Part shown: in pieces, positions 1-64,000 of the stretch
Position numbering within the stretch: the first letter of the stretch is position 1
Layout of the letters: every line of letters starts with the position of its first letter
Source: Zoogloea sp.
GTDB taxonomy: Bacteria > Pseudomonadota > Gammaproteobacteria > Burkholderiales > Rhodocyclaceae
NCBI GenBank assembly: GCA_016703645.1
Contig: JADJBR010000009.1
Location: forward strand, 425,935 to 489,934
Direction: 5' to 3'
DNA length: 64,000 bases
Program-made: the position numbers and the translations under genes
The notes under the pieces: generated by a model
Told to the model about the DNA's origin: nothing
The model's input: the letters and a program-made list of their open reading frames with translations, nothing else
Databases searched by the model: none

Positions 1-70
1 GCGTCGTATAATGGTAATACCCTAGCTTCCCAAGCTAGAGCCGTGGGTTCGATTCCCATCGCCCGCTCCA
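1..70 (+). tRNA. tRNA-Gly(CCC), 5' end cut by the window edge
   Basis: A cloverleaf can be followed. The anticodon stem CTAGC/GCTAG encloses the loop TTCCCAA, giving anticodon CCC (Gly, codon GGG). The T arm contains GGTTCGATTCC. The 3' acceptor strand CGCCCGC is followed by discriminator T and an encoded CCA at 68-70. Only the last three bases of the 5' acceptor strand are inside the window, so about four bases are missing. A terminator follows and then accessory genes, which makes this tRNA a plausible integration site; no att repeat can be tested from this side alone. Confidence 0.93.
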
Positions 71-99
71 CCGGATTCCGGCAGGTCGTTGATCTGCGA

Positions 100-135
100 G
101 CAAAAAGGCCAACCTCAAGGGGTTGGCCTTTTTGC
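100..135 (+). terminator. Rho-independent terminator of tRNA-Gly
   Basis: A perfect 15-bp inverted repeat (100-114 with 121-135) has a six-base loop. The right arm contains a run of five T. It lies 30 bp after the CCA end of the tRNA. Confidence 0.85.
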
Positions 136-508
136 TGTCTGGTCGGAGGTGGGTAGCTCACAGTGTTGAAGTGTTAGCGTGCTGCTGTGCTACCGGTGGA
201 GTTTACAAAGGGGAGGGCCGCACCCCTTTGCGCTACAACTGCACGAGCTGCATGGCGGTCGCTTGCGGAATGTAGTCTCGCCATCGCTCCTATCCATAAA
301 GAGCCGCACGGAAGTAGCCCTTAGTTGGATCGGGCATGGGCTCCAACTTTGACCGCTATACACCCCTACGGTGGAACTTGGAGAAGCGTTCTTCACCCTC
401 GGAAGAGTCCGGTGAAAACGAGGAGAAGCGCTGGACTGGAGAGGTTCGGCCAAAGGTCCTGGTACGTGAATTGTCTAAGCAATCCAGCAGAAAACACACG
501 ACCTATAG
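136..508. other. Gene-free, lower-GC stretch after tRNA-Gly
   Basis: Short open frames exist on both strands here, but none has a recognisable product, a good ribosome binding site or GC-rich third positions like the neighbouring genes. It is probably the leader and promoter region of the toxin-antitoxin pair plus island junction sequence. I see no RNA gene in it. Confidence 0.4.
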
Positions 509-537
509 TTGCACTTATTGCGTTTGTTTCGTTTAAT
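509..537 (+). promoter_or_regulatory. Candidate sigma-70 promoter of the toxin-antitoxin pair
   Basis: TTGCAC (509-514) and TTTAAT (532-537) are separated by exactly 17 bp, in an AT-rich patch that stands out from its surroundings. The -10 matches consensus at five of six positions; the -35 is weak. The antitoxin ATG is 36 bp downstream. Confidence 0.4.
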
Positions 538-573
538 GCAGTTAGGCCACAGAACTTACGAGGCGAGCGCGTC

Positions 574-1044
574 ATGCAAACTACAGATCGGAATCGAGGG
601 CCAGTGTCCCCTCCTGTGTCAAAGGACGACATGGAGCTTGCACGCTTGGCACAACGCTGCATCGTGGAGGCTCTTGATCGCTCGAAGGCAGTCACGATCA
701 CGTTGTCCAGCGAGAGTAGCGATCTGCCGCCGGTCGAGCTTCCCCCGGCGGCATTGAAGCTGATCGGACAACTGCTAGGACTCATGAGTGAAGGAAAACC
801 CATCACGCTGATGCCCTCGAAGCAGGAACTGACCACTGTAGAAGCCGCCAACTTCCTTAACGTATCGAGACCCTTCGTGATCAAGGAAATTGAAGAAGGC
901 CGGATCCCTCACCGCATGGTGGGGACGCACCGCCGGATACCCTTCGACGGTTTGCTGGAATACGCCAAGGAGATGCAGGCGTCGCGAGAAACAGCGCTCG
1001 AAGAGCTATCGCAGCTCTCGGCAGACCTGGACCTCGACTACTGA
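574..1044 (+). CDS. Excisionase-type HTH antitoxin of a PIN toxin pair
   Basis: The 156-residue protein has a variable N-terminal half. A MerR/excisionase-like winged helix-turn-helix lies at about residues 88-140: the stretch LTTVEAANFLNVSRPFVIKE is followed by a basic wing with HRRIPFDGLLEY. Proteins of this build bind DNA and serve as antitoxins next to PIN-domain toxins, repressing their own promoter. The TGA stop overlaps the ATG of the next gene by one base (TGATG), so the two are translationally coupled. I chose the ATG at 574 because a longer in-frame extension to 325 would run through the candidate promoter. The partner gene supports the role; the cognate interaction is inferred. Confidence 0.72.
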   Translation: MQTTDRNRGPVSPPVSKDDMELARLAQRCIVEALDRSKAVTITLSSESSDLPPVELPPAALKLIGQLLGLMSEGKPITLMPSKQELTTVEAANFLNVSRPFVIKEIEEGRIPHRMVGTHRRIPFDGLLEYAKEMQASRETALEELSQLSADLDLDY

Positions 1045-1625
1045 TGGCAGGACATGCCCGCTACACCGTCGTGATTGACGCTTGCGTCTTTTATTCGATG
1101 CTGCAAAGCGACGCGCTCATGAGTCTCTGCACCCGCAGCCTTTTTGCGGCCAAGTGGAGTGTGCAGATCGAAAACGAATGGATACGCGCACTCTCAGAAA
1201 AGCGGCCCAACGAGATCGACAAGATCAACCGCCGACGCGACACCATGCGAAAAGTCGTGCCCGACTGGGAGGTGCCGGAGACTGCGGTCACCCGGCTCGA
1301 ACCCTGCCTCAAGCTTCCCGATCCTGGGGATACACACGTCCTCGCCGCCGCAATTGCCGGCCACGCAGACTGCATCGTTACGGCCAATCTGAAGGACTTC
1401 CCAAGCGAGTTGATCAACCCTTACGGTATCGAAATTGTTGATCCAGACCGCTTCATCATCAATCAGTGGGACCTTGACCCGATTCAAGCCATTGCGGCCT
1501 TCAAGGCCATGCGCGCGCGCTGGAAACGACCGGAAACCTCACCAGAAGACTTTGCCGTCGCCTTCGATCGGGTCGGATTGCTCGCATCCGCCCAACGGCT
1601 TCGAGAAGTGGCTGAACTGATATAG
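1044..1625 (+). CDS. PIN-domain ribonuclease toxin
   Basis: A 193-residue PIN domain protein. Acidic residues expected to bind the catalytic metal are visible: the first in VVIDACVFYS near the N-terminus, a Glu in IENEW, and an Asp in LPDPGDTHVLAAA, followed by VTANLKDFP, a typical late PIN motif. The family cleaves RNA, often tRNA or mRNA, and is held inactive by the antitoxin encoded directly upstream with a one-base overlap. About 70 C-terminal residues after the PIN core are less conserved. It lies between a tRNA and a type IV restriction enzyme, as expected for a defence or stability module. Confidence 0.78.
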   Translation: MAGHARYTVVIDACVFYSMLQSDALMSLCTRSLFAAKWSVQIENEWIRALSEKRPNEIDKINRRRDTMRKVVPDWEVPETAVTRLEPCLKLPDPGDTHVLAAAIAGHADCIVTANLKDFPSELINPYGIEIVDPDRFIINQWDLDPIQAIAAFKAMRARWKRPETSPEDFAVAFDRVGLLASAQRLREVAELI

Positions 1626-1750
1626 GTGCCACCCGGGCCTGTCGTTGCCGGGGGGCGGCTCCGTACACCCCGGGGTCAAGGCCGGAAGTTCCGATACCAT
1701 CCGCGACATGCAGCTAATGTTGAATCCATAAGCACACTTCCGCGCTCACC

Positions 1751-2698
1751 ATGTCCATTCCCGACTATCAATCCCTGATGCTGCCGCTCTTGACCCTGGC
1801 TGCAGACGGCAATGAGCATCGCTTCCGCAACGCAGTCGAGCAATTGGCGGCCAGGTTCGAATTGTCCGATGACGAGCGGGCCACAATGCTGCCCAGTGGT
1901 ACGGCACCGATGTTCGACAACAGGGTCGGATGGGCAAAGACCTATCTGAAGCAGGCGGGTTTGATCGATGCCACTCGGCGGGGCTACTTCCGGATCACGC
2001 CGCGGGGCGCCCAGCTTCTCGACACCAACCCGGGCCACATCGACACCTCCATTCTCGAGAAGTATCAAGAGTTCCGGGCATTCCGGTCACGCAGAAGTGA
2101 GGGCAACGGCGTGCTGCAAGCTGACCTCCCGATGACCTCCCCGCCCCAGACCGCGACACCCGCGACGCCGGAAGCCACACCGGAGGAGCTTTTCTCGCAG
2201 GCCTATCAGCGACTGCGCAGCAATCTCGAAGCCGAGGTGCTGGAGCAGGTGAAAGCCACCACGCCCGCCTTCTTCGAGCGCCTTGTCATCGATCTGCTGG
2301 TCGCCATGGGCTACGGCGGTTCACGCCAGGACGCAGGCAGGGCGGTAGGCAGAAGCGGCGATGGCGGCATCGACGGAATCATCAAAGAGGACAGGCTGGG
2401 TCTCGACGTGATCTACGTGCAGGCCAAGCGATGGGAGGGTACCGTCGGGCGTCCGGAAATACAGAAGTTCGCTGGCGCGCTTCAAGGACAGCGTGCGAAC
2501 AAGGGGGTGTTCATCACCACGTCAGGATTCTCGCGAGAGGCCCATGAGTATGCGGGAATCATTCCCTTGAAGATCATTCTTGTGGGAGGCGAGCAGTTGG
2601 CCGCCTTGATGGTCGATCACAACGTCGGGGTTTCTCCGCTTAGTCGATTCGAAATCAAGCGGGTCGATTCGGACTACTTCGAGGGGGACAGTGTCTGA
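1751..2698 (+). CDS. mrr: Mrr-type restriction endonuclease (type IV, modified DNA)
   Basis: 315 residues, close to E. coli Mrr (304). Residues 1-90 form the Mrr N-terminal winged-helix domain (IPDYQSLMLPLLTLAADG). About residues 160-315 form the Mrr catalytic PD-(D/E)xK nuclease domain: FFERLVIDLLVAMGYGG, then GDGGIDGII with the metal-binding Asp, then VQAKRW with the QxK signature. Mrr cleaves methylated foreign DNA and has no paired methylase; none is present here. A Pro/Thr/Ala-rich linker joins the domains. It is in the same direction as the toxin-antitoxin pair but 125 bp away, so it may have its own promoter. Confidence 0.9.
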   Translation: MSIPDYQSLMLPLLTLAADGNEHRFRNAVEQLAARFELSDDERATMLPSGTAPMFDNRVGWAKTYLKQAGLIDATRRGYFRITPRGAQLLDTNPGHIDTSILEKYQEFRAFRSRRSEGNGVLQADLPMTSPPQTATPATPEATPEELFSQAYQRLRSNLEAEVLEQVKATTPAFFERLVIDLLVAMGYGGSRQDAGRAVGRSGDGGIDGIIKEDRLGLDVIYVQAKRWEGTVGRPEIQKFAGALQGQRANKGVFITTSGFSREAHEYAGIIPLKIILVGGEQLAALMVDHNVGVSPLSRFEIKRVDSDYFEGDSV

Positions 2699-2707
2699 GA
2701 CGGAGTC

Positions 2708-2942
2708 GTCTTCGGGGGGCGACTGGCGGTCGATGAAGCCTTCACCGGGCAGGGCCTGGGCGGTGCGCTACTCGCCGATGCGCTTGAGCGGGCCATCCGG
2801 TCAGAGATCGCGGCCTACGCCCTGATGGTCGATGCCAAGGATGGCACGGCCACCGCCTTCTACCGACACCACGGTTTATCCCGCTTCCAGACACGCCCTG
2901 ACACTGTTTCTTCCGTTGGCGACCGCGCAGGCATCAGCCTGA
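2708..2942 (+). pseudogene. Remnant of a GNAT acetyltransferase toxin (TacT-like)
   Basis: Starting 9 bp after the mrr stop, one frame encodes GRLAVDEAFTGQGLGGALL, the acetyl-CoA binding part of GNAT toxins. It continues to FYRHHG. The rest of the family's C-terminus (FIPLPDTP, then LTLFLPLATA) is still readable but needs two single-base insertions, near 2878 and 2898. The first roughly 90 residues of the family are missing, as is the usual DUF1778 antitoxin. This is a 5'-truncated, twice-frameshifted relic. The junction directly at the mrr stop suggests that acquisition of the mrr block removed the 5' end. Confidence 0.75.
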
Positions 2943-3118
2943 TGGGCGCAGCAGGCCGGACCGCCCGGCCACGCTCCGGTCACGGCGGCGTCCGGTTCGA
3001 GCCAACCCCATCGGGAGGCCATGTCAGCACAGCCAGCGCATGGCGTATCACACGGCCCCGGGGTGATCCCATGCCCATGACACCCACCCGGCACCTGCCC
3101 TTGCGATGCCGCCGCTCT

Positions 3119-4441
3119 TCACCCCGCCAAGGGCAGACGCAGCGTGACCCGCAGCCCCGGCTCGGCGTCCTGCAGCGCCATCTGCCCGCCGTGGCGGCGC
3201 ACGGCGCGTTCGACCACCGGCAGGCCCAGACCGGTGCCGGGCTGGCCGCGGTCCTTCGTGCCCCGGTAAAAGGGTTGGAGCAAGGGTTTCGCGCTGCGCC
3301 GGAGGCATGCCCGGGCCGTGGTCGCGCACGCTCAGCACGGCCTCGCCCCCTGCGCCTGCAGGTCCACTTCCAGCGGTGGGCGCCCGTAGCGGCGGGCGTT
3401 GTCCAGCAGGTTGAGCAGGCAGCGCTGCAAGACGATGCGCGAGGCCGGCTCAACCCACAGGGCTTCGCCTTCGGCGGGTAGCCGGGCGTGCACGTCGGCG
3501 TGGTCGCCATTGCCCAGCAGCGCGCGCACCAGGGCGTGCACGTCCACCCGTTCGTCCAGCGGCTCGGTGGCGGTACGCACCAGGGCGATGAAGGAGCCCA
3601 CCAGCTCGTCGGCCAGTTGCGCGTTGCGCACAATGCTCTCGCGCCGCACGGCGACGCCGGGGGCCTCGGGCAGCAGTTCGGCAGCCATCCGGATGCGTCC
3701 CAACGGCGAGCGCAGATCGTGGGAGATGCCGGCCAGCATCATGGCGCGGGCATCGTCCTGCTGCACGCGCTGGGCGGCAAAGGCGTCGAATTGCTGGGCC
3801 AGCTGGCGAAACTCGACCGGCCCGCGCTGTGCCAGGGCCGGGGGGCGTTCGCCGGTCTCGGAAAAGGCCTTCACGCTCTGCTGCAGGTCCTGCAATGGCC
3901 GGGCCACGATGCGGCTGAGCCAGGCGGCCGCCAGCAGGAACACCAGCACCGCCAGCCCCAGGCCGATGGCGCCCCGCATGCGCAGGCCGGGGTTTTCGAG
4001 CGCACCGTGGATGCCCACCCACACCGGGGTTTGGTTCGCCGTGGCAAGCTCCAGCCAGGTGATGGACTCGCCACGCTCGCCGCTGACCGCCATGCGCCCG
4101 ACCTGGATGCCCCGTTCGCGCAGTCCCTCGCGCAGGGCGTTGTAGCGCGGCGCCACCGAGGCGGGCTCGATGAAGTGGGCCCGTGACGGTGGCGGCCCCG
4201 GTTCCAGATCCACCGGCACCAGCACGTCCACCCCCTGGGGCAGTGTAGGCGCCTCGCCACGCAGCAGTTGCGCCTGCACCGGCCCCAGGGCAGCGGACCA
4301 GGAGGGCAACGCCGCCTTGGCGAACACGCTGGCCTGATCGCTGAAGAGCACCAGCGTGAGCATGATCACCAGCAGCACAGCCACCCCCACCTGGAGCAGG
4401 AAGATCCGCGCAAAGAGGGTGTCGAACCAGCGCGCCCTCAT
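3119..4441 (-). pseudogene. EnvZ-like sensor histidine kinase, two frameshifts in the ATPase domain
   Basis: The first 369 codons (to 3332) are intact: TM helix at residues 12-32, periplasmic region, second TM helix near 160-178, HAMP, the H-box MLAGISHDLRSPLGRIRM and the N-box NLLDNARRYG. The frame then breaks near 3345. The next box, SVRDHGPGMPP, is read in a second frame, and the final part, YRGTKDRGQPGTGLGLPVVE to a stop at 3119-3121, in a third frame after a break near 3285. Two single-base additions restore a normal ~441-residue kinase. Either the gene is inactive or the assembly has two indel errors. It is 18 bp downstream of its response regulator gene and would phosphorylate that protein. 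Confidence 0.8.
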
Positions 4442-4459
4442 GGCGCACTCACCTGGCGA

Positions 4460-5170
4460 TCAAAGCCGGCTGCCGGTGAACACATAGCCTTCTCCACGCA
4501 CGGTCTCGATCCAGTCGCGCCCGCCGGGTGCGGCGGAGAGCTTCTTGCGCAGGCGCGCCACCTGCACATCCACCGCCCGGTCCATGGGCACGTAGTTGCC
4601 CGGCTGCACCGCCGCGGACAAGGCCTGGCGGGACACACACACGCCGGGCTGGCTGGCCAGGGCCAGCAGCAGTTTGAATTCGGTGGAGGTCAGTGACAGC
4701 GGTTCTCCCTGGCACTTCACGCGCCGCGCCAGCAGGTCCAGCGTCAGTCCGTCAAAGCGGAGCTGGGTCCGGCGCATGACCGCCTGCTGACGCCTTGCCA
4801 GCGCACGCACCCGCGCCACCAGCTCCCGGGGCTCGAAGGGCTTGCCCAGGTAGTCGTCGGCGCCCAGCTCAAGACCCAGCACGCGGTCGAAGGGATCGCC
4901 CCGCGCCGTCAACATGAGCACCGGCAGCTCGTGGCCGCTCTCGCGCAGACGCCGGCACAGGTCGATGCCGTTGGCGTCGGGCAGCATCAGGTCCAGCAGC
5001 AGCACGTCGGGCTCGAGCCGGGTCAGATCGGCCAGCCCCTGGGCGGCGGTGCCGGCGCAATGCACACGCATGCCGTGCGCATGCAGCAGCTCGGCCACCA
5101 TGGCCGAGAGCTCGGCGTCGTCGTCCACCATCAGGACGGTGAGGGGGTCTTGGGGAAGGGCAACAGGCAT
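4460..5170 (-). CDS. OmpR-family response regulator
   Basis: 236 residues. The receiver domain (residues 10-125) has the acidic pair in VLMVDDDAEL, the phosphoacceptor Asp in VLLLDLMLPDANG, Thr in LMLTARGD and Lys in LGKPFEPREL. The C-terminal winged helix (about 140-236) shows LTSTEFKLLLALASQPG, ALSAAVQPGNYVPMDRAVDV, then RKKLSAAPGG and the wing RGEGYVF. It is the partner of the downstream kinase gene. I chose the ATG at 5170 because the receiver domain starts ten residues later. A longer frame running upstream is an antisense artefact. The signal sensed is unknown. Confidence 0.9.
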   Translation of the reverse strand: MPVALPQDPLTVLMVDDDAELSAMVAELLHAHGMRVHCAGTAAQGLADLTRLEPDVLLLDLMLPDANGIDLCRRLRESGHELPVLMLTARGDPFDRVLGLELGADDYLGKPFEPRELVARVRALARRQQAVMRRTQLRFDGLTLDLLARRVKCQGEPLSLTSTEFKLLLALASQPGVCVSRQALSAAVQPGNYVPMDRAVDVQVARLRKKLSAAPGGRDWIETVRGEGYVFTGSRL

Positions 5171-5368
5171 GGCATGCAGTTTACGCCGGCCGGGCGTGGC
5201 GGCCTTTGATGTTTCAACACTGACATATTTCGTCGCACAACGACAGGCACGGACGCCGGCCCGTGGCCTGTAATGCAGTCGTGCCAGACCTGCCGTCACC
5301 GGCTGCAGGACACACCCCGCAGGCCTTCGGGCCACCGACTGTTTCATCCATTTTCCAGGAGTCATGCC

Positions 5369-5731
5369 ATGAAAACCACTGCCATCCGATCCAGCCTTGT
5401 CTGCTGTGCTGTCCTGCTGTCGCTCTCCACCTTGTCCACGACGGCCAGCGCCCGCGACCGCAGCACCAGCTTCAGCGGCCCCCAGGGTCAGACCATGACC
5501 CGCAACGTCAGCCGCGCCCAGGGCGATGTGTCTTCCAGCACCACCGGCCCCGGGGGGCGCAGCATGAGCCGTCAGACGGTGCGGGGCGACGGCCAGGTGG
5601 ATAGCTCGGTCACCGGCCCCAACGGCCAGAGCGCAACCCGCACGGTGGCACGCACGCCGGAGGCGACGGACGCGGTCGTCACCCTGCCCAACGGCCAGAC
5701 CATGAGCCGTTCCACCACCCGCCAGCCGTGA
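5369..5731 (+). CDS. Small exported repeat protein, unknown function
   Basis: 120 residues with a clear signal peptide (MKTTAIRSSL, a Cys/Leu-rich core, cleavage near TASA-RDRS). The mature part consists of about four imperfect 20-residue repeats built around GP-G-Q/R-(T/S)-M/A-(T/S)-R, for example TGPNGQSATRTV and LPNGQTMSRSTT. It is rich in Gly, Ser, Thr and Arg and has no cysteines. CAGGAG lies just before the start. No enzymatic motif is visible. It is co-transcribed with the next gene (stop/start overlap TGATG) and diverges from the response regulator gene, which might control it. Confidence 0.72.
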   Translation: MKTTAIRSSLVCCAVLLSLSTLSTTASARDRSTSFSGPQGQTMTRNVSRAQGDVSSSTTGPGGRSMSRQTVRGDGQVDSSVTGPNGQSATRTVARTPEATDAVVTLPNGQTMSRSTTRQP

Positions 5732-6108
5732 TGACCATGCGCCCATTCCATCTCACCACCACAACGGCGGCCCTGATGCTGGCTTTGCTCGGCGCCGGCC
5801 TGGCACCCACCGCCCAGGCCCAGTCGGCCAACCGGGCCTGTCGGGCCGACTTTGCGAAGTTCTGCAAAGGCGTCACGCCCGGGGAAGGGCGCGTGCTGGC
5901 CTGCCTGCGCCAACACCAGGACCAGATCTCCGCGGACTGCAAGGCCAGCCTTGAGACGGCCCAGGCCTGCGCCGACCAGGCCCGCCAGCTATGCGGCGGC
6001 GGGGGCGACGAAGGCAAGGCGCCGGATCGCAAGGCCATGCGTGAATGCCTGCAGCAGCAGCGCGAGGCACTCTCCGCATCGTGCCGCTCGCAACTGGCGG
6101 TGCCCTGA
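5731..6108 (+). CDS. Exported cysteine-rich repeat protein
   Basis: 125 residues: a signal peptide (hydrophobic stretch ending near AQA-QSA) and a mature part with evenly spaced cysteines (ACRADFAKFC, RVLACLRQHQDQISADC, ACADQARQLC, ECLQQQ, SASC). The pattern is that of the Cys-rich GLG1-type repeat (PF00839-like), found in bacterial periplasmic proteins of unknown role. The start overlaps the stop of the upstream gene by one base. A GTG one codon earlier is possible. The cysteines are probably oxidised in the periplasm. Confidence 0.75.
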   Translation: MTMRPFHLTTTTAALMLALLGAGLAPTAQAQSANRACRADFAKFCKGVTPGEGRVLACLRQHQDQISADCKASLETAQACADQARQLCGGGGDEGKAPDRKAMRECLQQQREALSASCRSQLAVP

Positions 6109-6144
6109 CCGGCCCGGCGCGCGTTCAGCCACGGATCACGCACC

Positions 6145-7095
6145 ATGCCCTCACTGCAGGAGGTGATACCGCAGCACTGGCGACCCTGGCTGCTGGCACT
6201 GGGCCTGGGCCTCCTGCTGGTGGCGGTGGCCGAGGGGCTGGTGCGGGAGCGCTACGACTGGCGGGGCGCGGCGGCCTCGCTGGCCGACGCCGCCGGGCGG
6301 CGCCTGCTCGAAGCCCTGGGCATCTCGATGCTGGCACCCGCCGTGGCCTGGGCCCACCAGCACCGCCTGGGTGACATCCCGCTGGATGCGCCGCTCCCGT
6401 GGGCCGCCCTGTTCATCGCCCAGGAGCTGGCCTACTACTGGGGGCACCGCCTGTCGCACCGCGTGCACTGGTTCTGGGCCAGTCACGCGGTGCACCACTC
6501 ACCCCCGCAGCTCTCACTGATGAACGCACTGCGCCTAGGCTGGACGGGCAAACTGGCGGGCAATGCCCTGTTTGTCGTCCCGCTGGTGTGGATCGGCTTT
6601 GCGCCTGCGGCGGTGGCGCTGATGATGGGCCTCAACCTGCTCTACCAGTTCGGCCTGCACGCCCCCTGGCTGCCGCGTCTGGGGCCGCTGGAATGGGTGT
6701 TCAACACGCCGCGGCATCACCGCGTGCACCATGCCTGCAACCCGGAATACCTCGACTGCAACTACGGCGGCGTCCTCATCGTCTTCGATCGCCTGTTCGG
6801 CAGCCTGCGCCTGGAACAGCCCGACATACCCCCGCGCTATGGCTTGAGCGAACCCCTGCACAGCCACAACCCGCTGCTCATCAATCTGCACGGCTGGCAG
6901 CGTCTCTGGCGCGATCTGCGCGCGGCGCACGGCATGCGCCAGCGCTGGCGCGTGCTCACCGGCCCGCCCGGGCAGCAGGGCGCGGACACGCCCGCACGCC
7001 CGGTGTCTCCCCACACCCTCTTCACTGCCACCCGAAGTGCCGGCTGTACCAGCCCTTCATCCACTGGGCGAGGCCCATGTAAGCCAGCAGGATGA
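6145..7095 (+). CDS. Fatty acid hydroxylase / sterol desaturase family membrane protein
   Basis: 316 residues with several membrane helices and the family's histidine clusters for a di-iron site: HRLSH, HAVHH and HHRVHH (within TPRHHRVHHACNPEYLDCNY). Relatives hydroxylate or desaturate lipids or carotenoids; the substrate here is not determinable. The last 24 codons overlap the 3' end of the convergent mgtA gene by 74 bp, and their composition looks like an antisense reading. The natural C-terminus may therefore lie near residue 290, or a small indel may have extended the frame. Confidence 0.82.
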   Translation: MPSLQEVIPQHWRPWLLALGLGLLLVAVAEGLVRERYDWRGAAASLADAAGRRLLEALGISMLAPAVAWAHQHRLGDIPLDAPLPWAALFIAQELAYYWGHRLSHRVHWFWASHAVHHSPPQLSLMNALRLGWTGKLAGNALFVVPLVWIGFAPAAVALMMGLNLLYQFGLHAPWLPRLGPLEWVFNTPRHHRVHHACNPEYLDCNYGGVLIVFDRLFGSLRLEQPDIPPRYGLSEPLHSHNPLLINLHGWQRLWRDLRAAHGMRQRWRVLTGPPGQQGADTPARPVSPHTLFTATRSAGCTSPSSTGRGPCKPAG

Positions 7096-9775
7096 GGGCC
7101 AGCCAGCCGAAATAGGCGGCGGGCAAGGCCTGCAGCCGGAAGTAGGGGGCCAGCGGACCCATGGTGATGGCGAGACCGGCCAGCATGGCACCGCCGGTCA
7201 GGGCGGCAAGCGGCAGCGAGGCCCGGCTTTCCAGGAAGGGCAGCTTGCGGGTGCGGATGAGGTGCACGATCAGCGTCTGTGACAGCAGCCCCTCGACGAA
7301 CCAGCCCGACTGGAAGAGCGTCTGCGCGGCCGGGGTGGTGGCCTGGAAGACGTACCCCATCAACCCGAAGGTGGCCACGTCGAAGATCGAGCTGACCGGG
7401 CCGAAGCACACCATGAAGCGCCCCAGGCCGTCCACGTTCCAGTGCTGGGGCGTGCGCAGCAGCTCCTCGTCCACGTTGTCGAAGGGGATGCCGCTCTGGG
7501 AGATGTCATAGAGCAGGTTCTGCAACAGCAGGTGCATGGGGAGCATCGGCAGGAAGGGCAGGAAGACGCTGGCCACGAGCACGGAAAAGACATTGCCGAA
7601 GTTGGAGCTGGCCGTCATGCGGATGTATTTGAGCATGTTGGCAAAGGTCTTGCGGCCTTCACGCACCCCATCCACGAGCACCATCAGGCTCTTTTCGAGC
7701 AGGATGATGTCGGCGGCCTCCTTGGCGATGTCCACCGCCGTATCCACCGAGATGCCGATGTCGGCGGCATGCAGGGCCGGGGCGTCGTTGATGCCGTCAC
7801 CCATGAAGCCAACGACGTGGCCATTGCCGCGCAGGGCCCGCACAACCCTTTCCTTGTCGATGGGCGAGAGCTTGGCGAACACGGTGGTGCTCTCGACGGC
7901 GCGGCCCAGGGCTGCGTCGTCCATGCCGGCGATGTCTGCGCCCTGCAGCAGGCCGCCCACCTCCAGCCCCACCTCCCGGCACACCCGGGCGCTCACCAGG
8001 CCATTGTCGCCGGTCAGTACCTTGACCGTCACGCCATTGGCACGCAGGGCCGCCAGGGCCGGGGCGGCACTCTCCTTGGGCGGGTCGAGGAAGGCCACGT
8101 AGCCGGCAAGGGTGAGCCCGGCCTCGTCGGCGACGCTGCAGCCATCCTGGCCGGCGGGCAGGCGACGGGTGGCAACCCCCACCACACGCAGGCCATCGGC
8201 GTTCATGGCGTCGGTGATCGTCCTGATGTGGGCGAGCAGTCCGGGGGTGAGCGGCACGACGGCCTCGCCCCGACGCACCTGGGTGCACGCGGCGATCACC
8301 TCCTCGATCGCGCCCTTGCAGATCAGCAGGTCGCCTTCGTCCCGGCCGGCCACCACCACCGACATGCGGCGGCGCTGGAAGTCGAAGGGAATCTCGTCCA
8401 CCTTGCGGAAGACGCCGGCCAGGTTGCGGTCGGCCAGCTCATCGCCCCGCGCCAGCACCGCCACGTCCAGGAGGTTCTTGAGACCGGTCTGGTAGTGGCT
8501 GTTGAGCCAGGCGTATTCGAGCACCTGCAGCGAATCCTGCCCGTCGATGTCGATGTGACGCTGCAGGACGATGTGGTCCTGGGTGAGGGTGCCGGTCTTG
8601 TCGGTGCACAGCACGTCCATCGCGCCAAAACTCTGGATGGCATCGAGGCGCTTGACGATCACCTTCTTGCGGGACAACAGCACCGCCCCCTTGGCGAGGG
8701 TCGAGGTGACGACCATCGGCAGCATTTCCGGGGTCAGGCCGATGGCCACCGACAGGCTGAACAGGAAGGCCTCCAGCCAGTCGCCCTTGGTGAAGCCGTT
8801 GATCAGGAAGACCACCGGGGTCATCACCGCCATGAAGCGGATCAACAGCCAGCTCACCTTATTGACCCCCGCCTGGAAGGCCGACGGCGCAGGCTCGACG
8901 GCACTCACCCGCTCCGCCAGGGTGCCGAAATAGGTGCGCGCCCCGGTGCCGATGACCACGCCGGTGGCCGCGCCACTGAGCACCGTGGTGCCCATGAAGG
9001 CAATGGTCTCGAGATCGAGGGGGCTGGCCGGCGCGGGGCCGCGGGCAGTGGCAAACTTTTCGACCGGCAGCGCCTCGCCGGTCATCGCGGCCTGGCCGAT
9101 GAACAGATCCTTGGCGGTGAGGAGGCGCAGATCGGCGGGAACCAGATCGCCCGCCGACAGGACGACGATGTCGCCGACCACCACGTCGGCGATGGGCAGC
9201 TCGACACTGCGCAGCGCCCGTCCGTCGAGCTCCAGGTGGCGCGCTGCGTCGTCCGCGCTGTCGCTGCCCCGCCGAAGCACCGTTGCCTTGCTGCCCACCA
9301 TGGCCTTCAGGGCGTCCGCAGCCTGGCCCGAGCGCCTTTCCTGCACAAAGCGGATCAGGGTGGACAGCACCACCATGCAGCCGATGACCGTGCTTGCCTT
9401 GTGATCGCCGGTGACCCATGACACTGCCGCCAACAGGGAAAGCAGGAGATTGAAGGGATCGATGTAGCAATGCCACAGATGCAGCCAGCCGGGCATGGGC
9501 TGCTCGTGAACCACCCGGTTCTCACCACTCCTGCGCCGGATGCGGGCGGCCTGGGCGGCATCAAGCCCGTCCGGATGGGCATGCAGGCGGGCCAGCAACC
9601 CGGCCGGTGCCTCAACGGCGGCCGCCATGAGGGTGTGCGCCAGATCGGGTGGCACCGCCTTGCTGACCGGCGCATGTCGAAACAGCTCAAAACTGAAATG
9701 GCGCAGGAAATGCCGGGTGGCACGCCTGCGCTGCAGACGGGCCACAAAATGGGAACGGAAGAGCGAGTGCTTCAT
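7022..9775 (-). CDS. mgtA: Magnesium-translocating P-type ATPase
   Basis: 917 residues, the normal length for MgtA/MgtB. Features in order: a basic N-terminal tail, cation-ATPase N-domain, first helix pair, actuator loop TGEALPVEK, phosphorylation motif DKTGTLT, ATP-binding domain with KGAIEEV, hinge GDGINDAPALHAAD, and six C-terminal helices. These P3B ATPases import Mg2+ across the inner membrane at low external Mg2+. No mgtC is nearby. The sequence does not show a leader that I could identify as a Mg2+-responsive riboswitch, although MgtA genes are commonly controlled that way or by PhoP. Confidence 0.93.
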   Translation of the reverse strand: MKHSLFRSHFVARLQRRRATRHFLRHFSFELFRHAPVSKAVPPDLAHTLMAAAVEAPAGLLARLHAHPDGLDAAQAARIRRRSGENRVVHEQPMPGWLHLWHCYIDPFNLLLSLLAAVSWVTGDHKASTVIGCMVVLSTLIRFVQERRSGQAADALKAMVGSKATVLRRGSDSADDAARHLELDGRALRSVELPIADVVVGDIVVLSAGDLVPADLRLLTAKDLFIGQAAMTGEALPVEKFATARGPAPASPLDLETIAFMGTTVLSGAATGVVIGTGARTYFGTLAERVSAVEPAPSAFQAGVNKVSWLLIRFMAVMTPVVFLINGFTKGDWLEAFLFSLSVAIGLTPEMLPMVVTSTLAKGAVLLSRKKVIVKRLDAIQSFGAMDVLCTDKTGTLTQDHIVLQRHIDIDGQDSLQVLEYAWLNSHYQTGLKNLLDVAVLARGDELADRNLAGVFRKVDEIPFDFQRRRMSVVVAGRDEGDLLICKGAIEEVIAACTQVRRGEAVVPLTPGLLAHIRTITDAMNADGLRVVGVATRRLPAGQDGCSVADEAGLTLAGYVAFLDPPKESAAPALAALRANGVTVKVLTGDNGLVSARVCREVGLEVGGLLQGADIAGMDDAALGRAVESTTVFAKLSPIDKERVVRALRGNGHVVGFMGDGINDAPALHAADIGISVDTAVDIAKEAADIILLEKSLMVLVDGVREGRKTFANMLKYIRMTASSNFGNVFSVLVASVFLPFLPMLPMHLLLQNLLYDISQSGIPFDNVDEELLRTPQHWNVDGLGRFMVCFGPVSSIFDVATFGLMGYVFQATTPAAQTLFQSGWFVEGLLSQTLIVHLIRTRKLPFLESRASLPLAALTGGAMLAGLAITMGPLAPYFRLQALPAAYFGWLALILLAYMGLAQWMKGWYSRHFGWQ

Positions 9776-9921
9776 CGGAATGCCCCGGTTGTGAATCGAG
9801 TCTACCCGAAGCCGCGGCCACCAATCTGACCAGGATCAGCCCATGGCCCTCAACCCGCGCTCCGGCTCACCCCGCCGGTGTCTGGTACATTGCGGGCCGT
9901 TTCCCCCGCGCCCCACCGCCC

Positions 9922-10842
9922 ATGCAAGCCCTGCTCGATGCCATTGCCACGATGCCCCTGCCCACCGATGCCCAGCGCATCTTCCACGGCCGGGGTGGCC
10001 TGCACCCGGGCTGCGAGCAATGGACGCTGGATGCCTACCCGCCCGTGTGGCTGGTGACGAGTTTCGTCCCGGCCTCGGAGGACGAGCTGTCCACGCTGCA
10101 TGCGGCCCTGACGGCACGGTGGCTGCAGCTCAACCCGGACGCTCCCTTGAACTGGGTCTTCCAGTACCGTCATGACGCCCGCGCCGAGACCCGGCTGATG
10201 GCAGGCAGCGTGCCGGAACCCCATGTGGTGACGGAGGACGGAACGGGCTTCCGGGTGCATCTGCTGCGCGGGCTGAACCATGGCTTCTTCCTCGACATGG
10301 CGGAGGGCCGACGCTGGGTGCGCGCGCTGGGGGCGGCCCACCCCGGGCTCAGGGTGCTCAACCTGTTTGCGTACACCTGTGCGTTCTCGGTGGTGGCCTT
10401 GCAGTCCGGTGCCCGGCAGGTGATCAACGTGGACATGAGCGACGGCGCCCTGGCCATCGGCAAGCGCAACCATCAGCTCAACGGCCTCGGTGGCGGCGCC
10501 AGCTTTCTACCCCATGACATCTTCAGTTCGTGGGGGAAGATCACCCGTGGCGGCCCCTATGATCTGGTCGTGCTCGACCCGCCCAGCTACCAGAAGGGCA
10601 GCTTCATTGCCGAAAAGGACTACGCTCGCGTGATGCGCCGCCTGCCCGATCTGGTGGCACCGGGGGGGCATGCACTGCTGTGCCTCAACTCCCCCAAGCT
10701 CGGTGTCGCCTTTCTGCAGGACACGATGCGAGAGCAGGCGCCGGGCTTTCACTTCCTGCAGCGGCTGCCCAACCCGCCGGCGTTTGCCGATGTATCGGAC
10801 GAGCGAGCGCTGAAAGTACTGGTTTACAAGGCGCCGGACTGA
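9922..10842 (+). CDS. Class I SAM-dependent methyltransferase (RlmI/YccW-like)
   Basis: 306 residues. The C-terminal two-thirds is a Rossmann methyltransferase: LNLFAYTCAFSVVALQSGA (motif I region), NVDMSDGAL (SAM ribose-binding Asp), FLPHDIF, and VVLDPPSYQKGSF, the NPPY-like motif of nucleic-acid methyltransferases. It resembles rRNA m5C methyltransferases of the RlmI group but is about 90 residues shorter and lacks a PUA domain. The target is therefore not assigned. A TACATT -10-like hexamer lies just upstream. It converges on the following kinase gene with 5 bp between stops. Confidence 0.8.
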   Translation: MQALLDAIATMPLPTDAQRIFHGRGGLHPGCEQWTLDAYPPVWLVTSFVPASEDELSTLHAALTARWLQLNPDAPLNWVFQYRHDARAETRLMAGSVPEPHVVTEDGTGFRVHLLRGLNHGFFLDMAEGRRWVRALGAAHPGLRVLNLFAYTCAFSVVALQSGARQVINVDMSDGALAIGKRNHQLNGLGGGASFLPHDIFSSWGKITRGGPYDLVVLDPPSYQKGSFIAEKDYARVMRRLPDLVAPGGHALLCLNSPKLGVAFLQDTMREQAPGFHFLQRLPNPPAFADVSDERALKVLVYKAPD

Positions 10843-10847
10843 CGCAC

Positions 10848-12578
10848 TTAGTGCACCGTGGTTTCGGGGGCCGCCTCGGCACTGCCCTCTTCCACCCGTG
10901 CGATGGGCAGATTCACGGTGAAGGTGGTGCCCTGCCCCACCACGCTGTGCACGTCGATGCTGCCGTGATGCCGGCCGATGATGCCGTAGGCGATGGAGAG
11001 GCCCAGGCCGGTGCCCTTGCCGACGGGCTTGGTGGTGAAGAAGGGTTCGAAGAGGTGGGGCAGGTTCTCATCGGGAATGCCGACACCGGTATCGCTGATG
11101 GCGATGTGGGCCATGCCGTCCGGCCCATGGCGGGTGGTGATGGTGATCTCACCCTTGTCGGCGATGGCATGGCCGGCATTGACCAGCAGGTTCATGAACA
11201 CCTGGTTGAGCTGGGAGGCGATGCAGCACACCTGGGGCAGGGTCGGGTCGTAGTGCTTGACCACGGTGCACTTGTACTTCAGCTCGTTCCAGATGATGTT
11301 GAGGGTTGAGTCGATGCACGCATGGAGGTCGGCCCAGCCCCAGCCGGCCTCGCCCACGCGGGAAAAATCCTTCAGGTTCTGCACGATCTCCTGGACCCGG
11401 AAAAGACCGTCCTTGGATTCGGCCAGGAGCTGGAAGATGTCTTCCTTGAGAAAGTCGAAATCCTTCTTCTGCTTCAATTCGACGAGGGCCGCGGCAGCCT
11501 CCGGAGCGAGGGCGCCGGCCGCCTGCTCGTCGTAGGCGGCGATGATCTCGAAGATGCCACCCAGGTAGCCTTCCAGCGTGCTCACGTTGGAGCGGACGAA
11601 GCCGATGGGGTTGTTGAGCTCGTGGGCAACACCCGCGGCAAGCTGGCCCAGGGAGGCCAGCTTCTCCGACTGGAGGAGCTGGTTCTGGGCCTCTTCGAGC
11701 TTGTGGTTGAGCTCCCGCTGATGGGCCAGGGAAGCGGCCAGCTGCTCGCGCTCCTTGCGCAGGTCGGCCTCGGCGGCAACCTGGTCGGTCACATCGCTGG
11801 CATACACCACGACCCGCAGGGGCAGGCCGGGCACTGGATAGACGGTGACATGGAAGATGCGATCCTCCCAGGCGGCATCCACTTCACCGGTGCGGTCGGT
11901 GCGGATCACCTCGGCGATCTGATCGGAGACCGGGATGCCGAACTCGGGGGGCAGGAGATCGAAGAGATTGCGCCCGCTCAGTTTGGCCGGGGTGGCCCGG
12001 AACTGTTCGGCGCCAATGCGATTGATGGCCAGGATCCCCCCTTCGGGGCTGATCATGGCAATGAGCTGGTCGGCACTGTCGAGCACCGCGCGCAGGGCCG
12101 CCGTGCGCTCGGTGACGCTGGCCTCCAGGTTGGCGTTGTGGTCGCGCAGGGCATCCTGGGCGCGCTTCAGTTGCAGGTGATTGCGGATGCGCGCCAGCAG
12201 GATGGCCGGGCTGAAGGGCTTGGTGATGTAGTCGGCGGCCCCCAGGGACAGGCCATGCTGCTCGTCCTCGTCGGTCACCCGGGCGGTCACGAAGATCACC
12301 GGAATGGCCCGGGTGGCGTCATCGGCGCGCAGACGCTCCATGACTTCGTAGCCGTCCATCTCCGGCATCATCACGTCCAGGAGAATCAGATCGGGCCGTG
12401 GCGTTCCGGCGGCGATCGCCAGGGCCGCCGGTCCGGACTCCGCCGTGAGCACACGAAAGTGCCCGACCAGCATGCGGCTCACGGCCTTGAGGTTGATGCG
12501 CGAATCGTCCACCACCAGGATCGTGGCGGCCATCGCATCCGGCGGGGACATGGGGTTCTTGGTCTGGACAACTTCCAT
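10848..12578 (-). CDS. Receiver-PAS-histidine kinase hybrid
   Basis: 576 residues, soluble. The receiver domain is at about 18-135 ([14 protein letters not shown], phosphoacceptor in [16 protein letters not shown]). A short coiled coil follows, then a PAS domain at about 165-280, a coiled coil, and a HisKA-like box [20 protein letters not shown] with the phosphoryl His. The ATPase domain has [18 protein letters not shown] and [14 protein letters not shown]. The order receiver-first, kinase-last is that of kinases controlled by another phosphodonor. No response regulator with an output domain is adjacent, so the partner is unknown. Confidence 0.88.
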
Positions 12579-12762
12579 CTTGGGCTCTCCGCTTCTGCCG
12601 ACACGGCATTTCCCGCTACCCGCCGCGCGTCATCGTCCAGTGCCTACGGTTCGGCGAACGGGCAACTTGAGCCAGGAATGGGAGAGTCCGACAATTTCGT
12701 CACGCTTCACGCGGCGTGTGCTGTGATCGCCTGGCACCCCAATTGAGGGCACGAACGGCAGA

Positions 12763-12832
12763 AACCCGCCACACGGGCGGGTTCCAGGGTTCGGCGCTGC
12801 GCCCGGCGCTGCCCGGGAAGCCCGGGCAGCGC
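12763..12832 (-). terminator. Paired hairpins downstream of ahpF
   Basis: Two hairpins follow the ahpF stop on the minus strand: a perfect 12-bp stem with a 3-nt loop (12806-12817 with 12821-12832), then AACCCGCC/GGCGGGTT (12763-12770 with 12776-12783). The second continues into TTTCT on the minus strand, so it is the more likely rho-independent terminator of ahpCF. Confidence 0.6.
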
Positions 12833-12853
12833 GATGGGCTCGGTCGCACACGC

Positions 12854-14407
12854 TCAGGCCGGGGCCGAGCTGCGGATGAGGTGATCGAAGGCGCTCAGGG
12901 AGGCCGTGGCACCCGCCCCCATGGCGATGATGATCTGCTTGTAGGGCACGGTGGTGCAGTCGCCCGCAGCAAACACCCCCGGCACCGACGTGGCGCCCTT
13001 GGCGTCGATGATGACCTCGCCCCGGTCGGACAGCTCGATGGTGCCCTTCAGCCAGTCCGTGTTGGGCAGCAGGCCGATCTGCACGAAGATGCCTTCAAGC
13101 TCGACGAGCTTTTCCGCGCCGCTGACCCGGTCCTTGTAGCGGATGCCGGTCACCTTCTGGCCGTCGCCGGTCACTTCGGTGGTCAGGGCCGACTTGATCA
13201 CCGTGACGTTGGGCAGGCTGTTGAGCTTCTTCTGCAGCACCGCGTCGGCGCGCAGGGTGTCGGCAAACTCCAGCAGGGTGACGTGGGAGACGATGCCGGC
13301 CAGGTCGATGGCGGCCTCGACACCCGAGTTGCCACCGCCGATCACCGCCACGCGCTTGCCCTTGAACAGGGGGCCGTCGCAGTGGGGGCAGAAGCACACG
13401 CCCTTGGCCTTGTACTCCTTCTCGCCGGGCACGTTCATCTCGCGCCAGCGGGCCCCGGTGGACAGGATCACCGACTTGCTGCGCAGGGTCGCGCCGTTCT
13501 CCAGCTGGATCTCGATCGGGTCCCCCGCCACCAGCCTGGTGGCCTTCTGGAGGTTCATCACGTCCACCTCGTACTGCTTGACGTGCTGCTCCAGCGCCGC
13601 GGCGAGCTTGGGCCCTTCGGTCTCCTTCACGGAGATGAAGTTCTCGATGCCGAGGGTATCCATCACCTGGCCGCCGAAACGCTCGGCGACGATGCCGGTG
13701 CGGATGCCCTTACGGGCGGCGTAGATGGCTGCCGCGGCGCCGGCCGGGCCGCCACCGATGACGAGCACGTCGAAGTCTTCCTTCTTGCCGATCTCCTCGG
13801 CGGCCCGGGCGGAGGCGCCGGTATCCACCTTGGCGAGGATCTCCTCGATGGTCATGCGGCCCTGGCCGAAGGCCTCGCCGTTGAGGGACACCGTCGGCAC
13901 GGCCATGATCTTGCGTTCATTGACCAGATCCTGGAACAGGGCCCCGTCGATCATGGTGCTGCTCACGCCGGGGTTGAGCACGGCCATCAGGTTGAGGGCC
14001 TGCACCACGTCCGGGCAGTTGTGGCAGGACAAGGAGATGAAGGTCTCGAACTCGAAGCGGCCGGTGAGGGCCTTGATCTGGTCGATCACGGCCTGATCCA
14101 CCTTGGGCGGATGGCCGCCGGTTTGCAGCAGGGCCAGTACCAGGGAGGTGAACTCATGCCCCATGGGGATGCCGGCAAAGTGGATGCGCGGCGCCTCGCC
14201 CGGCTCGGCCACGCCGAAGGACGGCCGCAGGGCATGCTTGCCGTTCTCACGCAGAGCCACCTTGGGGGAGAGTTCGGCGATGTCGGTGAGCAGCTCGCGC
14301 AGTTCCCCTGCCTTGGGGCTGTCGTCGAGGGAGGCGACGAGCTCGATGGGGCGCTGGAGTTTCTCGAGGTAGGCCTTGAGCTGGGTCTTGATGTTGGCGT
14401 CAAGCAT
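12854..14407 (-). CDS. ahpF: Alkyl hydroperoxide reductase subunit F
   Basis: 517 residues, the usual AhpF length. The N-terminal double-thioredoxin domain (1-195) has the CHNCPD redox pair in [11 protein letters not shown]. The FAD domain starts at [22 protein letters not shown] CxxC pair (CFCPHCDGP) and the NAD(P)H motif [16 protein letters not shown] follow, then [13 protein letters not shown]. It transfers electrons from NADH through FAD and three disulfide centres to AhpC. It is the second gene after ahpC, 113 bp away, with a large hairpin in between. Confidence 0.96.
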
Positions 14408-14478
14408 GGTCGTGTCCTTTCAGTAAGCGGGGATTCAGGGTGAATCGCGTCGCCAAACGCTCCTCGGCGGGAGCGCTT

Positions 14479-14516
14479 GACGCCGGGATCCGGCCGGGCA
14501 GCGGCCCGGCGGCGTC
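14479..14516 (-). promoter_or_regulatory. Intercistronic hairpin between ahpC and ahpF
   Basis: GACGCCG (14479-14485) pairs with CGGCGTC (14510-14516) around an inner GGCCGGGC/GCCCGGCC-type stem. It begins 4 bp after the ahpC stop and has no T-run. A smaller GCTCC/GGAGC hairpin follows at about 14459-14474. Such structures often stabilise the upstream message or partly terminate it, giving more AhpC than AhpF. This role is inferred. Confidence 0.5.
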
Positions 14517-14520
14517 AGGT

Positions 14521-15084
14521 TCAGATCTTGCCGACCAGGTCCAGGGACGGGGCCAGGGTGGCATCGCCTTCCTGCCACTTGGCGGGGCACACCTCGCCCG
14601 GGTGGGTGGCCACGTACTGGGCGGCCTTCACCTTGCGCAGCAGCTCGGTCGCGTCACGGCCAATGCCCAGGTCGTGGATCTCGGCCACCTTGATGCGGCC
14701 TTCCGGATCGACCACGAAGGTGCCGCGAAGTGCCAGGCCCTCTTCCTCGATCATCACGTCGAAACCGCGGGTGATGGCACCGGTGGGGTCTCCGATCATC
14801 GGGTAGGCGATCGTCTTGATGGTGTCGGAAGCATCGTGCCAGGCCTTGTGGGTGAAGTGGGTGTCGGTGGACACGGCGTACACCTCCACGCCGATCTTCT
14901 GGAATTCCGGGTACAGGTCGGCCATGTCACCCAGTTCGGTGGGGCAGACGAAGGTGAAGTCGGCCGGGTAGAAGAAGAAGATGGACCACTTGCCCTTCAG
15001 GTCGGCGTCGGTCACGGGGACGAACTTGCCGTTGAGGTAGGCGGTGGCAGCAAAAGGTTTGACGGTGCTGTTGATGATGGCCAT
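14521..15084 (-). CDS. ahpC: Alkyl hydroperoxide reductase C (2-Cys peroxiredoxin)
   Basis: 187 residues, identical in length to E. coli AhpC. The peroxidatic Cys lies in [16 protein letters not shown] and the resolving Cys in [11 protein letters not shown] near the C-terminus. AhpC reduces H2O2, organic peroxides and peroxynitrite in the cytoplasm and is recycled by AhpF. I chose [11 protein letters not shown] as the start because it matches the family N-terminus; an ATG five codons upstream is less likely. The promoter region carries an OxyR-type site directly against the -35. Confidence 0.96.
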
Positions 15085-15135
15085 GTGATGCGCTCCCAAG
15101 TGCTTGTCTGAATGGATATGGAGAAGACAGAACGA

Positions 15136-15201
15136 ATATTAGAAAACCCCGGGAAATTGGTCTAATTGATTGATGGAATGAAGTCGATACGAAATTGCTA
15201 T
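15136..15201 (-). promoter_or_regulatory. ahpC promoter with OxyR-type operator
   Basis: Reading the plus strand from 15165, ATTG-N7-GAAT-N7-ATAC-N7-CTAT matches the four-box OxyR pattern ATAG-N7-CTAT-N7-ATAG-N7-CTAT at 12 of 16 positions with exact spacing. On the minus strand it is followed at once by -35 TAGACC (15159-15164), a 17-bp spacer and -10 TAATAT (15136-15141). The transcription start would be near 15129, about 45 bp before the ahpC ATG. An operator touching the -35 is the arrangement of OxyR-activated genes. Confidence 0.65.
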
Positions 15202-15328
15202 GACCCCGGTGAGCCTGCCGCTGGCGCCGCGTTGTGATGAATGCGTGCCAGTCATGGTGGCCTCCTTCCCGTGTGGTTCAACACGCCTCCTTGTAGCCCC
15301 CGCAAGGTAAACGCCGGATGAACGGCGG

Positions 15329-15345
15329 CTTAAGGTGGGGTTCAG
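15329..15345 (+). promoter_or_regulatory. Possible PmrA/QseB-type box upstream of the cytochrome gene
   Basis: CTTAAG-N5-GTTCAG fits the YTTAAK-N5-YTTAAK direct repeat bound by PmrA/QseB-class regulators at 10 of 12 positions. It lies 51 bp before the ATG of the small cytochrome gene, at a distance suitable for overlapping a -35 region. It would link the cytochrome/flavocytochrome pair to a two-component system. Weakly supported. Confidence 0.3.
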
Positions 15346-15395
15346 CATCGGCAGCCCATAGTAGGGCCCATACCGATCCCACGAGGGCCTCACCC

Positions 15396-15638
15396 ATGAA
15401 AACCGCCTCCTCCGCCCTGGCCGCCGACCCGGCCTTCACCGGATTCTCCGTCGCCCGCGGCCAGCCCTACACCCGCAAGCTGCTGCGCGGCCTGGCCGCC
15501 AGCGACACGCCCCAGCGCATCACCGAGCTGCGCAAGTGGGTGCGCGAGCACCGGGAGTGGCGCCACAAGAATGTGCGCACCCGCGCCAACTGCGTGCCCT
15601 GCCACGCCGACGCCGAGCGCGGACAGTACGACGATTGA
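15396..15638 (+). CDS. Small CXXCH protein resembling the C-terminal half of diheme cytochrome c
   Basis: 80 residues with a single heme motif, CVPCH, near the C-terminus. The stretch around TPQRITELRKWVREHREW and the ending resemble the last half of the DHC diheme cytochrome family (about 130 residues, two hemes). The first heme-binding half and any signal peptide are absent; the N-terminus MKTASSALAADPAF is not hydrophobic enough for export. It is either an N-terminally reduced relative or a protein needing export by other means. It lies 25 bp upstream of the flavocytochrome gene, the usual neighbour of DHC genes, so electron exchange between them is likely. Confidence 0.6.
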   Translation: MKTASSALAADPAFTGFSVARGQPYTRKLLRGLAASDTPQRITELRKWVREHREWRHKNVRTRANCVPCHADAERGQYDD

Positions 15639-15663
15639 GCCCCCACCCACTCCGATTGCGATC

Positions 15664-16968
15664 ATGAAACCCCTGCTTTCCACCCTGCTTCTTCTCGTCG
15701 GCCTGGCCTGGGGGGCTGATGTCCTCACCCAGCCGTTGCCCGACGCCCACCCCCTTTGGCTGGCCCGCCAGGAGGGGCTCTACCTGAGCGGCCTGATGTC
15801 CATCGCCCTGATGTCCCTGGGCATGCTGCTGGCCACCCGCCCGGTCTGGCTGGAAAAGCCCCTCGACGGCATGGACCGCATCTACCGCAGCCACAAGTGG
15901 GCCGGCATCCTGGCCATCGGCTTCGCCGCCACCCACTGGCTGATCGAGATGTCCGGCGACATCCTGAAGTCCACCATCGGCCGGGAAGGCCGGGTCCCCA
16001 AGGAAAAGTTCACCGGGCTGGCCGAGGTCCTCCGCGACCTGGCCAAGGACCTGGGCGAATGGGCCATCTACTTCGCCCTGGCCATGTTGGTGATCTCCCT
16101 GTGGAAGCGCTTTCCCTACCGAGCCTGGCAGCTCCTGCACAAGGCCATGCCCCTGCTCTACCTGGCCCTGGGCTTCCACGCCGCCATGCTGGCCCCGCGG
16201 GACTACTGGACCCAGCCGGTCGGCGCGCTGCTCGCCGTGCTGCTGGTGGTCGGGGCTTATGGCGCCCTGCGCGCCCTGCTCGGCGGCATCGGCCGGGCGC
16301 GCCGGAGCACCGGTGAGATTCTTGCCGTGGACAGCACCACGGCGGACGTCACCGGGGTGCGCTGCCGTCTGAACACCTGGCCGGGCCATCGCCCGGGGCA
16401 GTTCGCCTTCGTCACCTTCGACCCGCGGGAAGGCGCCCACCCCTTCACCCTGGCCAGCGCCGACCGGGGCGACCACACCGTGGACTTCCAGATCAAGGCC
16501 CTGGGCGACTACACCCGCAAGCTCGCCGGACGGCTGAGGCCCGGGCAGAAAGTCCAGGTCGAAGGCCCCTACGGCCGCTTCGACCTGGCCCGCTGCCGCC
16601 CCGATGCCCGCCAGATCTGGATTGCCGGGGGCATCGGCATCACCCCCTTCCTGGCCTGGCTGGAGGCCCTGCAGGGCCGGCCCGCCGCCGACGTCCCGCC
16701 GGCAAGCCTGTACTACTGCACCCGTGACCGGGCCGCTGACCCCTTCGTCGCCCGCCTTGAGAACCTGTGCGCCGGCCTGCCCGGGGTAAGCCTGCACGTC
16801 CACGGCGCCCAGCAGGGCGAACGCCTCGGCGCCGCAGCGCTGGGTGACACACGCCAGGCGGAGATCTGGTTCTGTGGCCCCGGCGGGCTGGCCGATTCCC
16901 TGCGCGGCGAGCTGGCCAGCCTGGGCCGGCGGCCGCGCTTTCACCAGGAAGCCTTCGAGATGCGCTAG
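15664..16968 (+). CDS. Ferric reductase-like transmembrane flavoprotein
   Basis: 434 residues. About six helices at residues 1-215 carry heme-ligand histidines (RSHKWAGIL, ATHWLIE, LLHKAMPLLYLALGFHAAML). A ferredoxin-reductase module follows: FAD domain with RPGQFAFVTF and HPFTLASA (about 250-290), then NAD(P) domain with WIAGGIGITPFLAWLE and a final WFCGPGGLADSL. The family moves electrons from cytosolic NAD(P)H through FAD and heme b to a periplasmic acceptor such as Fe3+, oxygen or a cytochrome. The adjacent small c-type cytochrome gene is a candidate partner. The start at 15664 gives a proper N-terminal helix. Confidence 0.85.
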   Translation: MKPLLSTLLLLVGLAWGADVLTQPLPDAHPLWLARQEGLYLSGLMSIALMSLGMLLATRPVWLEKPLDGMDRIYRSHKWAGILAIGFAATHWLIEMSGDILKSTIGREGRVPKEKFTGLAEVLRDLAKDLGEWAIYFALAMLVISLWKRFPYRAWQLLHKAMPLLYLALGFHAAMLAPRDYWTQPVGALLAVLLVVGAYGALRALLGGIGRARRSTGEILAVDSTTADVTGVRCRLNTWPGHRPGQFAFVTFDPREGAHPFTLASADRGDHTVDFQIKALGDYTRKLAGRLRPGQKVQVEGPYGRFDLARCRPDARQIWIAGGIGITPFLAWLEALQGRPAADVPPASLYYCTRDRAADPFVARLENLCAGLPGVSLHVHGAQQGERLGAAALGDTRQAEIWFCGPGGLADSLRGELASLGRRPRFHQEAFEMR

Positions 16969-17015
16969 GGCGCCGCTATCATCCGGGGCTTCAGCCCTCC
17001 GCCGGAGCCCCGCCC

Positions 17016-18140
17016 ATGTCTGCCCCTGCATCCGCCCTGTTCTCGCCCTACTCTCTGGGCGATCTGCGCCTCGCCAACCGCATCGTCATTCCGCCCATGT
17101 GCCAGTACTCGGCCGACAGGGGCAATGCCACCGACTGGCACCGCATCCACCTGGGCAACCTGGCCCTGTCCGGTGCCGGCCTGCTGATCATCGAGGCCAC
17201 CGCCGTCGAAGCCATCGGGCGCATCTCGCCGGCCGACCTGGGCCTGTGGTCGGACGACAACGCCGCCGCCCTCGCCGGGGTGCTGGAATCCATCCGCCGC
17301 TATTCGGCCATGCCGGTGGCGGTGCAGCTCGCCCATGCCGGGCGCAAGGCCTCCAGCCATGTGCCCTGGGAAGGCGGCCAGCTGATCCCCCTGGTCGACG
17401 GGGGCTGGGAGACGGCCGCCCCATCGGGCCTGGCCTACGCCCCGGGCGAACGCGCGCCCCTGACCCTGGATGCGGCGGGGCTGCGGCGGATCCGCGAGGC
17501 CTTCGTGGCCGCCACCCGCCGCGCCGCGCACATTGGCCTGGACGCCGTCGAGGTGCACGGCGCCCATGGCTATCTGCTGCATGAGTTCCTGTCGCCCCTG
17601 GCCAATCAGCGCGACGATGCCTACGGCGGCAGCCTGGAGAATCGCCTGCGCTTTCCGCTGGAAGTCTTCGACGCGGTGCGCGCCGCCTTCCCCGCCGGCA
17701 AGCCGGTGGGCATGCGCATCTCGGCCACCGACTGGGTGGAGGGTGGCTGGGATCTGGAGCAGAGCGTGGTACTGGCCGAGGCCCTCAAGGCGCGGGGCTG
17801 CGACTTCATCCACGTGTCCACGGGGGGCCTCTCGCCCCTGCAGAAGATCACCCCCGGCCCCGGCTACCAGCTGCCCTTTGCCGAGCGCATCCGCGCGGAG
17901 ACCGGGCTGCCGACCATCGCCGTGGGCCTGATCACCGAAGCGGAGCAGGCCGAGGCCATCGTCGCCACCGGCCAGGCCGACCTGGTGGGCGTGGCCCGGG
18001 CCATGCTCTATGAACCGCGCTGGCCCTGGCATGCGGCCGCCAGGCTGGGCGCCCGGGTGGACGCCGCACCGCAGTTCTGGCGTTGCCAGCCACGGGGGCA
18101 GGCCGACCTGTTCAGCGGCGCGCGGATCGGGCAGCGCTAG
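17016..18140 (+). CDS. Old yellow enzyme family NADH:flavin oxidoreductase (YqjM/NamA-like)
   Basis: 374 residues, a complete FMN TIM barrel: ALFSPYSLGDLRLANRIV at the start, Cys in VIPPMCQYSA (typical of the YqjM subclass), HAGRKAS, the substrate-binding pair HGAHGYLLHEFLSPLAN, the YGGSLENRLRF signature, and the late FMN-phosphate loop AVGLITEAEQAE. Members reduce activated C=C bonds of enals, enones or nitro compounds with NAD(P)H; the physiological substrate is unknown. The stop codon TAG shares the palindrome CTAG with the stop of the convergent kinase gene. Confidence 0.92.
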   Translation: MSAPASALFSPYSLGDLRLANRIVIPPMCQYSADRGNATDWHRIHLGNLALSGAGLLIIEATAVEAIGRISPADLGLWSDDNAAALAGVLESIRRYSAMPVAVQLAHAGRKASSHVPWEGGQLIPLVDGGWETAAPSGLAYAPGERAPLTLDAAGLRRIREAFVAATRRAAHIGLDAVEVHGAHGYLLHEFLSPLANQRDDAYGGSLENRLRFPLEVFDAVRAAFPAGKPVGMRISATDWVEGGWDLEQSVVLAEALKARGCDFIHVSTGGLSPLQKITPGPGYQLPFAERIRAETGLPTIAVGLITEAEQAEAIVATGQADLVGVARAMLYEPRWPWHAAARLGARVDAAPQFWRCQPRGQADLFSGARIGQR

Positions 18141-21100
18141 CCCGGCGCCCGCCCGGTGGTGTGGCGCAGGATGACCCGCACCATCTCCTCGGGGTCAATG
18201 GGTTTGGCCAGGTGATCGATCATGCCCGCCTCCAGGCAATGGGCGCGCTCCTCGTCAAAGGCGTGGGCGGTCTGGCCGATCACCGGCAGGGCCGGCGCAA
18301 TGGCATGGATCGCACGGGTCGCCGCGTAGCCGTCCATGACGGGCATCTGCACGTCCATCAAGACCACATGGAAGGCGGTCGTTCCCTGCTGCAGCAGACA
18401 GGCCACGGCCTCCTGGCCGTTACTGGTCAGGCTCACCTCGGCCCCTTCGGCCATGAGGAATTCCTCCAGCACCATCTGATTCACCTCGTTGTCCTCCGCC
18501 ACCAAGACCCGCAGCCCGGTCAGCCTGGCCCCTGCGCCCCCCTCCGGCAGCAGCGGGCCGACGGAGTGGCTGTCGCGAACCACGGTGTCCACCGGCACCC
18601 AGGGCAGGCGTACCTCGAAGGTGCTGCCCACACCCGGACGACTGTGGGCGTGCAGTGTGCCGCCCATCAGCTCGACGATGCGATGGGTGATGGTGAGCCC
18701 CAGTCCGGTGCCACCGAACTTGCGGGTGGTCGAGTTGTCCGCCTGCTCGAAGGGGGCAAAGACCTTGGCCACCTCCCCTTCGCTCATGCCGATACCGGTA
18801 TCGCTGACCTCGAACACCAGTTGTCCCCCTTCCTGCCCCACGCTGAGGGTGACACTGCCGCGCTCAGTGAACTTGATCGCGTTGGACAGCAGGTTGATCA
18901 GCACCTGCCCGACCCGCAGGGGATCGGAAATGCAGCTCTCGGGCAGGTCGGACAGGTGCCGGAGCCGCAGGGCGAGGCCCTTGGCCTGGGCGCGCTCCTC
19001 CATCAGCTCCAGGGTGTCGCCGATGGTCCGGGCCAGATCCATCGGAATGGCCTCGATACGCAGCTTGCCCGCCTCGATCTTCGAAAAGTCGAGGATGTCG
19101 TTGATGATGCCGAGCAGCAACTGACCCGAGGACAGGATGCGGGCAAAGGCATCCTGTGCCTTGTCGCGGCCACGGCTTTCGCGGAAACCGATGTGAGCCA
19201 GACCCAGGACGCCGTTGAGGGGGGTGCGTATTTCGTGACTCATGTTGGCCAGGAACTCGCTCTTCACCCGGGCCAGCCGCTCGGCCTCGGCGCGGGCCGA
19301 GACCAGGTCGGCGGTGCGTTCGGCCACCAGATCCTCCAGGCTGTCCCGGTAGCGGGCCAGCTCGTTGTCCTTCAGAACGCGTTCGGTGATGTCCTCGAGA
19401 ATGGCGATCCCCCCCACGATCTGCCCTGCCTCGTCGCGCAGGGGGGCGCAGTTCATGGCGATGTTCAACTCGTGGCCGTCATAGGTGGTGTGGTAGGGGC
19501 CTTCGTAGCGCCCCACCTGACCCACCACAGCCTCCCGCAAGGCGGGCAGCACCCTCACGTCCTTCAGCTTGCTGCAGTCCAGCTGCTGCATGTAGGGCAG
19601 CGGAACGTTCATGATCTGGGCGAACTGCTGGTTGCAGTAACTCACCTTGAGCCGGGTATCGTATTTGAGGATGCCCACCGGGGAGTGCTGCAGCAGCAGC
19701 CGGTAGTGCTCTTCGCTTTCGCGCAGGGCGATCTCGGTGATCTTGCGGTCGGTCACGTCCGACTGCACCCCTTCCCACACCACCGAACCGTCCTCCAGGG
19801 GGCTTGGCCGGGCCATCACGGAGATCCAGCGCACACCGGCGGCAACCCGGATGCGCCCCTCCCATTCGAAGGAGGCCAGACCATCGCTGACGCGGGCCTG
19901 GGCCGCCTGGAATGAAGCCAGGTCGTCTTCATGGATCTGGCGATAGGGTATGCGCGCATCGGCCAGCACCGCATCGGCGGCCAGCCCCCACTGTTCGCAG
20001 AAGCGCGGGCTCACATAGACGAAGCGGCTGTTCTCCCAGGACCGCCAGTGCAACTTGAAGATCCCCACCGGGATGCTGGCCACCAGCCGTTCGTATTCGT
20101 CGAAGGCGCTTTGCAGGGAGGCCTCGGCGCGCCGCCGGTCCGTCACGTCCTGCACCGCGCCATGGACCCGGGCGGGCATGCCCGCTTCATCCCGCTCCGC
20201 CCCCGCGATGCCATGGATCCAGCGCACCTCCCCATCCGACCGGATGAACCGGTACTCGTGGTCGAAGGGTTCTCCGCGCCCCACGGTTCCCGTGTCAAAG
20301 AGCGCGAGGGTCTCCGCCCGGTCGTCCGGGTGCAGCCGCGCACGCCATATGTCCGGGGGAAAGTCCTCTCCGGAGCGTACCCCGAAGATTTCGAGGAACT
20401 GCGGTGAAGTGTATGTTTGCCCGGTATGGAGATCGATGGAGAAGACACCCAGCCCGCCCACCCTCTCGGTGATGCCGAGGGCCTGATCGCGGTTGCGCAG
20501 ATCGGCGAGGGTCTGCTTGAGCCGCGCCGCATGGGCGCGCTGACGCAGGTGATAGCGGATCACCAGCATGGCCGAGCCGGTACTGAGGACCAGAAACACC
20601 AGCGCCAGCAGCCCGGTGCGCAGCACATCGCCACGCCACGCCTCCAGGTAACTCTCGCTGAGCACGCTCACCACAAGGATGAAGGGCAGCCCCTGGAGGC
20701 GACGCATCGATCCGACCCGCTCACCGCCCCCGGGGAGGGAGGTCCGGGTGCTGCCCGTCGTGGCTCCGGAAGTCAGCAGCTGGCGCAGATCGTCCGGGAC
20801 ATTCCGGTTGCCCATCTCGTTGAGCGGCCCCTCCAGCGCGGGGTAGGCACTGACCAGACTCAAGTCATCGTAGCGCAGCATGGTCAGCCCCTTCGGCCCG
20901 GCCCTGGCACTGGTCAGCAGTTCGGTCACGAACTCCACCGGCACCGTTGCCACCACCGCCCCCCCAAAGCGGCCATCCGGCAAGCGGATGCCCCGCGCAA
21001 AGGCCAGAACCCAGTTGCCGGTATCCCGGTCCAGAACGGGTTGCGACACCACCATGCCGAGCCCGGCCTCCGCTTCCAGGCGCTGAAAGTACGCCTGCTC

Positions 21101-21556
21101 AGCCTCGCTGGCACGTCCGGTGGTGCCCCCATGACTTGCCCAGCGCGGCTGACCCTCCGCGTCAAAGACCCGCAGCGCCTCGGTTTCCGGCAACCACCCC
21201 TTGTAACGGGCGAGCAGGGAGAGAATGCCCTCCCGGCGCATGCGCCCTTCAAGCTCACTGCGCTCGAGTTCATCGGCAAGCGCCCGCAGGGTGACGTCGA
21301 TGGTCCGTCCGACGCTGGTCAGGCTTTGATCGAGCACCTGTGCCGCGTCGCGCGTGCTCAGGCCGGCAAGCTCTTCCGCCCGCTGGCGGCCTTCCTTGAT
21401 ACTGATCCAGGCAAGTTCGAAAACCGCCAGATTGGAGATAAGCACCGCCACGGCGAGCAGCCACTCGAAGCGCCAGAAATTGCGGGCATCACCTCGCCCC
21501 GAGCCTTGGGAAGGCAGGTTCCGGGAGGCGCCAGAGGTGGACGGCGAAAGCTTCAT
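18137..21556 (-). CDS. Membrane-bound hybrid sensor histidine kinase with three PAS domains
   Basis: 1139 residues. TM1 at about 28-50, a periplasmic CACHE-like sensor domain at 50-310 (VSQPVLDRDTGNWVLAFARG is typical), TM2 at about 320-345. Three PAS/PAC units follow, then HisKA with KSEFLANMSHEIRTPLNGVL, an ATPase domain (NLLSNAIKFTERG, SDTGIGMSEGE, FGGTGLGLTI) and a C-terminal receiver (VLVAEDNEVNQMVLEEF, phosphoacceptor in VVLMDVQMPVMDGYAA). CACHE domains usually bind small organic ligands. I chose MKLSPSTSG because the upstream extension is antisense-like. The stop overlaps that of the old yellow enzyme gene. The output protein is not in the window. Confidence 0.88.
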   Translation of the reverse strand: MKLSPSTSGASRNLPSQGSGRGDARNFWRFEWLLAVAVLISNLAVFELAWISIKEGRQRAEELAGLSTRDAAQVLDQSLTSVGRTIDVTLRALADELERSELEGRMRREGILSLLARYKGWLPETEALRVFDAEGQPRWASHGGTTGRASEAEQAYFQRLEAEAGLGMVVSQPVLDRDTGNWVLAFARGIRLPDGRFGGAVVATVPVEFVTELLTSARAGPKGLTMLRYDDLSLVSAYPALEGPLNEMGNRNVPDDLRQLLTSGATTGSTRTSLPGGGERVGSMRRLQGLPFILVVSVLSESYLEAWRGDVLRTGLLALVFLVLSTGSAMLVIRYHLRQRAHAARLKQTLADLRNRDQALGITERVGGLGVFSIDLHTGQTYTSPQFLEIFGVRSGEDFPPDIWRARLHPDDRAETLALFDTGTVGRGEPFDHEYRFIRSDGEVRWIHGIAGAERDEAGMPARVHGAVQDVTDRRRAEASLQSAFDEYERLVASIPVGIFKLHWRSWENSRFVYVSPRFCEQWGLAADAVLADARIPYRQIHEDDLASFQAAQARVSDGLASFEWEGRIRVAAGVRWISVMARPSPLEDGSVVWEGVQSDVTDRKITEIALRESEEHYRLLLQHSPVGILKYDTRLKVSYCNQQFAQIMNVPLPYMQQLDCSKLKDVRVLPALREAVVGQVGRYEGPYHTTYDGHELNIAMNCAPLRDEAGQIVGGIAILEDITERVLKDNELARYRDSLEDLVAERTADLVSARAEAERLARVKSEFLANMSHEIRTPLNGVLGLAHIGFRESRGRDKAQDAFARILSSGQLLLGIINDILDFSKIEAGKLRIEAIPMDLARTIGDTLELMEERAQAKGLALRLRHLSDLPESCISDPLRVGQVLINLLSNAIKFTERGSVTLSVGQEGGQLVFEVSDTGIGMSEGEVAKVFAPFEQADNSTTRKFGGTGLGLTITHRIVELMGGTLHAHSRPGVGSTFEVRLPWVPVDTVVRDSHSVGPLLPEGGAGARLTGLRVLVAEDNEVNQMVLEEFLMAEGAEVSLTSNGQEAVACLLQQGTTAFHVVLMDVQMPVMDGYAATRAIHAIAPALPVIGQTAHAFDEERAHCLEAGMIDHLAKPIDPEEMVRVILRHTTGRAPG

Positions 21557-21716
21557 CGAGATGGCCAGGGGGCAACAGCCACAGGCGGCATGCCATTCTA
21601 TCGGCTCCGGCCCTGAACTCTGTAGGGGGCCCGTCAATGTGATTCGGAGCGCCTGGTTCACCGGCCTGACACGTCCCTGGCACGCCCCTGTCACGGCCCG
21701 CAGGCAAAGTCGGCCC

Positions 21717-22577
21717 ATGGAAGCCCATGCCTCGTCCCGCCGACTCCCCGCACCCCTGCTGTGCTTGCTGCCGCTGCTGCTGACGAGTACCGACGCCCTC
21801 GCCTGGGGCCTGTACACCCACGTCTATTTCGCCCAGTTGCTGCTGTGGGCGATACCCCTGGCGGACCCGGCCCTGCGCCGTCTGGCCCGGCGCCACCCGC
21901 AAGGGGTTATGGCCGGGGCCTGTCTGCCCGACGTGGCGCTCACCGCCCGTAGCGCAGGCGCGGAAGCCCTCACCAGCAGTCATCGCTGGCCACAGTTGCA
22001 TGCCCTGATGGACGCGGCGAGGAGCGACGCCGAACATGCTGCGGTGCTCGGCTACGCCAGCCACCTCATGGCCGACATCATCGCCCATAACCATTTCGTA
22101 CCGGCCCACGAACGCCTGTGGTTCGAATCCGACATCACCACCCACGTGGCCGTCGAGTGGGCCATGGACCGCCACGTGGCCGGACATCTCTTCTCCCGTC
22201 CGGCGGACCTGCTGGAGGCGGAGCGCGACACCCTGATCCCGCTCATGGCACGGGCCTTCCAAAGCCCCCCCGAGAACGTCGGTCAAGCGCTTGCCACCCT
22301 CACCCGCGGTGAAAGCTGGCTGCGCAGCAGCCATGTGCACGCCGGGCTCTACCATGCGGCCCGCCTGGTGGATCGGCGCGTGCAGCGCCGTTTCAACCTC
22401 TACCTGAACCACACCGGCCGACGTCTGGGCCAGCTTGGCCGCCTGCTGGAGGGCGAACTGCCGGGATGGACCGCCGAAGTGGAGCCGCTGGCAGCCCGGG
22501 CACGCCTGGGTGGAACCCCCAACCGCATCCTGCGGGCGTGCCTGCCCCTACCCGAAGACCTCTTCCTGCGGGCCTGA
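21717..22577 (+). CDS. Zinc-dependent phospholipase C family protein
   Basis: 286 residues with a signal peptide ([16 protein letters not shown]). The mature part starts at W-G-L-Y-T-H, the N-terminal Trp-His pattern of bacterial zinc phospholipase C (PF00882-like). It carries further metal-ligand candidates in [16 protein letters not shown] and [18 protein letters not shown]. The family includes secreted phospholipases but also proteins of unproven activity in environmental bacteria. I place the start at 21717 to include the signal peptide. It is transcribed away from the large kinase gene and converges on fumC with 13 bp between the genes. Confidence 0.72.
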
Positions 22578-22590
22578 AGCCGGGCGCGAC

Positions 22591-23994
22591 TCAGCCGGCG
22601 GGCGTGCTCCCGACCATCTCCTCGGGCCTGACCCAGGCATCGAACTCCGCCGCCGTCACATAGCCCAGGGCGAGGGCCGCCTCGCGCAGGCTGCAGCCCA
22701 TGTGGTGAGCGCGCTTGGCGATCTCGGCCGCCCGGTCGTAGCCGATGTGCGGGCTGAGGGCAGTGACCAGCATCAGCGAGTGTTCCAGCATGGCGGCGAT
22801 GCGCTCCCGGTCGGGCTCGATGCCCCGGGCGCAATGGGCCTCGAAGCTGCGCATGCCGTCGGCCAGCAGACGCACGCTGGACAGAAAGTTGTGGGCAATC
22901 AGCGGCTTGAAGACGTTCAGTTCAAAGTTGCCCGACGCCCCGCCCACCGTGATCGCCACATCATGACCAAAGACCTGGCAGCACAGCATGGTCAGGGCCT
23001 CGCACTGGGTCGGGTTGACTTTGCCGGGCATGATCGAGCTGCCCGGCTCGTTCTCGGGGATCAGCAGTTCACCCAGCCCCGAGCGCGGCCCGGAGGCCAG
23101 CCAGCGCACATCGTTGGCGATCTTCATCAGGGCCGTGGCCAGGGTCTTGAGGGCACCATGGGCGCTGACCAGGGCATCGTGGCCGGCCAGGGCGGCGAAG
23201 GTGTTGTCGGCCCGCCGGAAGGGCAGGCCACTGCGCCCGGCCAGCTCCGCCGCCACCCGCTCGCCAAAGCCCGGCGGGGCGTTCAGCCCGGTGCCCACGG
23301 CGGTGCCGCCGACGGCCAGCTCGGCCAGGGCCGGCAGGCTCGCGGCGATGGCCCTCTGCCCGTGCCCGAGCTGGGCCACCCAGCCGGAGATCTCCTGCCC
23401 CAGGGTCAGGGGCGTGGCGTCCTGCAGGTGGGTGCGGCCGATCTTGACGATATCGGCAAAGGCCTCCGCCTTGGCATCCAGGGTGGCGGCGAGGCCGCCC
23501 AGCGCCGGCAGCAAGTCTTCGCTCAGCACCCGCAGCGCGGCCACGTGCATGGCGGTGGGGAAGATGTCGTTGGACGACTGGCCGAGATTGACGTGGTCGT
23601 TGGGATGCACCCGCCTTCCGCTGCCACGCGTACCCCCGAGCAGTTCCGACGCCCGGTTGGCCAGCACCTCGTTCATGTTCATATTGGTCTGGGTGCCCGA
23701 ACCGGTCTGCCACACGGACAGGGGGAAGGCATCGGCATGGCCCCCCGCCAGCACCTCGTCGGCGGCGGCGATGATGGCAGCCGCCTTGTCGCCGGCGAGC
23801 AGGCCCAGCTCGCCATTGACCACGGCGCAGGCGCGCTTGACCTCGGCCAGGGCGCGGATCAGCACGACCGGCATGCGTTCGCCGGAGATGGCGAAGAAGT
23901 GCAGGGAGCGCTGGGTCTGGGCACCCCACAGGGCCGCGGCGGGCACATCGATGGGGCCGAAGGCGTCCCGTTCAATGCGTACAGGGGTATTCAT
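22591..23994 (-). CDS. fumC: Class II fumarate hydratase
   Basis: 467 residues. Signatures: [53 protein letters not shown] and the family motif [17 protein letters not shown]. FumC interconverts fumarate and malate in the TCA cycle, without an iron-sulfur cluster and so resistant to oxidants. A perfect AAGGAGG Shine-Dalgarno lies 6 bp before the ATG. It diverges from acnA across a 93-bp gap, so two TCA enzymes share a regulatory region. Confidence 0.96.
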
Positions 23995-24087
23995 GGCGAC
24001 CTCCTTGCCGGGGGACGAACGATAGTGGACGACGGGCAGTCAGACTTTGAGACTCATCCGCAGTCTCTACGTTCCAGGGAGTACGCC

Positions 24088-26802
<2,715 letters not shown>

Positions 26803-26805
26803 GGC

Positions 26806-27330
26806 TCAGACCAGGGCGATGGCCCCCTGGGCCAGGCAGGCACCGATCGCCGCGCCGGCCAGCACGTCGCTGGGGTAGTGCAACCCCAGTACGGGGCGCG
26901 AGACCGCCACCAACAGGGCAAAGCCATAGACGGCCGGGCCGAGGGCGGGGAAATGGTGGGCGAGGATCAGGGAAAAGCTCACGGCATGGAGGGTATGCCC
27001 CGAGGGGAAGCTGAACTTGTCCAGAGGGCAGCCGGCACACACCACATCCGTCACCACCTCGAAGGGGCGCGGGCGCAGGGTGTGCATCTTGAGCAGCTTG
27101 TAGATCGCCACCCCGAGCACGCCGGCCACCAGCATGTGGCGCAGCGCCGGCAATGCCTCGCCACCGAACAGGGCGAACAGGCAGGCGGCGAGGGTATACC
27201 AGGCCACCCCGTCACCCAGGCGGCTCGCCACCCGCAACAGGTCGCGCAGGCCACGGTGGCGGGAGAGCCGGTTGGAGCGCACCGCCAGGCGGTCGTCCAG
27301 CAATTGCAGTCGGGCGGGCAGGGCGAACAT
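26806..27330 (-). CDS. PAP2-family membrane phosphatase
   Basis: 174 residues, about five helices. The three PAP2 motifs are complete: KLLKMHTLRPRPF (KX6RP), FPSGHTLH (PSGH) and SRPVLGLHYPSDV (SRX5HX3D). The family dephosphorylates lipid phosphates such as phosphatidic acid or undecaprenyl pyrophosphate at the outer face of the inner membrane. It starts 3 bp after the stop of the upstream glycosyltransferase gene, so both probably act on one glycolipid pathway. It converges on acnA with 3 bp between stops. Confidence 0.88.
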   Translation of the reverse strand: MFALPARLQLLDDRLAVRSNRLSRHRGLRDLLRVASRLGDGVAWYTLAACLFALFGGEALPALRHMLVAGVLGVAIYKLLKMHTLRPRPFEVVTDVVCAGCPLDKFSFPSGHTLHAVSFSLILAHHFPALGPAVYGFALLVAVSRPVLGLHYPSDVLAGAAIGACLAQGAIALV

Positions 27331-27333
27331 GGC

Positions 27334-28548
27334 TTACCTCCGGGCGGTGACGGGGGAACTCAGGATGACCTGGCGCTGCAGCGTCACCAGGCGTTCGACG
27401 ATGGCCTGCCAGGCCAGGCTGGCCACCCGCTCCCGCGCAGCCAGGCGCTGGCGGGAACGCAGTTCAGGTGCCTCGGCGAGGGCCACGGCACCGGCCACGA
27501 AGGCGGCCTCGTCGCCGGGCTCGGCCAGCCACCCATGTACCTGGTGTTCGATCAGCTCGCGGGCCGCCGCATCCCGGTAGGCCACCACCGGCAGGCCGCT
27601 GGCCAGGGCTTCGGCCACCACGTTGCCGTAGGTCTCGGTGAGACTGGGAAACAGGAAGAGGTCGCCACTGGCGTAGTGCTCGGCCAGGAAGGGGCCGCTG
27701 CGCGGGCCGCAGAACACGGCAGCCGGCTGACGCGCCTGCAGCGCCTGCGCGGCCGGACCGCTGCCCACCAGGATCAGGCGTGCCCGGGGCTGACGGGCGC
27801 GGATCGCGTCAAAGGCCTTCTCCAGCAGGGCCAGGTTCTTCTCCGGGGCAATGCGCCCCACGTAAACCACCGCCAGGTCATCCTCCTCCAGCCCCCAGCT
27901 ACGCCGTAGCGAGGCACTGCGCCGGGCCGGATCGAAGAGGGCCGTATCCACACCCCGGGAGACCACGTCCACCCGTGCGATCCCCTGTTCGGCCAGCTCG
28001 CCGCAGAGGGCTCGGGTAGGAACGAGGGTCAGGTCGGCGCGGTTGTGGAACTTGCGCAGGTAGGCCGCGATGGGACGCTTCAGCCAACCCACCCCATAGT
28101 GGCCGCTGTAGCGATGGAAATTCGTATGGAATTCGCTGATCACCGGCAGCCGCAGCTTGCGCGCCGCCGTCAGCGCCGACCACCCCAGGGGGCCTTCGGT
28201 CACCACCTGAACCACATCCGGGCGCTGAACCGACCAGCGGCGCAGAAGCACCTTGCGGGCCGGCAGGCCGAGCTGCAGGTTAGCGTAACGGGGCAGCGGA
28301 ATACCGCGGGAGAGCATCTCCTCCACCCCCTCCGCGCCATCGGCCAGCTGGATCGACCCGCCCTCGTGGGCCTGGCGCGGACGGATCAGGTCCACCCGGT
28401 GTCCGGCGGCCACCAGCCCATCCACCATGCGGCCGGTGGTCATCGCCACCCCATTGATTTCGGGCGGATAGGTCTCCGTCACCACGGCCACCCGAAGGTA
28501 GGTCAGTGGATGGGCGAGTTCCTGGCAAACGAGTCCGGCGCGGTCCAT
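27334..28548 (-). CDS. GT4-family glycosyltransferase (mannosyltransferase-like)
   Basis: 404 residues, GT-B fold. The N-terminal domain has VAVVTETYPPEINGVAMTTG, the usual opening of GDP-mannose-dependent alpha-mannosyltransferases of membrane glycolipids. The C-terminal domain has VVYVGRIAPEKNLALLEKAF and the EX7E motif region FLFPSLTETYGNVVAEALAS. The start is uncertain. The ATG at 28548 precedes the first strand by about 20 residues; the frame is open further upstream to 28866 but overlaps the small gene at 28714 in antisense. Its pairing with a PAP2 phosphatase gene suggests glycolipid assembly. Confidence 0.85.
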   Translation of the reverse strand: MDRAGLVCQELAHPLTYLRVAVVTETYPPEINGVAMTTGRMVDGLVAAGHRVDLIRPRQAHEGGSIQLADGAEGVEEMLSRGIPLPRYANLQLGLPARKVLLRRWSVQRPDVVQVVTEGPLGWSALTAARKLRLPVISEFHTNFHRYSGHYGVGWLKRPIAAYLRKFHNRADLTLVPTRALCGELAEQGIARVDVVSRGVDTALFDPARRSASLRRSWGLEEDDLAVVYVGRIAPEKNLALLEKAFDAIRARQPRARLILVGSGPAAQALQARQPAAVFCGPRSGPFLAEHYASGDLFLFPSLTETYGNVVAEALASGLPVVAYRDAAARELIEHQVHGWLAEPGDEAAFVAGAVALAEAPELRSRQRLAARERVASLAWQAIVERLVTLQRQVILSSPVTARR

Positions 28549-28713
28549 GCACGCAGTGTTGCGGCCCGATGCTGCACGGATGTGACGCGAAGGTGATGGC
28601 TGAGTGACGACGGGCGGCCAGCCTGTATTTTTGCCAAAACGGTTTCGCTCCCGGCATCGGCCTATAGTGGTCAGGCACCCGGCTTTCGCCGGTGCGCCAA
28701 GAGGAGCACGATC

Positions 28714-28839
28714 ATGACCAAGTCGAAACAAAGCAACAAGGAAGTCAAGAAACAACCCTTGCTGAACCCCAAGGAGAAGAAGGCGGCCAAGCAGGCCCGC
28801 AAACACGCTGGCGAGGTAGTGCCCTTCCTCCCCCGCTAA
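28714..28839 (+). CDS. 41-residue basic protein
   Basis: A small gene with a strong ribosome binding site (AAGAGGAGC, 6 bp before the ATG) and a -10-like TATAGT near 28662. The product starts MTKSKQSNKEVKKQPLLNPK, continues with a Lys/Ala-rich helix (EKKAAKQARKHAG) and ends VVPFLPR. It is about one third Lys/Arg and probably nucleic acid-binding or disordered. The strong translation signals and the coding-like, Lys-rich content amid Arg-rich surroundings argue that it is real. I do not recognise a family with certainty. Confidence 0.62.
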   Translation: MTKSKQSNKEVKKQPLLNPKEKKAAKQARKHAGEVVPFLPR

Positions 28840-28958
28840 CAAGCGGCCAGGCTCGGACGGGCGCAAGGCGCCGGGCCGAAGAGCCAGGACAGATCCAAGC
28901 GGCTTTCAGGCCGCCGGGTGGATCGGCGCAAAGAAATATCGCCGACGCCGCGCCCCCT

Positions 28959-29359
28959 TCATTCGACCCGTCCGCGGCCGGCCTTGACCGCGCCGCGACG
29001 GGCCTTGCCCTCCAGGCGCCGGGTGACCGAACCCCGGGTCGGGCGCGTGGGCCGCCGCGCCTTCGGTACATGGGCAGCGCTGTCCACCAACGCCTGCAGA
29101 CGGCGCAGGGCTTCGGCGCGATTCTTGTCGAGGCTGCGGAATTCCTGGGCCTTGATGACCACCACCCCTCCTTGCTGACACGCTGATCCCCCAGCAGGAG
29201 CAGGCGCGCCTTGATGGCCTCCGGCAGCGTCGATGCGGCGATGTCGAACCGCAGGTGCACGGCGGAAGACACCTTGTTCACGTTCTGCCCGCCGGCCCCC
29301 TGGGCGCGGATGGCGGTGAATTCGACGTCGTCTTCGGAGAGGCGGGGTGCAGCGTGCAT
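28959..29359 (-). pseudogene. arfB: Peptidyl-tRNA hydrolase ArfB, one frameshift
   Basis: The first 63 codons give an ArfB/ICT1 N-terminus with the GGQ motif (TAIRAQGAGGQNVNKVSSAV, then LRFDI and LLLLGDQRVSKEG). The frame is lost near 29168 in a G-run and resumes in another frame as VVVIKAQEFRSLDKNRAEAL. It ends in the basic tail that enters the mRNA channel (KARRPTRPTRGSVTRR...KAGRG). Restoring one G in the run gives a normal 133-residue protein that would rescue ribosomes stalled on non-stop mRNA. Homopolymer miscall or recent inactivation. Confidence 0.85.
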
Positions 29360-29437
29360 GGGCGCTACTTTACGCCACGCCGGTTTGCACCGCAGCCCTG
29401 AACGCGGGGGCGAAAAAGGCCTATCATTCGACCCCTC

Positions 29438-30475
29438 ATGCGCATCGAACACCTCCGCCAGCGGCTCGCCGACCTGGGCGCCAAACCCGTCCATGTCCAG
29501 CGCATGCTGCGCGCCTGGACCCACGCCCTGCCCCTCGACGCCGGCCCGAGCCGGCGCGGCCCTGCCCTGCCCGCCGGCGTAGTGGCAGCCCTCCCCGCGC
29601 TGGAGGCAGAGCTGGCCGAGCTGGCCCGGGTCCGTGACGAGCACCCCGGCGAGGACGGCTCGGCACGCCTGCTGGTACAGCTGGGCGACCGCCAGACGGT
29701 GGAGAGCGTGCTGCTGCCCCGGGACGGCCTGTGCGTCTCCAGCCAGGTGGGCTGCGCGGTGGGCTGCGTGTTCTGCATGACCGGCCGGGACGGCCTGCTG
29801 CGCCAGGTGGGCAGCGCCGAGATCGTCGCCCAGGTGGTGCTGGCCCGCGCCCGCCGGCCGGTGAAGAAGGTGGTCTTCATGGGCATGGGCGAGCCGGCCC
29901 ACAATCTGGACAACGTGATGGAGGCCATCCAGCTCCTCGGCAACGAGGGCGGCATCGGCCACAAGAACCTGGTGTTCTCCACGGTGGGCGACCCGCGCGT
30001 CTTTGAACGCCTGCCCCAAGGCCCGGTCAAGCCGGCCCTGGCCCTGTCCCTGCACACCAGCCGGGCCGACCTGCGCACCGAGCTGCTGCCCAAGGCCCCG
30101 CGCATCGACCCCCGGGATCTGGTGGAACTGGGCGAGGCCTACGCCCGCTCAACCGGCTACCCGATCCAGTACCAGTGGACCCTGCTGGATGGCATCAACG
30201 ACACGCCGGAAGAACTCGACGGCATCGTGCGCCTGCTGACGGGCAAGTACGCGATCATGAACATGATCCCCTACAACACCATCCCCGACCTGCCCTACCG
30301 CCGCCCCGCCTGGGAGAAGGCCGCCGACATCGCCCGCCAGCTCCACCGCCGCGGCATCCTCACGAAACTTCGCAACTCCGCCGGGCAGGACGTGGACGGC
30401 GGCTGCGGCCAGCTCCGCGCCCGCAGCATCGCCGGCGAGGCGCCCGTCCGGGTGATCAAGCGCCAGACCGGCTGA
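29438..30475 (+). CDS. RlmN-family radical SAM methyltransferase
   Basis: 345 residues. The radical SAM cluster motif CxxxCxxC is in VGCAVGCVFCMTG. Further RlmN landmarks are VVFMGMGEPAHNLDNVMEA, ALSLHTSRADLR, NMIPYN and a C-terminal Cys in DVDGGCGQLR that would be the methyl-carrying residue. RlmN makes m2A2503 in 23S rRNA and m2A37 in some tRNAs. This one is shorter and divergent at the N-terminus, so it may be a paralogue rather than the housekeeping copy. The dispersed repeat begins two bases after its stop codon. Confidence 0.82.
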   Translation: MRIEHLRQRLADLGAKPVHVQRMLRAWTHALPLDAGPSRRGPALPAGVVAALPALEAELAELARVRDEHPGEDGSARLLVQLGDRQTVESVLLPRDGLCVSSQVGCAVGCVFCMTGRDGLLRQVGSAEIVAQVVLARARRPVKKVVFMGMGEPAHNLDNVMEAIQLLGNEGGIGHKNLVFSTVGDPRVFERLPQGPVKPALALSLHTSRADLRTELLPKAPRIDPRDLVELGEAYARSTGYPIQYQWTLLDGINDTPEELDGIVRLLTGKYAIMNMIPYNTIPDLPYRRPAWEKAADIARQLHRRGILTKLRNSAGQDVDGGCGQLRARSIAGEAPVRVIKRQTG

Positions 30476-30477
30476 GG

Positions 30478-30705
30478 CCCGTGGGGTCGAATTCATTGGC
30501 GATGTTCGCGTTAGGTATGTAAACACTGCCCCTGGCAGGCGCGCCGGGCTTGGTGAGCCTTGCCGTCCGGGGTGGAAGCGCTTTCCAGGCTTTATCCGAA
30601 TGTCGTTGAGTCCCTCTCTTCGACCTTGAACCGGTGAGCGCTTACGGACGGCTTTCCGTTGTACTACGTCACATTGGCCGGGGGCGAGACCCGGCCAACG
30701 ATACG
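30478..30705 (+). repeat. Dispersed intergenic repeat, copy A
   Basis: Begins with a 36-bp core (30478-30513) that differs by one base from the cores at 34986 and 37197. The rest, up to the block GTCACATTGGCCGGG near 30680, aligns in order with the inverted copy C, including CTTGGTGAGCCTTGCC and GAACCGGTGAG. It lacks the hairpin end seen in copy C. It starts 2 bp after the rlmN-like stop. The remaining bases to 30822 hold nothing I recognise. Confidence 0.8.
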
Positions 30706-30822
30706 CCACGCACGGGAACGCTGGCCAGCAAGGGCTCAACCCAAGAAGGTCGTTTGAACTCGCCCTGTTCGCATCAGGCAGACACGCTAACCGGAAGCCC
30801 CTGTGGGCTTGAAACCCCCTGC

Positions 30823-31830
30823 TCACTCCTCCAGCAGCAGCTTCTTCAGGTTCTCCGGCACATTGGTGAGCACAAGGGTGTTGCTGACCTTGTCATACTG
30901 CACGGCACCGGAGCGCAGGCCGCTGCGTTCGAACTCCAGCTTCCAGTCTTCGGCGCTGGCCTTGAAGCGGATCAGGGGGCGCAGGGCGCGCTTGTCGGGG
31001 ACGAAGCCGCTGGCCAGGTCGAGGGCTTCGTCCTGCAGGGTGGCGCTGAGTTTCTGCGGGGCGTCGGGAAAGATCTGCCCGGCCACCGCCTCCAGGTTGA
31101 GGGCGGCACCGCTGTCGCCCATCTCTTCGAGCACCAGGTGGGCCCGTTCCAGCAATTCGTCCCGCCCGGCGGCATCGAGTTGCTGGGTTTCGGCGAAGTG
31201 GCTGAGGGTCTCCACCAGCTTCTTGGTCTCCTTGAGAGCGATGACCACGTCGCTGCAGCCGAGAAAGCGTTTGAACCACCCTGCCACGTCGCCACGGCCC
31301 TTGAGGAAGCTGATGTAGCGCTCGGCACCGGCCTGCCAGGCACTGATGTCGATGCGACCGGCCACCTGCAGGGCCGGGAAATCCAGGTGGGGGCTGTCCT
31401 GGATGCTCAGGCCGTCGCCGATCACGGTTCCCAGGGTTTCCTGCAGCAGGGCCACATAGAGGCAGTCGGCGCCGAACACGGTGGCGCGGGCAATGAGCAC
31501 GTAGCCGCCATCGTCCACCTTGTCTTCGTCCACACAAGTCTGCAGCAGCGCCACCATCTCCTTGGACAGGGTGGTGAAATCCATGCGCTCTTCAATGGCA
31601 TGCTCGCGCACCAGGCGCGGCATGGGGAAGCCACGCTCATCCTTCTCGAACCAGCCGTAACCCTTGCCCGGGCGCTCGGCAAAATACCGGCACAGGCGCT
31701 CCATCAGGCGCGCAGCCGGCTCGTCGAGGGGGTTGGCGGCGGGCCGCAGTTCCACCTGGGACGGGCCCTCGGCGGCGCGGATCAGCCGGTGGATGACAAG
31801 GCCGGAGATGGCGTGGGTCGACTCGGTCAT
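30823..31830 (-). CDS. yejK: Nucleoid-associated protein YejK/NdpA
   Basis: 335 residues, matching the NdpA family (E. coli YejK, 335). Characteristic segments: an N-terminal LVIHRLIRAAEG, FTTLSKEMVALLQTC, ALLQETLGTVIGDGLS, DISAWQAGAERYISFLKG and a C-terminal TNVPENLKKLLLEE. The protein is nucleoid-associated and can be extracted with DNA; its exact function is unsettled. It seems to be monocistronic, with the small Cys-rich gene 73 bp upstream. Confidence 0.9.
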   Translation of the reverse strand: MTESTHAISGLVIHRLIRAAEGPSQVELRPAANPLDEPAARLMERLCRYFAERPGKGYGWFEKDERGFPMPRLVREHAIEERMDFTTLSKEMVALLQTCVDEDKVDDGGYVLIARATVFGADCLYVALLQETLGTVIGDGLSIQDSPHLDFPALQVAGRIDISAWQAGAERYISFLKGRGDVAGWFKRFLGCSDVVIALKETKKLVETLSHFAETQQLDAAGRDELLERAHLVLEEMGDSGAALNLEAVAGQIFPDAPQKLSATLQDEALDLASGFVPDKRALRPLIRFKASAEDWKLEFERSGLRSGAVQYDKVSNTLVLTNVPENLKKLLLEE

Positions 31831-31903
31831 GGAAGGGTCCGGGAGGGGAGGATGGCGAAGGGGGGCGATTCTCTCACGGGAGGACGCTCACCGTGCCCCG
31901 AGC

Positions 31904-32107
31904 TCAGAAACGCATCGCGCGACGCTTGCCGGGAAGCTGGCGGAGTTGCTCCCGGCGTTGCTGGCCGGGGGTGAGCGGTGTCGCCTTGGCGGCCGGCTGC
32001 TGTGCCGCCAGTTCAGGCGGGATGTTAGCCCCCACGCCCCGGGGGCAGAAGCCGGTGGTGGCGCAGGTGCAATTGACGCAGGGCTTCTTGCCGGTGGGAG
32101 AGGTCAT
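31904..32107 (-). CDS. Small cysteine-containing protein, unknown
   Basis: 67 residues. The N-terminal half has four cysteines (KKPCVNCTCATTGFCPRG), a pattern suited to binding Zn2+ or a metal cluster. The C-terminal half is basic and Gln-rich (GQQRREQLRQLPGKRR). The ATG lies 9 bp after the dgkA stop, so it belongs to that operon. GTG adjacent to the dgkA stop is an alternative start. No family is recognised with confidence. Confidence 0.6.
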   Translation of the reverse strand: MTSPTGKKPCVNCTCATTGFCPRGVGANIPPELAAQQPAAKATPLTPGQQRREQLRQLPGKRRAMRF

Positions 32108-32116
32108 GGTGTGCAC

Positions 32117-32488
32117 TCAGGCAAAGAGGATGAGGCCCCAGACCACGAGCACATTGAGCAGGGCGACGAAGACGGCGGCACTGCCGATATCCTTGGCGCG
32201 CTTGGCCAGATGGTGGTGGTCGAGGGAGATACGGTCCACGGTGGCCTCAAGGGCCGAATTGACCAGCTCGACGACGATCACCAGCAGTACGCTGGCGATC
32301 ATCAGGGCCTTGCCGAGGACGCCGACGGGCAGGAACAGGGCCAGGGGTACAAGCACCGCCGCCAGCCAGACCTCCTGGCGGAAGGCATCTTCGTTGCGAT
32401 AGGCGGCGGCCAGGCCGGCCATGGAATAGTGGAAGGCATTCCACACCCGGGTGAGGCCGGTCTTGCCTTTGAAGGGGCTTTCCTGCAT
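32117..32488 (-). CDS. dgkA: Diacylglycerol kinase
   Basis: 123 residues with three membrane helices, the size of E. coli DgkA (122). It shows KTGLTRVWNAFHYSMAGL, an amphipathic segment AYRNEDAFRQEVWLA and the signature VVELVNSALEATVDRIS, followed by HHHLAKRAKDIGSAAV with the catalytic region. It phosphorylates diacylglycerol released during membrane-derived oligosaccharide or LPS modification. First gene of a short run with the small Cys-rich gene. Confidence 0.94.
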   Translation of the reverse strand: MQESPFKGKTGLTRVWNAFHYSMAGLAAAYRNEDAFRQEVWLAAVLVPLALFLPVGVLGKALMIASVLLVIVVELVNSALEATVDRISLDHHHLAKRAKDIGSAAVFVALLNVLVVWGLILFA

Positions 32489-32518
32489 GGCGGCGTTGGC
32501 GTGATAAAGAAGGGGACG

Positions 32519-33331
32519 CTAGAGCACGAAGGTGACAGGGGCGCTATCCAGCCCGGCCAGAAAGGCCTGCACCGCCGCGGCAAAGGCATCGGGCTCCTCG
32601 AAGGGGGCCAGATGACCGGCATCCAGTTCGAGGTAGTGGGCGTTGGGGATACGTTCGGCCATGCGTCGCAGCACCGCTGGCTGGGAAACACCATCGTGGG
32701 TGCCGGCCACCACCAGGGTCGGCATGGTCAGGGCGCCAAGGGCCGCCCGCCGGTCAAAGCCGATCACTGCCTGCATGGCGGCCCGGTAGCGTTGCGGCGG
32801 AATGGCCGCCATCAGGTCCACCGCGTCGCGCACCACCTGGGGGTCGCCCCCGGGGCCGACCATGGTGGGGATCAGCTCCACCGCCAGTTCGCGCATCGAG
32901 GCGCCTTCGTCCAGCGGGCCGATGCGCCGCGCCAGAAAGGCCTGCTGCTGCGCACCGTCACGGGCCCCGAAGGCCGGCGTGCTGCAGGCCAGCACCAGGC
33001 CAGAGACCCGGTTGGGGAAGGCCGCAGCCGTCTGCAGCGCCACCATGCCGCCCATGCTATGGCCCACGAGCACGGCCTGATCGAGCCCGGCGGCATCAAG
33101 CAGCGCCACCAGCGCAGCAGCGAGGCCATCGAAATCGAAGGGTTCAAGGGGCGCGCTGGCGCCGTAGCCGGGCATGTCCCAGGCCAGGCCGCGCCAGCCC
33201 GGTGGCGTGATGCGTGGCAGTAGGTCGCTGGCGCCCAGGGCGCCACCACTCACCCCGTGCAGAAACACCACGCCATGGGCCCCACGACCGGTTTCGATCC
33301 AGCGCGGGGGCGTCATGGCAGCGTGATTCAC
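32519..33331 (-). CDS. Alpha/beta hydrolase
   Basis: 270 residues. The nucleophile elbow is GHSMGG (in AVLVGHSMGGMVALQTA), the oxyanion region is VFLHGVSGG, and the acid/base residues are in VVAGTHDGVS and LDAGHLAPFEEP. It resembles 3-oxoadipate enol-lactonase and related C-C or ester hydrolases, but the substrate cannot be named. It is 6 bp downstream of a flavin reductase gene, as in small catabolic operons. Confidence 0.84.
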   Translation of the reverse strand: MNHAAMTPPRWIETGRGAHGVVFLHGVSGGALGASDLLPRITPPGWRGLAWDMPGYGASAPLEPFDFDGLAAALVALLDAAGLDQAVLVGHSMGGMVALQTAAAFPNRVSGLVLACSTPAFGARDGAQQQAFLARRIGPLDEGASMRELAVELIPTMVGPGGDPQVVRDAVDLMAAIPPQRYRAAMQAVIGFDRRAALGALTMPTLVVAGTHDGVSQPAVLRRMAERIPNAHYLELDAGHLAPFEEPDAFAAAVQAFLAGLDSAPVTFVL

Positions 33332-33337
33332 AAGCGC

Positions 33338-33829
33338 TCAGGCAAGGCGGCGGTAGGCGCCGCCCTGGAAGACGAGGGGCTTGCGCGCCTGGTCGAGTTC
33401 GAAGCGGACCACCTCGCCGATGAAGACGACGTGGTCGCCCCCCGGATGGCGGGCAAACTGGCGGCACTGGAACCAGGCGACACAGCCGGGCAGCAGGGGC
33501 ACGCCGTCCACGCCCTCGACGTACTCCAGCCCGGCGAACTTGTCGTCACTGCGGCTCGCGAAGCGCTGGGAGATGTCCTGCTGGTCTTCGGCAAGCACAT
33601 TGATCGCGTACACTGCCGCGTTTTCGAAGGCACGCACGCTGGGGAGATGTCCGGACAGACTCCAGACGATCAAGGGCGGCGTCAGGGACACGGAGTTGAA
33701 GGAGCTGACGGTGAGGCCGATGGGCTGGCCGCCGGGCGCCCGGGCCGTGATGACCGTGACGCCGGTGGGAAACATGCCCAGCGTGTCGCGAAAGGCGCGG
33801 ACCGCCGGATCATTCTTGGGAACAGTCAT
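33338..33829 (-). CDS. Flavin reductase family protein
   Basis: 163 residues of the FMN-binding split-barrel type: FRDTLGMFPTGVTVITARA, GLTVSSFNSVSLTPPLIVWS, FAVNVL-like AINVLAEDQQDIS and GGDHVVFIGEVVRFE. Such proteins use NAD(P)H to supply reduced flavin to a monooxygenase; no monooxygenase is nearby. It is transcribed with the downstream hydrolase and divergent from mutY. Confidence 0.88.
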   Translation of the reverse strand: MTVPKNDPAVRAFRDTLGMFPTGVTVITARAPGGQPIGLTVSSFNSVSLTPPLIVWSLSGHLPSVRAFENAAVYAINVLAEDQQDISQRFASRSDDKFAGLEYVEGVDGVPLLPGCVAWFQCRQFARHPGGDHVVFIGEVVRFELDQARKPLVFQGGAYRRLA

Positions 33830-33927
33830 GTCGGAGTCGGTTGGGCCACGCCACCGGGGCGGGCCGAAAGCCTGTAGGGGGCTCGCATTATCACCGCGCG
33901 GAGCCCCACCGTCGAGGGGTTAAGAGA

Positions 33928-34982
33928 TTGAATACATTTGCAGAAACCCTGATCGCCTGGCAGCGCGGGCATGGCCGCCACGGCCTGCCCTGGCAGGTGC
34001 GGGATGCCTACCGGGTGTGGCTGTCGGAGATCATGCTGCAGCAGACCCAGGTGGACACGGTGATCCCCTACTACGGGCGCTTCCTCTCGCGCTTTCCCGA
34101 CCTGCCCAGCCTGGCCGCGGCGCCGGTGGAGGACGTGCTGACCCTGTGGAGCGGCCTTGGCTACTACGCCCGCGCCCGCAACCTGCACAAGTGTGCCCAG
34201 GCCGTCATGGACCGCCATGGCGGCGCCTTTCCGGCCGATCCGGCCCTGCTGGCCGAGCTGCCGGGCATCGGTCGGTCCACGGCGGCAGCGATCAGCGCCT
34301 TCTCCCATGGCACCCGGGCAGCGATTCTCGACGGTAACGTCAAGCGTGTGCTGACCCGCTGCTTCGGCATCGACGGTTTTCCGGGCAGCAAGAACGTGGA
34401 GAACGCCTTGTGGACCCTGGCCGAGAGCCTGCTGCCAGCGAGCGATGTGGATATCTACACCCAAGCCCAGATGGACCTGGGCGCCACCGTGTGCACCCGC
34501 GGTCGCCCGGCCTGCGGGCGCTGCCCGGTGGCCGGGCGCTGCGTGGCCCTGCGCGATGGCCGGGTGGGCGAGCTGCCCACGCCCCGCCCGAAAAAGTGGT
34601 CCGCGAACGGGACGGGCGCTTCGCGGTGATTGTGGCCGACGGTGCCGTGCTGCTGGAACGCCGCCCGCCAACGGGCATCTGGGGCGGCCTGCTGAGCCTG
34701 CCGGAACTGCCCGAGGACGCGGACACCGCCCCGTGGGTGGCCACCCGCTTCGGCCTGCGGGTACGCAAGGTGGAACGGCTGGCCGGCTTTCGTCACGTAT
34801 TCACCCATTTCACCCTGAACCTTCAGCCCGAGCTCGTGGACGTTGCCACGCCAGGCGCCTGCAACGAGGCCACCCTCCTGTGGCAAGCCCTCGACCGGCT
34901 GGACGAGGCAGCCCTGCCCGCCCCGGTGCGCAAGCTGCTGCTGCAGCTTACCCAGCGCGACCTGCTGGCCGGGGCGGACTGA
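33928..34982 (+). pseudogene. mutY: A/G-specific adenine glycosylase, one frameshift
   Basis: Intact up to about codon 222: catalytic Glu in WLSEIMLQQTQVD, helix-hairpin-helix ELPGIGRSTAAAISAF, catalytic Asp in ILDGNVKRVLTR and the 4Fe-4S loop C-X6-C-X2-C-X5-C (TVCTRGRPACGRCPVAGRC). An A-run near 34592 has lost one base. The frame then continues as KVVRERDGRFAVIV with the NUDIX-like 8-oxoG recognition domain (RPPTGIWGGLLSLPEL, GFRHVFTHFTL). With the base restored the protein has 351 residues (E. coli 350). A TTG start at 33928 fits the family N-terminus; an ATG at 33841 would add 29 unrelated residues. Confidence 0.86.
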
Positions 34983-34985
34983 AGG

Positions 34986-35469
34986 CCCGTGGGGTCGAAT
35001 TTATTGGCGATGTTCGCGTTAAGTGTGGAAAGCGCTTTCGCTTCGACAGGTAAGGCCTGTGCCCTTACTTGCGGGCGCTCCGATGTTTTGCGTATCGTTG
35101 GCCGGGAATTCGCCCCGGCGGGCGACCTTCTTCTTTGCTTCGCCAAAGAAGAAGGCAAGAAAGGCGACCCGGCCACCCCGGTCATTCGCTACGCGAATGA
35201 CTGCCCTGCGCTGCTCCCAGCAGGCGGCCGGCGCGGAACGGGCTTTTCGGATGCACCGAGCCCCTGCGGAACTTGAGTTGGGCACCGGCCCTTGATCACC
35301 TGCATTTCCGGTCCCCTCTGGCGCGCCGACTGGAGGTGATGACGGGCGGAAAAAGGGCTTCGCATGTCTGAGCCCGCAGGGCGAGTTTGCGAAGACCCCG
35401 CCCGGCATTGCCGGAAGGCGGGAACCCCCGAAGGGGGCGCGACAGCGGGGTACGTTTCTTTGCCTACTT
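34986..35469 (+). repeat. Left part of a non-coding repeat element, copy B
   Basis: Begins 3 bp after the mutY stop with the 36-bp core, which is a perfect inverted match to 37197-37232. It contains GCCCCGGCGGGCGACC followed by a hairpin (CTTCTTCTTTG..CAAAGAAGAAGG, about 35127-35153). About 300 bp of unrecognised GC-rich sequence follow, ending in GTTTCTTTGCCTACTT where the IS110-family element has inserted. Open frames inside are short and look non-coding. Confidence 0.75.
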
Positions 35470-35485
35470 ATATGGACGCCTCCCG

Positions 35486-35754
35486 TGTGACAAGCAAGTT
35501 TTTGAGTTTTGGCTCGGCGGATTCATTGCGGTCTTATATCCGGCCTGTTGGTGCAGTCCGGACGCTTGTCCGCTGCGGGCCCTGATGGTCATTCGCGAGG
35601 TTGGGGCTCATCTTTCTTTGGGGCTTTGCACGGGGCTCGCCCAAGGAGGCAATCTGCCTTGCCAACCCACGGTCTGACCGCTTTGCCATCACGTCATCAA
35701 CTCACCTATGCACACTGTGGGGCGTCACCACGCCTTTGATCATGGAGCACGGGC
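35486..35754 (-). ncRNA. Candidate bridge RNA region of the IS110-family element
   Basis: Non-coding 3' region of the element, where IS1111-type elements encode their guide RNA. Read on the minus strand, a segment ATTGCCTCC (35645-35653) resembles the left target TTTGCCTAC. Next comes a 7-bp hairpin (CCTTGGG/CCCAAAG, 35640-35646 with 35616-35622), and then CAAAGAAAGATGA (35608-35620), whose AAGAAAG complements the right target CTTTCTT. Two guides of opposite polarity flanking a hairpin is the layout of a target-binding loop. The matches are short, so this is a hypothesis. Confidence 0.4.
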
Positions 35755-36795
35755 TTACACCGCGCCTGCACTCGCTGCCGGGGGATCTGTCGCTTTCCAG
35801 CTCGCTTCGTAGGCCCGCCCATGCGCCACCAAAGCCCACGCGATGCGTGCCAGCTTGTGCGCGATGGCGACCACCACCACGTTGAAGGGGCGCCTCCCCA
35901 GCAGCGCCACGATCCACGGGGCCGGGTGCTCGCGGCTGGCCAAAGCGCGGGCGCCGTTGATCAGCAGGGTTCGCAGGTAGGCGTTCCCACGCTTGCTGAT
36001 GCTCCCTATGCGCACTTTGCCGCCCGTGCCCCGATGACCCGGAGCAAGACCGAGGCAGCAGGCAAATTCACGCCCGTTGCGCCAACTCGTGCCATCGCCC
36101 AGGGTCGCTGCCAGGGCGGTGGCGCCGAGAACGCCGATCCCCGGGGTGTCACGCAGACGACGGGCGCTTTCCTGGCTCTTGAGCATCAGGCTGATCTCCT
36201 CTTCCATCGCTTGGACGTGCCGTTCGATGTCCGCAAGGGCGAGCAGTTGATCGTCCACCAGCCGCACCATGACCGCCGGCACGGCGTCGTTGATCTCGGC
36301 CCGTTGCTGGGCCAGTTGTCGCAGGCCTGAGTGCCGACCTCGGGGAAGGGTCACGCCAAATTCGTAGAGCAGCCCGCGCAGGGCATTCACCGTCGCTGTC
36401 CGGACGCTGACCCAGTGGGTGCGCATACGGTGCAGGCTGAGCATGGCTTGCTGCTCGCTGCTCTTGACCGCCACCCGGCGGATGTCTCCGTGTTGGGCCG
36501 CCAGCCAGATCCCCCGGGCGTCGGCCGCGTCATCCTTGTTGCCGCTGATGAAGGGGCGGACCTGGTGCGTGGGCAACAATTCGATCTGATGGCCCAGCGG
36601 ACCGAGGGTGCGCCCCCAGTGGTGGGCGCCGCCGCACGCTTCCATGGCGATCCGACCGGCCGGACGCACGGCGAAGAATTCGGTCACTTTGCCGCGCGGG
36701 AGCTTCTTGCGGCAGATCTCTCCCGTGTTGCCATCAACCCAGTGAACCTGGAAAACGTTCTTGGCGATATCCATGCCGTACGTTGTAGCATTCAT
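35755..36795 (-). CDS. IS110-family transposase
   Basis: 346 residues. The N-terminal RuvC-like DEDD domain has its first Asp in YGMDIAKNVFQVHW, Glu in IAMEACGGAHHWGR and the Asp pair in SGNKDDAADARGI. A coiled-coil region follows (residues about 150-210). The C-terminal Transposase_20 domain has LRDTPGIGVLGATALAATLG, CCLGLAPGHRGTGGK and GSISKRGNAYLRTLL with the candidate catalytic Ser. These enzymes act as RNA-guided recombinases without DDE chemistry. The frame is intact, so the element may be active. Confidence 0.95.
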   Translation of the reverse strand: MNATTYGMDIAKNVFQVHWVDGNTGEICRKKLPRGKVTEFFAVRPAGRIAMEACGGAHHWGRTLGPLGHQIELLPTHQVRPFISGNKDDAADARGIWLAAQHGDIRRVAVKSSEQQAMLSLHRMRTHWVSVRTATVNALRGLLYEFGVTLPRGRHSGLRQLAQQRAEINDAVPAVMVRLVDDQLLALADIERHVQAMEEEISLMLKSQESARRLRDTPGIGVLGATALAATLGDGTSWRNGREFACCLGLAPGHRGTGGKVRIGSISKRGNAYLRTLLINGARALASREHPAPWIVALLGRRPFNVVVVAIAHKLARIAWALVAHGRAYEASWKATDPPAASAGAV

Positions 36796-36981
36796 CTCGG
36801 GGACCTCTCGTCGCAGGTGGTTGTTCGGAACTCCACTTTGGCACTTGATGCCGTCAGACGCGAGGTTCCCCCTTCAGCACCGCAGGAGGGGCCTTTCCCC
36901 CTTGCCGAACCGCTTTGACGGTGTCAGCACCGGCAGTCGGTCATTTCGTGGGTGGAGGTGGGCGGGAGGCGTCCATATCAT

Positions 36982-37232
36982 CTTTCTTGTCGTACAACAA
37001 GAAAGTAGGTCGCCCGCCGGGGCGAAACCCGGCCAATGTGACGTAATACAAGGGAAAGCCACCCGCAAGACCTCACCGGTTCGAGGTCGAACAGAATGAT
37101 GCAGCGACGCTCACGTAAAGTCCGAAAAGCGCTTCACCCCCGACAGGCAAGGCTCACCAAGCCCAGCGTGCCTGTCAGGGGCAGGGTTTACATACCTAAC
37201 GCGAACATCGCCAATAAATTCGACCCCACGGG
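36982..37232 (-). repeat. Right part of the non-coding repeat element, copy C (inverted)
   Basis: Reading the minus strand from 37232: the 36-bp core identical to copy B, then about 180 bp colinear with copy A, then GTCGCCCGCCGGGGCGA in inverse. It ends in the hairpin arm ACAAGAAAGTAGG (37004-36992 region) facing CTTTCTTGT at 36982-36990. With the IS110-family element removed, the stem CCTACTTTCTTGT/ACAAGAAAGTAGG would be complete. Confidence 0.78.
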
Positions 37233-37288
37233 AACTGCGCTGCCGGTCAGGGCGAGCGCAGGCCTCGAACTGGGGGAAGCGGGTTTCT

Positions 37289-37297
37289 CACACCCTC
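37289..37297 (-). repeat. Solitary GAGGGTGTG end next to the LON-domain gene stop
   Basis: On the minus strand GAGGGTGTGAGAAA begins directly after the TGA stop of the LON-domain gene (TCA at 37298-37300). The same 9-bp terminus starts the two MITEs at 61839 and 62475. No matching second end is found within 200 bp, so this is a remnant or a divergent relative. The remaining bases between copy C and this site (37233-37288) hold nothing recognisable. Confidence 0.45.
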
Positions 37298-37906
37298 TCA
37301 ATCGTCCCCCAGCAGCTTGTGCTGGCGCAGGTAGGCCTGGATGATCTCCAGCCGTGAAATGGGTTCGTCCAGCTCGAGCAGGCGCTGGCGGGCCTGCACC
37401 GGGATGGGCAGGATCTCGGCCAGGCGGTAGCCCACCCAGGTGGCGTCATCGAAGCGATGAGGCAGCGGGAAAGCCTCCTCTCCCGCATCGGCCACGATGG
37501 CCCGGAGCAGGGGCAGCACGTCCGCCAGGGTCTCCGGCACGGGCTGCACCGGCGGCTCGGGCAGCAGGGCGATATGCGCGGTGAGCAAGCGGTCGGGTCG
37601 GGTGGTCTGTTCCACGATGCGGAAGCGCTCACCGCCCCGGGTGGTGATGAAGAGCAGGCCGGGCTTGTCCATGTCCCATCCGGTGATGCGGGCAATCGAC
37701 CCTACCCCGTGGGGCACCGCTGGCGCCCCCACCTCACCGCCCTCGCGGATCAGGCACACCCCGAACGGGGCGTTCGCCCGCATGCAGCGGGCCGCCATGT
37801 CCAGGTAGCGCGCCTCGAACAGCTTGAGGGGCAGCACCCCGTCCGGAAACAGAACGGTACCCAGGGGAAAGAGGGGGATCTCGACAGTATCGACGGTGGT
37901 TATCAT
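37298..37906 (-). CDS. LON-substrate-binding-domain protein
   Basis: 202 residues forming a stand-alone Lon N-terminal domain: VEIPLFPLGTVLFPDGVLPL, KLFEARYLDMAARCM, FGVCLIREGGEVG and GSIARITGWDMDKPG. It lacks the AAA+ and protease domains of Lon. Such proteins are widespread in proteobacteria with unknown function, perhaps handling misfolded proteins. It ends at a TGA that directly abuts a GAGGGTGTG repeat end. It lies 47 bp downstream of ubiX. Confidence 0.88.
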   Translation of the reverse strand: MITTVDTVEIPLFPLGTVLFPDGVLPLKLFEARYLDMAARCMRANAPFGVCLIREGGEVGAPAVPHGVGSIARITGWDMDKPGLLFITTRGGERFRIVEQTTRPDRLLTAHIALLPEPPVQPVPETLADVLPLLRAIVADAGEEAFPLPHRFDDATWVGYRLAEILPIPVQARQRLLELDEPISRLEIIQAYLRQHKLLGDD

Positions 37907-37953
37907 GCTTGGCGCTCCTGACAGCCTGCACCCAGAGGGTGCAGGAGGATGTG

Positions 37954-38655
37954 TCACTGCTGCGACGAGGGTGCCGGAACGACGTCGACCGCCGCCTGTG
38001 CCTCCCCCCAGCGCGCCATCAGGGCGTGGGGCACGGCGAGTTGATCGAGGATGCGGGCGACGACAAAGTCCACCAGGTCGTCCACGGTTTTCGGGTGATG
38101 GTAGAAGCCCGGATTGGGGGGCAGGATGACCACCCCCATGCGCGCCAGGCGCAGCATGTTCTCCAGGTGAAGGGCCGAAAAGGGCGTCTCCCGGGGCACC
38201 AGGATGAGCTTGCGGCCTTCCTTGATGACCACATCGGCGGCCCGCTCGATGAGGTTGCCGGCCAGACCGGCGGCGATGGAGGCCAGGGTGCCCATGGTGC
38301 ACGGGCACACCACCATCGCATCCGGCGGGTTGGAACCGGAGGCCGGCGGGGCAAACCACTCCTCCCGGCCGAACACCCGCAGCTGCCCCGGCGCCGCCTT
38401 GAAGCGGGCACCAAGCTGGGCTTGCACCTCCTCGGGGCGGGCGGGCAGGGCCACATCCATCTCCTGCCGGGCAACGATCTGGGCCACCTGGGAATACAAC
38501 AGCCACACCCGGCAGCCGGCGGACAGCAGACACTCCACCAGGCGCAGGCCATAGGGCATGCCCGAGGCCCCGGTAAGGGCGACGGCGATGGTCTTGTGGG
38601 CGGACGGCAACGGGGTTGGGGTCAAGGCTGAAGAGTCCTGGTTATCGACGGGCAT
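37954..38655 (-). CDS. ubiX: Flavin prenyltransferase UbiX
   Basis: 233 residues. The FMN-binding core begins with AVALTGASGMPYGLRLVECL. It shows MVVCPCTMGTLASIAAGLAGNLIERAAD and the phosphate/prenyl-binding LVPRETPFSALHLENM, then the C-terminal GFYHHPKTVDDLVDFVVARIL. UbiX makes prenylated FMN, the cofactor of UbiD, for ubiquinone precursor decarboxylation. The first 27 residues are a Pro-rich extension, so a later start is possible, but no good Met follows. The nearby ubiUVT operon gives a quinone-biosynthesis context. Confidence 0.92.
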   Translation of the reverse strand: MPVDNQDSSALTPTPLPSAHKTIAVALTGASGMPYGLRLVECLLSAGCRVWLLYSQVAQIVARQEMDVALPARPEEVQAQLGARFKAAPGQLRVFGREEWFAPPASGSNPPDAMVVCPCTMGTLASIAAGLAGNLIERAADVVIKEGRKLILVPRETPFSALHLENMLRLARMGVVILPPNPGFYHHPKTVDDLVDFVVARILDQLAVPHALMARWGEAQAAVDVVPAPSSQQ

Positions 38656-38701
38656 CCGGAGAAGAGACGCGCCGCCGCGCCCGGGGTTCCCCGAATCACG
38701 C

Positions 38702-40204
38702 TCAATGGCGGTGGATGGCCCCGATGCCTTCGTGGGCGACACCGTGGGAGGCCGCGGCATGGTGGCCGTGGCGCAGGCGCTCATGCACCCCATGGTCGTG
38801 GGGCAACCACTGCTTCACCAGCGAACCGGCGATCATGCCCACGGCACTGGCCAGCAGGCCGGCCAGTTGGGCGGGGATGAAGGGGTCTTCGCCACCTGCG
38901 GCATGCACCGCCAGCCACACACCCACACCGCAGAAGATCGAAGCCAGTGCCCCCTGGTTGGTGGCGCGGCGCCAGTACAGCCCGCACAAGAGGGGAATGA
39001 AGGCGGCCACCAGGGTCACCTGGTAGGCGTTCTCCACCATCTTGAAGATGCTGGCATCGGAAACCATGGCGTAGAGGGTGACCAGCACGGTGAAGCTGAA
39101 GGTCACCACACGCATCCAGAACAGGAGCTTCTTGTCGGTGAGATCGGGCAGCGCCGGCTTGAGGATGTTTTCGGTGAAGGTCACCGAGGGGGCCAGCAGG
39201 GTGGCCGAGGCACAGCTCTTGATGGCCGACAGCAGGGCGCCGAAAAACAGGATCTGGGCCACCAGCGGCGCCTTGGACAGGACCAGCTCGGGCAGGATCA
39301 TCTGGGAGTCAGTGTCAATCAGGCGCGACACCATGGCCGGATCGATGAGGGTGGCCGAATAGGCCAGGAACATGGGCACGAAGGCGAAGGCGAAATACAG
39401 GACGCCGCCCAACACCGAGCCCCACACCGCGATCTTCTCGGACTTGGCCGACTGGACCCGTTGGAAGACGTCCTGCTGGGGGATGGAGCCGAGCATCATG
39501 GTCACCGCGGCGGCGATGAAGGCGATGACTTCCTTCGGATCGGCCGCCGGAAAGAAGGCGAACTTGCCCTCGTTCATGGCGTGATTCACCACCACCCCGA
39601 CACCGCCGGCCAGGCTGCTTACCTCCCCGCCGATCCACAGCATGCCGATGACGATGATGATCATCTGCAGGAAGTCAGTGACGGCCACCGCCCACATACC
39701 GCCAAATAGGGTGTAGACGAGGATGGTGATGGAGCCGATCCACATGCCCGCCACCTTGCTGATCTCCCCCCCCGACACCACGTTGAAGACCAGCCCCAGG
39801 GCGGTGATCTGCGCACCGACCCAGCCCAGATAGGAGATCACGATGGCGAGCGTGGTGAGCACCTCGACGCCGCGGCCGTAGCGCTTCTTGTAGAAGTCGC
39901 CGATGGTCAGCAGGTTCATGCGGTAGAGGGGCGCGGCAAAGAACAGCCCCACCAGGATCAGGCACATGGACGAGCCGAAGGGGTCTGCCACCACGCCACG
40001 CAGACCTTCGTTGAGGAAGGTTGCCGGCACCCCGAGCACGGCCTCGGCCCCGAACCAGGTGGCGAACACCGTGGCGGTGACCATGTAGAAAGGCAGATGC
40101 CGGCCGGCGACGGCGAAGTCCCGGGTGTTGTGGACCCGCGTGGCGGCGATGAGGCCGATGGCGACCGAAATCAGCCAGTAGGCGATGACGAACCAGAACA
40201 ACAT
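38702..40204 (-). CDS. Sodium:solute symporter with a His-rich C-terminal tail
   Basis: 500 residues, about 13 helices, SSS family: RDFAVAGRHLPFYMVTATVFATWFGAEAV at the N-terminus and LGSIPQQDVFQRVQSAK in the middle, typical of the family. The substrate is not clear; relatives carry amino acids, organic acids or choline. The last 32 residues contain ten histidines, in motifs such as HDHGVH, RHGHHAAASH and AIHRH. This is unusual for the family and suggests metal binding or pH sensing on the cytoplasmic or periplasmic side. It lies 46 bp upstream of ubiX and is probably in one operon. Confidence 0.87.
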   Translation of the reverse strand: MLFWFVIAYWLISVAIGLIAATRVHNTRDFAVAGRHLPFYMVTATVFATWFGAEAVLGVPATFLNEGLRGVVADPFGSSMCLILVGLFFAAPLYRMNLLTIGDFYKKRYGRGVEVLTTLAIVISYLGWVGAQITALGLVFNVVSGGEISKVAGMWIGSITILVYTLFGGMWAVAVTDFLQMIIIVIGMLWIGGEVSSLAGGVGVVVNHAMNEGKFAFFPAADPKEVIAFIAAAVTMMLGSIPQQDVFQRVQSAKSEKIAVWGSVLGGVLYFAFAFVPMFLAYSATLIDPAMVSRLIDTDSQMILPELVLSKAPLVAQILFFGALLSAIKSCASATLLAPSVTFTENILKPALPDLTDKKLLFWMRVVTFSFTVLVTLYAMVSDASIFKMVENAYQVTLVAAFIPLLCGLYWRRATNQGALASIFCGVGVWLAVHAAGGEDPFIPAQLAGLLASAVGMIAGSLVKQWLPHDHGVHERLRHGHHAAASHGVAHEGIGAIHRH

Positions 40205-40409
40205 GGGGCAACGGAATTGGGGTTGGGAGTGAACCGATTATAGGGGCGCTCGGCCCGGCGAGGGTGAGCGCAGCACGTGCGAAGGAATCGTGGCGAACGG
40301 GCCGGTTTCATTGCCGGGAGGGCAGCCGGGCACGGCCTGCGGAGGGTAGGGCGGGGGAAATCAGGCCGCAGCGTCGATCTGCTTCACAATCGCCTGCGCG
40401 ACCTTGGCC

Positions 40410-41420
40410 TCACGCGCTGACCACGGCACCGGCGATCAGCTCTCGGGCGATGAGGAAATCCTTGAGGGTCCGGCTCTGGCGTAGCTGGGCCAGCGCCATC
40501 ATGGCCCCCTGCAGACGGCTGAGGGAGTGCTCCACCGGACCGCCCGGAGAAAGCAGTTCCAGTTGGGCCTCGCGGCTCACGTAGCGCAGGCCGGCAATGG
40601 TCTGGCGCAACTCGTCGATGCTCATGTTTTCGCGCCGGGCCATGATGGCATGGGCTTCGTCCGGGTTGGTGGCCATAAAGCCCATGGCCCGGTAATAGGC
40701 GCCGACAAAGGCCTGCACCTCGTTGCCACGGCGGGCCACGAAAGCACCATCGAACACCAGGGTATCCACCACCTCACCCGGCACCTGCCCGCTGTGGAAG
40801 ACCACCTTTCCACCCTTCTCGAGGAGGCGGTTGGACTCCGGCGGAAAACACACGGCCGCGTCCACCAGGCCGTCGGCAAAGGCCGCCGGCATGGCGCTCT
40901 GGGGCATGGGCACCAGGGCGACGTCACGGACCGTGAGCTGCACACTGTCAAGGGCCAGGGCCAGTAGCTGGATATGCAGGGTACCGGGTTCGATGGCCAC
41001 CCGACGCCCCCGCAGGGCCGCCAGATTCTTCACCGACCCGGCGGCAATCAGGGCATCGGCACCGTTCGAATAATCGACCACCGCCGCAATCTGCGGCCGC
41101 AGCCCGGACTGGTCAGCCGCCAGCAGGATCTCCACCAGGGTGGCCCCGCAGCCATCCACCTGACCCCGCTCGAACGCCCGCCGGGAGGCGCCGATGGAGG
41201 TGAGGTCCACCAACGCGACATTCAGGCCGGCGTCGTCGAAATACCCCTTGTCGCGGGCAATGTAGAGCGGGTCGTAACCCGGCCAGGGATTGGTGGCGAA
41301 GCGGATGGGCTCCCGATAGCGCGCCCTGCAACCACCGCCGCTACCGAGCAGAAGCAGGGTGGAGCCGAGTCCGGCGGTCAGGAATCGGCGACGGGGCGGG
41401 GATGCGGACATGACAGACAT
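40410..41420 (-). CDS. NMT1/SsuA-like ABC transporter substrate-binding protein
   Basis: 336 residues. The N-terminus has RRRFLTAGLGSTLLLLGSGG followed by a Cys, suggesting a Tat or lipoprotein signal. The mature fold shows IRFATNPWPGYDPLYIARDKGYF, the opening of NMT1/THI5-like binding proteins, and VAIEPGTLHIQLLALAL. It probably binds a small N- or S-containing compound or a nucleobase. No permease or ATPase gene is adjacent, so it may be an orphan or feed a sensor. A second frame continues after the stop for 20 codons (AREAKVAQAIVKQIDAAA to 40361), hinting at a small deletion near the end. Nothing else is seen in 40205-40360. Confidence 0.78.
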   Translation of the reverse strand: MSVMSASPPRRRFLTAGLGSTLLLLGSGGGCRARYREPIRFATNPWPGYDPLYIARDKGYFDDAGLNVALVDLTSIGASRRAFERGQVDGCGATLVEILLAADQSGLRPQIAAVVDYSNGADALIAAGSVKNLAALRGRRVAIEPGTLHIQLLALALDSVQLTVRDVALVPMPQSAMPAAFADGLVDAAVCFPPESNRLLEKGGKVVFHSGQVPGEVVDTLVFDGAFVARRGNEVQAFVGAYYRAMGFMATNPDEAHAIMARRENMSIDELRQTIAGLRYVSREAQLELLSPGGPVEHSLSRLQGAMMALAQLRQSRTLKDFLIARELIAGAVVSA

Positions 41421-41431
41421 GAATCAAATAG

Positions 41432-41483
41432 ATACACCCAAGTATGCACGCGCCGACGCCAAAAGCCCATATTGGACGTATGG
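41432..41483. promoter_or_regulatory. Inverted repeats in the binding-protein/ubiU intergenic region
   Basis: ATAC-N6-GTAT (41432-41445) and CCATA-N7-TATGG (41467-41483) lie in an AT-rich patch before the binding-protein gene, which is read to the left. They look like operator half-sites for a dimeric regulator. No binding protein can be named. Confidence 0.3.
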
Positions 41484-41514
41484 ACTTTCAAGCTTCGCCG
41501 TCTCCGCGCCCCCG

Positions 41515-41556
41515 TTGACGTCGGTCAAGGCCCGTGGAAGCGGCCCCGCCTATAGT
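41515..41556 (+). promoter_or_regulatory. FNR/Anr-type class II promoter of ubiUVT
   Basis: TTGAC-GTCG-GTCAA (41515-41528) is a perfect FNR/Anr/Dnr-type palindrome. A TATAGT -10 (41551-41556) has its centre 32 bp downstream. With a start near 41563 the palindrome is centred at -41.5, exactly the class II activation distance. The ubiU ATG is 22 bp further on. Anaerobic induction of this operon is the expected result. Confidence 0.75.
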
Positions 41557-41584
41557 CCGCCCGCGCCATCCTCGCTGCCCGCCC

Positions 41585-42598
41585 ATGACTTCCTCCCGTC
41601 CCATTGAGCTGGTCTGCCCTGCCGGCAGCCTCCCCGCCCTCAAGTCCGCCATCGACCACGGCGCCGACTGCGTCTATCTCGGTTTCAAGGACGCCACCAA
41701 CGCCCGCAACTTCAGCGGCCTCAACTTCGACGACAAGGGGATGGCCGAGGGCATCCGCTACGCCCACGACCGGGGCCGCAAGGTGCTGCTGGCCCTCAAC
41801 ACCTATCCCCAGGCCGACAACTGGCAGCGCTGGACCGGCGCCGTGGACCGGGCCGCGGCCTTCGGCATCGACGCCGTGATCCTGGCCGACCCGGGCCTGA
41901 TGGCCTACGCCCGCAAGACCCACCCGGACCTGCGCCTGCACCTGTCGGTGCAGGGCTCGGCCACCAGCTACGACGCCATCAACTTCTACCACGAGCACTT
42001 CGGCATCTCCCGCGCGGTGCTGCCCCGGGTGCTGTCCCTGGCCCAGGTGGAGCAGGTGATTGCCAGCACCCCGGTGGAGATCGAGGTCTTCGGCTTTGGC
42101 GGCCTGTGCGTGATGGTGGAGGGGCGCTGCGCCCTGTCGGCCTACGCCACCGGCGAATCCCCCAACTGTGACGGCGCCTGCTCGCCCGGCAAGCATGTGC
42201 GCTGGGAGCAGACCCCCAAGGGCATGGAGACGCGCCTCAACGGCATCCTCATCGACCGCTTCGCCGACGGCGAGCGGGCCGGCTACCCGACCCTGTGCAA
42301 GGGCCGCTTCGAAGTCAACGACGAGACCTACTACGCCATCGAGGAACCCACCAGCCTCAACACCCTGGAGCTGCTGCCCGAGCTGGCCCGCATCGGCGTG
42401 CGCGCCATCAAGATCGAGGGCCGCCAGCGCAGCCCGGCCTACGTGGCCCAGGTCACCAAGGTATGGCGCGCGGCCATCGACCGCGTCCTCGCCGGCGGCC
42501 AACCCTTCCGCGTTGAAGCGGCCTGGATGGCCGAACTCAACAAGGTCTCCGAAGGCCAGAGCCACACCCTTGGCGCCTACTACCGCCCCTGGAAATAA
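41585..42598 (+). CDS. ubiU: O2-independent ubiquinone hydroxylation factor UbiU (U32 family)
   Basis: 337 residues (E. coli 331). It opens with IELVCPAGSLPALKSAIDHGADCVYLG, the peptidase U32 start. Iron-sulfur cysteines lie in GFGGLCVMVEGRCALS and SPNCDGACSPGK, with a further one in YPTLCKGRF. The motif IKIEGRQRSPAYVAQVTKVWR is typical. With UbiV it forms a heterodimer that hydroxylates the ubiquinone ring without O2. First gene of a three-gene operon behind an FNR-type site. Confidence 0.94.
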   Translation: MTSSRPIELVCPAGSLPALKSAIDHGADCVYLGFKDATNARNFSGLNFDDKGMAEGIRYAHDRGRKVLLALNTYPQADNWQRWTGAVDRAAAFGIDAVILADPGLMAYARKTHPDLRLHLSVQGSATSYDAINFYHEHFGISRAVLPRVLSLAQVEQVIASTPVEIEVFGFGGLCVMVEGRCALSAYATGESPNCDGACSPGKHVRWEQTPKGMETRLNGILIDRFADGERAGYPTLCKGRFEVNDETYYAIEEPTSLNTLELLPELARIGVRAIKIEGRQRSPAYVAQVTKVWRAAIDRVLAGGQPFRVEAAWMAELNKVSEGQSHTLGAYYRPWK

Positions 42599-42603
42599 GC
42601 ACG

Positions 42604-43509
42604 ATGAAGATCGCCCTCGGCCCCCTGCTCTACTACTGGCCCCGCCAATCCACCCTGGCCTTCTACGCCGACATGGCCGACGCCCCGGTGGATGTGGTCT
42701 ACCTGGGCGAGACCGTGTGCTCGCGCCGCCATGAACTGCGCCTGTCCGATTGGCTGGAAGTGGCCGAGATCCTCACCGCGGCCGGCAAGGAGGTCGTGCT
42801 CTCCAGCCAGGTGCTGGTGGAATCCGAATCCGACCTGAAGTCCCTGCGCCGCATCGTCGCCAACGGCCACTTCCGGGTCGAGGCCAACGACATGGGGGCG
42901 GTGCACCTGCTCTCCAGCGGCGACACCCCCGTGCGCGACTGGATCGCAGGCCCGACCCTGAACATCTTCAACCCGACCACCCTCGACCTCTTTGCCGGAC
43001 TCGGCGCCACCCGCTGGGTCGCCCCGCCGGAGATGTCCCGGGAGCAGATCCGTGCCCTGCGCGACGGGCTGGGCCACCACATGGAAGTGGAGATCTTTGC
43101 CCACGGCCGCCTGCCCCTGGCCTACTCGGCCCGCTGCTTCACCGCCCGCCACTACAACCTGCAGAAGGACACCTGCGAATTCCGCTGCCTCGAATTCGCC
43201 GACGGCATCCCCCTGAAGACCCGCGAAGGCGCGCCCTTCCTTACCTTGAACGGCATCCAGACCCAGTCCGCCCGGGTGCACACCCTGCTCGGCGACCTGC
43301 CCGCGGTCTGCGCCGAGGGCGTCGACATCCTGCGCATCAGCCCCCAGGGCGCCCACACACCCGAGATCCTGCAGCTCTTCCGCCAGGCCCTCGACGGCCT
43401 CATCCCCCCGGCCGACGCCCTCCACGAGGCCCTTCCCCTGCTACCCGCCGAGCCCTGCAACGGCTTCTGGCACGGCCGGCCGGGTGTCGAACTGCGCCTC
43501 CCCAACTGA
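42604..43509 (+). CDS. ubiV: O2-independent ubiquinone hydroxylation factor UbiV
   Basis: 301 residues (E. coli 292). It starts KIALGPLLYYWPRQSTLAFY. Cluster-ligand cysteines are in YLGETVCSRRHELRL and, near residue 178, in ARCFTARHYNLQKDTCEFRC, the conserved one-plus-three arrangement of UbiV. It starts 5 bp after ubiU. The pair lets the cell keep making ubiquinone when oxygen is absent, for nitrate or other anaerobic respiration. Confidence 0.95.
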   Translation: MKIALGPLLYYWPRQSTLAFYADMADAPVDVVYLGETVCSRRHELRLSDWLEVAEILTAAGKEVVLSSQVLVESESDLKSLRRIVANGHFRVEANDMGAVHLLSSGDTPVRDWIAGPTLNIFNPTTLDLFAGLGATRWVAPPEMSREQIRALRDGLGHHMEVEIFAHGRLPLAYSARCFTARHYNLQKDTCEFRCLEFADGIPLKTREGAPFLTLNGIQTQSARVHTLLGDLPAVCAEGVDILRISPQGAHTPEILQLFRQALDGLIPPADALHEALPLLPAEPCNGFWHGRPGVELRLPN

Positions 43510-43528
43510 CCCCTGCAGCGCCCCGCAC

Positions 43529-43999
43529 ATGAAGATACCCGCCTTCACCCTGCCCGCCCCCCTGGCCCGCGTGGGCACCCGCCTGCCCCAGCTTCCGCCG
43601 ACCCTGGCCCTGGTCGCGGGTCTCAATCTGGCCCTCGACCGAGTGCTGCCCCGGGACACCCTGGAACCCCTCATCGGCAAACGCCTGCTGCTGCGGGTCA
43701 CCGATGCGGGCATGGCCCTGCGCTTCACCCTCACCCCCCGGGGTTTCCGGCCCCTCTTCGACGGCCACGCCCCCGATCTCACCATTTCCGCCAGCACCCG
43801 CGACTACCTGGCGCTGGCCCTGCGGGAGGAAGACCCGGACACCCTGTTTTTCAGCCGGCGACTCCTGATGGAAGGCGAAACCGATCTGGGTCTGCTGGTC
43901 AAGAACACCCTCGACGCGGTGGACTGGGACAGCGTGACCACCCGGCTCGCGGCCCTCAAGCTGCCTTTCGCCGGACAGCTATTTGCCCGCGGGCACTGA
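43529..43999 (+). CDS. ubiT: UbiT, SCP2-domain lipid carrier for anaerobic ubiquinone synthesis
   Basis: 156 residues with an SCP2 sterol-carrier fold: LNLALDRVLPRDTLEPLIGKRL, then RVTDAGMALRFTLTPRGF, LTISASTRDYLALALREEDPDTLFFSRRL and MEGETDLGLLVKNTLDAVDW, the last being the conserved UbiT/UbiJ segment. It binds the isoprenoid tail of biosynthetic intermediates. It is third in the ubiUVT operon, 19 bp after ubiV. Confidence 0.9.
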   Translation: MKIPAFTLPAPLARVGTRLPQLPPTLALVAGLNLALDRVLPRDTLEPLIGKRLLLRVTDAGMALRFTLTPRGFRPLFDGHAPDLTISASTRDYLALALREEDPDTLFFSRRLLMEGETDLGLLVKNTLDAVDWDSVTTRLAALKLPFAGQLFARGH

Positions 44000-44041
44000 C
44001 CCCCAATTGTCCACCGCCGGCAGGGGCAGGCTCGCGGATCC

Positions 44042-44069
44042 TTGCCCCACCTCATCCTCGGGCTAGAAT
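44042..44069 (+). promoter_or_regulatory. Candidate sigma-70 promoter of the VanZ-like gene
   Basis: TTGCCC (44042-44047), a 16-bp spacer and TAGAAT (44064-44069). The predicted start is near 44076, about 20 bp before the ATG. Confidence 0.45.
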
Positions 44070-44096
44070 GGCCGCGACGCGCCACTCCCCCAGCCC

Positions 44097-45179
44097 ATGC
44101 CCCTTCAACGTCGCAGCTCCCCTCTTGCCGCCTATTTCGCCGCCGCCATCGGGGTACTGATCGTTTACGCCTGTCTGCACCCCTTCTCGGGGTGGCGCGA
44201 TCCGGGGCTACCGGTCTTCGAGTTTCTGTCGGCCCCGTGGCCGCGCTACTACACCTGGGTGGACCTGACGGTGAACGTGGTCGGCATCGTGCCTTTCAGC
44301 TTCGCCCTGGTCTCGGCCCTGCCCGGGCGCCTGCCCCGCGCTGGCGCAGTGGCGCTCGCCGTGCTCCTTACCTTCCTGCTCAGCCTGTCGGTGGAGACCC
44401 TGCAGAACTTCCTGCCCAGCCGGGTACCCTCCAATGTGGATGTGGGCTGCAACACCCTGGGTGGCCTGCTCGGCGCAATGGCGGGCGGGCGCTGGGGCGG
44501 AGGCCTGTTCGACCCCCACAGCGGCCTGACGCGCTGGCGCCGCAAGAACATCGTGGCCGGCCACCCCGGTGAGATCGGGCTGACATTGATGGGCCTGTGG
44601 TTGCTCACCCTGCTGACCCCGGAAAACCTGCTCTTCGCCAGCGGTGACCTGCGACGCCTGTTCGATCTGCCCACGCCCCTGCAATTCAACCCGGTGCGCT
44701 TCGTGAAGGTCGAAGCCGCCATTGCCGCCTCCCAGCTGGTTGCGGTGGGGTTGACCCTGCGCTGCATGATGCGCCAGTTCAGCCCCTGGCCGCTGGTACT
44801 GCTGGTGGTCCTCGGCCTGGGGGCCAAGACCCTGGCCGCCGCCGCGTTTTTCTCCCCCGGCAACCCTTTCCACTGGGCCACCCCCGGCGGACAGATCGGC
44901 CTTGCCGCCGGCACCGCCCTGCTCGGTCTGTGCCTGCTGCTGCCGGCACGCAGCCACACCATGCTGGCCGGGCTGGCCCTGCTGCTGGGTACCGCCCTGG
45001 TCAACCTGGCTCCCGACAACCCCTTCCTGCCCAGCGACGCGACCCTGATCCGGCAGGGCAACTTTCTCAATTTCCATGGTCTCACCCAGCTCAGCGCCAG
45101 CCTTTGGCCCTTCATCACCTTCATCTACCTGGGCGCACTCGGCGCAAGCAGCCAGCGGGACGGTTTCCGCAACCACTGA
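44097..45179 (+). CDS. VanZ-like membrane protein
   Basis: 360 residues with about nine helices. The VanZ-like domain is in the first half: WVDLTVNVVGIVPFSFAL, LTFLLSLSVETLQNFLPSRVPSNVDVGCNTLGGLLG, matching the family core with its conserved Glu, Arg and Asp-Asn residues. The second half has further hydrophobic helices not typical of short VanZ proteins. Function in non-resistance contexts is unknown. It has its own predicted promoter. Confidence 0.82.
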   Translation: MPLQRRSSPLAAYFAAAIGVLIVYACLHPFSGWRDPGLPVFEFLSAPWPRYYTWVDLTVNVVGIVPFSFALVSALPGRLPRAGAVALAVLLTFLLSLSVETLQNFLPSRVPSNVDVGCNTLGGLLGAMAGGRWGGGLFDPHSGLTRWRRKNIVAGHPGEIGLTLMGLWLLTLLTPENLLFASGDLRRLFDLPTPLQFNPVRFVKVEAAIAASQLVAVGLTLRCMMRQFSPWPLVLLVVLGLGAKTLAAAAFFSPGNPFHWATPGGQIGLAAGTALLGLCLLLPARSHTMLAGLALLLGTALVNLAPDNPFLPSDATLIRQGNFLNFHGLTQLSASLWPFITFIYLGALGASSQRDGFRNH

Positions 45180-45260
45180 AAGGCACCAACGGGAATGGTG
45201 ATTGACTGATAATCGCGGACACATTCAGAACCCGATTTGGCGCCCCAACCCGGAGACCCC

Positions 45261-45569
45261 ATGAGCTACTTCAAGCACCACGTTTTTTTCTGCTGCAACC
45301 AGCGCCCCGAAGGTGAAGGCTGCTGCGCCGCCCACGGCGCCATCGAACTGCAGACCTATGCCAAGGACCGCATCGCCGCCCTCGGCCTGAAAGGCAAGGG
45401 CAAGGTGCGCATCAACAAGGCGGGCTGCCTCGACCGCTGCGACGAGGGCCCGGTGCTGGTGGTCTACCCGGACAACGTCTGGTACACCTTCGTGGACAAG
45501 GCCGACGTGGACGAGATCATTGCCGAGCACCTGCAGAAGGGCCGCATTGTCGAACGTCTGAAGATCTGA
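45261..45569 (+). CDS. Thioredoxin-like [2Fe-2S] ferredoxin
   Basis: 102 residues. Cysteines occur in the patterns FFCCNQRPEGEGCC and KAGCLDRCDEGP, as in the NuoE-like thioredoxin-fold [2Fe-2S] ferredoxins. CGGAG lies 5 bp before the ATG. It heads a chain of genes with 2 bp or negative spacing. Its redox partner is unknown. Confidence 0.87.
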   Translation: MSYFKHHVFFCCNQRPEGEGCCAAHGAIELQTYAKDRIAALGLKGKGKVRINKAGCLDRCDEGPVLVVYPDNVWYTFVDKADVDEIIAEHLQKGRIVERLKI

Positions 45570-45571
45570 CC

Positions 45572-46210
45572 ATGGCCACGGAGAACGCCCTCATCAATGG
45601 CCCGGACGGCCCCATCGACCTGATCATCGACACGCCGGACCACGTGCGCGGCATTGCCCTGGTGTGCCACCCGCACCCGCTCTTCCACGGCGCCAACACC
45701 AACAAGGTCGCCCACACCCTGGCGCGGGTGTTCCGCGACCTGGGCTACGCGGCGCTGCGCCCCAACTTCCGTGGCGTCGGCAAGAGCGTCGGCGATCACG
45801 ACAATGGCATCGCCGAGACCGAAGACATGCTCTCCGTGATCAGCTGGGCCCAGAGCCGCTGGGGCGGCCTGCCCCTGGCCCTGGGCGGCTTCTCCTTCGG
45901 CGCCTACGTGCAGACCCGCGTCGCCGCCCGCCTTGCCGAGGGTGTCACGCCGGCCGGGCGCATCGTGCTGGTGGGTACCGCGGCCGGCCATGTCACCGGC
46001 GCACGCAGCTACACCACCCTGCCGGTGGCAAAGGACAGCCTGATCATCCACGGCGAGAAGGACGAGACGGTCGCCCTCGCCAACGTGCTGGCCTGGGCCG
46101 ACCCCCAGGAGCTGCCGGTGGTGGTGGTGCCCGGCGCCGACCACTTCTTCCACGGAAAACTGCACATCATCCGCAGCATCATTGACCGCGCCTGGGAGCC
46201 CCTGCCATGA
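45572..46210 (+). CDS. Alpha/beta hydrolase
   Basis: 212 residues of the short dienelactone-hydrolase-like type: LVCHPHPLFHGANTNKVAHT near residue 35, LRPNFRGVGKSVGDHD, nucleophile region ALGGFSFGAYVQ with Ser, Asp in IIHGEKDETVAL and His in VPGADHFFHGKL. It starts 2 bp after the ferredoxin stop and overlaps the next gene by four bases (ATGA). The substrate is unknown. Confidence 0.86.
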   Translation: MATENALINGPDGPIDLIIDTPDHVRGIALVCHPHPLFHGANTNKVAHTLARVFRDLGYAALRPNFRGVGKSVGDHDNGIAETEDMLSVISWAQSRWGGLPLALGGFSFGAYVQTRVAARLAEGVTPAGRIVLVGTAAGHVTGARSYTTLPVAKDSLIIHGEKDETVALANVLAWADPQELPVVVVPGADHFFHGKLHIIRSIIDRAWEPLP

Positions 46211-46814
46211 AACTCGTTGTATCCCTTACCAGCCCCTACGCCCGCAAGATCCGCATCGCCCTCGCCGAAAAGGGCCTGCCCTTCACCCTCGAGGTGGACA
46301 TCCCCTGGCTGCCGGAAACCACCGTCCCCTCCTACAACCCGCTTGGCAAGGTACCGGCCCTGGTCGCCGACGACGGCGAGGTGTGGTACGACTCCCCGGT
46401 GATCGCCCTGTACCTCGAAACCCTCGGCGGCATCCCCCTGCTGCCCGCCGAACGCACGGCCAGCCTGCCGGTGCGCCAGACCGAAGCCCTCGCCGACGGC
46501 ATCGCCGATGCGGCGGTGGCCGCCTTCCTGGAAGGCCGCCGTCCGCCGGAGCAGCAGGATGCGGCCGCCATCGAACGCCAGCTCGCCAAGATCCACCGCG
46601 GTCTGGCCACCCTGGAAGAACGTCTGGCACAGCGCAAGGGCTTTGGGGGCAGCAGCATCAACATTGGCGACATTGCGGTCGGATGCATGCTCGGCTACCT
46701 GGATTTCCGCTTCGCCCACCTCCACTGGCGCAGCACCCATCCCACCCTCGCCGCCTGGGCCGCCGACCTGATGGCTCGGCCCTCCTTCGTTGACACCGTG
46801 CCCCCGCCGGCCTG

Positions 46815-46815
<1 letters not shown>
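46207..46815 (+). CDS. Glutathione S-transferase family protein
   Basis: 202 residues. The N-terminal thioredoxin-like domain opens with [20 protein letters not shown] and has the cis-Pro motif [12 protein letters not shown] and the GSH gamma-Glu contact [10 protein letters not shown]. The all-helical C-terminal domain has [19 protein letters not shown] with the capping-box Asp. The start overlaps the hydrolase stop (ATGA) and its end shares one base with the next start. Confidence 0.9.
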
Positions 46816-47765
<950 letters not shown>

Positions 47766-47810
47766 CCCCCGGGAAAAACCTGGCGTGTGCACCAGGCAGG
47801 GTCTGCCACA

Positions 47811-49202
47811 ATGGACAGCCCGGAACGGGCCGCCTATCCTGAACCCATGCCAAAGGGCTTCTACCCCCTCCCGGACACCCTGGACTGCGCCGAGATCCTC
47901 AACCGGCTGCCGGTAGCCCTCGCCCTTGTGGACGCTGACAGCGGGCGATTCACCGCGGCCAACGAGGTCTTTCGCCAGTCTTTTGGCAGCCCGGACGGCG
48001 ATTTTTCCGCCTGGTGGCAGGGGGTACACCGCGCCCCCGCATCGACAGCCAACCCGAGCGCCCCTCCTCCGCCCGACAGTGCTCTGCGGGAAAGCATCGA
48101 GTCCGACATGTATGGGGCCGACGGCTATCCCCGCCACATGCGCACCGAGGTCAGCCTGCACGGCCGCCATCTCCTCGTATGCCTGATTGACCTCACCGAC
48201 AGTGACAATCGTCAGGATCTCCTGCGCCAGGCCCTGGCGGAGATGGAAGCCCGCTCCATCACCGACCCCCTGACCGGTCTGCTGACCCGCCGCCGCCTCG
48301 AAGAGGCGTCCCTGAGCGAGATGCATCGCTTCCGCCGCTTCGGCCACCCAATCTCCCTGATCATCGCCGACATCGACCACTTCAAGCTCATCAACGACTC
48401 CTTCGGCCATCCGGTGGGTGACCAGGTGCTGGTTGAGTTCGCCGTGCGCCTGAGCAGTGAATGCCGCGATCTCGACGTGATCGGGCGTTATGGCGGCGAG
48501 GAATTCGTGATTCTCCTGCCCAGCACTCCGCTGGCAGGGGCGTTCACCCTGGCCAACAAGCTGCGCAGCGCCATCATCCAGGCCCCCTTCGACCGGGTCG
48601 GCCCGCTCAGCGCCAGCTTCGGCGTAGCCGAGTGCGTTGCCGGTGAAGACTGGAATAGCTGGGTCACCCGGGCCGACCAGGCCCTCTATCGGGCCAAGAG
48701 CAGCGGCCGCAACCGGGTCGTCGCCGCGCCCGAAAGCGCCTTCAACGAGCGCGACATCAAGCACCGCAACCGTCTCGACCGCCTGACCTGGGAAGACGGT
48801 CATTGCGTGGGCGATCCCGTCATCGACGCCCAGCACCATCACCTCTTCGAACTGGCCAACCGCCTGCTCACCCTGGTCCGCGAGGCCGGCCCCCCGGCCG
48901 ACCTGCATGCCACCATCCGCGCCCTTGTGCAGGCCACCAGCCGCCACTTTCGCGACGAGGAGGCCATCCTCACGGCCATCGACTACCCGCGTCGCGATCA
49001 GCACGCCAAGGCCCACCGCATTCTGTCGGCGAAGCTCGACGCCCTCTCCAGCCAGAGCGCCCTGGGCACCCTGCCCACCTCCAAGTTGATCGAGTTCCTC
49101 GCCTACGACCTGGTGGACCACCACGCCCTTGGCGCCGACCGGGATTTCATTCCCTGGCTGCGCCGCCCCCCAAGAACAGAGGAATCCGGTGCCCAGGAGT
49201 GA
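47811..49202 (+). CDS. Diguanylate cyclase with C-terminal bacteriohemerythrin domain
   Basis: 463 residues. A PAS-like segment at about 15-130, a GGDEF domain at about 150-315 (DPLTGLLTRRRLEEAS, DIDHFKLINDSFGHPVGD and active-site GRYGGEEF), and a hemerythrin domain at about 320-455 with iron ligands in DAQHHHLFELANRL, SRHFRDEEAIL and DHHALGADRDF. Di-iron hemerythrin binds O2, so c-di-GMP production should respond to oxygen. It sits between the ATPase and permease genes of one transporter and overlaps the permease start by 14 bp. The ATG at 47811 is preferred; 47847 is possible. Confidence 0.9.
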   Translation: MDSPERAAYPEPMPKGFYPLPDTLDCAEILNRLPVALALVDADSGRFTAANEVFRQSFGSPDGDFSAWWQGVHRAPASTANPSAPPPPDSALRESIESDMYGADGYPRHMRTEVSLHGRHLLVCLIDLTDSDNRQDLLRQALAEMEARSITDPLTGLLTRRRLEEASLSEMHRFRRFGHPISLIIADIDHFKLINDSFGHPVGDQVLVEFAVRLSSECRDLDVIGRYGGEEFVILLPSTPLAGAFTLANKLRSAIIQAPFDRVGPLSASFGVAECVAGEDWNSWVTRADQALYRAKSSGRNRVVAAPESAFNERDIKHRNRLDRLTWEDGHCVGDPVIDAQHHHLFELANRLLTLVREAGPPADLHATIRALVQATSRHFRDEEAILTAIDYPRRDQHAKAHRILSAKLDALSSQSALGTLPTSKLIEFLAYDLVDHHALGADRDFIPWLRRPPRTEESGAQE

Positions 49203-50001
49203 AGCCCCCCCGCCCCCCGCCACCGCCCATTTCGCCCCGCCGCGCCTGTCCCTGCGCCTCGTGGCCGTATGGCGGCGCAACTTCCTGGTGTGGAAGAAGC
49301 TGGCCCTGCCCTCCATCGTCGGCAACCTGGCCGACCCGGTGATCTACATGCTCGGCCTGGGCTACGGCCTCGGCCTGCTGGTGCCGGAAGTCGAAGGTGT
49401 CTCCTACATCGCCTTCCTGGCCGGCGGCACCCTGGCCTACTCCACCATGAATGCCGCCACCTTCGAGGCCCTGTACTCGGGTTTCTCGCGCATGCACGTG
49501 CAGAAGACCTGGGAGGCCATCATGAACGCCCCCATCGCCCTCGACGACATCGTGGCGGCCGAGCTGGTGTGGGCGGCCTCCAAGTCCTGTCTGGCCGGGG
49601 TCGCCATCCTGGCGGTGATCGCCGCCTTCGGCTTCACCGCCTCGCCCCTGGCCCTGGCCGCCATCCCGGTGGTCTTCCTCACCGGCCTGTGTTTTGCCGC
49701 CCTCGGCCTGATCATGACCGCCCTGGCGCCGAGCTACGACTTCTTCATGTACTACTTCACCCTCTTCATCACCCCGATGACCCTGCTGTCGGGCGTGTTC
49801 TTTCCCCAGGGCCAGCTTCCCGACAGCGTGCAGACCATCGCCGCCGCGCTGCCCCTGAGCCATGCGGTCAGCCTCATCCGCCCCCTTCTGCTCGGCCAGG
49901 TGCCGGCCCACATCGGCCTGCACCTGGGTGTGCTCGCCCTCATCACGGTGCTGGCCTTCTGGCTGGCCCTGGGCCTTACCCGCCGCCGCCTGCTCAAGTA
50001 A
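49189..50001 (+). CDS. ABC transporter permease, NodJ-like (ABC-2 type)
   Basis: 270 residues, six helices: WRRNFLVWKKLALPSIVGNLADPVIY at the start, GYGLGLLVPEVEGVSYIAFLA, TWEAIMNAPIALDDIVAAEL, and the C-terminal MTLLSGVFFPQGQLPDSVQ, all typical of NodJ. The start is a GTG with AGAGGA 5 bp upstream, inside the 3' end of the cyclase gene. It pairs with the ATPase encoded at 46815. Confidence 0.87.
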   Translation: MPRSEAPPPPATAHFAPPRLSLRLVAVWRRNFLVWKKLALPSIVGNLADPVIYMLGLGYGLGLLVPEVEGVSYIAFLAGGTLAYSTMNAATFEALYSGFSRMHVQKTWEAIMNAPIALDDIVAAELVWAASKSCLAGVAILAVIAAFGFTASPLALAAIPVVFLTGLCFAALGLIMTALAPSYDFFMYYFTLFITPMTLLSGVFFPQGQLPDSVQTIAAALPLSHAVSLIRPLLLGQVPAHIGLHLGVLALITVLAFWLALGLTRRRLLK

Positions 50002-50004
50002 GCC

Positions 50005-50343
50005 ATGACAACGCCCGAAGAAGCCCTGCTCGTCCTCACCAATCTTCCCGACGCCGACACCGCCGCCCGCGTCGCCCGCCTGCTGGTGGAGCAGCGCCTG
50101 GCCGCCTGTGTAAATATCCTCGCCCCGTGCACCTCGATCTATCGCTGGCAAGACCAGATCGAGCGCGCCAGCGAAGTCCCCATGCTGATCAAGACCACCC
50201 TGCTGCGCTACCCGGCCCTGCAGGCGGCCCTGACCGAGGCCCACCCCTACGAACTTCCCGAGATCATCGCGATCCCACTCCACAAGGGTCTGCCCGCCTA
50301 CCTGGCGTGGATCGGCAACGAGACCCTGGAACACCCCCTTTGA
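50005..50343 (+). CDS. cutA: Divalent cation tolerance protein CutA
   Basis: 112 residues, the normal CutA1 length: VLTNLPDADTAARVARLLVE, ACVNILAPCTSIYRWQDQIE and HPYELPEIIAIPLHKGLPAYLAWI. It forms very stable trimers and has been linked to copper tolerance. It is directly upstream of dsbD, as in many proteobacteria. Confidence 0.95.
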   Translation: MTTPEEALLVLTNLPDADTAARVARLLVEQRLAACVNILAPCTSIYRWQDQIERASEVPMLIKTTLLRYPALQAALTEAHPYELPEIIAIPLHKGLPAYLAWIGNETLEHPL

Positions 50344-50401
50344 CCACCGAATCCTGACCCCTCCGGGCGCAGCGCCCGGGCCGTCCCCCGAACTGCCGGC
50401 A

Positions 50402-52216
50402 ATGAACCGACTCCCCACCTTCCGACTCCCCATCCTCCTTTTCGCGCTGCTGCTGTCCCTGTGCAGCCTGCTGGCCCATGCCCAGGAGCCCCTTCCCGCC
50501 GAGCAGGCCTTCCGCGCCTCGGCCCGCGCCCTTGACGACAAGACCGTGGAAGTACGCTTCCAGGTGGCCGACGGCTACTACCTGTACCGTCATCGCTTCC
50601 AGTTTGCCGCTGCCGGCATCGAATTCGGCGAGCCGGCCCTGCCCCCGGGCAAACCCAAGAAGGACGACGCCTTTGGCGAAGTGGAGATCTACCGCAAGGA
50701 ACTGGTGTTCACCCTGCCGGTGAGCGCCGGCCAGCCGCCCTTCGACCTGCAGCTCACCAGCCAGGGCTGCGCAGACATCGGCATCTGCTACCCGCCCCAA
50801 ACCACCACCGTCAGCGTGGCCTTGGCCAGTAGCGGCAGCGGCACGGGGGGCTTCCTGGCCCGCGCCCTGGGCAGCGGCGACAGCCCGGCCAGCAGCGCCA
50901 CCCCGGCCGCCGAGCATGACGAATCCGGGCGCATTGCGCGCCTGCTCGACGGCAGCGGCACCGCCGTCATCCTGGCCAGCTTCTTCGGCTTCGGCCTGCT
51001 CCTCACCTTCACCCCCTGCGTGTTCCCGATGATCCCCATCCTGTCCGGGATCATCGTCGGCCACGGCCATGCCATCTCCAGGGGCCGCGCCCTGGGCCTG
51101 TCGAGCCTGTACGTGCTGGGCATGGCCCTCACCTATGCCGCGGCCGGCGTGGCGGCCGGCCTGTCCGGCACCCTGCTATCGGCAGCCCTGCAGAACCCCT
51201 GGGTGCTGGGCGGATTCGCCCTGGTCTTCGTGGTCCTGGCCCTGTCCATGTTCGGCTTCTACGAGCTGCAGTTGCCCACCGCCCTGCAGAGCCGCCTGTC
51301 GGACAACGCCAACCACCAGAAGGGCGGCTCCCCCGGCGGCGTCATCGCCATGGGCGCCCTGTCGGCCCTCATCGTCGGCCCCTGCGTGGCCGCCCCCCTG
51401 GCCGGCGCCCTGCTGTACATCGCCCAGACCGGCAACGCCGTACTGGGTGGCGCGGCCCTGTTCACCATGGCCCTGGGCATGGGCGCACCCCTGATCCTCG
51501 TCGGCGTGCTCGCCCGCAGCGCGCTGCCCAAGCCAGGCCCGTGGATGGAAGGCGTCAAGCGTGCCTTCGGTGTGATGCTGCTGGGCGTCGCCATCTGGCT
51601 GCTCACCCCGGTGCTGCCGAGCATCGTGCCCATGCTGGCCTGGGCCGGCCTGCTGGTGTTCTCGGCCATCTACCTGCACGCCCTCGACCCCCTGCCCGCC
51701 CACGCCAGCGGCTGGCAGCGTTTCTGGAAGGGCTTCGGCGTGATCGCCCTGCTGGCCGGCGCAGCCCTCTTCATCGGTGCCCTGGCCGGCTCCCGCGACC
51801 CGCTGCAACCCCTGGCCGTCCTGCGTGCCCAGGCCGCCAGCGCACCGGCCGCCGCCGAAACGAAGTTCCAGCGTGTCGCCTCGGTGGAAGAACTCGACCA
51901 GATCCTCAAGACGGCCACCCGCCCGGTGATGCTCGATTTCTATGCCGACTGGTGCATCTCCTGCAAGGAGATGGAGCGCTTCACCTTCGCCGACCCGGCC
52001 GTGGCCCGCCGGCTGGAAGGCTTCCAGCTGATCCAGGCCGACGTCACCGCCAACTCCGACGCCGACAAGGCCCTGCTCAAGCGCTTCAAGCTCTTCGGCC
52101 CGCCGGGCATCATCTTCTTCGACGCCACCGGCGCCGAACGCAAGAACCTCCGCGTGGTGGGCTTCCAGAATGCGGAGACCTTCGGCAAGGTGCTCGACGC
52201 GGCACGCGCCCCATAG
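50402..52216 (+). CDS. dsbD: Thiol:disulfide interchange protein DsbD
   Basis: 604 residues. Signal peptide (LLFALLLSLCSLLAHA), periplasmic alpha domain with the Cys pair in SQGCADIGICYPP, an eight-helix beta domain with Cys in TFTPCVFPMIPILSG and LIVGPCVAAPLAG, and a C-terminal thioredoxin-like gamma domain with DWCISCKEME. It carries electrons from cytoplasmic thioredoxin to periplasmic partners such as DsbC and cytochrome c maturation proteins. Confidence 0.95.
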   Translation: MNRLPTFRLPILLFALLLSLCSLLAHAQEPLPAEQAFRASARALDDKTVEVRFQVADGYYLYRHRFQFAAAGIEFGEPALPPGKPKKDDAFGEVEIYRKELVFTLPVSAGQPPFDLQLTSQGCADIGICYPPQTTTVSVALASSGSGTGGFLARALGSGDSPASSATPAAEHDESGRIARLLDGSGTAVILASFFGFGLLLTFTPCVFPMIPILSGIIVGHGHAISRGRALGLSSLYVLGMALTYAAAGVAAGLSGTLLSAALQNPWVLGGFALVFVVLALSMFGFYELQLPTALQSRLSDNANHQKGGSPGGVIAMGALSALIVGPCVAAPLAGALLYIAQTGNAVLGGAALFTMALGMGAPLILVGVLARSALPKPGPWMEGVKRAFGVMLLGVAIWLLTPVLPSIVPMLAWAGLLVFSAIYLHALDPLPAHASGWQRFWKGFGVIALLAGAALFIGALAGSRDPLQPLAVLRAQAASAPAAAETKFQRVASVEELDQILKTATRPVMLDFYADWCISCKEMERFTFADPAVARRLEGFQLIQADVTANSDADKALLKRFKLFGPPGIIFFDATGAERKNLRVVGFQNAETFGKVLDAARAP

Positions 52217-52327
52217 GCGTCGTGCTGGCCTCCCCCCGCTGCAGCTTGCATGTTCGAGAGCGCAAGGGCAGAGGAGATCAGGGCAAATATTCGCGCAACT
52301 TTCTAAAGATGCCGCACTCCTATCCGC

Positions 52328-52333
52328 TATAAT
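52328..52333 (+). promoter_or_regulatory. -10 element of the ahcY promoter
   Basis: A perfect TATAAT just before the riboswitch; transcription would begin near 52340, right at the first riboswitch stem. No good -35 is seen at 17 bp, so an activator or an extended context may help. Confidence 0.55.
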
Positions 52334-52345
52334 CCCCGACCTTGA

Positions 52346-52451
52346 TTCGAGGAGCGCTGCAAGACCGCCGGGTGCAATGCCCGCAGTCCCAGGCTCGATG
52401 TCAGTGTCCGTGGCAGCCCATCGCCGTCGGCACCAGCAACCGCGCTCACCC
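52346..52451 (+). ncRNA. S-adenosylhomocysteine (SAH) riboswitch
   Basis: The leader holds the conserved SAH riboswitch blocks in order: TTCGAGGAGCGCTGC, a variable hairpin (CGGGTGCAATGCCCG), then CCAGGCTCGA closing the first stem, an insert, and a final GCGCTCACCCG that pairs with GAGCGC to make the pseudoknot. This class switches genes on when SAH accumulates. The gene downstream, ahcY, removes SAH. After the aptamer, a GC-rich inverted repeat (CCCGTGCC/GGCACGGG near 52473-52490) may belong to the expression platform. The rest of 52217-52327 shows nothing. Confidence 0.88.
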
Positions 52452-52557
52452 GTCCATGCTTTGTTTGCAAACCCGTGCCGGGCACGGGGAGACGTGGTGA
52501 GCCATCAACGTACCGCCACCCGTAGTCCCTTCCCGGCCACACGTTCGAGGAGTTCTC

Positions 52558-53970
52558 ATGAACACTGTGGCTGAAAAGTTCACCGATTTTGTCATTGCCG
52601 ATCTCGCCCTGGCCGACTGGGGCCGCAAGGAGATCCGGATCGCCGAAACCGAAATGCCGGGCCTGATGGCCATCCGCGACGAGTTCGCCGCGGCCCAACC
52701 CCTCAAGGGCGCGCGCATCACCGGCTCCCTGCACATGACCATCCAGACCGCCGTGCTGATCGAGACGCTGACCGCCCTCGGCGCCGAAGTGCGCTGGGCC
52801 TCGTGCAACATCTTCAGCACCCAGGACCACGCCGCCGCGGCCATCGCTGCCCAGGGCATCCCGGTGTTCGCCGTGAAGGGCGAGACGCTGGTGGACTACT
52901 GGGACTACACCCACCGCATCTTCGAGTGGGCCGACGGCGGTTTCTCCAACATGATCCTCGACGACGGCGGCGACGCGACCCTGCTGCTGCACCTGGGCGC
53001 CCGCGCCGAGAAGGATCTGTCGGTCATTGCCAAGCCGTCCTCGGAAGAAGAGACCATTCTCTTTGCCGCCATCAAGGCCAAGCTGGCGCTTGACCCGACC
53101 TGGTACTCCGTGCGCCTGGCCGCCATCAAGGGCGTGACCGAAGAAACCACCACCGGCGTGCATCGCCTGTACCAGATGGAAAAAGAAGGCCGCCTGCCCT
53201 TCCCGGCGATCAACGTCAACGACTCGGTCACCAAGTCCAAGTTCGACAACCTCTACGGCTGCCGCGAATCCCTGGTGGACGGCATCAAGCGCGCCACCGA
53301 CGTGATGATGGCCGGCAAGGTCGCCGTGGTGTGCGGCTACGGCGACGTGGGCAAGGGCTCGGCCCAGGCCCTGCGCGCCCTGTCGGCCCAGGTGTGGGTC
53401 ACCGAGATCGACCCCATCTGCGCCCTGCAGGCCGCCATGGAAGGCTACCGCGTGGTCACCATGGAATACGCCGCCAGCCTGGCCGACATCTTCGTCACCA
53501 CCACCGGCAACTTCCACGTCATCACCCACGACCACATGGCCGCCATGAAAGACCAGGCCATCGTCTGCAACATCGGTCACTTCGACAACGAGATCGACGT
53601 CGCCTCCATCGAGAAGTACCAGTGGGAAGAGATCAAGCCCCAGGTGGACCACGTCATCTTCCCGGACGGCAAGCGCATCATCCTGCTGGCCAAGGGGCGC
53701 CTCGTTAACCTGGGCTGCGGCACCGGCCATCCGTCCTACGTGATGTCCAGCTCCTTCGCCAACCAGACCATCGCCCAGATCGAGCTCTTCACCCGTACCG
53801 CCGACTACCCGGTGGGCGTCTACACGCTGCCCAAGCACCTGGACGAGAAGGTCGCGCGCCTGCAGCTCAAGAAGCTCAACGCCCAGCTCACCGAGCTGAC
53901 CGACGAGCAGGCCGCCTACATCGGCGTACCCAAGCAAGGCCCCTACAAGGCCGAGCACTACCGCTACTGA
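52558..53970 (+). CDS. ahcY: Adenosylhomocysteinase
   Basis: 470 residues, the long proteobacterial form. Landmarks: [73 protein letters not shown], the NAD-binding [17 protein letters not shown] and the C-terminal [12 protein letters not shown]. It hydrolyses SAH to homocysteine and adenosine. A strong GAGGAG lies 6 bp upstream. Controlled by the SAH riboswitch and followed by metF, which supplies methyl groups to re-methylate homocysteine. Confidence 0.97.
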
Positions 53971-54059
53971 GCCCGGCTGCCGGCGGGCTCGCCCCCGCCC
54001 CGCCGCCGTGATCCACGCCCGCCCGGCATGCCCTGCCGGCGGGCCTGCGAGGAACCACC

Positions 54060-54899
54060 GTGTCCACCAAGACCCCCATCTCCATCGAATTCTTTCCGCC
54101 CCAGACGACCGAGGGCGCCGACAAGCTCAAAGTCGTGCGCAGCAAGCTGGCCGTGCTCAAGCCCGAGTTCTTCTCGGTCACTTTCGGGGCCGGCGGCTCC
54201 ACCCAGGAACGCACCTTCGAAGCGGTATCCGAGATCCAGCACGAAGGTCACCAGGCGGCGCCGCACCTGTCCTGCATCGGTTCCACCCGCGCGCACATCC
54301 GCGAGATCCTGCAGCGCTACCAGAGCAGCGGCATCCGCCGCATCGTCGCCCTGCGCGGTGATCTGCCCTCCGGCGTGGGTTTTGCCGGCGAACTGCGCTT
54401 TGCCAACGAGCTGGTGGAGTTCATCCGCGCAGAAACGGGTGATCACTTCCACATCGAAGTGGCGGCCTACCCGGAATACCATCCCCAGGCCCGCAGCCCC
54501 CGGGACGACCTGCTTGCCTTCAAGCGCAAGGTGGACGCTGGCGCCGACTCGGCCATCACCCAGTACTTCTACAACCTGGACGCCTACCTGCACTTCCGTG
54601 ACGAATGCACCGCCCTGGGCATCACGGTGCCCATCGTGCCTGGCATCATGCCCATCGTGTCCTTCTCCAAGCTGGCGCGCTTCTCCGATGCCTGTGGCGC
54701 CGAGATCCCGCGCTGGATGCGGCGCAAGTTCGAAGCCTTCGGCGACGACAGTGACGCCATCAAGGCCTTCGGTCTCGACGTGGTCTCCGAACTCTGCGAG
54801 AGATTGATCGCCGAAGGGGCACCCGGCCTGCATTTCTACAGCATGAACCAGACGGGGCCGACCCTCGCCCTGTGCCAACGCCTCGGGCTTGCCGCCTGA
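54060..54899 (+). CDS. metF: 5,10-Methylenetetrahydrofolate reductase
   Basis: 279 residues, TIM-barrel flavoprotein. It begins with a GTG (STKTPISIEFFPPQT); the catalytic Glu is in SIEFFPPQTTEG. Other landmarks: FFSVTFGAGGSTQERT, VALRGDLPSG and GADSAITQYFYNLDAYLHF, IVPGIMPI. It makes 5-methyl-THF for methionine synthesis. GAGGAA lies 6 bp upstream of the GTG. It is 89 bp after ahcY and probably co-regulated by the riboswitch. Confidence 0.95.
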   Translation: MSTKTPISIEFFPPQTTEGADKLKVVRSKLAVLKPEFFSVTFGAGGSTQERTFEAVSEIQHEGHQAAPHLSCIGSTRAHIREILQRYQSSGIRRIVALRGDLPSGVGFAGELRFANELVEFIRAETGDHFHIEVAAYPEYHPQARSPRDDLLAFKRKVDAGADSAITQYFYNLDAYLHFRDECTALGITVPIVPGIMPIVSFSKLARFSDACGAEIPRWMRRKFEAFGDDSDAIKAFGLDVVSELCERLIAEGAPGLHFYSMNQTGPTLALCQRLGLAA

Positions 54900-54960
54900 G
54901 AGACCGCCGCCCCGCTCACCCGGGGCAATCGTTTCAAGTTTTGGCAGGCCATGCCGATAT

Positions 54961-54983
54961 TCGGGGAAATCCTCATTCCCCGA
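54961..54983. repeat. Inverted repeat directly before the PAS-GGDEF-EAL start codon
   Basis: TCGGGGAA (54961-54968) and TTCCCCGA (54976-54983) form an 8-bp stem with a 7-base loop that ends 2 bp before the ATG. It covers the place where a ribosome binding site should be, so it could act as an operator or as an RNA hairpin that hides the start. Confidence 0.45.
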
Positions 54984-54985
54984 TC

Positions 54986-57436
54986 ATGGACCTGCCACTC
55001 CCCTTCCACCCCCCGCTCGGGCCGCCGACCCCTGATCGGGACAGGGTACACAGCGAGCTCATCGCCCGGACAACGGACGGCTGTTTCGTTACCGACGCGC
55101 GGGGATGCTTCGTTGCCGCCGACGACACCCTGGCCAGGCTGCTGGGTCACAACCTTCGTGACCTCATCGGACGCCACACCACCGATTTCGTCCACGCGGG
55201 AAGCCGGGGCCTGCTGCGCCGCCAGATCGAGCGCATCGCCAGCAGTGATCGACGCAACTACCGCCTCGAACTCATGCACCGGGACGGCAGCGTCATCCCC
55301 ACCCTGATCAGCACCATCACCCTCTACAACGAAGCCGACGGCACGGTCAGCGGCTCCGCCGGTTTCATCACCGACCTGCGCGCCGTCGAAGCCCTCGCGG
55401 CGCCCCACGAAGCCGAGCTGCGCGCCATCCTCGACAACCTGCAGGACACCTACTACCGCACCGACGCCTCCGGCCGTCTGCTGCGCCTGTCCCCATCGAT
55501 CCAGCAACTGCTCGGCTATCGCCCCGATGAACTCATCGGCACCCTTGCTGCCGACCTCTACGTGGGGGGCCATGCCACCCGCGACGCCTTCATGAACGCC
55601 CTTGCCGCCTCCGGCGGCCGCCTGCACGGCTATGAATACAGTCTGCGCCACAAGGATGGGCGCGAAGTGTGGCTGTCCACCAACGCCAACTACCTGCGCG
55701 ACGCGGATGGCAAACCCGTTGGCGTCGAAGGCACCTCCCGCGATATCAGCGCCACTCGACGCCAGCACAGCCAGCTCCAGCTCGCGGCCACGGTGTTCAG
55801 TGAAAGCCGCGACGCCATCCTGATCACCGATGGCGAACGCCGGGTCATTTCGGTCAACCGGGCATACACCGGCCTCACGGGCTACGCCGCCGAAGAGGTC
55901 ATCGGCACCGAAGCGACGCTGATCGACCCCGGCCACCATGCCCCCGGCTTCCTCGACGCCTTGCTCAACGAGCTTGCCCACACCGACCACTGGAACGGCG
56001 AAGCCTGGAACCGCCGCCGCAACGGGGCGATCTTTCCCCAATGGCTGTCCATCTCCACCGTCCGCGACGATGATCAGCGCATCCTCCACTACGTGGCGAT
56101 GCTCTCCGACCTCACCGACCGCAAGGCCGCCGAGGAACGCGCCGAATTTCTCGCCCGCCACGACCTGCTCACCCGCCTGCCCAACCGCTTCCTGCTCCGC
56201 GACCGGGCCGAACAGGCCTTCGCCCATGCGGTGCGGGCCGAGACCCGCGTTGCCCTGCTGCTGCTCGACCTGGACCACTTCAAGCACATCAACGACAGCC
56301 TCGGCCACCCGGCAGGCGACGCCTTGCTGCAGACCTTCGCCGACCGCCTGCGCAGCACCACCCGCGACACCGACACGGTCAGCCGGCAGGGGGGTGACGA
56401 GTTCCTGGTCCTGCTCACCGACATCCGCGACAGCGACGACATCGCCCCCATCGTCGAGAAGATCATGCACACCCTGGCCCGCCCCTGCGCCCTCGCCGGC
56501 CAGGAGATGAGCCTGTCCTGCTCCGTCGGCCTGGCCGTGTACCCGGAGGACGGCACGGATTTCGACACCCTCATCCGCAACGCGGACGCGGCCATGTACA
56601 ACGCCAAGGAAGCGGGCCGCAACACCTTCCGCTTCTATTCCCAGCAGATGAACGAAGATGCCGTGCATCGTCTCGACATCCAGAACCGTCTGCGCCGCGC
56701 CCTTGAGCGCAACGAATTCGTCCTCCACTACCAGCCCCTGATCGACCTGGGCAACAACGCGGTCGTCGGCGCCGAAGCCCTGATCCGCTGGAACTGCCCC
56801 GAGCTGGGCATGCAGCCCCCCGGCGTCTTCATTCCCGTTGCCGAAGACAGCGGCCTGATCGTCGAAATCGGCGAATGGGTACTGCGCGAAGCCTGTCGCC
56901 AGGCCCGCGCCTGGCAGGACGCCGGACACCGCGACCTGGTTCTCGCCGTCAACCTCTCCCCTCTCCAGTTCGCCCGTGGCAACCTGGTGGAGACCGTGCG
57001 CCTGGCCCTGGCCGACAGCGGCGCCAACCCCGCCCTGATCGAACTCGAAATCACCGAGAACGTGCTGGTCAAGGACACCGAGCAGGTCCTCGCCACGGTG
57101 CGCCAGCTCCATGCCATGGGCCTGCGTCTGGCCATTGACGACTTCGGCACCGGCTATTCCAGCCTTGCCTACCTGCGCCGCTTTGCCGTCGAAAAGCTCA
57201 AGATCGACCAGTCCTTCGTCCGCGACCTGCCCACCGATCCGGATGCCGGCGCCATCGTGCGGGCGGTGATCCAGATGGCCAAGAGTCTCAAGATCGCCGT
57301 GCTCGCCGAAGGCGTGGAGACCGCCGACATCGCCCACGACCTGCGCCTGCTCGGCTGCGACTACGCCCAGGGCTACTACTTCGGCCGCCCCATGCCGGCC
57401 GCCGCCTTCGCCGATCAGCTTCCGCCTCCGCGCTGA
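54986..57436 (+). CDS. PAS-PAS-PAS-GGDEF-EAL signalling protein
   Basis: 816 residues, soluble. Three PAS domains at about 20-130, 140-255 and 260-380 (TTDGCFVTDARGCFVAAD, LQDTYYRTDASGRLLRLS, SRDAILITDGERRVISVNR). GGDEF at about 385-545 with DLDHFKHINDSLGHPAGD and SRQGGDEFLVLL. EAL at about 560-810 with VVGAEALIRW, ELEITENVL, IDDFGTGYSSLAYLRR and KIDQSFVRDL. Both catalytic motifs are intact, so it could make or degrade c-di-GMP; in such hybrids one activity usually dominates. The start follows an inverted repeat and lacks a normal ribosome binding site. Confidence 0.9.
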   Translation: MDLPLPFHPPLGPPTPDRDRVHSELIARTTDGCFVTDARGCFVAADDTLARLLGHNLRDLIGRHTTDFVHAGSRGLLRRQIERIASSDRRNYRLELMHRDGSVIPTLISTITLYNEADGTVSGSAGFITDLRAVEALAAPHEAELRAILDNLQDTYYRTDASGRLLRLSPSIQQLLGYRPDELIGTLAADLYVGGHATRDAFMNALAASGGRLHGYEYSLRHKDGREVWLSTNANYLRDADGKPVGVEGTSRDISATRRQHSQLQLAATVFSESRDAILITDGERRVISVNRAYTGLTGYAAEEVIGTEATLIDPGHHAPGFLDALLNELAHTDHWNGEAWNRRRNGAIFPQWLSISTVRDDDQRILHYVAMLSDLTDRKAAEERAEFLARHDLLTRLPNRFLLRDRAEQAFAHAVRAETRVALLLLDLDHFKHINDSLGHPAGDALLQTFADRLRSTTRDTDTVSRQGGDEFLVLLTDIRDSDDIAPIVEKIMHTLARPCALAGQEMSLSCSVGLAVYPEDGTDFDTLIRNADAAMYNAKEAGRNTFRFYSQQMNEDAVHRLDIQNRLRRALERNEFVLHYQPLIDLGNNAVVGAEALIRWNCPELGMQPPGVFIPVAEDSGLIVEIGEWVLREACRQARAWQDAGHRDLVLAVNLSPLQFARGNLVETVRLALADSGANPALIELEITENVLVKDTEQVLATVRQLHAMGLRLAIDDFGTGYSSLAYLRRFAVEKLKIDQSFVRDLPTDPDAGAIVRAVIQMAKSLKIAVLAEGVETADIAHDLRLLGCDYAQGYYFGRPMPAAAFADQLPPPR

Positions 57437-57512
57437 ACGCGGCCCCCGGCCAGCGGCCGAAGGAAGTCGCCCCCTGCGGCGGGCGCGGTAGAATGCCCTC
57501 CCGCTTCACCCG

Positions 57513-59528
<2,016 letters not shown>

Positions 59529-59595
59529 CCAGAACCTGCCCACTCGCCAACCCGTCCTCGGCGCTTGCCCCGGGGCGAGGATCACCCCGGGCCGG

Positions 59596-59943
59596 TCAGG
59601 CCCAGCCTTCGTTCATGCCAAGGGCGCGTTCGCGGTGCGCAAGATAGAGCGGGAGGGCAATGGCCAGGCCCACAAGGAAACAGAGGGCCAGGTAAAGCCA
59701 GGGCCGCTTCAGGCCGTTGCGCCGTGCATCGACGACGACCCACACGGAGAACGTGACCGCCGAGAGGTAGACGTCGATGGTGATGGCCGTCGTAAGGACG
59801 TTGGCAAACGCGGCTCCAAAGAACTCGGCGGGCGCCAGACCCCCTCCGCCCAGAATGTACTGGCCGTTGTAGTACCAGGTGGCCAGCAATCCGACCACTG
59901 CAAGCGCATGGTAGAGGGGGATGAGTGCGGATTTCTTGTGCAT
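59596..59943 (-). CDS. DUF2834-type membrane protein
   Basis: 115 residues with three helices: LIPLYHALAVVGLLATWYYN, an inner segment beginning NVLTTAITIDVYLSAVTFS, and PWLYLALCFLVGLAIALPLYL. The sequence ITIDVYLSAVTFSVWVVVDA and the ending LYLAHRERAL resemble the DUF2834 family of small bacterial membrane proteins with no known function. Single gene between rep and a conserved hypothetical. Confidence 0.75.
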   Translation of the reverse strand: MHKKSALIPLYHALAVVGLLATWYYNGQYILGGGGLAPAEFFGAAFANVLTTAITIDVYLSAVTFSVWVVVDARRNGLKRPWLYLALCFLVGLAIALPLYLAHRERALGMNEGWA

Positions 59944-59971
59944 CGGCTTTCAATGGGGTGCGGTTGCTGGA

Positions 59972-59993
59972 GGCCATCCCGCCCGGGATGGCC
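59972..59993. repeat. 22-bp palindrome upstream of the DUF2834 gene
   Basis: GGCCATCCCG and CGGGATGGCC, two bases apart, make a perfect palindrome 29 bp before the DUF2834 start codon. It could be the terminator-like end of the gene to the right or an operator. The rest of 59994-60159 shows no gene. Confidence 0.45.
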
Positions 59994-60159
59994 GCTGGCT
60001 CCGTAAGCGCCGGACAGATCAGGCATCTTCACCGGAGAAGCTGGATTCTGCACAACATCCTGGCGGGAGGCCAGCATGAGAACGGCATTCACCGCCGTCG
60101 CCGGCGGGTATGCCTCGCCATGCCTGGGGCGCCCCGCTGCGCGGGAACGCCCGTCAGCA

Positions 60160-60660
60160 TCAGGCACCGGACAACGGTGTCGGCCCTGGTGCTTGCCCCG
60201 CCTCGGCGGCGTCGGGTGGCGCCGCAGGAAGGACGACGGCCTGCACGCCGACGCGCACGGCCTGCCCACCCTGTTCCGCGGCGAAACGCCTCGCTGCCGA
60301 CGTATCGGAGAACCAAAGCTTCAGAACCGAGGTGCCGCGCTGCACTGAGGCGAGCTGCTGAAGGTGGCTGACATCGATATGCGGAAGGGCGTGGCGGTAA
60401 TCCTCCCAGCTGGCGTACCCGGCCTCGCGGGCCAGCGCCCGGAGTACATGTTTGCGCTGCACGGTACCGCGGGCGTGGAAGAGGCCGGGTAGCGGCCGGT
60501 CCGTCACGGCACGGGTTGCCAGGAGCCGCCGAAGGACGGGAAGCGCCTCCGAAAGGGTGTCCGAGACGGCGGCGCGATGAAGGCGTCTTGCCTCGCGCAG
60601 CACCAGTTGAACGGAAGAGATCTGACCCGCGCACGGCGGCTGGGATGATGAAATGGGCAT
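60160..60660 (-). CDS. Conserved hypothetical protein
   Basis: 166 residues, basic and Arg/Leu/Ala-rich. A central part reads LRRLLATRAVTDRPLPGLFH, QRKHVLRALAREAGYASWEDY, resembling the short helical unit found at the start of some glyoxalase-superfamily proteins (a replication-independent 'GYASWEDL' motif). The last 20 residues are Ala/Pro-rich and low-complexity. The start at 60660 is chosen because the upstream part is unconserved-looking; a longer frame reaches 60780. Function not assigned. Confidence 0.55.
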   Translation of the reverse strand: MPISSSQPPCAGQISSVQLVLREARRLHRAAVSDTLSEALPVLRRLLATRAVTDRPLPGLFHARGTVQRKHVLRALAREAGYASWEDYRHALPHIDVSHLQQLASVQRGTSVLKLWFSDTSAARRFAAEQGGQAVRVGVQAVVLPAAPPDAAEAGQAPGPTPLSGA

Positions 60661-60819
60661 ACCGACTCCGAAGTCGAGTGGCCGCTCTCGCCGTTGGCCA
60701 CGGAGGGTATGCAAGCAAGGCTTGCGTTGTAAGGTGCTTGCGCTTTCGCGAGGTGGGCGTCCTGGCAGCCCGGAGCGCATTCTAGCCTTGTCCAGCCGTC
60801 GACAGGAAGATGCCCGCGC

Positions 60820-61179
60820 TCAAGGTTCTGCCGCCAGCCCACGCGCCAGGACGAGATAGTCCCGGACATGCTTGCCGCGGATATCTTCGACCGACAGCAA
60901 TTTGATGTGGCGACGAAACTTGCCCGCGCCTTCCAGCACCTTGAACGCATCGGGCAGCGATGCGCCCTCACCGAACTCCAGCGAAACGTGCTTCGCGTAG
61001 GAGAAGACGCCGCAAAAAGGCTTGCCCGACGAGAACAGAAGCCCGCCGTACTTCACCTCTTCGGAAATCGAAGGGTCGAGATCGAGGATGATCCCTCTCA
61101 GTGCTTGAACCAGTTCGAAGCGCCCCGCGTCGAGAAGGCGGATGTCGTCGAGGAGTTTGGAGATACGCTCTGTGGGCAT
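60820..61179 (-). CDS. DUF1801-type protein
   Basis: 119 residues: IILDLDPSISEEVKYGGLLFSSGKPFCGVF followed by SYAKHVSLEFGEGASLPD and GAGKFRRHIKLLSVEDI. This is the YdhG/DUF1801 fold, related to the iron-chaperone frataxin-like group. No specific role is known. A run of twelve G lies 20 bp upstream of the start. Confidence 0.8.
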   Translation of the reverse strand: MPTERISKLLDDIRLLDAGRFELVQALRGIILDLDPSISEEVKYGGLLFSSGKPFCGVFSYAKHVSLEFGEGASLPDAFKVLEGAGKFRRHIKLLSVEDIRGKHVRDYLVLARGLAAEP

Positions 61180-61199
61180 GATGTGTGGGACCGAAAAAA

Positions 61200-61211
61200 G
61201 GGGGGGGGGGG
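61200..61211. repeat. Homopolymer run of twelve G
   Basis: G12 preceded by six A, between the start of the DUF1801 gene and the stop of the membrane protein gene. Its position 20-32 bp before the DUF1801 ATG makes length variation there able to alter expression. Long G-runs are also error-prone in sequencing. Confidence 0.6.
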
Positions 61212-61257
61212 AAGCCCCGGGGCCGGGCAACGGGGTGAAATGAAGCCCCATGCGCTG

Positions 61258-61683
61258 CTACCCCCGGGAAGCCGACGCCACCCGCACGAGCAAGAGGGGC
61301 ATGGCCGCGAACAGTGCCAGCATGGCCAGATAGACGGCGCCGGAAACCGGATCGCGACTGGCCACATACTCGCCAAGGGTCCGATCCTGGAGCATGACCG
61401 CCAGCAGGACTTCGGCGCCGAGCAGCAAGGCCAGCGCCAAAAGGCCGACACCCAGGCGAGCCGGCGCAATGCCGGGCAGGCCAAAACGCCGGACGATGAA
61501 GCGTGCTGCCATCACCATCACCACGAGCATGAAGGGCATTTCGATGAGTTCCGCCATGCGTTCGCCGAGGCGGGGCACCAGAAAGGGCACGCGCAGCGCG
61601 CCCAGCACAAAGCCTGCGCCAAAGACCAGCGCAAAATAGGCCATGCCTGCCTTGATGCTGCGGATGGCGAGGGTGTCCATCAA
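61258..61683 (-). CDS. Small membrane protein with four helices, unknown
   Basis: 141 residues: AIRSIKAGMAYFALVFGAGFVLGALRVPFL, a short charged link with LGERMAELIEMPFMLVVMVMAARFIVRRF, then GVGLLALALLLGAEVLLAVML and YLAMLALFAAMPLLLVRVA, in all four membrane spans. The opening resembles a family of uncharacterised proteobacterial membrane proteins. It ends 46 bp before the G12 run and may be in an operon with the DUF1801 gene. Confidence 0.65.
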   Translation of the reverse strand: MMDTLAIRSIKAGMAYFALVFGAGFVLGALRVPFLVPRLGERMAELIEMPFMLVVMVMAARFIVRRFGLPGIAPARLGVGLLALALLLGAEVLLAVMLQDRTLGEYVASRDPVSGAVYLAMLALFAAMPLLLVRVASASRG

Positions 61684-61838
61684 TGGCTCATCGCTTGCCG
61701 TGCCGGTTCAAACCCGCATGCCCGCCAGGGTGCCCAGTGAACCCCAGCGAGGCGGAGATAAAGTCTCTTCGGGACGGCATGGCGTGCTCCACCTCGGCAA
61801 AAAGCTCAGCGCGCGGCGTCAGTCAAGCCACGGCTCAG

Positions 61839-61958
61839 AGGGTGTGAGTAAATCTGCTGCGCGACCCGATCTCGCCCCTGGGATGCTCACCGTAGCCTTG
61901 TAAGGCTGCGCTTCTCGGGGCGAACTCGAACCGCTCGCTACGATTTCTTCACACCCTC
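61839..61958 (+). mobile_element. MITE copy 1 (120 bp)
   Basis: Terminal inverted repeats GAGGGTGTGA / TCACACCCTC, flanked on both sides by TCA (61836-61838 and 61959-61961). No coding capacity. About 90 percent identical, in inverse orientation, to the copy at 62475. The right-hand TCA is also the stop codon (TGA on the minus strand) of the VOC gene. An inner short palindrome (CCGTAGCCTTGTAAGGCTG region) is conserved. Confidence 0.82.
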
Positions 61959-62375
61959 TCAATTCTCGGGCTGATGGCACACGGCTTCAATATTGTTGCC
62001 TTCCGGGTCGAGGATGAAGGCGCCGTAGTAATGCGGGTGGTATTCCGGGCGAAGCCCCGGGGCACCGTTGTCTTTTCCACCGGCGGCAATCGCTGCGCGG
62101 TAAAAGGCATCCACCTGGGCACGGTCCTGGGCTCGCCAGGCCAGGTGGCAGCCCGTTGTTGCCGGGGGGCCGCCATAGGGGGAGGGGCCATCGATAAACC
62201 ACACGTCGGCCTTCTTGCCATCGGGCTCCGCGGCGTCCGGGTAGGCGAAGCCCAGGATGTTCATGCCATAGTTGCCCTCGAAGACGACGCTGTAACCCAG
62301 GGGGGCAAGCGCCGCGCTGTAGAAGGCCTTGGCCCGGGCAATGTCGGTTACGCGGAAAGTCATGTGGTCAAGCAT
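61959..62375 (-). CDS. VOC/glyoxalase-family protein
   Basis: 138 residues: LDHMTFRVTDIARAKAFYSAALAPLGYSV, WFIDGPSPYGGPPATTGCHLAW, ARDRAQVDAFYRAA-like AQDRAQVDAFYRAAIAAG, and GAFILDPEGNNIEAVCH with the metal-ligand Glu near the end. It is a compact glyoxalase/bleomycin-resistance fold; the substrate is unknown. The gene is enclosed by two inverted MITEs, and its stop codon is the target duplication of MITE 1. Confidence 0.88.
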   Translation of the reverse strand: MLDHMTFRVTDIARAKAFYSAALAPLGYSVVFEGNYGMNILGFAYPDAAEPDGKKADVWFIDGPSPYGGPPATTGCHLAWRAQDRAQVDAFYRAAIAAGGKDNGAPGLRPEYHPHYYGAFILDPEGNNIEAVCHQPEN

Positions 62376-62474
62376 GCTGCGTTGCTCCTGGTGTGAGGTG
62401 GTAGCGGGCGAACTGCCAATAAAACTGTACACATATACAGCATTATTGGCAAGAGCTCGGGCCGGGACTGCTCA

Positions 62475-62595
62475 GAGGGTGTGAAGAAATCGTAGCGAGC
62501 GGTTCGAGTTCGCCCGGAGAAGCGCAGCCGTACAAGAGTACGGTGAGCATCGCAGGGGCGAAATCGGGTCGCGCAGTAGATGTATTCACACCCTC
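62475..62595 (-). mobile_element. MITE copy 2 (121 bp, inverted)
   Basis: Same family as 61839-61958, reversed. Flanked by TCA at 62472-62474 and 62596-62598; the latter is shared with the adjacent IS5-like element. The conserved interior includes GAACTCGAACCGCTCGC and GACCCGAT in inverse. Confidence 0.82.
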
Positions 62596-62598
62596 TCA

Positions 62599-63816
62599 GA
62601 GGGTGTAGCCAAAATAAACAATTCCGTCTATGCTCACTCCGGACCCAGAATGGATGGAGCGCTCGGTGGAGAACGACGGAACAAATCAAGGCAGAGTAGG
62701 GCGCAAGCCGGCGTTGAACGCGCAGCACATCGAAACGCTGCGCGCGATCACGCGTGAGCAGCCGCGCTCGTCGCTGGAGGAAGTGACGCGCGAGCTGCAC
62801 CGGCGCACGGGCGCTGAGGTGTGCACGGCCACGGTCCGCAAGGCGCTGCGGCAGGCGGGCATCGACAGGCTCAAGCCGCAGCGCAAGCCCAGCGAGCGCG
62901 CTGCCGTGCAAGGCGGGGCGCCGCTGCGCTTCGGGTACACGGACGCCCATCGGCGCCAGGATGGCCCCAGCGGCATGAACACCGATCTGACCGACGCGGA
63001 ATGGGCGCTGGTGGCGGACCTGTTCGAGCGTCAAGGCGGGCGCGGCGCGCCGGCCAAGCACGCCCGCAAGCGCATGGTCGATGCGTGCTGCTACGTGGTC
63101 CGTACGGGCGGCGCCTGGCGCTTGCTGCCCAAGAGCTTTCCGCCCTGGCGCGGGGTGTACAAGGCCTTCTGCCGCTGGGCGGCGGCCGGCACCTTCGAAG
63201 CGATGCACGACCGGCTGCGCGCGCAGTGGCGCGCCCGCGTGGGCCGCAACCCCGAGCCGACTGCGGCCATCATCGACGCGCAGAGCACACGCAGCACCGC
63301 CCAGGGCGGCATGACGGGCTTCGACGCCGGCAAGAAGGTCAAGGGGCGCAAACGCCACCTCGTTGTCGACACCCTGGGGCTGCTGCTGGCCGTCACCGTC
63401 ACGGCGGCCAGCGTGCAGGATCGTGATGCCGCGGCTGACGTGGTCGCACAGGCCGCTACCAAGGTGCCCGGCCTCAAGAAGCTCTATACCGACGCCGCGT
63501 ACGGCGGCCAATGCGCAGGCCATCGAGACCGCGCACCCGAACATGAGCGTCGAGGTCGTTCGCCACCCTGGCAACCGCAGCACCGGCACCTGGCGCGATG
63601 CCCAACAGCCGCTGTGGCCGGAAGTGGTCCCCAGCGGTTTCGTCGTTCAGGCCAAGCGTTGGGTGGTCGAGCGCACCCACGCATGGAACGAGCGCGCCCG
63701 TCGCCTCATGGCCCATCACGATCGCTCCTCGTGGGCACCGGTCGCTTGGGTCTGGCTGGTCGAAGCGCGTATCCTTGCAACCAGACTGGCAAGCTAATCA
63801 TTTTGGGTACACCCTC
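62599..63816 (+). mobile_element. IS5-like insertion sequence (1218 bp)
   Basis: Ends GAGGGTGTAGCCAAAAT and ATTTTGGGTACACCCTC form terminal inverted repeats (16 of 17 matching), flanked by TCA at 62596-62598 and 63817-63819. A 3-bp TNA duplication and GAGGGTGT ends fit the IS1031/ISL2 groups of the IS5 family. It carries one frameshifted transposase gene. The right TCA is the stop codon of a gene continuing beyond the window. Confidence 0.85.
62630..63797 (+). pseudogene. IS5-family transposase, one frameshift
   Basis: An N-terminal winged-helix part (HIETLRAITREQPRSSLEEV ... TATVRKALRQAGIDRLKP) of the kind seen in IS630-type elements is joined to a DUF4096/DDE_Tnp_1 transposase (TDLTDAEWALVADLFE, WRLLPKSFPPWRGVYKAF, AAIIDAQSTRST, GRKRHLVVDTLGLLLAV, LYTDAAYGG). 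Near 63508 the frame slips by one base and continues as AQAIETAHPNMSVEVV to KRWVVERTHAWNERARRL, which has the catalytic Glu, ending at 63797. Either inactivated or expressed by frameshifting. The left frame stays open past the IS end but is meaningless there. Confidence 0.82.
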
Positions 63817-64000
63817 TCAGCGGATCACACAGACATCGCCTTGCACGGCACAGATGCACTCCTCTTCCGTCACGCTTAGCCGGGTAAGCACCGAACCATC
63901 GGCACGCAGGGCGGTCACCGAAATCACATAGCCTTCGTTGATCGCGGGCCGGAGATCCTTGTTGGCGCACCAGCCCTTTGTCAGCATCGTCTTGAGCAGA
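63817..64000 (-). CDS. C-terminal part of an unidentified protein, cut by the window edge
   Basis: Sixty codons before a TGA at 63817-63819 read as GWCANKDLRPAINEGYVISV, then TALRADGSVLTRLSVTEEEC and CICAVQGDVCVIR. Codon use is coding-like and the frame is open to the window end. It has four cysteines in the visible part. I do not recognise the family. The stop codon coincides with the TCA target duplication of the IS5-like element. Confidence 0.6.
   Translation of the reverse strand, partial: LLKTMLTKGWCANKDLRPAINEGYVISVTALRADGSVLTRLSVTEEECICAVQGDVCVIR

What the first reader, a model, noticed from the sequence alone, without database searches (positions are those of the whole stretch)
35467..36992. 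IS1111-type element inserted in a hairpin stem, with a candidate bridge RNA target-binding loop
Seen: 16-bp perfect inverted repeats inside both ends. The flanks rejoin to a complete hairpin (CCTACTTTCTTGT / ACAAGAAAGTAGG) with a shared CTT. In the 3' non-coding part there is a hairpin flanked by two short segments: minus-strand ATTGCCTCC matches the left target TTTGCCTAC at 7 of 9, and AAGAAAG complements the right target CTTTCTT. They have the opposite polarity expected of the two guides of an IS110 bridge RNA. Known: IS110-family transposases are RNA-guided and IS1111 members carry the RNA 3' of the gene. Inference: this RNA targets the repeat hairpin, so the element should recur at other repeat copies in the genome.
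Basis: partly seen in the sequence, partly recalled or inferred. Interest (0 to 1): 0.8.

Follow-up and report, generated by a model that had tools for sequence, protein, structure and literature searches.

The report
RNA-guided jumping gene targeting repeated hairpins
This is a small mobile DNA element of a recently explained kind that appears to carry its own guide RNA, and its copies sit at one exact point of a hairpin that is repeated around the host's genome.

Summary
The window carries a 1,515-bp IS1111-type element (35469-36983, transposase on the minus strand). I count 11 copies in the same genome (about 10 independent loci); all 11 lie in one orientation at the same point of the same arm of a repeated hairpin. 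The 3' non-coding region holds a structured RNA: a covariance model built from 18 relatives outside this genome finds 35531-35693(-) at 124.7 bits; the next window hit scores 9.4. Two segments flanking its hairpin match the two target halves, in the IS1111 order. Across 22 distinct elements (this one included) with similar ends, mostly in different targets, these segments co-vary with each element's own target (0 of 100,000 permutations as good). The guide also fits the arm choice: the arms differ from the fifth base right of the core; 11 of 17 target arms are occupied, 0 of 16 opposite arms. A third segment (ATATA + core) tracks the core dinucleotide and may be a donor guide, with exceptions. 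New member of a known kind (seekRNA/bridge-RNA elements). Expression and activity were not tested.

The parts
35469..36983 (-). complete IS1111-type insertion sequence, 1,515 bp
   Evidence: ends set by comparison with relatives that have similar termini but mostly sit in different targets; 11 copies in own genome
35755..36795 (-). DEDD transposase gene, 346 aa
   Evidence: NF033542 285 bits, PF01548 and PF02371 above cut-off; D9, E52, D89, D92 invariant in 12 aligned sequences (catalytic roles recalled)
36963..36976 (-). left subterminal inverted repeat ATGGACGCCTCCCG
35472..35485 (-). right subterminal inverted repeat CGGGAGGCGTCCAT
36977..36983 (-). 7-bp left extension, core AG + ATGAT
35469..35471 (-). 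3-bp right extension ATA
35531..35693 (-). predicted seekRNA/bridge RNA
   Evidence: covariance model from 18 relatives outside this genome: 124.7 bits, E 1e-26, next hit 9.4 bits; structure covariation above 500 of 500 shuffles
35643..35652 (-). right-target guide TTGCCTCCTT, complementary to the IS top strand (first guide, 5' side of the internal loop)
35612..35618 (-). left-target guide AAGAAAG, same sense as the IS top strand, includes the core AG (second guide, 3' side of the loop)
35533..35539 (-). candidate donor guide ATATA-AG (same as right end + core)
   Evidence: dinucleotide in this motif follows the left core in AG, AA and GA elements, with exceptions given in the text
35458..35468 (-). 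core + right target half, AG-TAGGCAAAG
   Evidence: same in the own-genome copies apart from one variable base and one copy lacking a base
36984..36990 (-). left target half ACAAGAA
36998..37009 (+). opposite arm of the hairpin, CAAGAAAGTAGG followed by TCGCC: same left half, core and first four right-half bases, not used by any of the 11 copies

Best explanation
An IS1111-group insertion sequence whose 3' non-coding region is transcribed (inferred) into a seekRNA/bridge RNA. The RNA has a long stem closing an internal loop, and the loop is split by a short hairpin. [quoted passage not shown] Together they read a roughly 14-bp target (AAGAA-AG-NAGGCAA) lying on one arm of a repeated hairpin. 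The DEDD transposase with this RNA excises the element as a circle and inserts it at that point in one orientation (inferred from the known family). A further RNA segment, ATATA+core, may pair with the element's own right end (donor guide, inferred).
For: Transposase family, invariant DEDD residues, distant sequence similarity to the recombinases of IS621 and ISCro4. 11 of 11 scored own-genome copies at the same point and orientation; about 10 independent loci, since L006 and L009 share a flank. Six uninterrupted copies of the exact site. Guide-target co-variation, 22 distinct elements, window's own included: left target -5..-1, 96 of 110 matches against permuted mean 38.7, maximum 65; right target 1..7 with spacer 0-3 allowed in real and permuted sets alike, 125 of 154 against mean 70.2, maximum 96; 0 of 100,000 permutations as good for each. 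An unanchored search of whole non-coding regions (24 elements) gave 0 of 100,000 too. Structure: 33 pairs, 97.0% of cells paired, 85 double-change cells against 22.5 shuffled, 0 of 500. Model from other genomes hits the window RNA and 11 places in the genome, which are the 11 copies. Arm choice 11 of 17 against 0 of 16, Fisher 6e-5; with 10 of 16 against 0 of 16, 1.2e-4.
Against: No expression or activity data. The single-sequence fold is only modestly better than shuffled (z -1.6; 14 of 200 shuffles fold as well). At a fixed spacer the right guide is best or tied for its own target in only 13 of 22 elements; with a free spacer 18 of 22. The left guide is best or tied in 19 of 22; L104 and L114 match at 1 of 5 left positions (in L114 probably because its left end is read one base out of register). 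L104 misfits on both sides. The scored positions were chosen after looking at the aligned guides, and the permutations do not allow for relatedness among the elements. The structure was derived from the same alignment on which its pairs were counted. One own-genome copy (L011) sits in a target lacking one base. Some copies in this genome have interrupted transposase frames, so present activity is unknown.
Confidence: 0.93

Rival explanations
1. Target choice is made by protein or DNA structure: the transposase recognises the hairpin (cruciform or single-stranded), and the guide matches are incidental.
For: All 11 own-genome insertions are in a hairpin arm, and some relatives also sit in repeat palindromes.
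Against: The opposite arm has the same stem sequence but is not used, 0 of 16; in 11 of 55 right flanks scanned the element sits just before an ATG reading frame instead (not tested for hairpins); guides co-vary with targets.
Confidence: 0.03
2. The copies share flanks because the hairpin repeat plus IS was duplicated as a unit, not because of targeted insertion.
For: L006 and L009 share 98% identity over 1,153 bp on one side.
Against: Apart from that pair, flanks beyond 350 bp share stretches of at most 198 bp, except L007/L010, where the compared flank contains the neighbouring IS copy itself; empty repeats exist; the repeat variants around the copies differ. Not every side of every copy could be tested (contig ends, L009 and L011).
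Confidence: 0.02
3. The RNA reads only the target; the ATATA+core motif is a structural or conserved sequence, not a donor guide.
For: The AA and GA cores occur mainly in one sub-clade, so there are few independent changes; no second donor guide was found; in PMC11187229 an 82-nt seekRNA sufficed for ISEc11 movement, and in this element the motif lies about 70 nt beyond the left guide; L028-L030 have ATATG in the motif but ATA at the right end; genome G245 has GA in the motif but GT, GG, GA, GA at four right junctions; L022 and L098 differ from the motif at the right junction.
Against: The motif dinucleotide equals the left core in AG, AA and GA elements, L114 being the exception (there it equals the right core), and L103 changes the motif and the right extension together; PMC11208160 reports potential donor-binding nucleotides in many predicted IS1111 RNAs (passages read).
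Confidence: 0.45

Closest known systems
IS1111 family with seekRNA (ISEc11, ISPa11, ISKpn4, ISPst6; PMC11187229, parts 1-5 of 9 read)
   Same: subterminal inverted repeats, 7-bp and 3-bp extensions, non-coding region 3' of tnp, top-strand guide before bottom-strand guide, one target and one orientation, natural re-targeting between relatives
   Different: another repeat target; a candidate donor motif that follows the core is proposed here
ISPa11, ISPpu9, ISPpu10, ISPsy8 inserting into REP sequences (PMC1525189, abstract and outline only)
   Same: an IS with specific insertion into a repeated palindrome
   Different: other repeats and hosts; here the guide is identified and the unused arm gives a built-in control
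IS621 bridge RNA (IS110 group; PMC11208160, passages)
   Same: structured RNA with split target guides including a core dinucleotide; distant recombinase relative
   Different: RNA lies 3' of the gene, guide order reversed, long subterminal repeats
IS900 (PMC8141618, passages)
   Same: its reported motif CATGNNNNNNTCTCCTT resembles, on the other strand, the targets of the start-codon group seen among the relatives
   Different: different IS and host; not the target of the window element

Membership tests
IS1111 family | DEDD transposase, 330-350 aa, IS110/IS1111 type | tested here: met
   346 aa, NF033542 285 bits, D9 E52 D89 D92 invariant in 12 sequences
IS1111 family | subterminal inverted repeats with 7-bp left and 3-bp right extensions | tested here: met
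   (taking the repeat as 14 bp)
IS1111 family | longer non-coding region downstream of tnp | tested here: met
   286 nt at 35469-35754, 3' of the gene
IS1111 family | one specific target, one orientation | tested here: met
   11 of 11 scored copies
seekRNA/bridge-RNA guided element | structured RNA with two target guides in an internal loop | tested here: met
   covariation, independent model hit, guide co-variation
seekRNA/bridge-RNA guided element | top-strand guide precedes bottom-strand guide (IS1111 order) | tested here: met
   35643-35652 precedes 35612-35618 on the minus strand
seekRNA/bridge-RNA guided element | RNA made and bound to the transposase | not testable with these tools
   needs RNA sequencing and purification
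seekRNA/bridge-RNA guided element | donor guides matching the element ends | tested here: inconclusive
   ATATA+core follows the left core with exceptions; no second donor guide found
IS1111 family | circular intermediate with abutted ends | not testable with these tools
   needs PCR on DNA
REP element (host repeat) | abundant extragenic palindrome linked to a REP-associated tyrosine transposase | tested here: inconclusive
   repeated hairpin confirmed; 4 Y1_Tnp matches in the genome; whether they belong to this repeat, and whether it is extragenic throughout, was not tested

The most novel reading that the evidence does not exclude
IS1111-type guide RNAs are true two-way bridge RNAs: beyond the target guides they carry a left donor guide (ATATA + core) that changes together with the core dinucleotide in the target guide and at the left junction. 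One set of termini can thus be re-aimed by swapping the two loop segments, here between sites in hairpin repeats and sites just before start codons.
Probability: 0.42. Interest if true: 0.6.

Novelty: new member of a known kind. Interest (0 to 1): 0.42.

Why it matters
It is a clean natural test of RNA-guided insertion. Within one genome the unused arm of the same hairpin serves as a control: it shares the left half, the core and the first four right-half bases, so bases 5-7 read by the right guide probably decide the arm. The relatives form a set of natural re-targeting events with similar ends, useful for guide rules in IS1111 systems, and they bear on a question left open in PMC11187229: how IS1111 ends are recognised.

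Tried and rejected
Rfam at gathering threshold gave no match to the guide RNA, and at E up to 1 one chance-level hit on the other strand (16.7 bits, gathering 70). The single-sequence fold was weak; the comparative structure was used instead. CCATC (helix 1, 3' arm) was considered as the second donor guide: it complements GATGG of the left end, but L109 and L112 break the expected change at the fifth extension base, so a stem explains it better (read by eye). The three bases ATG after the left guide match the left end in 86% of elements, but equally for other elements' ends, so this shows nothing. Copies of the RNA outside the IS: none among the 11 hits at E up to 0.01 (150 of 2,184 first-look candidates were scored). 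Literature: searches; the listed titles and abstracts do not concern this element, but the element has no name to search for, and the library lacks most subscription journals.

Rows dropped before counts: of 64 parsed rows, duplicates, internal false ends (right flank beginning TCAAC) and rows lacking one end were dropped and one row kept per distinct element, leaving 24. L105 and L009 were then removed as near-copies of L102 and L048, leaving 22. The model alignment A2 used 18, leaving out L048, L028, L034 and L098 besides L105 and L009. L054 and L097 were not among the 24. L111, L052, L031 and other loci without a recognisable end were not used. Own-genome fragments L014 and L015 were not counted as copies; C9:116917-118188 and 119933-120183 were read as one split copy, and C7:169-1000 and 1001-1602 as one hybrid copy. 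Of 135 plasmid records matched (40 listed), 13 were fetched.

Full report
What is there. On the minus strand the window carries a 346-aa transposase of the IS110/IS1111 type (35755-36795; NF033542 285 bits, PF01548 and PF02371). The presumed catalytic residues D9, E52, D89 and D92 are invariant in 12 aligned sequences (their roles are recalled from the family). The only two solved structures matched by sequence are the transposases of ISCro4 and IS621. A perfect 16-bp inverted repeat lies inside the ends. Comparison with relatives that have similar termini but mostly sit elsewhere puts the ends at 35469 and 36983: 7-bp left extension AGATGAT, 14-bp subterminal repeat, 3-bp right extension ATA, and target core AG on the IS strand. 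This fits the 7/3 rule given in PMC11187229 (parts 1-5 of 9 read).

Other copies. The host genome (4.99 Mb, 10 contigs) holds 11 copies by my count (one is read as split by other DNA, one as a hybrid at a contig start; two short fragments are left out). In IS orientation all 11 read ...CAAGAA-AG-[IS]-AG-NAGGCAAAGAA..., except one that lacks one base in the right half. L006 and L009 share a flank, so I count about 10 independent loci. The exact 18-base target also occurs uninterrupted 6 times, and 12 further sites carry one or two mismatches. Occupancy is 10 of 16 for exact sites and 1 of 13 otherwise (Fisher 0.003). The opposite arm of the hairpin (AAGAAAGNAGGTCG) has the same left half, core and first four right-half bases; it occurs 16 times and none of the 11 copies is in it. 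Arm choice therefore probably rests on the bases that the outer part of the right guide reads.

The RNA. Across 22 distinct elements, this one included, the 3' non-coding region folds into a stem closing an internal loop that is split by a hairpin, followed by a GGCC stem. The 33 pairs are 97.0% paired against 84.5% shuffled, with 85 double-change cells against 22.5 (0 of 500 shuffles; slid controls reach at most 46.1% paired and 22 double-change cells). The structure was derived from the same alignment, which favours it over the slid controls. A covariance model from 18 relatives outside this genome finds 35531-35693(-) at 124.7 bits; the next window hit has 9.4. In the genome the model finds 11 places, which are the 11 IS copies.

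The guides. TTGCCTCCTT (35643-35652) lies on the 5' side of the loop and AAGAAAG (35612-35618) on the 3' side. In shuffles of the region TTGCCTNCTT never occurs and the pair never occurs (0 of 5,000; AAGAAAG alone in 215). In the 22 elements the left guide matches its own target at 96 of 110 positions against a permuted mean of 38.7. The right guide matches at 125 of 154 against 70.2, with the spacer to the hairpin free over 0-3 nt in real and permuted sets alike. No permutation of 100,000 was as good for either. At a fixed spacer the right guide is weaker, 99 of 176 against 49.9, and only 13 of 22 elements have their own target as best or tied; with a free spacer 18 of 22; for the left guide 19 of 22. 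L104 misfits on both sides, and L114 on the left. The positions scored were chosen after seeing the aligned guides, and permutation ignores relatedness; an unanchored search of whole regions in 24 elements gave the same result. The order, top-strand guide first, is the IS1111 order of PMC11187229.

Donor side. The scanned relatives keep GGCCGGATATA (up to 2 mismatches) followed by a dinucleotide that equals the core at the left junction: AG in most, AA in L034, L036, L045 and L098, GA in L053, L054 and L097. L114 has GA in the motif and at the right junction, but AA by my reading of its left end. L103 changes motif and right extension together; L028-L030 change the motif only. Right junctions agree less well: L022 has GG against AG, L098 AT against AA, and four copies in genome G245 read GT, GG, GA and GA beside a GA motif. 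This looks like a left donor guide, but I found no second donor guide, and the AA and GA cores are concentrated in one sub-clade, so it stays a proposal.

What is known. RNA-guided target choice by IS1111 elements, natural re-targeting and insertion into REP hairpins are published (PMC11187229; PMC11208160, passages; PMC1525189, abstract and outline). The element is a new member of that kind. Transcription, RNA processing, binding and movement are inferred, not shown.

Noticed in passing
L102, L103, L105, L034, L036, L045, L053, L073, L081, L085, L089 (right flanks): In 11 of 55 right flanks scanned the element sits 6-10 nt before an ATG that opens a frame of at least 80 codons, often with a Shine-Dalgarno-like left target half (GGAG, GGAGG); L109, L098, L097, L051, L112 and L077 also have an ATG close by, but no such frame was found in the DNA held. 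Their guides seem aimed at ribosome-binding site/start-codon junctions, as the motif reported for IS900 suggests.
   Followed up: partly
L028-L030 and the own-genome repeat (L002, L016): The right target of several relatives (AG-CAGCGCAGGG and near forms) resembles another stretch of the repeat region in this genome (CCCTGCGCTGCT), so related elements may use different points of related repeats.
   Followed up: no
34995-35021 (+), 37197-37223 (-), 30487-30513 (+): A 27-bp repeat TCGAATTTATTGGCGATGTTCGCGTTA flanks the hairpin cluster in inverted orientation; 8 copies in the genome with up to 2 mismatches.
   Followed up: partly
35126-35155: A second, diverged hairpin (CCTTCTTCTTTG / CAAAGAAGAAGG) lies about 310 bp from the IS, an unoccupied variant of the repeat.
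   Followed up: no
L008 / L013 (G000:C9:116917-120183): One copy of the IS seems to be split by about 1.7 kb of other DNA.
   Followed up: no
52343-52454 (+): SAH riboswitch, 44 bits.
   Followed up: no
1-67 (+): tRNA cut at the window start by the Rfam model; ARAGORN reports none there.
   Followed up: no
L072, L076, L080, L084, L088, L091, L093 (genome G532): Seven right ends of a relative, each starting about 100 bases from a contig end, beside AGCGCTGATTNATTCC, in L088 an obvious palindrome: another repeat hairpin that may be targeted.
   Followed up: no
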